DNA of 7,803 bases from Candidatus Cloacimonadota bacterium (GTDB lineage Bacteria; Cloacimonadota; Cloacimonadia; Cloacimonadales; Cloacimonadaceae): positions 1-7,803 of the forward strand of contig JAQVMI010000080.1 of the NCBI GenBank assembly GCA_028703735.1, written 5' to 3'. The translations under genes and the position numbers were made by a program. The notes under the pieces were generated by a model. It did not search any database and had not been told where the DNA came from. It worked only from the letters and a program-made list of their open reading frames with translations. Below are positions 1 through 7,803 of this stretch, in pieces (position 1 is the first letter of the stretch; every line of letters starts with the position of its first letter).

Positions 1-1
1 A

Positions 2-1408
2 GCAGGTTTGGAAATATTGTATGTGGATGTGTATGGCAATGGATACATTATTGGTAATGATGGCGAAACCATTAGCACTTTCGCTGCCCCTGCCGGAATG
101 AATATAAACCGCAGTTTTGCCTATGGACCCATAGATACTGAGGCTGGAGGTGATCTTGCTTTTTGCAGTCGTAGTGGACATATTTATGCCAGTTCCATAA
201 CCGGTGCAAATATATACTCTTACCATGCGGACACCTCATTTTTGTTTACTCCTGTTTTGGCAGATTTGGATGGAGATGGATACAGCGAAACCATTGCCGG
301 AGGTTTGGATGGCAAGCTTTATGCAGTTCAGGCAAACGGATATATGCCCTTCGGTTTCCCTGTTGATCTTGGTTCTGCTTTCCATTGTGAGCTTGCAGCA
401 GCAGATTTTGATGATGATGGAATATTTGAAATTGTTGCAGGAACTTCCGAAGGTAAGCTATATGTTCTGGATGGACAGGGAAATATAAAACCTGGATTCC
501 CCATCCAATTTACTGGTTCCATAACAGGCTCCCCCACAATAACTAATGGCAAGCGCATCGTTTGTGCTACCGGAACACAGATACACATTGTTAGCCCTGA
601 TGGCGTTATACTGAACAGCAGAAACATCGATACCCATATAACCGGTGGCTTTGCCATGGCTGATCTTACCAATGATGATTGGGGTATGGATATAGTAGGT
701 ATCAGCTTAAGTGGCGTAGTTTACGCTTTCGACCAAAATGGGTTGGATCTTAGCGGATTTCCTGTTGCAACAGGAGTTAACTTTAGTTGCCCTCCCCTAA
801 TTGCAAATATGGATGATGATCCTGAACTGGAAATTTTGCTTCATAGCTATGTTAATTCGGTTTATGGATTCAATCACGATGGCAGCCCGCTTGGCGGATT
901 TCCTTTTATAACCACCTATAATGGTAGTTCTCCTGCCTCACTAATAGATTTTGATGGCGATGGCTTTACCAAAATGGTGATGGGGCATTCCAATGGAGTC
1001 CTTATGTTGAATCTTCGCAGAAGTGCCAGTGGTCTTGCACCCTGGACAACCTTCAGAGGAAGCTCTATGAGGCAGGGATCCTTTGCTTCCACAGGCTATG
1101 TGGGAAATGAAGATAATCTGCAAAACCAAGTTATCACAAGTTTAATGCAAAACTACCCCAATCCTTTTAACCCAAGCACAACCATAAACTTTAGCATAGC
1201 CAAACCAGCTTTTGCAAAACTGGAGATATTTAATATTAAAGGACAGAAAGTTGTATCCTTACTGAATGATACAAAGGCTGCCGGAGCACATAGCATTGTG
1301 TGGGATGGCAGGGATGAAAAAGGCAGAGGTGTCTCAAGCGGTGTGTATTTATATCGCTTAAATGTGGAAGGCAAGACACTGCAAAGAAGGATGTTGTTGC
1401 TAAAATGA
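2..1408 (+). CDS. Exported beta-propeller protein with C-terminal sorting domain (5' end missing)
   Basis: This is the C-terminal part of a larger secreted protein. The frame is open to the window edge, so the TTG at 8 is an internal codon rather than a credible start; residue numbers here count from it. Residues ~1-340 form FG-GAP/VCBS-like propeller blades with calcium-loop motifs DLDGDG (86), DFDDDG (133) and DFDGDG (314). A GFP tripeptide recurs at 116, 163, 250 and 297, giving a blade of about 47 residues. From ~380 to 466 comes a FlgD-Ig-like / type IX secretion sorting domain: QNYPNPFNPST, an IFNIKGQKV strand, then SSGVYLYRL and a basic RRMLLLK end. In this family such domains direct export through the outer membrane and surface attachment. 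The missing N-terminus may carry a signal peptide and a catalytic or adhesive domain; the function of the visible part is unknown. The stop overlaps the next start as ATGA. Confidence 0.85.
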   Translation, partial: AGLEILYVDVYGNGYIIGNDGETISTFAAPAGMNINRSFAYGPIDTEAGGDLAFCSRSGHIYASSITGANIYSYHADTSFLFTPVLADLDGDGYSETIAGGLDGKLYAVQANGYMPFGFPVDLGSAFHCELAAADFDDDGIFEIVAGTSEGKLYVLDGQGNIKPGFPIQFTGSITGSPTITNGKRIVCATGTQIHIVSPDGVILNSRNIDTHITGGFAMADLTNDDWGMDIVGISLSGVVYAFDQNGLDLSGFPVATGVNFSCPPLIANMDDDPELEILLHSYVNSVYGFNHDGSPLGGFPFITTYNGSSPASLIDFDGDGFTKMVMGHSNGVLMLNLRRSASGLAPWTTFRGSSMRQGSFASTGYVGNEDNLQNQVITSLMQNYPNPFNPSTTINFSIAKPAFAKLEIFNIKGQKVVSLLNDTKAAGAHSIVWDGRDEKGRGVSSGVYLYRLNVEGKTLQRRMLLLK

Positions 1409-2109
1409 GTATTGCAAAGAATATAGAAATTATCCGTAGTAAGATAGACGCTCAATTAGAAAAATCGGGACGCTCACATGAAGAGATTACCTTAATAGCG
1501 GTTACCAAAACCTATCCTGTGGATGCTATTGAATCTGCCCTAAAAGCAGGCATAAAGCACATTGGCGAAAACAAAGTGCAGGAAGCCACGCGCAAAATCC
1601 CTTTAATTAGCACACCTTATGATGGATTCCATTTTATCGGGCACTTGCAAAGTAACAAGCTTAATGCACTACTAAATCTGAAACCTTGCCTGATACACTC
1701 CATAGATTCGGTTTACGTGGCTCAGAAGCTGCACCTTGCCTTGGGGAGGTCTAACCGATTTTCAGATATACTTATACAGATAAACAGCAGTGAAGAAGAA
1801 AGCAAAAATGGGCTAACCTTTGATACAGCAGTTTCGGCAATTTTAGATATTTCACGATACAGCACTCTTTGTATCCGTGGGTTAATGACAATTGGCAAAC
1901 TGGATGCTCCCGAGGTTAGCCGTCCCTTGTTTGCTAAAATGAAGCAGCTTTTTGAGGAACTGAAACAAATGGATATCCCAAACGTAAAAATGGATTACTT
2001 ATCCATGGGGATGAGCCACGACTATTTGATAGCCCTGGAAGAAGGCTCCAATATGCTTAGAATAGGCAGTGCGATATTTGGAAACCGTAGCTATGGAGGG
2101 CGGTCTTGA
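1405..2109 (+). CDS. yggS: YggS/PLPBP-family pyridoxal phosphate homeostasis protein
   Basis: A cytosolic PLP-binding protein with the alanine-racemase-like TIM-barrel fold but no known catalytic activity. The family buffers pyridoxal 5'-phosphate and affects amino-acid and vitamin B6 balance. The 234 residues match the usual length. Visible signatures are AVTKTYP with the PLP-binding lysine near residue 35, GENKVQEA near 54, HFIGHLQSNK near 76, SKNGL near 132, RGLMTIG near 157, and the C-terminal phosphate-binding block LSMGMSHDY...LRIGSAIFG near 198-225. The ATG overlaps the previous stop by four bases; AGAAGG lies rather far upstream (~1385-1390), so translation is probably coupled. Its own stop overlaps the TTG start of the next gene. 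The family identification is firm. Its link to the neighbouring lipid genes is unexplained; the gene may simply be a passenger in the operon. Confidence 0.95.
   Translation: MSIAKNIEIIRSKIDAQLEKSGRSHEEITLIAVTKTYPVDAIESALKAGIKHIGENKVQEATRKIPLISTPYDGFHFIGHLQSNKLNALLNLKPCLIHSIDSVYVAQKLHLALGRSNRFSDILIQINSSEEESKNGLTFDTAVSAILDISRYSTLCIRGLMTIGKLDAPEVSRPLFAKMKQLFEELKQMDIPNVKMDYLSMGMSHDYLIALEEGSNMLRIGSAIFGNRSYGGRS
2095..2100 (+). promoter_or_regulatory. Strong ribosome binding site that fixes the TTG start of the PlsY-like gene
   Basis: GGAGGG lies five bases before TTG at 2106, inside the 3' end of the YggS gene. It is the strongest Shine-Dalgarno match in the window. Together with the hydrophobic family-like N-terminus that follows, it supports a TTG start overlapping the upstream TGA. 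Confidence 0.75.
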
Positions 2110-2750
2110 GTTATTTAATTGCCTTTGTTATAGTAATAATAGCCTATCTTTATGGCAGCTTTTCCACAGCCAGGATAGTAACCAAAAGCGTAAGATCTTT
2201 AAATGTTTACAAGGTTGGCAGCGGATTTGCCGATACCGAAAACATCTATGCCAATATCAGCAAACCCCTGGGTGTATTGGTAGGTGCCTTGGATGTAGCC
2301 AAAGCCTATGTCTTTCTGCTAATTGTGGAAATGGTGCTGCGATTAATTGACCGTACAGGAAGTTTTTCAGGAATATCCACTCTGTATCAGGCAAACCTAA
2401 TGTTGCTTTATGGAACAGGCATGCTGGTGGGACATTGTTTACCATACAGCCATCACTTCCGGGGTGGACGTGGAATATTTACCTATATGGGTTTTTTAGC
2501 CTATTTTGCTTTTTACCCAATGTTGATCACTGCCATAATTGCCTGGATATTAGTTGCCCGTTTCAAGCAAATCCGGTTTGCTCAATATCTGGTGGTAATT
2601 TTACCTGTGGTGTTGTTTCAAGTTTTCTATAGCGTTTTCCCCGTATTACGCAAAGATCTCCCTCCCTATTTTGTGCCCATCATGCTGGGTGTGGCATTAT
2701 TGATGGGAATCCTGAATATCCTGGTTTCCAAGAAACTTGGCGAAATCTGA
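2106..2750 (+). CDS. plsY: PlsY-like membrane acyltransferase, divergent motif 2
   Basis: An integral membrane protein of 214 residues, close to the usual PlsY length. PlsY moves an acyl group from acyl-phosphate to sn-glycerol-3-phosphate to make lysophosphatidic acid at the inner membrane. The family pattern is visible: YLYGSFS at 14-20 (canonical GSxP), GSGFADTEN at 38-46 (canonical GSGNxGATN), LGVLVGALDVAKA at 55-67, and GHCLP...FRGGRG at 109-123 (canonical GHxFP...FKGGKG). Hydrophobic stretches at ~2-16, 56-78, 97-110, 126-150, 157-178 and 188-207 fit a polytopic membrane protein. Motif 2 keeps GSG and the last Asn but loses the middle, and the motif 3 lysines are arginines. It may therefore be a paralogue with another acceptor rather than the housekeeping enzyme. 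The start is TTG with a strong ribosome site. The next gene starts 18 bases after the stop. Confidence 0.8.
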   Translation: MSYLIAFVIVIIAYLYGSFSTARIVTKSVRSLNVYKVGSGFADTENIYANISKPLGVLVGALDVAKAYVFLLIVEMVLRLIDRTGSFSGISTLYQANLMLLYGTGMLVGHCLPYSHHFRGGRGIFTYMGFLAYFAFYPMLITAIIAWILVARFKQIRFAQYLVVILPVVLFQVFYSVFPVLRKDLPPYFVPIMLGVALLMGILNILVSKKLGEI

Positions 2751-2756
2751 TTTATT

Positions 2757-2762
2757 AGAAGG
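2757..2762 (+). promoter_or_regulatory. Ribosome binding site of the YghO-like gene
   Basis: AGAAGG lies six bases before ATG at 2769, in one of the only two gaps between genes in the window (2751-2768). The gap is too short for a promoter plus terminator, so it marks re-initiation within an operon. Confidence 0.65.
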
Positions 2763-2768
2763 TTTATC

Positions 2769-3887
2769 ATGCTAAAAGTAATTCCGGTTGACAATCACAA
2801 GCAATTAGTTCAGTTTATAATGCTGCCCTTCGATTTATACAAAAACGTTCCAGAATGGGTTCCTCCATTGATTAGCGAACAAAAAAAGTTCTTTAACCCC
2901 AAAAAGAACCCTTACTACCTGCATTCTGAGGTTAAACTTTTTTTGGCAATGCAAGATGGTAAACCTGTTGGCAGGATTTCTGCTCAATCGAACACACAGC
3001 ATAATAAGGAGCACAAGGAAAACATTGGTTTCTTTGGGTTTTTCGAATGCATTGATGATCAGAATGTGGCTAATGCCCTGTTTGAAGCTGCCTACGAATG
3101 GAATAAATACAGGGGGTTTACTTCCATGCGGGGTCCCATGAACTTCAGTGTGAACGAAGAATGCGGATTGCTGATAGATGGTTTTGACACACCTCCAATG
3201 GTGATGATGCGTCATGACCACCGCTATTACCAAAAACTGTTCGAAAACTGGGGTTTAACCAAAACTATGGATTTGTATGCTTACCTTAGTGAGCACAAAA
3301 CCATGCCCGAACGCATAGGAAAAATGGCAGAGCTATTAACCAAACGCAATAAAGTGGTTATCCGTAGTTTATCCCGGGATAAGAAACAAATGAAAAAGGA
3401 CATTGAAACTGTATTTCAAATTTACACCAAAGCCTGGGAATACAATTGGGGCAATGTTCCTATGACAAAAGCAGAGTTTGATCATATTGTAGGAGAGCTG
3501 TTACCCATAGCAGATCCGGATTTAATCTTTATTGCCGAAATTGAGGGAAAACCTGCCGGATTCAGTTTAGCACTTCCAAACTATAATGAAGTGCTAAAGG
3601 TAATGAATGGAAGGATAAACCCCATCACCCTGGTTAAAGCCATGATTGCAAAGAAGCATATCAGTTCTGCACGTGTAATTACTATGGGTGTGGTGAAAGA
3701 ATTTCAGGGACGTGGGATAGACAGCATTTTCCATTATCATTCTTATACTAACGGCTTGCCCAAGGGTTACATCCATGGAGAGTTTTCCTGGGTGCTGGAA
3801 AATAATACCTTGATGATGCACGTGGCAGAGAAACTGGAAGCGGTAATCTATAAAACATACAGGTTGTATGACAAAGCCATCTCATAA
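2769..3887 (+). CDS. YghO / bacterial ceramide synthase-like GNAT-fold acyltransferase
   Basis: A soluble or membrane-associated protein of 372 residues, full length for its family. The N-terminal half carries the family blocks WVPPL (30-34), NPYYLHSEV (47-55), GKPVGRISAQ (64-73), GFFGFFEC (87-94), and RGPMNFSVNEECGLLIDGFD (121-140) followed by PPMVMM and a YY pair. The C-terminal half resembles an N-acetyltransferase: VITMGVVKEFQGRGI (303-317) is the CoA pyrophosphate-loop type motif, and SWVLENN...KTYRLYDKAI (340-371) closes the fold. From memory, this family includes E. coli YghO and the Caulobacter GNAT-like protein that N-acylates a sphingoid base to form ceramide. The acyl acceptor here cannot be deduced from sequence; another amine or an amino-acid-linked lipid is possible. 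A PlsY-like gene precedes it and a PAP2/Aur1-like gene overlaps its end by 20 bases, which favours a lipid role. The start has a good AGAAGG site. Confidence 0.8.
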   Translation: MLKVIPVDNHKQLVQFIMLPFDLYKNVPEWVPPLISEQKKFFNPKKNPYYLHSEVKLFLAMQDGKPVGRISAQSNTQHNKEHKENIGFFGFFECIDDQNVANALFEAAYEWNKYRGFTSMRGPMNFSVNEECGLLIDGFDTPPMVMMRHDHRYYQKLFENWGLTKTMDLYAYLSEHKTMPERIGKMAELLTKRNKVVIRSLSRDKKQMKKDIETVFQIYTKAWEYNWGNVPMTKAEFDHIVGELLPIADPDLIFIAEIEGKPAGFSLALPNYNEVLKVMNGRINPITLVKAMIAKKHISSARVITMGVVKEFQGRGIDSIFHYHSYTNGLPKGYIHGEFSWVLENNTLMMHVAEKLEAVIYKTYRLYDKAIS

Positions 3888-4899
3888 GGACAGATTGCAG
3901 TTTTCTGCCAATTTCCTATCTGCCATAGATTTCATCACGCTGGTATTCTGTGGCTGGATTTTGCTGTATATGAGCTTGGGTATAATGCGTGTGCAAGATG
4001 CCGAAATACACATACCAATCTATTTGGGTGTTGCCATTTCTGTGTTAATTTTAGCATGGTGGCAGAGACAATTGGATATGGTGCTTACCTTAGCAGTGAA
4101 TGCAAAAAATACTACAGGTGCAGGGAAAAATAACCAAAATAAAAGAAACTCCGGCGCATCAGCACTCCAACACATCAACTCTACTAAAAGCTCTCGTATC
4201 TACATACCAATACTCCTCTTTATCCGCAGTATCTATCCTGTGTTTCTTTTCGGATATTTCTTCACTTCCAGCCATACCTTTAACCGCATCCTTTTTACAA
4301 GCTGGCAAGATCCCTTCTTCATGCAGATAGATAAAGCTATTTTTGGTTATTACCCCTCGTTATCCTGGGGGGTAAATTTTGCCTATCCGGCAATGCAAGA
4401 GCTGTTTCACTTTGCCTATTTTTGTTATTATCCCATGATTTTGGGGTTACCTGTATATCTGTATTTCAAGCAACCCAAGGCCTTCAGGGAGCTAATCTTT
4501 AACCTTACTTTTGTATTCTATTTATGCTATACCATCTATTCTGTTCTTCCGGTAATCGGAGGAAGGTTTATACCAGAGGCTATGGAGATTACCCAAACCT
4601 ATAGAGCCGGATTGTTCACACACATAATGGTGTTTATCTATAGAACTTCCAATCATTTGGGAGGTGCTTTTCCCAGCAGCCACATAGCAATTACTTTGGT
4701 GTTAACAGTGGCTGCACTCCGCTATTTGAAGCGCATGGGTTATGTATTTGCCATTATTGCTTTCTTCCTCTCTATCGCCACAGTCTATTGTCATTATCAC
4801 TGGTTTATTGATGCAGTTTTTGGTATATTAACCGGTATAATGGGATATTATCTTGCAAATTATGTGCGTGGTAGATTAGCTAACCTCGGATTCCATTGA
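3868..4899 (+). CDS. PAP2-superfamily (PAP2_3 / Aur1-like) membrane phosphatase or phosphotransferase
   Basis: A polytopic inner-membrane protein of 343 residues. The second half fits the PAP2_3 branch, which includes inositol-phosphoceramide synthases: IDKAIFGYYPS (154-163), ELFHFAYFCYYP (178-189), YSVLPVIGGRF (224-234), then GGAFPSSH (265-272) with the proposed acid/base His272, and ATVYCHYHWFIDAVFG (304-319) with nucleophile His311 and Asp315. Such enzymes cleave lipid phosphates or transfer a phospho-head group using a phosphohistidine. Helices are predicted near 17-38, 48-66, 112-133, 183-200, 206-226, 274-286, 292-308 and 312-331. Residues ~78-110 form an unusually polar Asn/Lys/Ser loop between helices 2 and 3. 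ATG 3868 lies inside the previous gene with only a weak AGG before it; an alternative TTG at 3895 (residue 10) has AAGGA at 3886-3890. Both starts keep all helices. The substrate is unknown; a role with the preceding acyltransferases is inferred. Confidence 0.85.
   Translation: MTKPSHKDRLQFSANFLSAIDFITLVFCGWILLYMSLGIMRVQDAEIHIPIYLGVAISVLILAWWQRQLDMVLTLAVNAKNTTGAGKNNQNKRNSGASALQHINSTKSSRIYIPILLFIRSIYPVFLFGYFFTSSHTFNRILFTSWQDPFFMQIDKAIFGYYPSLSWGVNFAYPAMQELFHFAYFCYYPMILGLPVYLYFKQPKAFRELIFNLTFVFYLCYTIYSVLPVIGGRFIPEAMEITQTYRAGLFTHIMVFIYRTSNHLGGAFPSSHIAITLVLTVAALRYLKRMGYVFAIIAFFLSIATVYCHYHWFIDAVFGILTGIMGYYLANYVRGRLANLGFH
3886..3890 (+). promoter_or_regulatory. Possible ribosome binding site for an alternative TTG start of the PAP2 gene
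   Basis: AAGGA immediately after the YghO-like coding sequence sits four bases before an in-frame TTG at 3895. TTG is used with confidence at 2106 in this window, so the PAP2 protein may begin here, nine residues shorter than the ATG-based model. Confidence 0.35.
4157..4180 (+). repeat. Three degenerate 8-base tandem units inside the PAP2 gene
   Basis: CATCAGCA, CTCCAACA and CATCAACT follow one another directly. The first and third share six of eight bases, and the middle unit shares the C..CA-C- skeleton. Three units add 24 bases and so keep frame. They encode part of the polar loop between helices 2 and 3. The match is weak and could be chance. Confidence 0.3.
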
Positions 4900-4907
4900 T
4901 TATTACT

Positions 4908-4911
4908 GGAG
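4908..4911 (+). promoter_or_regulatory. Ribosome binding site that fixes the start of the outer-membrane protein gene
   Basis: GGAG lies five bases before ATG at 4917. It favours this ATG over the in-frame TTG at 4896, because the protein from 4917 begins directly with a clean signal peptide. Confidence 0.6.
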
Positions 4912-4916
4912 CTTCA

Positions 4917-5963
4917 ATGAATAAATCACTAAGCCTGTTCCTGCTAACCATCCTGTTCGTAACAGTTCTGGGAGCTCAACAAACCCCTTTGCCCATTACC
5001 TCTTACGATTATGCCATACCCGAAAACAATGTTTCTCCTATTGCAATGGCAATGGGTGCCATAAACCTTAGCAATGTGGATGATCCTTATGCAGCCTACA
5101 CAAATCCTGCCTTATTAGCGTATGGAGAACTAAATTCTTTCTCCACTTCCTTCCGGCTTCGCAATAGCGCGGAGATCAATTTTTGGGAAGCTGCCAATAT
5201 AAGCAACGCACTAAAGGACAAACAATTCAAGTATTTCGTGGTTAATGCCAAACAGGCTTCCTTTAGCTATCAGCCTGTTGCAGGTGTGCATTTAAGTGAA
5301 TTTAGCCCCGATGGTTATACCAGCCGTTATTACGACTATCAATTGGACAAATTGCAGATTTCTTTGGGTGCCAAAGATCAAAAGTTCGAAAAACTTGGTG
5401 CAGGCATAAGTCTAAAATATTTATCGGGACGTCTGGTGTATTTAACAGAACGCAAGGTAGGCAACACTATGGTGCGTGAAGGATTCATCGATGATAAAAT
5501 TAAAGGGTTTTCCACCGATTTAGGTTTTACTTTCAAGCAAGGGAATGTAACTTATGCTGGCACAGCTTACGACATTGTTTCACGCATGTGGTGGGAAAAT
5601 TATGATGCCGTATCCATAAAGCGCAGAATGGCTTTAGGCATGGGCTGGGATAGCGAAAGCAGCCACTTTGTATTAGGGGTTCAAAGCCGCATTTCCAGCA
5701 ATCCCGAAACTACCTATCATCTTGGATATGGATACACCTGGGATTTTGGAACCAGCAGCACCACCAGCGAAACGTCCACTAAGCAAACCATGGATATCAG
5801 AGCCGGGGTTTACAGCAAGAATTTTTACGGCACAGGTAATATAAATTACACCCTGGGAGGCGGATACAATTATCATAATATCCGCTTTGATTTCTCGCTG
5901 AATAATACTGCCATGAAGCTTTCCGATAGCGAATATCTGTTCTCTTTGGGATTGGGTATCTAA
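4917..5963 (+). CDS. Predicted outer-membrane beta-barrel protein, PorV/FadL-like
   Basis: A protein of 348 residues, exported and probably inserted in the outer membrane. Residues 1-20 are a Sec signal peptide (MNKSLS, a hydrophobic core, then VLGA before QQ). After it comes SPIAMAMGAINLSNVDDPYAAYTNPALLAYG (40-70), with the small-residue 'G-A ... D-P-x-A-x-x-x-N-P-A' pattern typical of the N-terminal plug of FadL, PorV and related barrels. The rest alternates hydrophobic and polar residues in many strands (for example LGAGISLKYLSG, FSTDLGFTF, YHLGYGYTWDFG, INYTLGGGYNYH) and ends in a strand, YLFSLGLGI. The terminal residue is Ile rather than the common Phe, which is slightly unusual. The role is unknown. 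PorV-type proteins carry type IX cargo, which is relevant because the first gene encodes a cargo-like protein, but no specific PorV signature is claimed. An upstream in-frame TTG at 4896 was not used. The stop TAA abuts the next ATG. Confidence 0.75.
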   Translation: MNKSLSLFLLTILFVTVLGAQQTPLPITSYDYAIPENNVSPIAMAMGAINLSNVDDPYAAYTNPALLAYGELNSFSTSFRLRNSAEINFWEAANISNALKDKQFKYFVVNAKQASFSYQPVAGVHLSEFSPDGYTSRYYDYQLDKLQISLGAKDQKFEKLGAGISLKYLSGRLVYLTERKVGNTMVREGFIDDKIKGFSTDLGFTFKQGNVTYAGTAYDIVSRMWWENYDAVSIKRRMALGMGWDSESSHFVLGVQSRISSNPETTYHLGYGYTWDFGTSSTTSETSTKQTMDIRAGVYSKNFYGTGNINYTLGGGYNYHNIRFDFSLNNTAMKLSDSEYLFSLGLGI

Positions 5964-7803
5964 ATGTTTCAGCTTTCCTTCCTAAATGCTTCCTTACTGT
6001 TTTTTGCAGCGGCAACCATTTTACCATTGCTTATCTGGCTGTTAGCCAAGAAGAAACCCCTAAGAGTGCTGTTTCCAACCTTAAGATTTATTAAACAGAG
6101 CAAAGAACAGGAAAAAAGCCGCAGTAAGCTAAAAAACATCCTGCTCTTGATAATCCGCATGCTGATAATCCTTTTGGTTGCCCTGGCTGTAGCCCGTCCT
6201 ATGTTTAGCTCTGCCAAACTGAAGCCGTCTTCCAAACATCCTCCCACAGCCATTGTAATCATGCTGGATACATCCTACAGTATGGATTATGCCGAAAGCG
6301 GAAAAAGCTCTCTGCAATACGCCAAGGATGCTATAAAAAAGATTAATTTGCGTGCCAATTCTGATGACCGTTTAATTCTGATAAGCAGCAACGAAAACTG
6401 GAACCAACTGCATGCACAAATATATGCAGGGAAAATTCCCGAATCTCTTTTGGAAAACATCTCTGTTACCCACAACCCTCTGGATTTGGCTGCTATGTTA
6501 TCTCTGGCAGAAGCGAAGCTGCAGGAAAGCCAAATGCCAAACCGGGAAATATATCTAATTACAGATAATAGGGTGGAGCCAATTAAGCTGGAAGCTTCTG
6601 CTCCCATAGCTCTTATTCCTCTTCCGGAAAGCAGCAGCTACGAAAACATAGCCTGCACAGATGCCAGAGTACTTCCCCAACTTGTGGAAAAACGACGTAA
6701 GCAATCCATCCAATTCACTATAGCGAATCATGGCAATAATGAACGCAAAGATGTGCTGGTAAAGGCAGTTATAGGCGGCATCAAATTAGCAGAACGCTTT
6801 GTGGATGTACCAGCCAGACAAACCATAACAGAAAGTATCACCCTGGAATTGCAAAGCGAAGGCTGGCAAACAGGCTACATAGAAGTTCTGGATGAACGCC
6901 TATTACAGGATAACAGAAGCTATTTTGCCTTTCCTTTTTATGACAAACCACGGTTAGCAGTAGTTTCTCTCAGCCAGAATTTACCCTTCATCCTTTCTTC
7001 ATTGCTAAATGTTTACACGGGTGGTTACACCAAAATTATCACTCCTAACGAATTGTCCCTTGGCACTTTGGATAATTACCAGATATTGGTTCTGCACGAT
7101 AGTGGAGCTTTGTCTCCCAGGCTAAGAGAGGTTCTAACCGAAGCTAAAGCCCGCAAAATTGGGGTGCTTTTTTTACCGGCAAACAATCTGGCTGCCGATA
7201 TGAAAGCTTATCTGAACAGCACTTTCAAAGTAGATATAAAAGAGCGCAGCACCAAACCGATTAGTATAGATCAGCTAAACCGCCATCACTACGTAAGCTC
7301 TATAGCATCGGATAAAAATCTTAAAAATCGCATAATTAGCGATTATTGGGTGGCTAATTCCCAAGGAGCGAATGCAATAGTATCAGCTAAGAAAAACCCC
7401 TTGCTGATAGTGGAGGGAAAGCAAAGCCTCTGGTTATGGAATATTGCCAGCTTACAAAACCCCTTCTTTGTAGATCCTGCCTTCCCTGTAATGGCATTTC
7501 GTAATTTTGATTACCTGGCAAATGCCGAAATTTCTGAAAGCCAAATCCTTATTGGAGATGTGCTTAGTTTCAATAAACTTCGTTTGCCAAATGGCGAAAT
7601 TTCCAGCTCTCGTCGGCATAAAACTTTGGAGCCTGGTATCTATATTCTGGAGCCGGAAACACCACAAGAAAGTGCCGTAGCCATAAACATAGATTATAAA
7701 GATTCCGAAGCGCGCCTAAATCCACCTTCCGGAGCTAAAATCCTGGGTAAAAATTGGGAGAAACAGCTCTTCTTTTCGCGCTTAGGTCACGATTTATGGC
7801 GGG
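5964..7803 (+). CDS. BatA-type membrane protein with vWA domain (3' end missing)
   Basis: An open frame without stop for 613 codons runs to the window end. The first ~80 residues fit the BatA / aerotolerance regulator N-terminal domain: helix ~7-28 ending in WLLAKKKP, then VLFPTLRFIKQSKEQ, then helix ~57-78 ending in ALAVARPMF. A von Willebrand A domain follows, with the metal-site motif DTSYS at 102-106 and ITDN at 199-202. The usual Thr of the second metal-site loop appears to be Leu173 in NPLDLAAML. Residues ~245-320 look like a CARDB/Ig-like beta domain (FTIANHG, then LLQDNRSYFAFPF), and ~329-420 like a Rossmann or glutamine-amidotransferase-like domain (LDNYQILVLHDSGALS). The visible end, FSRLGHDLWR, is the kind of sequence that precedes the last membrane helix in this family, so perhaps only a few dozen residues are lost. 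These proteins are often near MoxR ATPases and DUF58 proteins, which are not in view. Biological role is unproven in the family. Translation probably couples to the preceding gene (TAAATG). Confidence 0.88.
   Translation, partial: MFQLSFLNASLLFFAAATILPLLIWLLAKKKPLRVLFPTLRFIKQSKEQEKSRSKLKNILLLIIRMLIILLVALAVARPMFSSAKLKPSSKHPPTAIVIMLDTSYSMDYAESGKSSLQYAKDAIKKINLRANSDDRLILISSNENWNQLHAQIYAGKIPESLLENISVTHNPLDLAAMLSLAEAKLQESQMPNREIYLITDNRVEPIKLEASAPIALIPLPESSSYENIACTDARVLPQLVEKRRKQSIQFTIANHGNNERKDVLVKAVIGGIKLAERFVDVPARQTITESITLELQSEGWQTGYIEVLDERLLQDNRSYFAFPFYDKPRLAVVSLSQNLPFILSSLLNVYTGGYTKIITPNELSLGTLDNYQILVLHDSGALSPRLREVLTEAKARKIGVLFLPANNLAADMKAYLNSTFKVDIKERSTKPISIDQLNRHHYVSSIASDKNLKNRIISDYWVANSQGANAIVSAKKNPLLIVEGKQSLWLWNIASLQNPFFVDPAFPVMAFRNFDYLANAEISESQILIGDVLSFNKLRLPNGEISSSRRHKTLEPGIYILEPETPQESAVAINIDYKDSEARLNPPSGAKILGKNWEKQLFFSRLGHDLWR

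What the first reader, a model, noticed from the sequence alone, without database searches (positions are those of the whole stretch)
2106..4899. Candidate lipid-assembly cassette: PlsY-like, YghO/ceramide-synthase-like and PAP2/Aur1-like genes in a row
Three consecutive genes, spaced by 18 bases and then overlapping by 20, encode a PlsY-like acyltransferase, a GNAT-fold protein of the bacterial ceramide synthase-like family, and a PAP2_3 protein of the Aur1-like branch. Seen directly: the motifs and the coupling. Known: YghO-like GNAT proteins include a bacterial ceramide synthase, and Aur1-type PAP2 proteins add phospho-head groups to ceramide. Inferred: a pathway making an N-acylated lipid and changing its phosphate head group, in a lineage whose sphingolipids are, to my knowledge, undescribed.
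Basis: partly seen in the sequence, partly recalled or inferred. Interest (0 to 1): 0.7.

Follow-up and report, generated by a model that had tools for sequence, protein, structure and literature searches.

The report
Ceramide-making operon of Cloacimonadota bacteria
In Cloacimonadota, a phylum of mostly uncultured bacteria, a conserved gene row pairs a relative of bacterial ceramide synthase with a protein predicted to fold like the fungal enzyme Aur1, and the two likely build and decorate sphingolipids in a group where I found no paper that assigns genes to these steps.

Summary
The three genes are real, at the stated coordinates and spacing. The lineage is Cloacimonadota.

The GNAT gene is a full-length member of the YghO/bacterial ceramide synthase (bCerS) family. 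The PAP2 gene has the H/H/D residues and, in a confident AlphaFold2 model, the whole Aur1/inositol-phosphorylceramide-synthase topology, not only the PAP2 core. Serine palmitoyltransferase (Spt) is in this genome; CerR orthologs occur in most relatives but not in this 81% draft.

Of 70 good phylum genomes, none has Spt or CerR without a YghO-family GNAT, and the 5 without the GNAT lack both. In four genomes missing Spt and CerR, GNAT and PAP2 are gone from the row while the PlsY-like gene stays.

So GNAT and PAP2 likely belong to ceramide synthesis. The PlsY-like gene probably does not: it has lost most of the glycerol-3-phosphate clamp.

Against: GNAT was never seen near Spt; one genus mostly lost this GNAT but kept Spt and CerR; PAP2 is patchier; no activity was tested.

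Spt-like genes in Cloacimonadota were already reported (PMC11334938). The bCerS, CerR and Aur1-like assignments are new as far as my searches reach.

The parts
2769..3887 (+). GNAT1: YghO/bCerS-family N-acyltransferase, proposed ceramide synthase
3868..4899 (+). PAP2_3 protein of the Aur1/IPC-synthase type, proposed ceramide head-group phosphotransferase
2106..2750 (+). PlsY1: divergent PlsY-fold paralog with altered acceptor site, neighbour of the module, function open
   Evidence: PF02660 4.3e-22 but 50.7 bits against a TIGR00023 cut-off of 137.2; G3P-clamp residues lost; kept in genomes lacking Spt/CerR/GNAT/PAP2
1405..2109 (+). YggS-family PLP protein, upstream gene of the row, not part of the proposed pathway
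   Evidence: TIGR00044, 197.4 bits against a cut-off of 106.25
4917..5963 (+). PorV/PorQ-like protein, downstream gene of the row, not part of the proposed pathway
   Evidence: weak NF033709 match, 21 bits against a cut-off of 90
5964..7802 (+). BatA/VWA protein (runs off the window), downstream gene of the row, not part of the proposed pathway
   Evidence: PF07584 6.7e-17, PF13519 1.6e-7

Best explanation
The GNAT gene (2769-3887) belongs to the YghO/bacterial ceramide synthase family and the PAP2 gene (3868-4899) has a predicted Aur1-type fold; in Cloacimonadota they likely carry out the N-acylation and the head-group step of sphingolipid synthesis, with Spt and CerR encoded elsewhere in the genome. 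Proposed route (inferred): Spt condenses serine and acyl-CoA to 3-ketosphinganine in the cytoplasm; the GNAT adds the second acyl chain there; CerR reduces the keto-ceramide; the PAP2 protein moves a phospho-head group from a phospholipid onto ceramide. The order acylation-before-reduction is taken from the Caulobacter work (PMC11087976, passages read) and is disputed there. The head group is unknown. The adjacent PlsY-like protein is probably an acyltransferase-fold paralog with another acceptor, and is not needed for this pathway.
For: Spt in this genome: G000:C261, best PDB matches are solved Spt (3a2b, 8guh, 430 bits) against 276 for the best protein named Kbl alone (7v58) and 285-286 for one named 8-amino-7-oxononanoate synthase/Kbl; orthologs in 94 of 124 phylum genomes. 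CerR orthologs in 98 of 124 by my threshold. YghO-family GNAT in 113 of 124. Of 70 genomes at >=90% completeness and <=5% contamination: GNAT with Spt 62, GNAT only 3, Spt only 0, neither 5 (Fisher 4.6e-6); GNAT with CerR 63, 2, 0, 5 (1.7e-6). In 8 of the 11 genomes without any such GNAT, Spt and CerR are missing too, in six lineages, three of them nested in families whose other genera keep the pathway. In G050 and G054 the row reads YggS-PlsY1-PorV-BatA, in G067 YggS-PlsY1-BatA and in G105 YggS-PlsY1; GNAT, PAP2, Spt and CerR are absent from all four. The single-contig genome G001 has exactly one YghO-family GNAT at E<=1e-10, the one in this row, plus Spt and CerR. GNATs 36-38% identical sit beside Spt, with a CerR-type gene in the same cluster, in Rubrobacter, Aureispira and Streptomyces, and in E. 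coli BL21 three genes, an epimerase among them, lie between yghO and spt. A Marinimicrobia GNAT 47% identical is directly followed by a CerR-like gene. PAP2: whole-length match to IPC synthase/Aur1, while LpxE, PgpB and G6PC match the core only. PAP2 homologs lie directly behind a CerR homolog in Bacteroides, Prevotella and Phocaeicola. Precedent: the AUR1-like BT_1522 is needed for phosphoinositol dihydroceramide in B. thetaiotaomicron (PMC9246714, passages read).
Against: GNAT1 was not seen near Spt in any of 82 genomes with both: in 81 the two lie on different contigs (some short, so nearness across a contig end is not excluded) and in G001 over 1 Mb apart. CerR was not found in the window's own genome (81% complete). 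Genus g6 mostly lost this GNAT: of 10 such g6 genomes 7 keep Spt and 9 keep CerR, with a family member only about 28-30% identical where I looked closely; G080 also has Spt and CerR without this ortholog. By orthologs of this GNAT alone the 70-genome table is 56/2/6/6 (p 1.7e-4). Two good genomes (G029, G103) have GNAT1 and CerR but no Spt ortholog, and two (G065, G085) have GNAT1 and Spt but no CerR. PAP2 against Spt in good genomes is 43/3/19/5, p 0.11. The Marinimicrobia genome with GNAT-CerR has only 33% or less identical alpha-oxoamine synthases. Of eight annotated plasmid regions that I opened around YghO-family GNATs, five hold Spt and three (Diaphorobacter, Bacteroides, Tunicatimonas) do not; they were picked partly because Spt hits shared their records. 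Best structural matches of the GNAT are acetyltransferases. Sequence similarity of PAP2 to AUR1 is marginal (E 0.009-0.011; a phosphatase scores 0.013). MIPS is in only 17 of 124 genomes. Fisher values ignore relatedness. No activity was measured.
Confidence: 0.68

Rival explanations
1. The PAP2 protein is a lipid phosphatase (LpxE/PgpB/YodM-like) that removes phosphate from ceramide phosphate or another lipid, instead of transferring a head group.
Against: Only AUR1/IPC synthase among the lipid enzymes listed aligns more than 250 residues, 15-335 with the N-terminal helices; homologs pair with a CerR homolog in Bacteroidales; it is missing together with GNAT from rows in genomes without Spt and CerR.
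Confidence: 0.25
2. The GNAT N-acylates some amine other than a sphingoid base (an amino acid, a sugar amine, or a sulfonolipid base), and its link to Spt and CerR reflects shared loss in certain lineages.
For: The YghO family is very large (7458 of 8000 scored candidates hit); this GNAT was not seen near Spt; tandem copies in some genera suggest several substrates; in two f12/f13 genomes a further copy lies beside radical SAM/SPASM genes; the best structural matches are acetyltransferases; three of eight opened plasmid regions have no Spt.
Against: 0 of 70 good genomes keep Spt or CerR without a family member; relatives in Rubrobacter, Aureispira, Streptomyces, Roseomonas and Sphingomonas share a stretch with Spt, and the Marinimicrobia one abuts a CerR-like gene; the phylum's Spt scores 430 bits with solved Spt and 236 with the solved cysteate acyltransferase 28eh.
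Confidence: 0.15
3. The ceramide synthase of the phylum is the distant Bacteroides-type GNAT2, and GNAT1 does something else.
For: In g6 genomes such as G015, G017, G018, G019 and G022 a single, distant family member is found with Spt and CerR present; those of G019 and G022 are of the Bacteroides type in the tree.
Against: In 28 of 49 family f1 genomes GNAT1 is the only family member found, the single-contig G001 with Spt and CerR among them; all bCerS references with Spt or CerR neighbours fall on GNAT1's side of the tree, GNAT2 with Bacteroides on the other (100/100).
Confidence: 0.1
4. The trio is an ordinary glycerolipid module: PlsY makes lysophosphatidic acid and the neighbours are unrelated housekeeping genes.
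For: PlsY1 belongs to PF02660 and is the only such gene found in the 81% draft.
Against: R45, K104 and the HxxN motif are lost and T41 is changed; clamp residues are needed for full activity in aaPlsY (PMC5700162, passages read; K104R kept 25%); a second PlsY-fold protein with the HxxN motif exists elsewhere in G001.
Confidence: 0.07

Closest known systems
Bacterial ceramide synthase bCerS/CerS (Caulobacter CC_1154; E. coli BL21 YghO)
   Same: Full-length family membership, 35.6% to an E. coli YghO, same size, and in the phylum the same genomes carry Spt and CerR
   Different: Sits with a divergent PlsY paralog and a PAP2 gene instead of with spt, acpR, aasR or cerR; forms its own clade (87/82 support). 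The Caulobacter protein itself was not compared: its sequence was not at hand
Aur1 / inositol phosphorylceramide synthase, and bacterial BT_1522
   Same: Whole-length predicted fold and the H/H/D residues
   Different: 11-14% identity in structure alignments; only 9 of 71 genomes counted with PAP2 have a MIPS gene, so the head group is probably not inositol in general. BT_1522 itself was not compared
PlsY acyl-phosphate:glycerol-3-phosphate acyltransferase (aaPlsY 5xj5)
   Same: PF02660 fold family; the acyl-phosphate-side H92 and the GG of loop 3 are kept
   Different: G3P phosphate clamp mostly lost; D in place of G39 in 33 of 33 orthologs examined
Serine palmitoyltransferase of Bacteroidota (NF047600, 3a2b)
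   Same: Cloacimonadota alpha-oxoamine synthase scores highest with it
   Different: 577.9 bits, under the curated cut-off of 640; its gene is apart from the GNAT

Membership tests
bacterial ceramide synthase (bCerS/YghO) | full-length homology to YghO and to GNATs beside Spt/CerR | tested here: met
   35-47% identity over 99-100% of the protein to YghO, Rubrobacter, Aureispira, Streptomyces and Marinimicrobia GNATs
bacterial ceramide synthase (bCerS/YghO) | Spt and CerR in the same genome | tested here: met
   Met across the phylum: 62 of 65 good genomes with the GNAT family have Spt, 63 of 65 have CerR. In the window's own draft Spt is found and CerR is not
bacterial ceramide synthase (bCerS/YghO) | usual but not required: gene near spt or cerR | tested here: not met
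   Not seen near Spt in any of 82 genomes; PMC11334938 says co-localization is not required, and PMC11324152 that cerS always lies in another operon than the de novo genes (passages)
bacterial ceramide synthase (bCerS/YghO) | N-acylates 3-ketosphinganine or sphinganine | not testable with these tools
   needs enzyme assay or complementation
Aur1/IPC-synthase type PAP2_3 | whole-length fold with N-terminal helices | tested here: met
Aur1/IPC-synthase type PAP2_3 | H/H/D catalytic residues | tested here: met
   H272, H311, D315 invariant in 53 sequences, aligned ungapped to AUR1; that these are the catalytic residues is recalled
Aur1/IPC-synthase type PAP2_3 | inositol supply in the same genomes | tested here: inconclusive
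   MIPS in 17 of 124, including this genome; 71 of 124 counted with PAP2 (73 at E<=1e-3, two of them weak), 9 with both
Aur1/IPC-synthase type PAP2_3 | transfers a phospho-head group to ceramide | not testable with these tools
   needs assay
PlsY (G3P acyltransferase) | PF02660 fold family | tested here: met
   4.3e-22; aaPlsY 4e-6
PlsY (G3P acyltransferase) | G3P clamp S35, R45, K104, N180 and H177 | tested here: not met
   Window: S, A, R, no HxxN in the last 45 residues; 33 orthologs: K104 in 0, R45 in 2, HxxN in 1 and there not at the C-terminal end
PlsY (G3P acyltransferase) | curated TIGR00023 score | tested here: not met
   50.7 against 137.2
serine palmitoyltransferase | closest to solved Spt rather than Kbl, BioF, HemA or CFAT | tested here: met
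   430 bits with 3a2b/8guh against 276 (Kbl 7v58), 285-286 (a protein named BioF/Kbl), 236 (CFAT 28eh) and 209 or less (BioF alone); the solved Sphingomonas-type Spts score 278-284
serine palmitoyltransferase | curated NF047600 score | tested here: inconclusive
   best family, 577.9 bits, under the cut-off of 640

The most novel reading that the evidence does not exclude
Cloacimonadota make phosphosphingolipids by a dispersed pathway in which this row supplies both the ceramide synthase and an Aur1-type ceramide phosphotransferase with a head group that is mostly not inositol; the same PAP2 branch, found directly behind a CerR homolog in Bacteroidales, is a second, unassigned bacterial ceramide head-group enzyme there, for instance for phosphoethanolamine dihydroceramide, whose production was unaltered by loss of BT_1522 (PMC9246714).
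Probability: 0.35. Interest if true: 0.75.

Novelty: new variant of a known kind. Interest (0 to 1): 0.6.

Why it matters
PMC11334938 (passages) found Spt-like genes in Cloacimonadota but no bCerS or CerR within 10 ORFs and offered rearrangement, replacement by unrelated proteins, or fragmented assembly as reasons. This work favours rearrangement: homologous bCerS and CerR candidates are present at other loci. It names one gene for each step in anaerobes that reach 14% of reads in deep Black Sea water (PMC11868695, passages), so ceramide production there becomes directly testable. It also points to an Aur1-like enzyme tied to ceramide genes in two phyla, which bears on how bacteria put phospho-head groups on sphingolipids.

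Tried and rejected
Rejected: a single three-gene pathway including PlsY1 (kept without the other genes; clamp lost). Rejected: the second alpha-oxoamine synthase of the draft as Spt (L003 is Kbl, 509.2 bits over the PRK06939 cut-off of 460). Rejected as a clue: the neighbours of Spt (SurE, PCMT, cNMP-binding protein, AI-2E transporter, PEPCK-like). Considered and not upheld: an LTA-synthase-like head-group enzyme behind CerR as in Rubrobacter; the 562-736 aa proteins behind CerR in the five Cloacimonadota regions tested plus one shorter piece have no such domain, TonB_C in three. Inositol as the general head group: MIPS too rare. PDB sequence searches with the GNAT alone and the PAP2 alone found nothing. 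A four-term paper search that included bCerS found none. Papers on this phylum: Cloacimonadota + sphingolipid gave 4 papers, of which I read passages of two; Cloacimonas + ceramide gave 0; Cloacimonetes + serine palmitoyltransferase gave 0. The library lacks most subscription papers; Stankeviciute 2022 (PMC8891067) was not held and is known to me only through other papers and recall.

Papers, all seen as passages only: PMC11334938, PMC11868695, PMC9386255, PMC11087976, PMC11324152, PMC5700162, PMC11633183, PMC9246714, PMC9278070; all others only as search listings.

Presence thresholds are mine: GNAT1 E<=1e-80; Spt the set at >=64% identity, fragments included; CerR about E<=1e-57, with G084 (two contig-end fragments) and G091 (3.8e-57) counted as present and G119 (3.6e-55, in a group of paralogs at 1e-47 to 1e-57) as absent. 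Tool lists were capped, but the best hit of every matching genome is in the genome tables used. The joint-loss test has no species tree and no unlinked control gene; PlsY1 (61/5/1/3 against Spt, p 3.9e-3) and PAP2 (p 0.11) are the only comparisons. The second Foldseek look cannot list folds that Foldseek missed. GNAT trees used a hand-fetched part of the family: 64 rows, then 62 after I left out the very long GNAT_Tunic row and a duplicate of the Marinimicrobia row; loci L038, L039, L041 and L045 were left out of both, and rows under 300 residues were not used.
Full report
What was given. The finding names three genes in a row at 2106-4899. Searches confirm them: a PF02660 (PlsY-fold) protein at 2106-2750, a 372-residue GNAT protein at 2769-3887 and a PAP2_3 protein at 3868-4899, with an 18-base gap and a 20-base overlap as stated. 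The row is longer than three genes: an FG-GAP/FlgD_ig protein (2-1408), YggS (1405-2109), then the trio, a weak PorV/PorQ-like protein (4917-5963) and BatA/VWA (5964 on). In the single-contig relative G001, DXS and MnmE follow.

Where it comes from. The window is contig C287 of a 2.50 Mb, 472-contig draft, 80.8% complete. Named relatives with 56-83% identical GNATs are Candidatus Cloacimonadota MAGs. All phylum counts below are over the 124 genomes held for this phylum, or over the 70 of them at least 90% complete and at most 5% contaminated.

The rest of the pathway. The draft holds an alpha-oxoamine synthase (G000:C261:5958-7130) whose best solved matches are Spt 3a2b and 8guh at 430 bits, against 285-286 for a protein named 8-amino-7-oxononanoate synthase/Kbl, 276 for the best protein named Kbl alone, 278-284 for Sphingomonas-type Spts, and 236 for the solved cysteate acyltransferase. 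NF047600 is its best family but under the curated cut-off. Spt orthologs occur in 94 of 124 genomes. A profile of five CerR-type proteins gives a high-scoring group, in 98 of 124 by my threshold, with a few paralogs between it and the other epimerases. CerR was not found in the window's own draft. YghO-family GNATs occur in 113 of 124 by profile; the ortholog in this row occurs in 97.

Co-occurrence. Of the 70 good genomes, 62 have a YghO-family GNAT and Spt, 3 the GNAT only, none Spt only and 5 neither (Fisher 4.6e-6). With CerR the figures are 63, 2, 0 and 5 (1.7e-6). For the row's own GNAT ortholog against Spt they are 56, 2, 6 and 6 (1.7e-4). For PlsY1 they are 61, 5, 1 and 3 (3.9e-3), and for PAP2 43, 3, 19 and 5 (p 0.11) (all). 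These p-values ignore relatedness. Of the 11 genomes without any such GNAT, 8 (G049, G050, G053, G054, G058, G066, G067, G105) lack Spt and CerR as well, in six lineages. G050 (family f3), G066 and G067 (f10) and G105 (f11) sit in families whose other genera keep the pathway. The other three are G061 and G077, which keep both Spt and CerR, and G087, which keeps CerR; they are 82, 73 and 67% complete.

Natural deletions. In G050 and G054 the row reads YggS, PlsY1, PorV-like, BatA, with PorV-like directly behind PlsY1; G067 has YggS, PlsY1, BatA, and G105 has YggS, PlsY1. All four lack GNAT, PAP2, Spt and CerR. This separates GNAT and PAP2, which are gone with the pathway, from PlsY1, which stays. 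The reverse case is genus g6: ten genomes lack GNAT1, and where I looked it is missing from between PlsY1 and PAP2 (L109, L110, L179), yet 7 of the 10 keep Spt and 9 keep CerR. Eight of them have a family member only 28-30% identical to GNAT1; those of G019, G022 and G026 are of a Bacteroides type, GNAT2. Either GNAT2 took over there or GNAT1 is not the sole ceramide synthase. In G021 and G025 of that genus GNAT1 lies elsewhere in the genome. In the tree GNAT2 and a Bacteroides GNAT split from all other rows with 100/100 support; GNAT1 and every reference with Spt or CerR neighbours are on the other side.

The PlsY-like gene. Against aaPlsY, with residue roles from PMC5700162 (passages), the window keeps S35 and H92 but has A for R45, R for K104, E for T41 and D for G39, and no HxxN in its last 45 residues. 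Over 33 orthologs K104 occurs in none, R45 in two and D39 in all. A second PlsY-fold protein with HxxN lies elsewhere in G001. The protein is of the PlsY fold but should not be filed as PlsY. An acyl-phosphate-dependent transfer to another acceptor is a guess.

Adjacency and its limit. PlsY1 and GNAT1 are neighbours in all 84 genomes that have them on one contig; GNAT1 and PAP2 in all 59; GNAT1 and Spt were seen together in none of 82, 81 of them on separate contigs and one, G001, over 1 Mb apart. This agrees with PMC11334938 (passages), which found Spt-like proteins in 33 Cloacimonadota MAGs and no bCerS or CerR within 10 ORFs. PMC11324152 (passages) notes that bacterial cerS always lies in another operon than the genes needed only for de novo synthesis.

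Verdict. What is shown: family membership, predicted fold, co-occurrence, joint absence and context. What is inferred: that GNAT1 N-acylates the Spt product, that PAP2 puts a phospho-head group on ceramide, and the order of steps. No lipid or enzyme was measured.

Noticed in passing
L191:5784-7747; L195:3699-5708: In Bacteroides finegoldii and Prevotella a CerR homolog is directly followed by an Aur1-type PAP2 gene, at a locus other than BT_1522; a candidate second ceramide head-group enzyme of Bacteroidales.
   Followed up: partly
L051:7721-12021; L053; L052; L054: Several family f10 genomes carry two or three GNATs in tandem behind PlsY1, one of them on a very long branch (GNAT3).
   Followed up: partly
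L058:7650-11636; L120:9028-11563: Two class-level relatives (G114 of f13, G106 of f12) have a bCerS-like GNAT outside the row, next to radical SAM/SPASM proteins.
   Followed up: no
L168:9738-12367; L170:7120-10097; L171:2772-5827; L174:7279-10520: CerR in Cloacimonadota is next to an uncharacterised 562-736 aa protein, some with a TonB_C domain, in several families.
   Followed up: partly
L047:7286-11497: A Marinimicrobia contig has GNAT, CerR-like, NfeD and Band 7 genes in a row, but its genome shows only 33% or less identical alpha-oxoamine synthases.
   Followed up: partly
L128:1-13113: A plasmid of Diaphorobacter typed as conjugative IncP carries a bCerS-like GNAT with LptF/LptG, CDP-alcohol transferases and a fatty acyl-AMP ligase, so parts of a sphingolipid cluster may be mobile.
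   Followed up: no
L041:5643-6761: In one same-genus genome (G002) the GNAT reading frame is split by an in-frame stop.
   Followed up: no
L173:928-2680; L108:8229-11605: The Bacteroides-type GNAT2 lies beside a second PlsY-fold gene in two fetched loci, in one of them with EngA between: a second PlsY-GNAT association in the phylum.
   Followed up: partly
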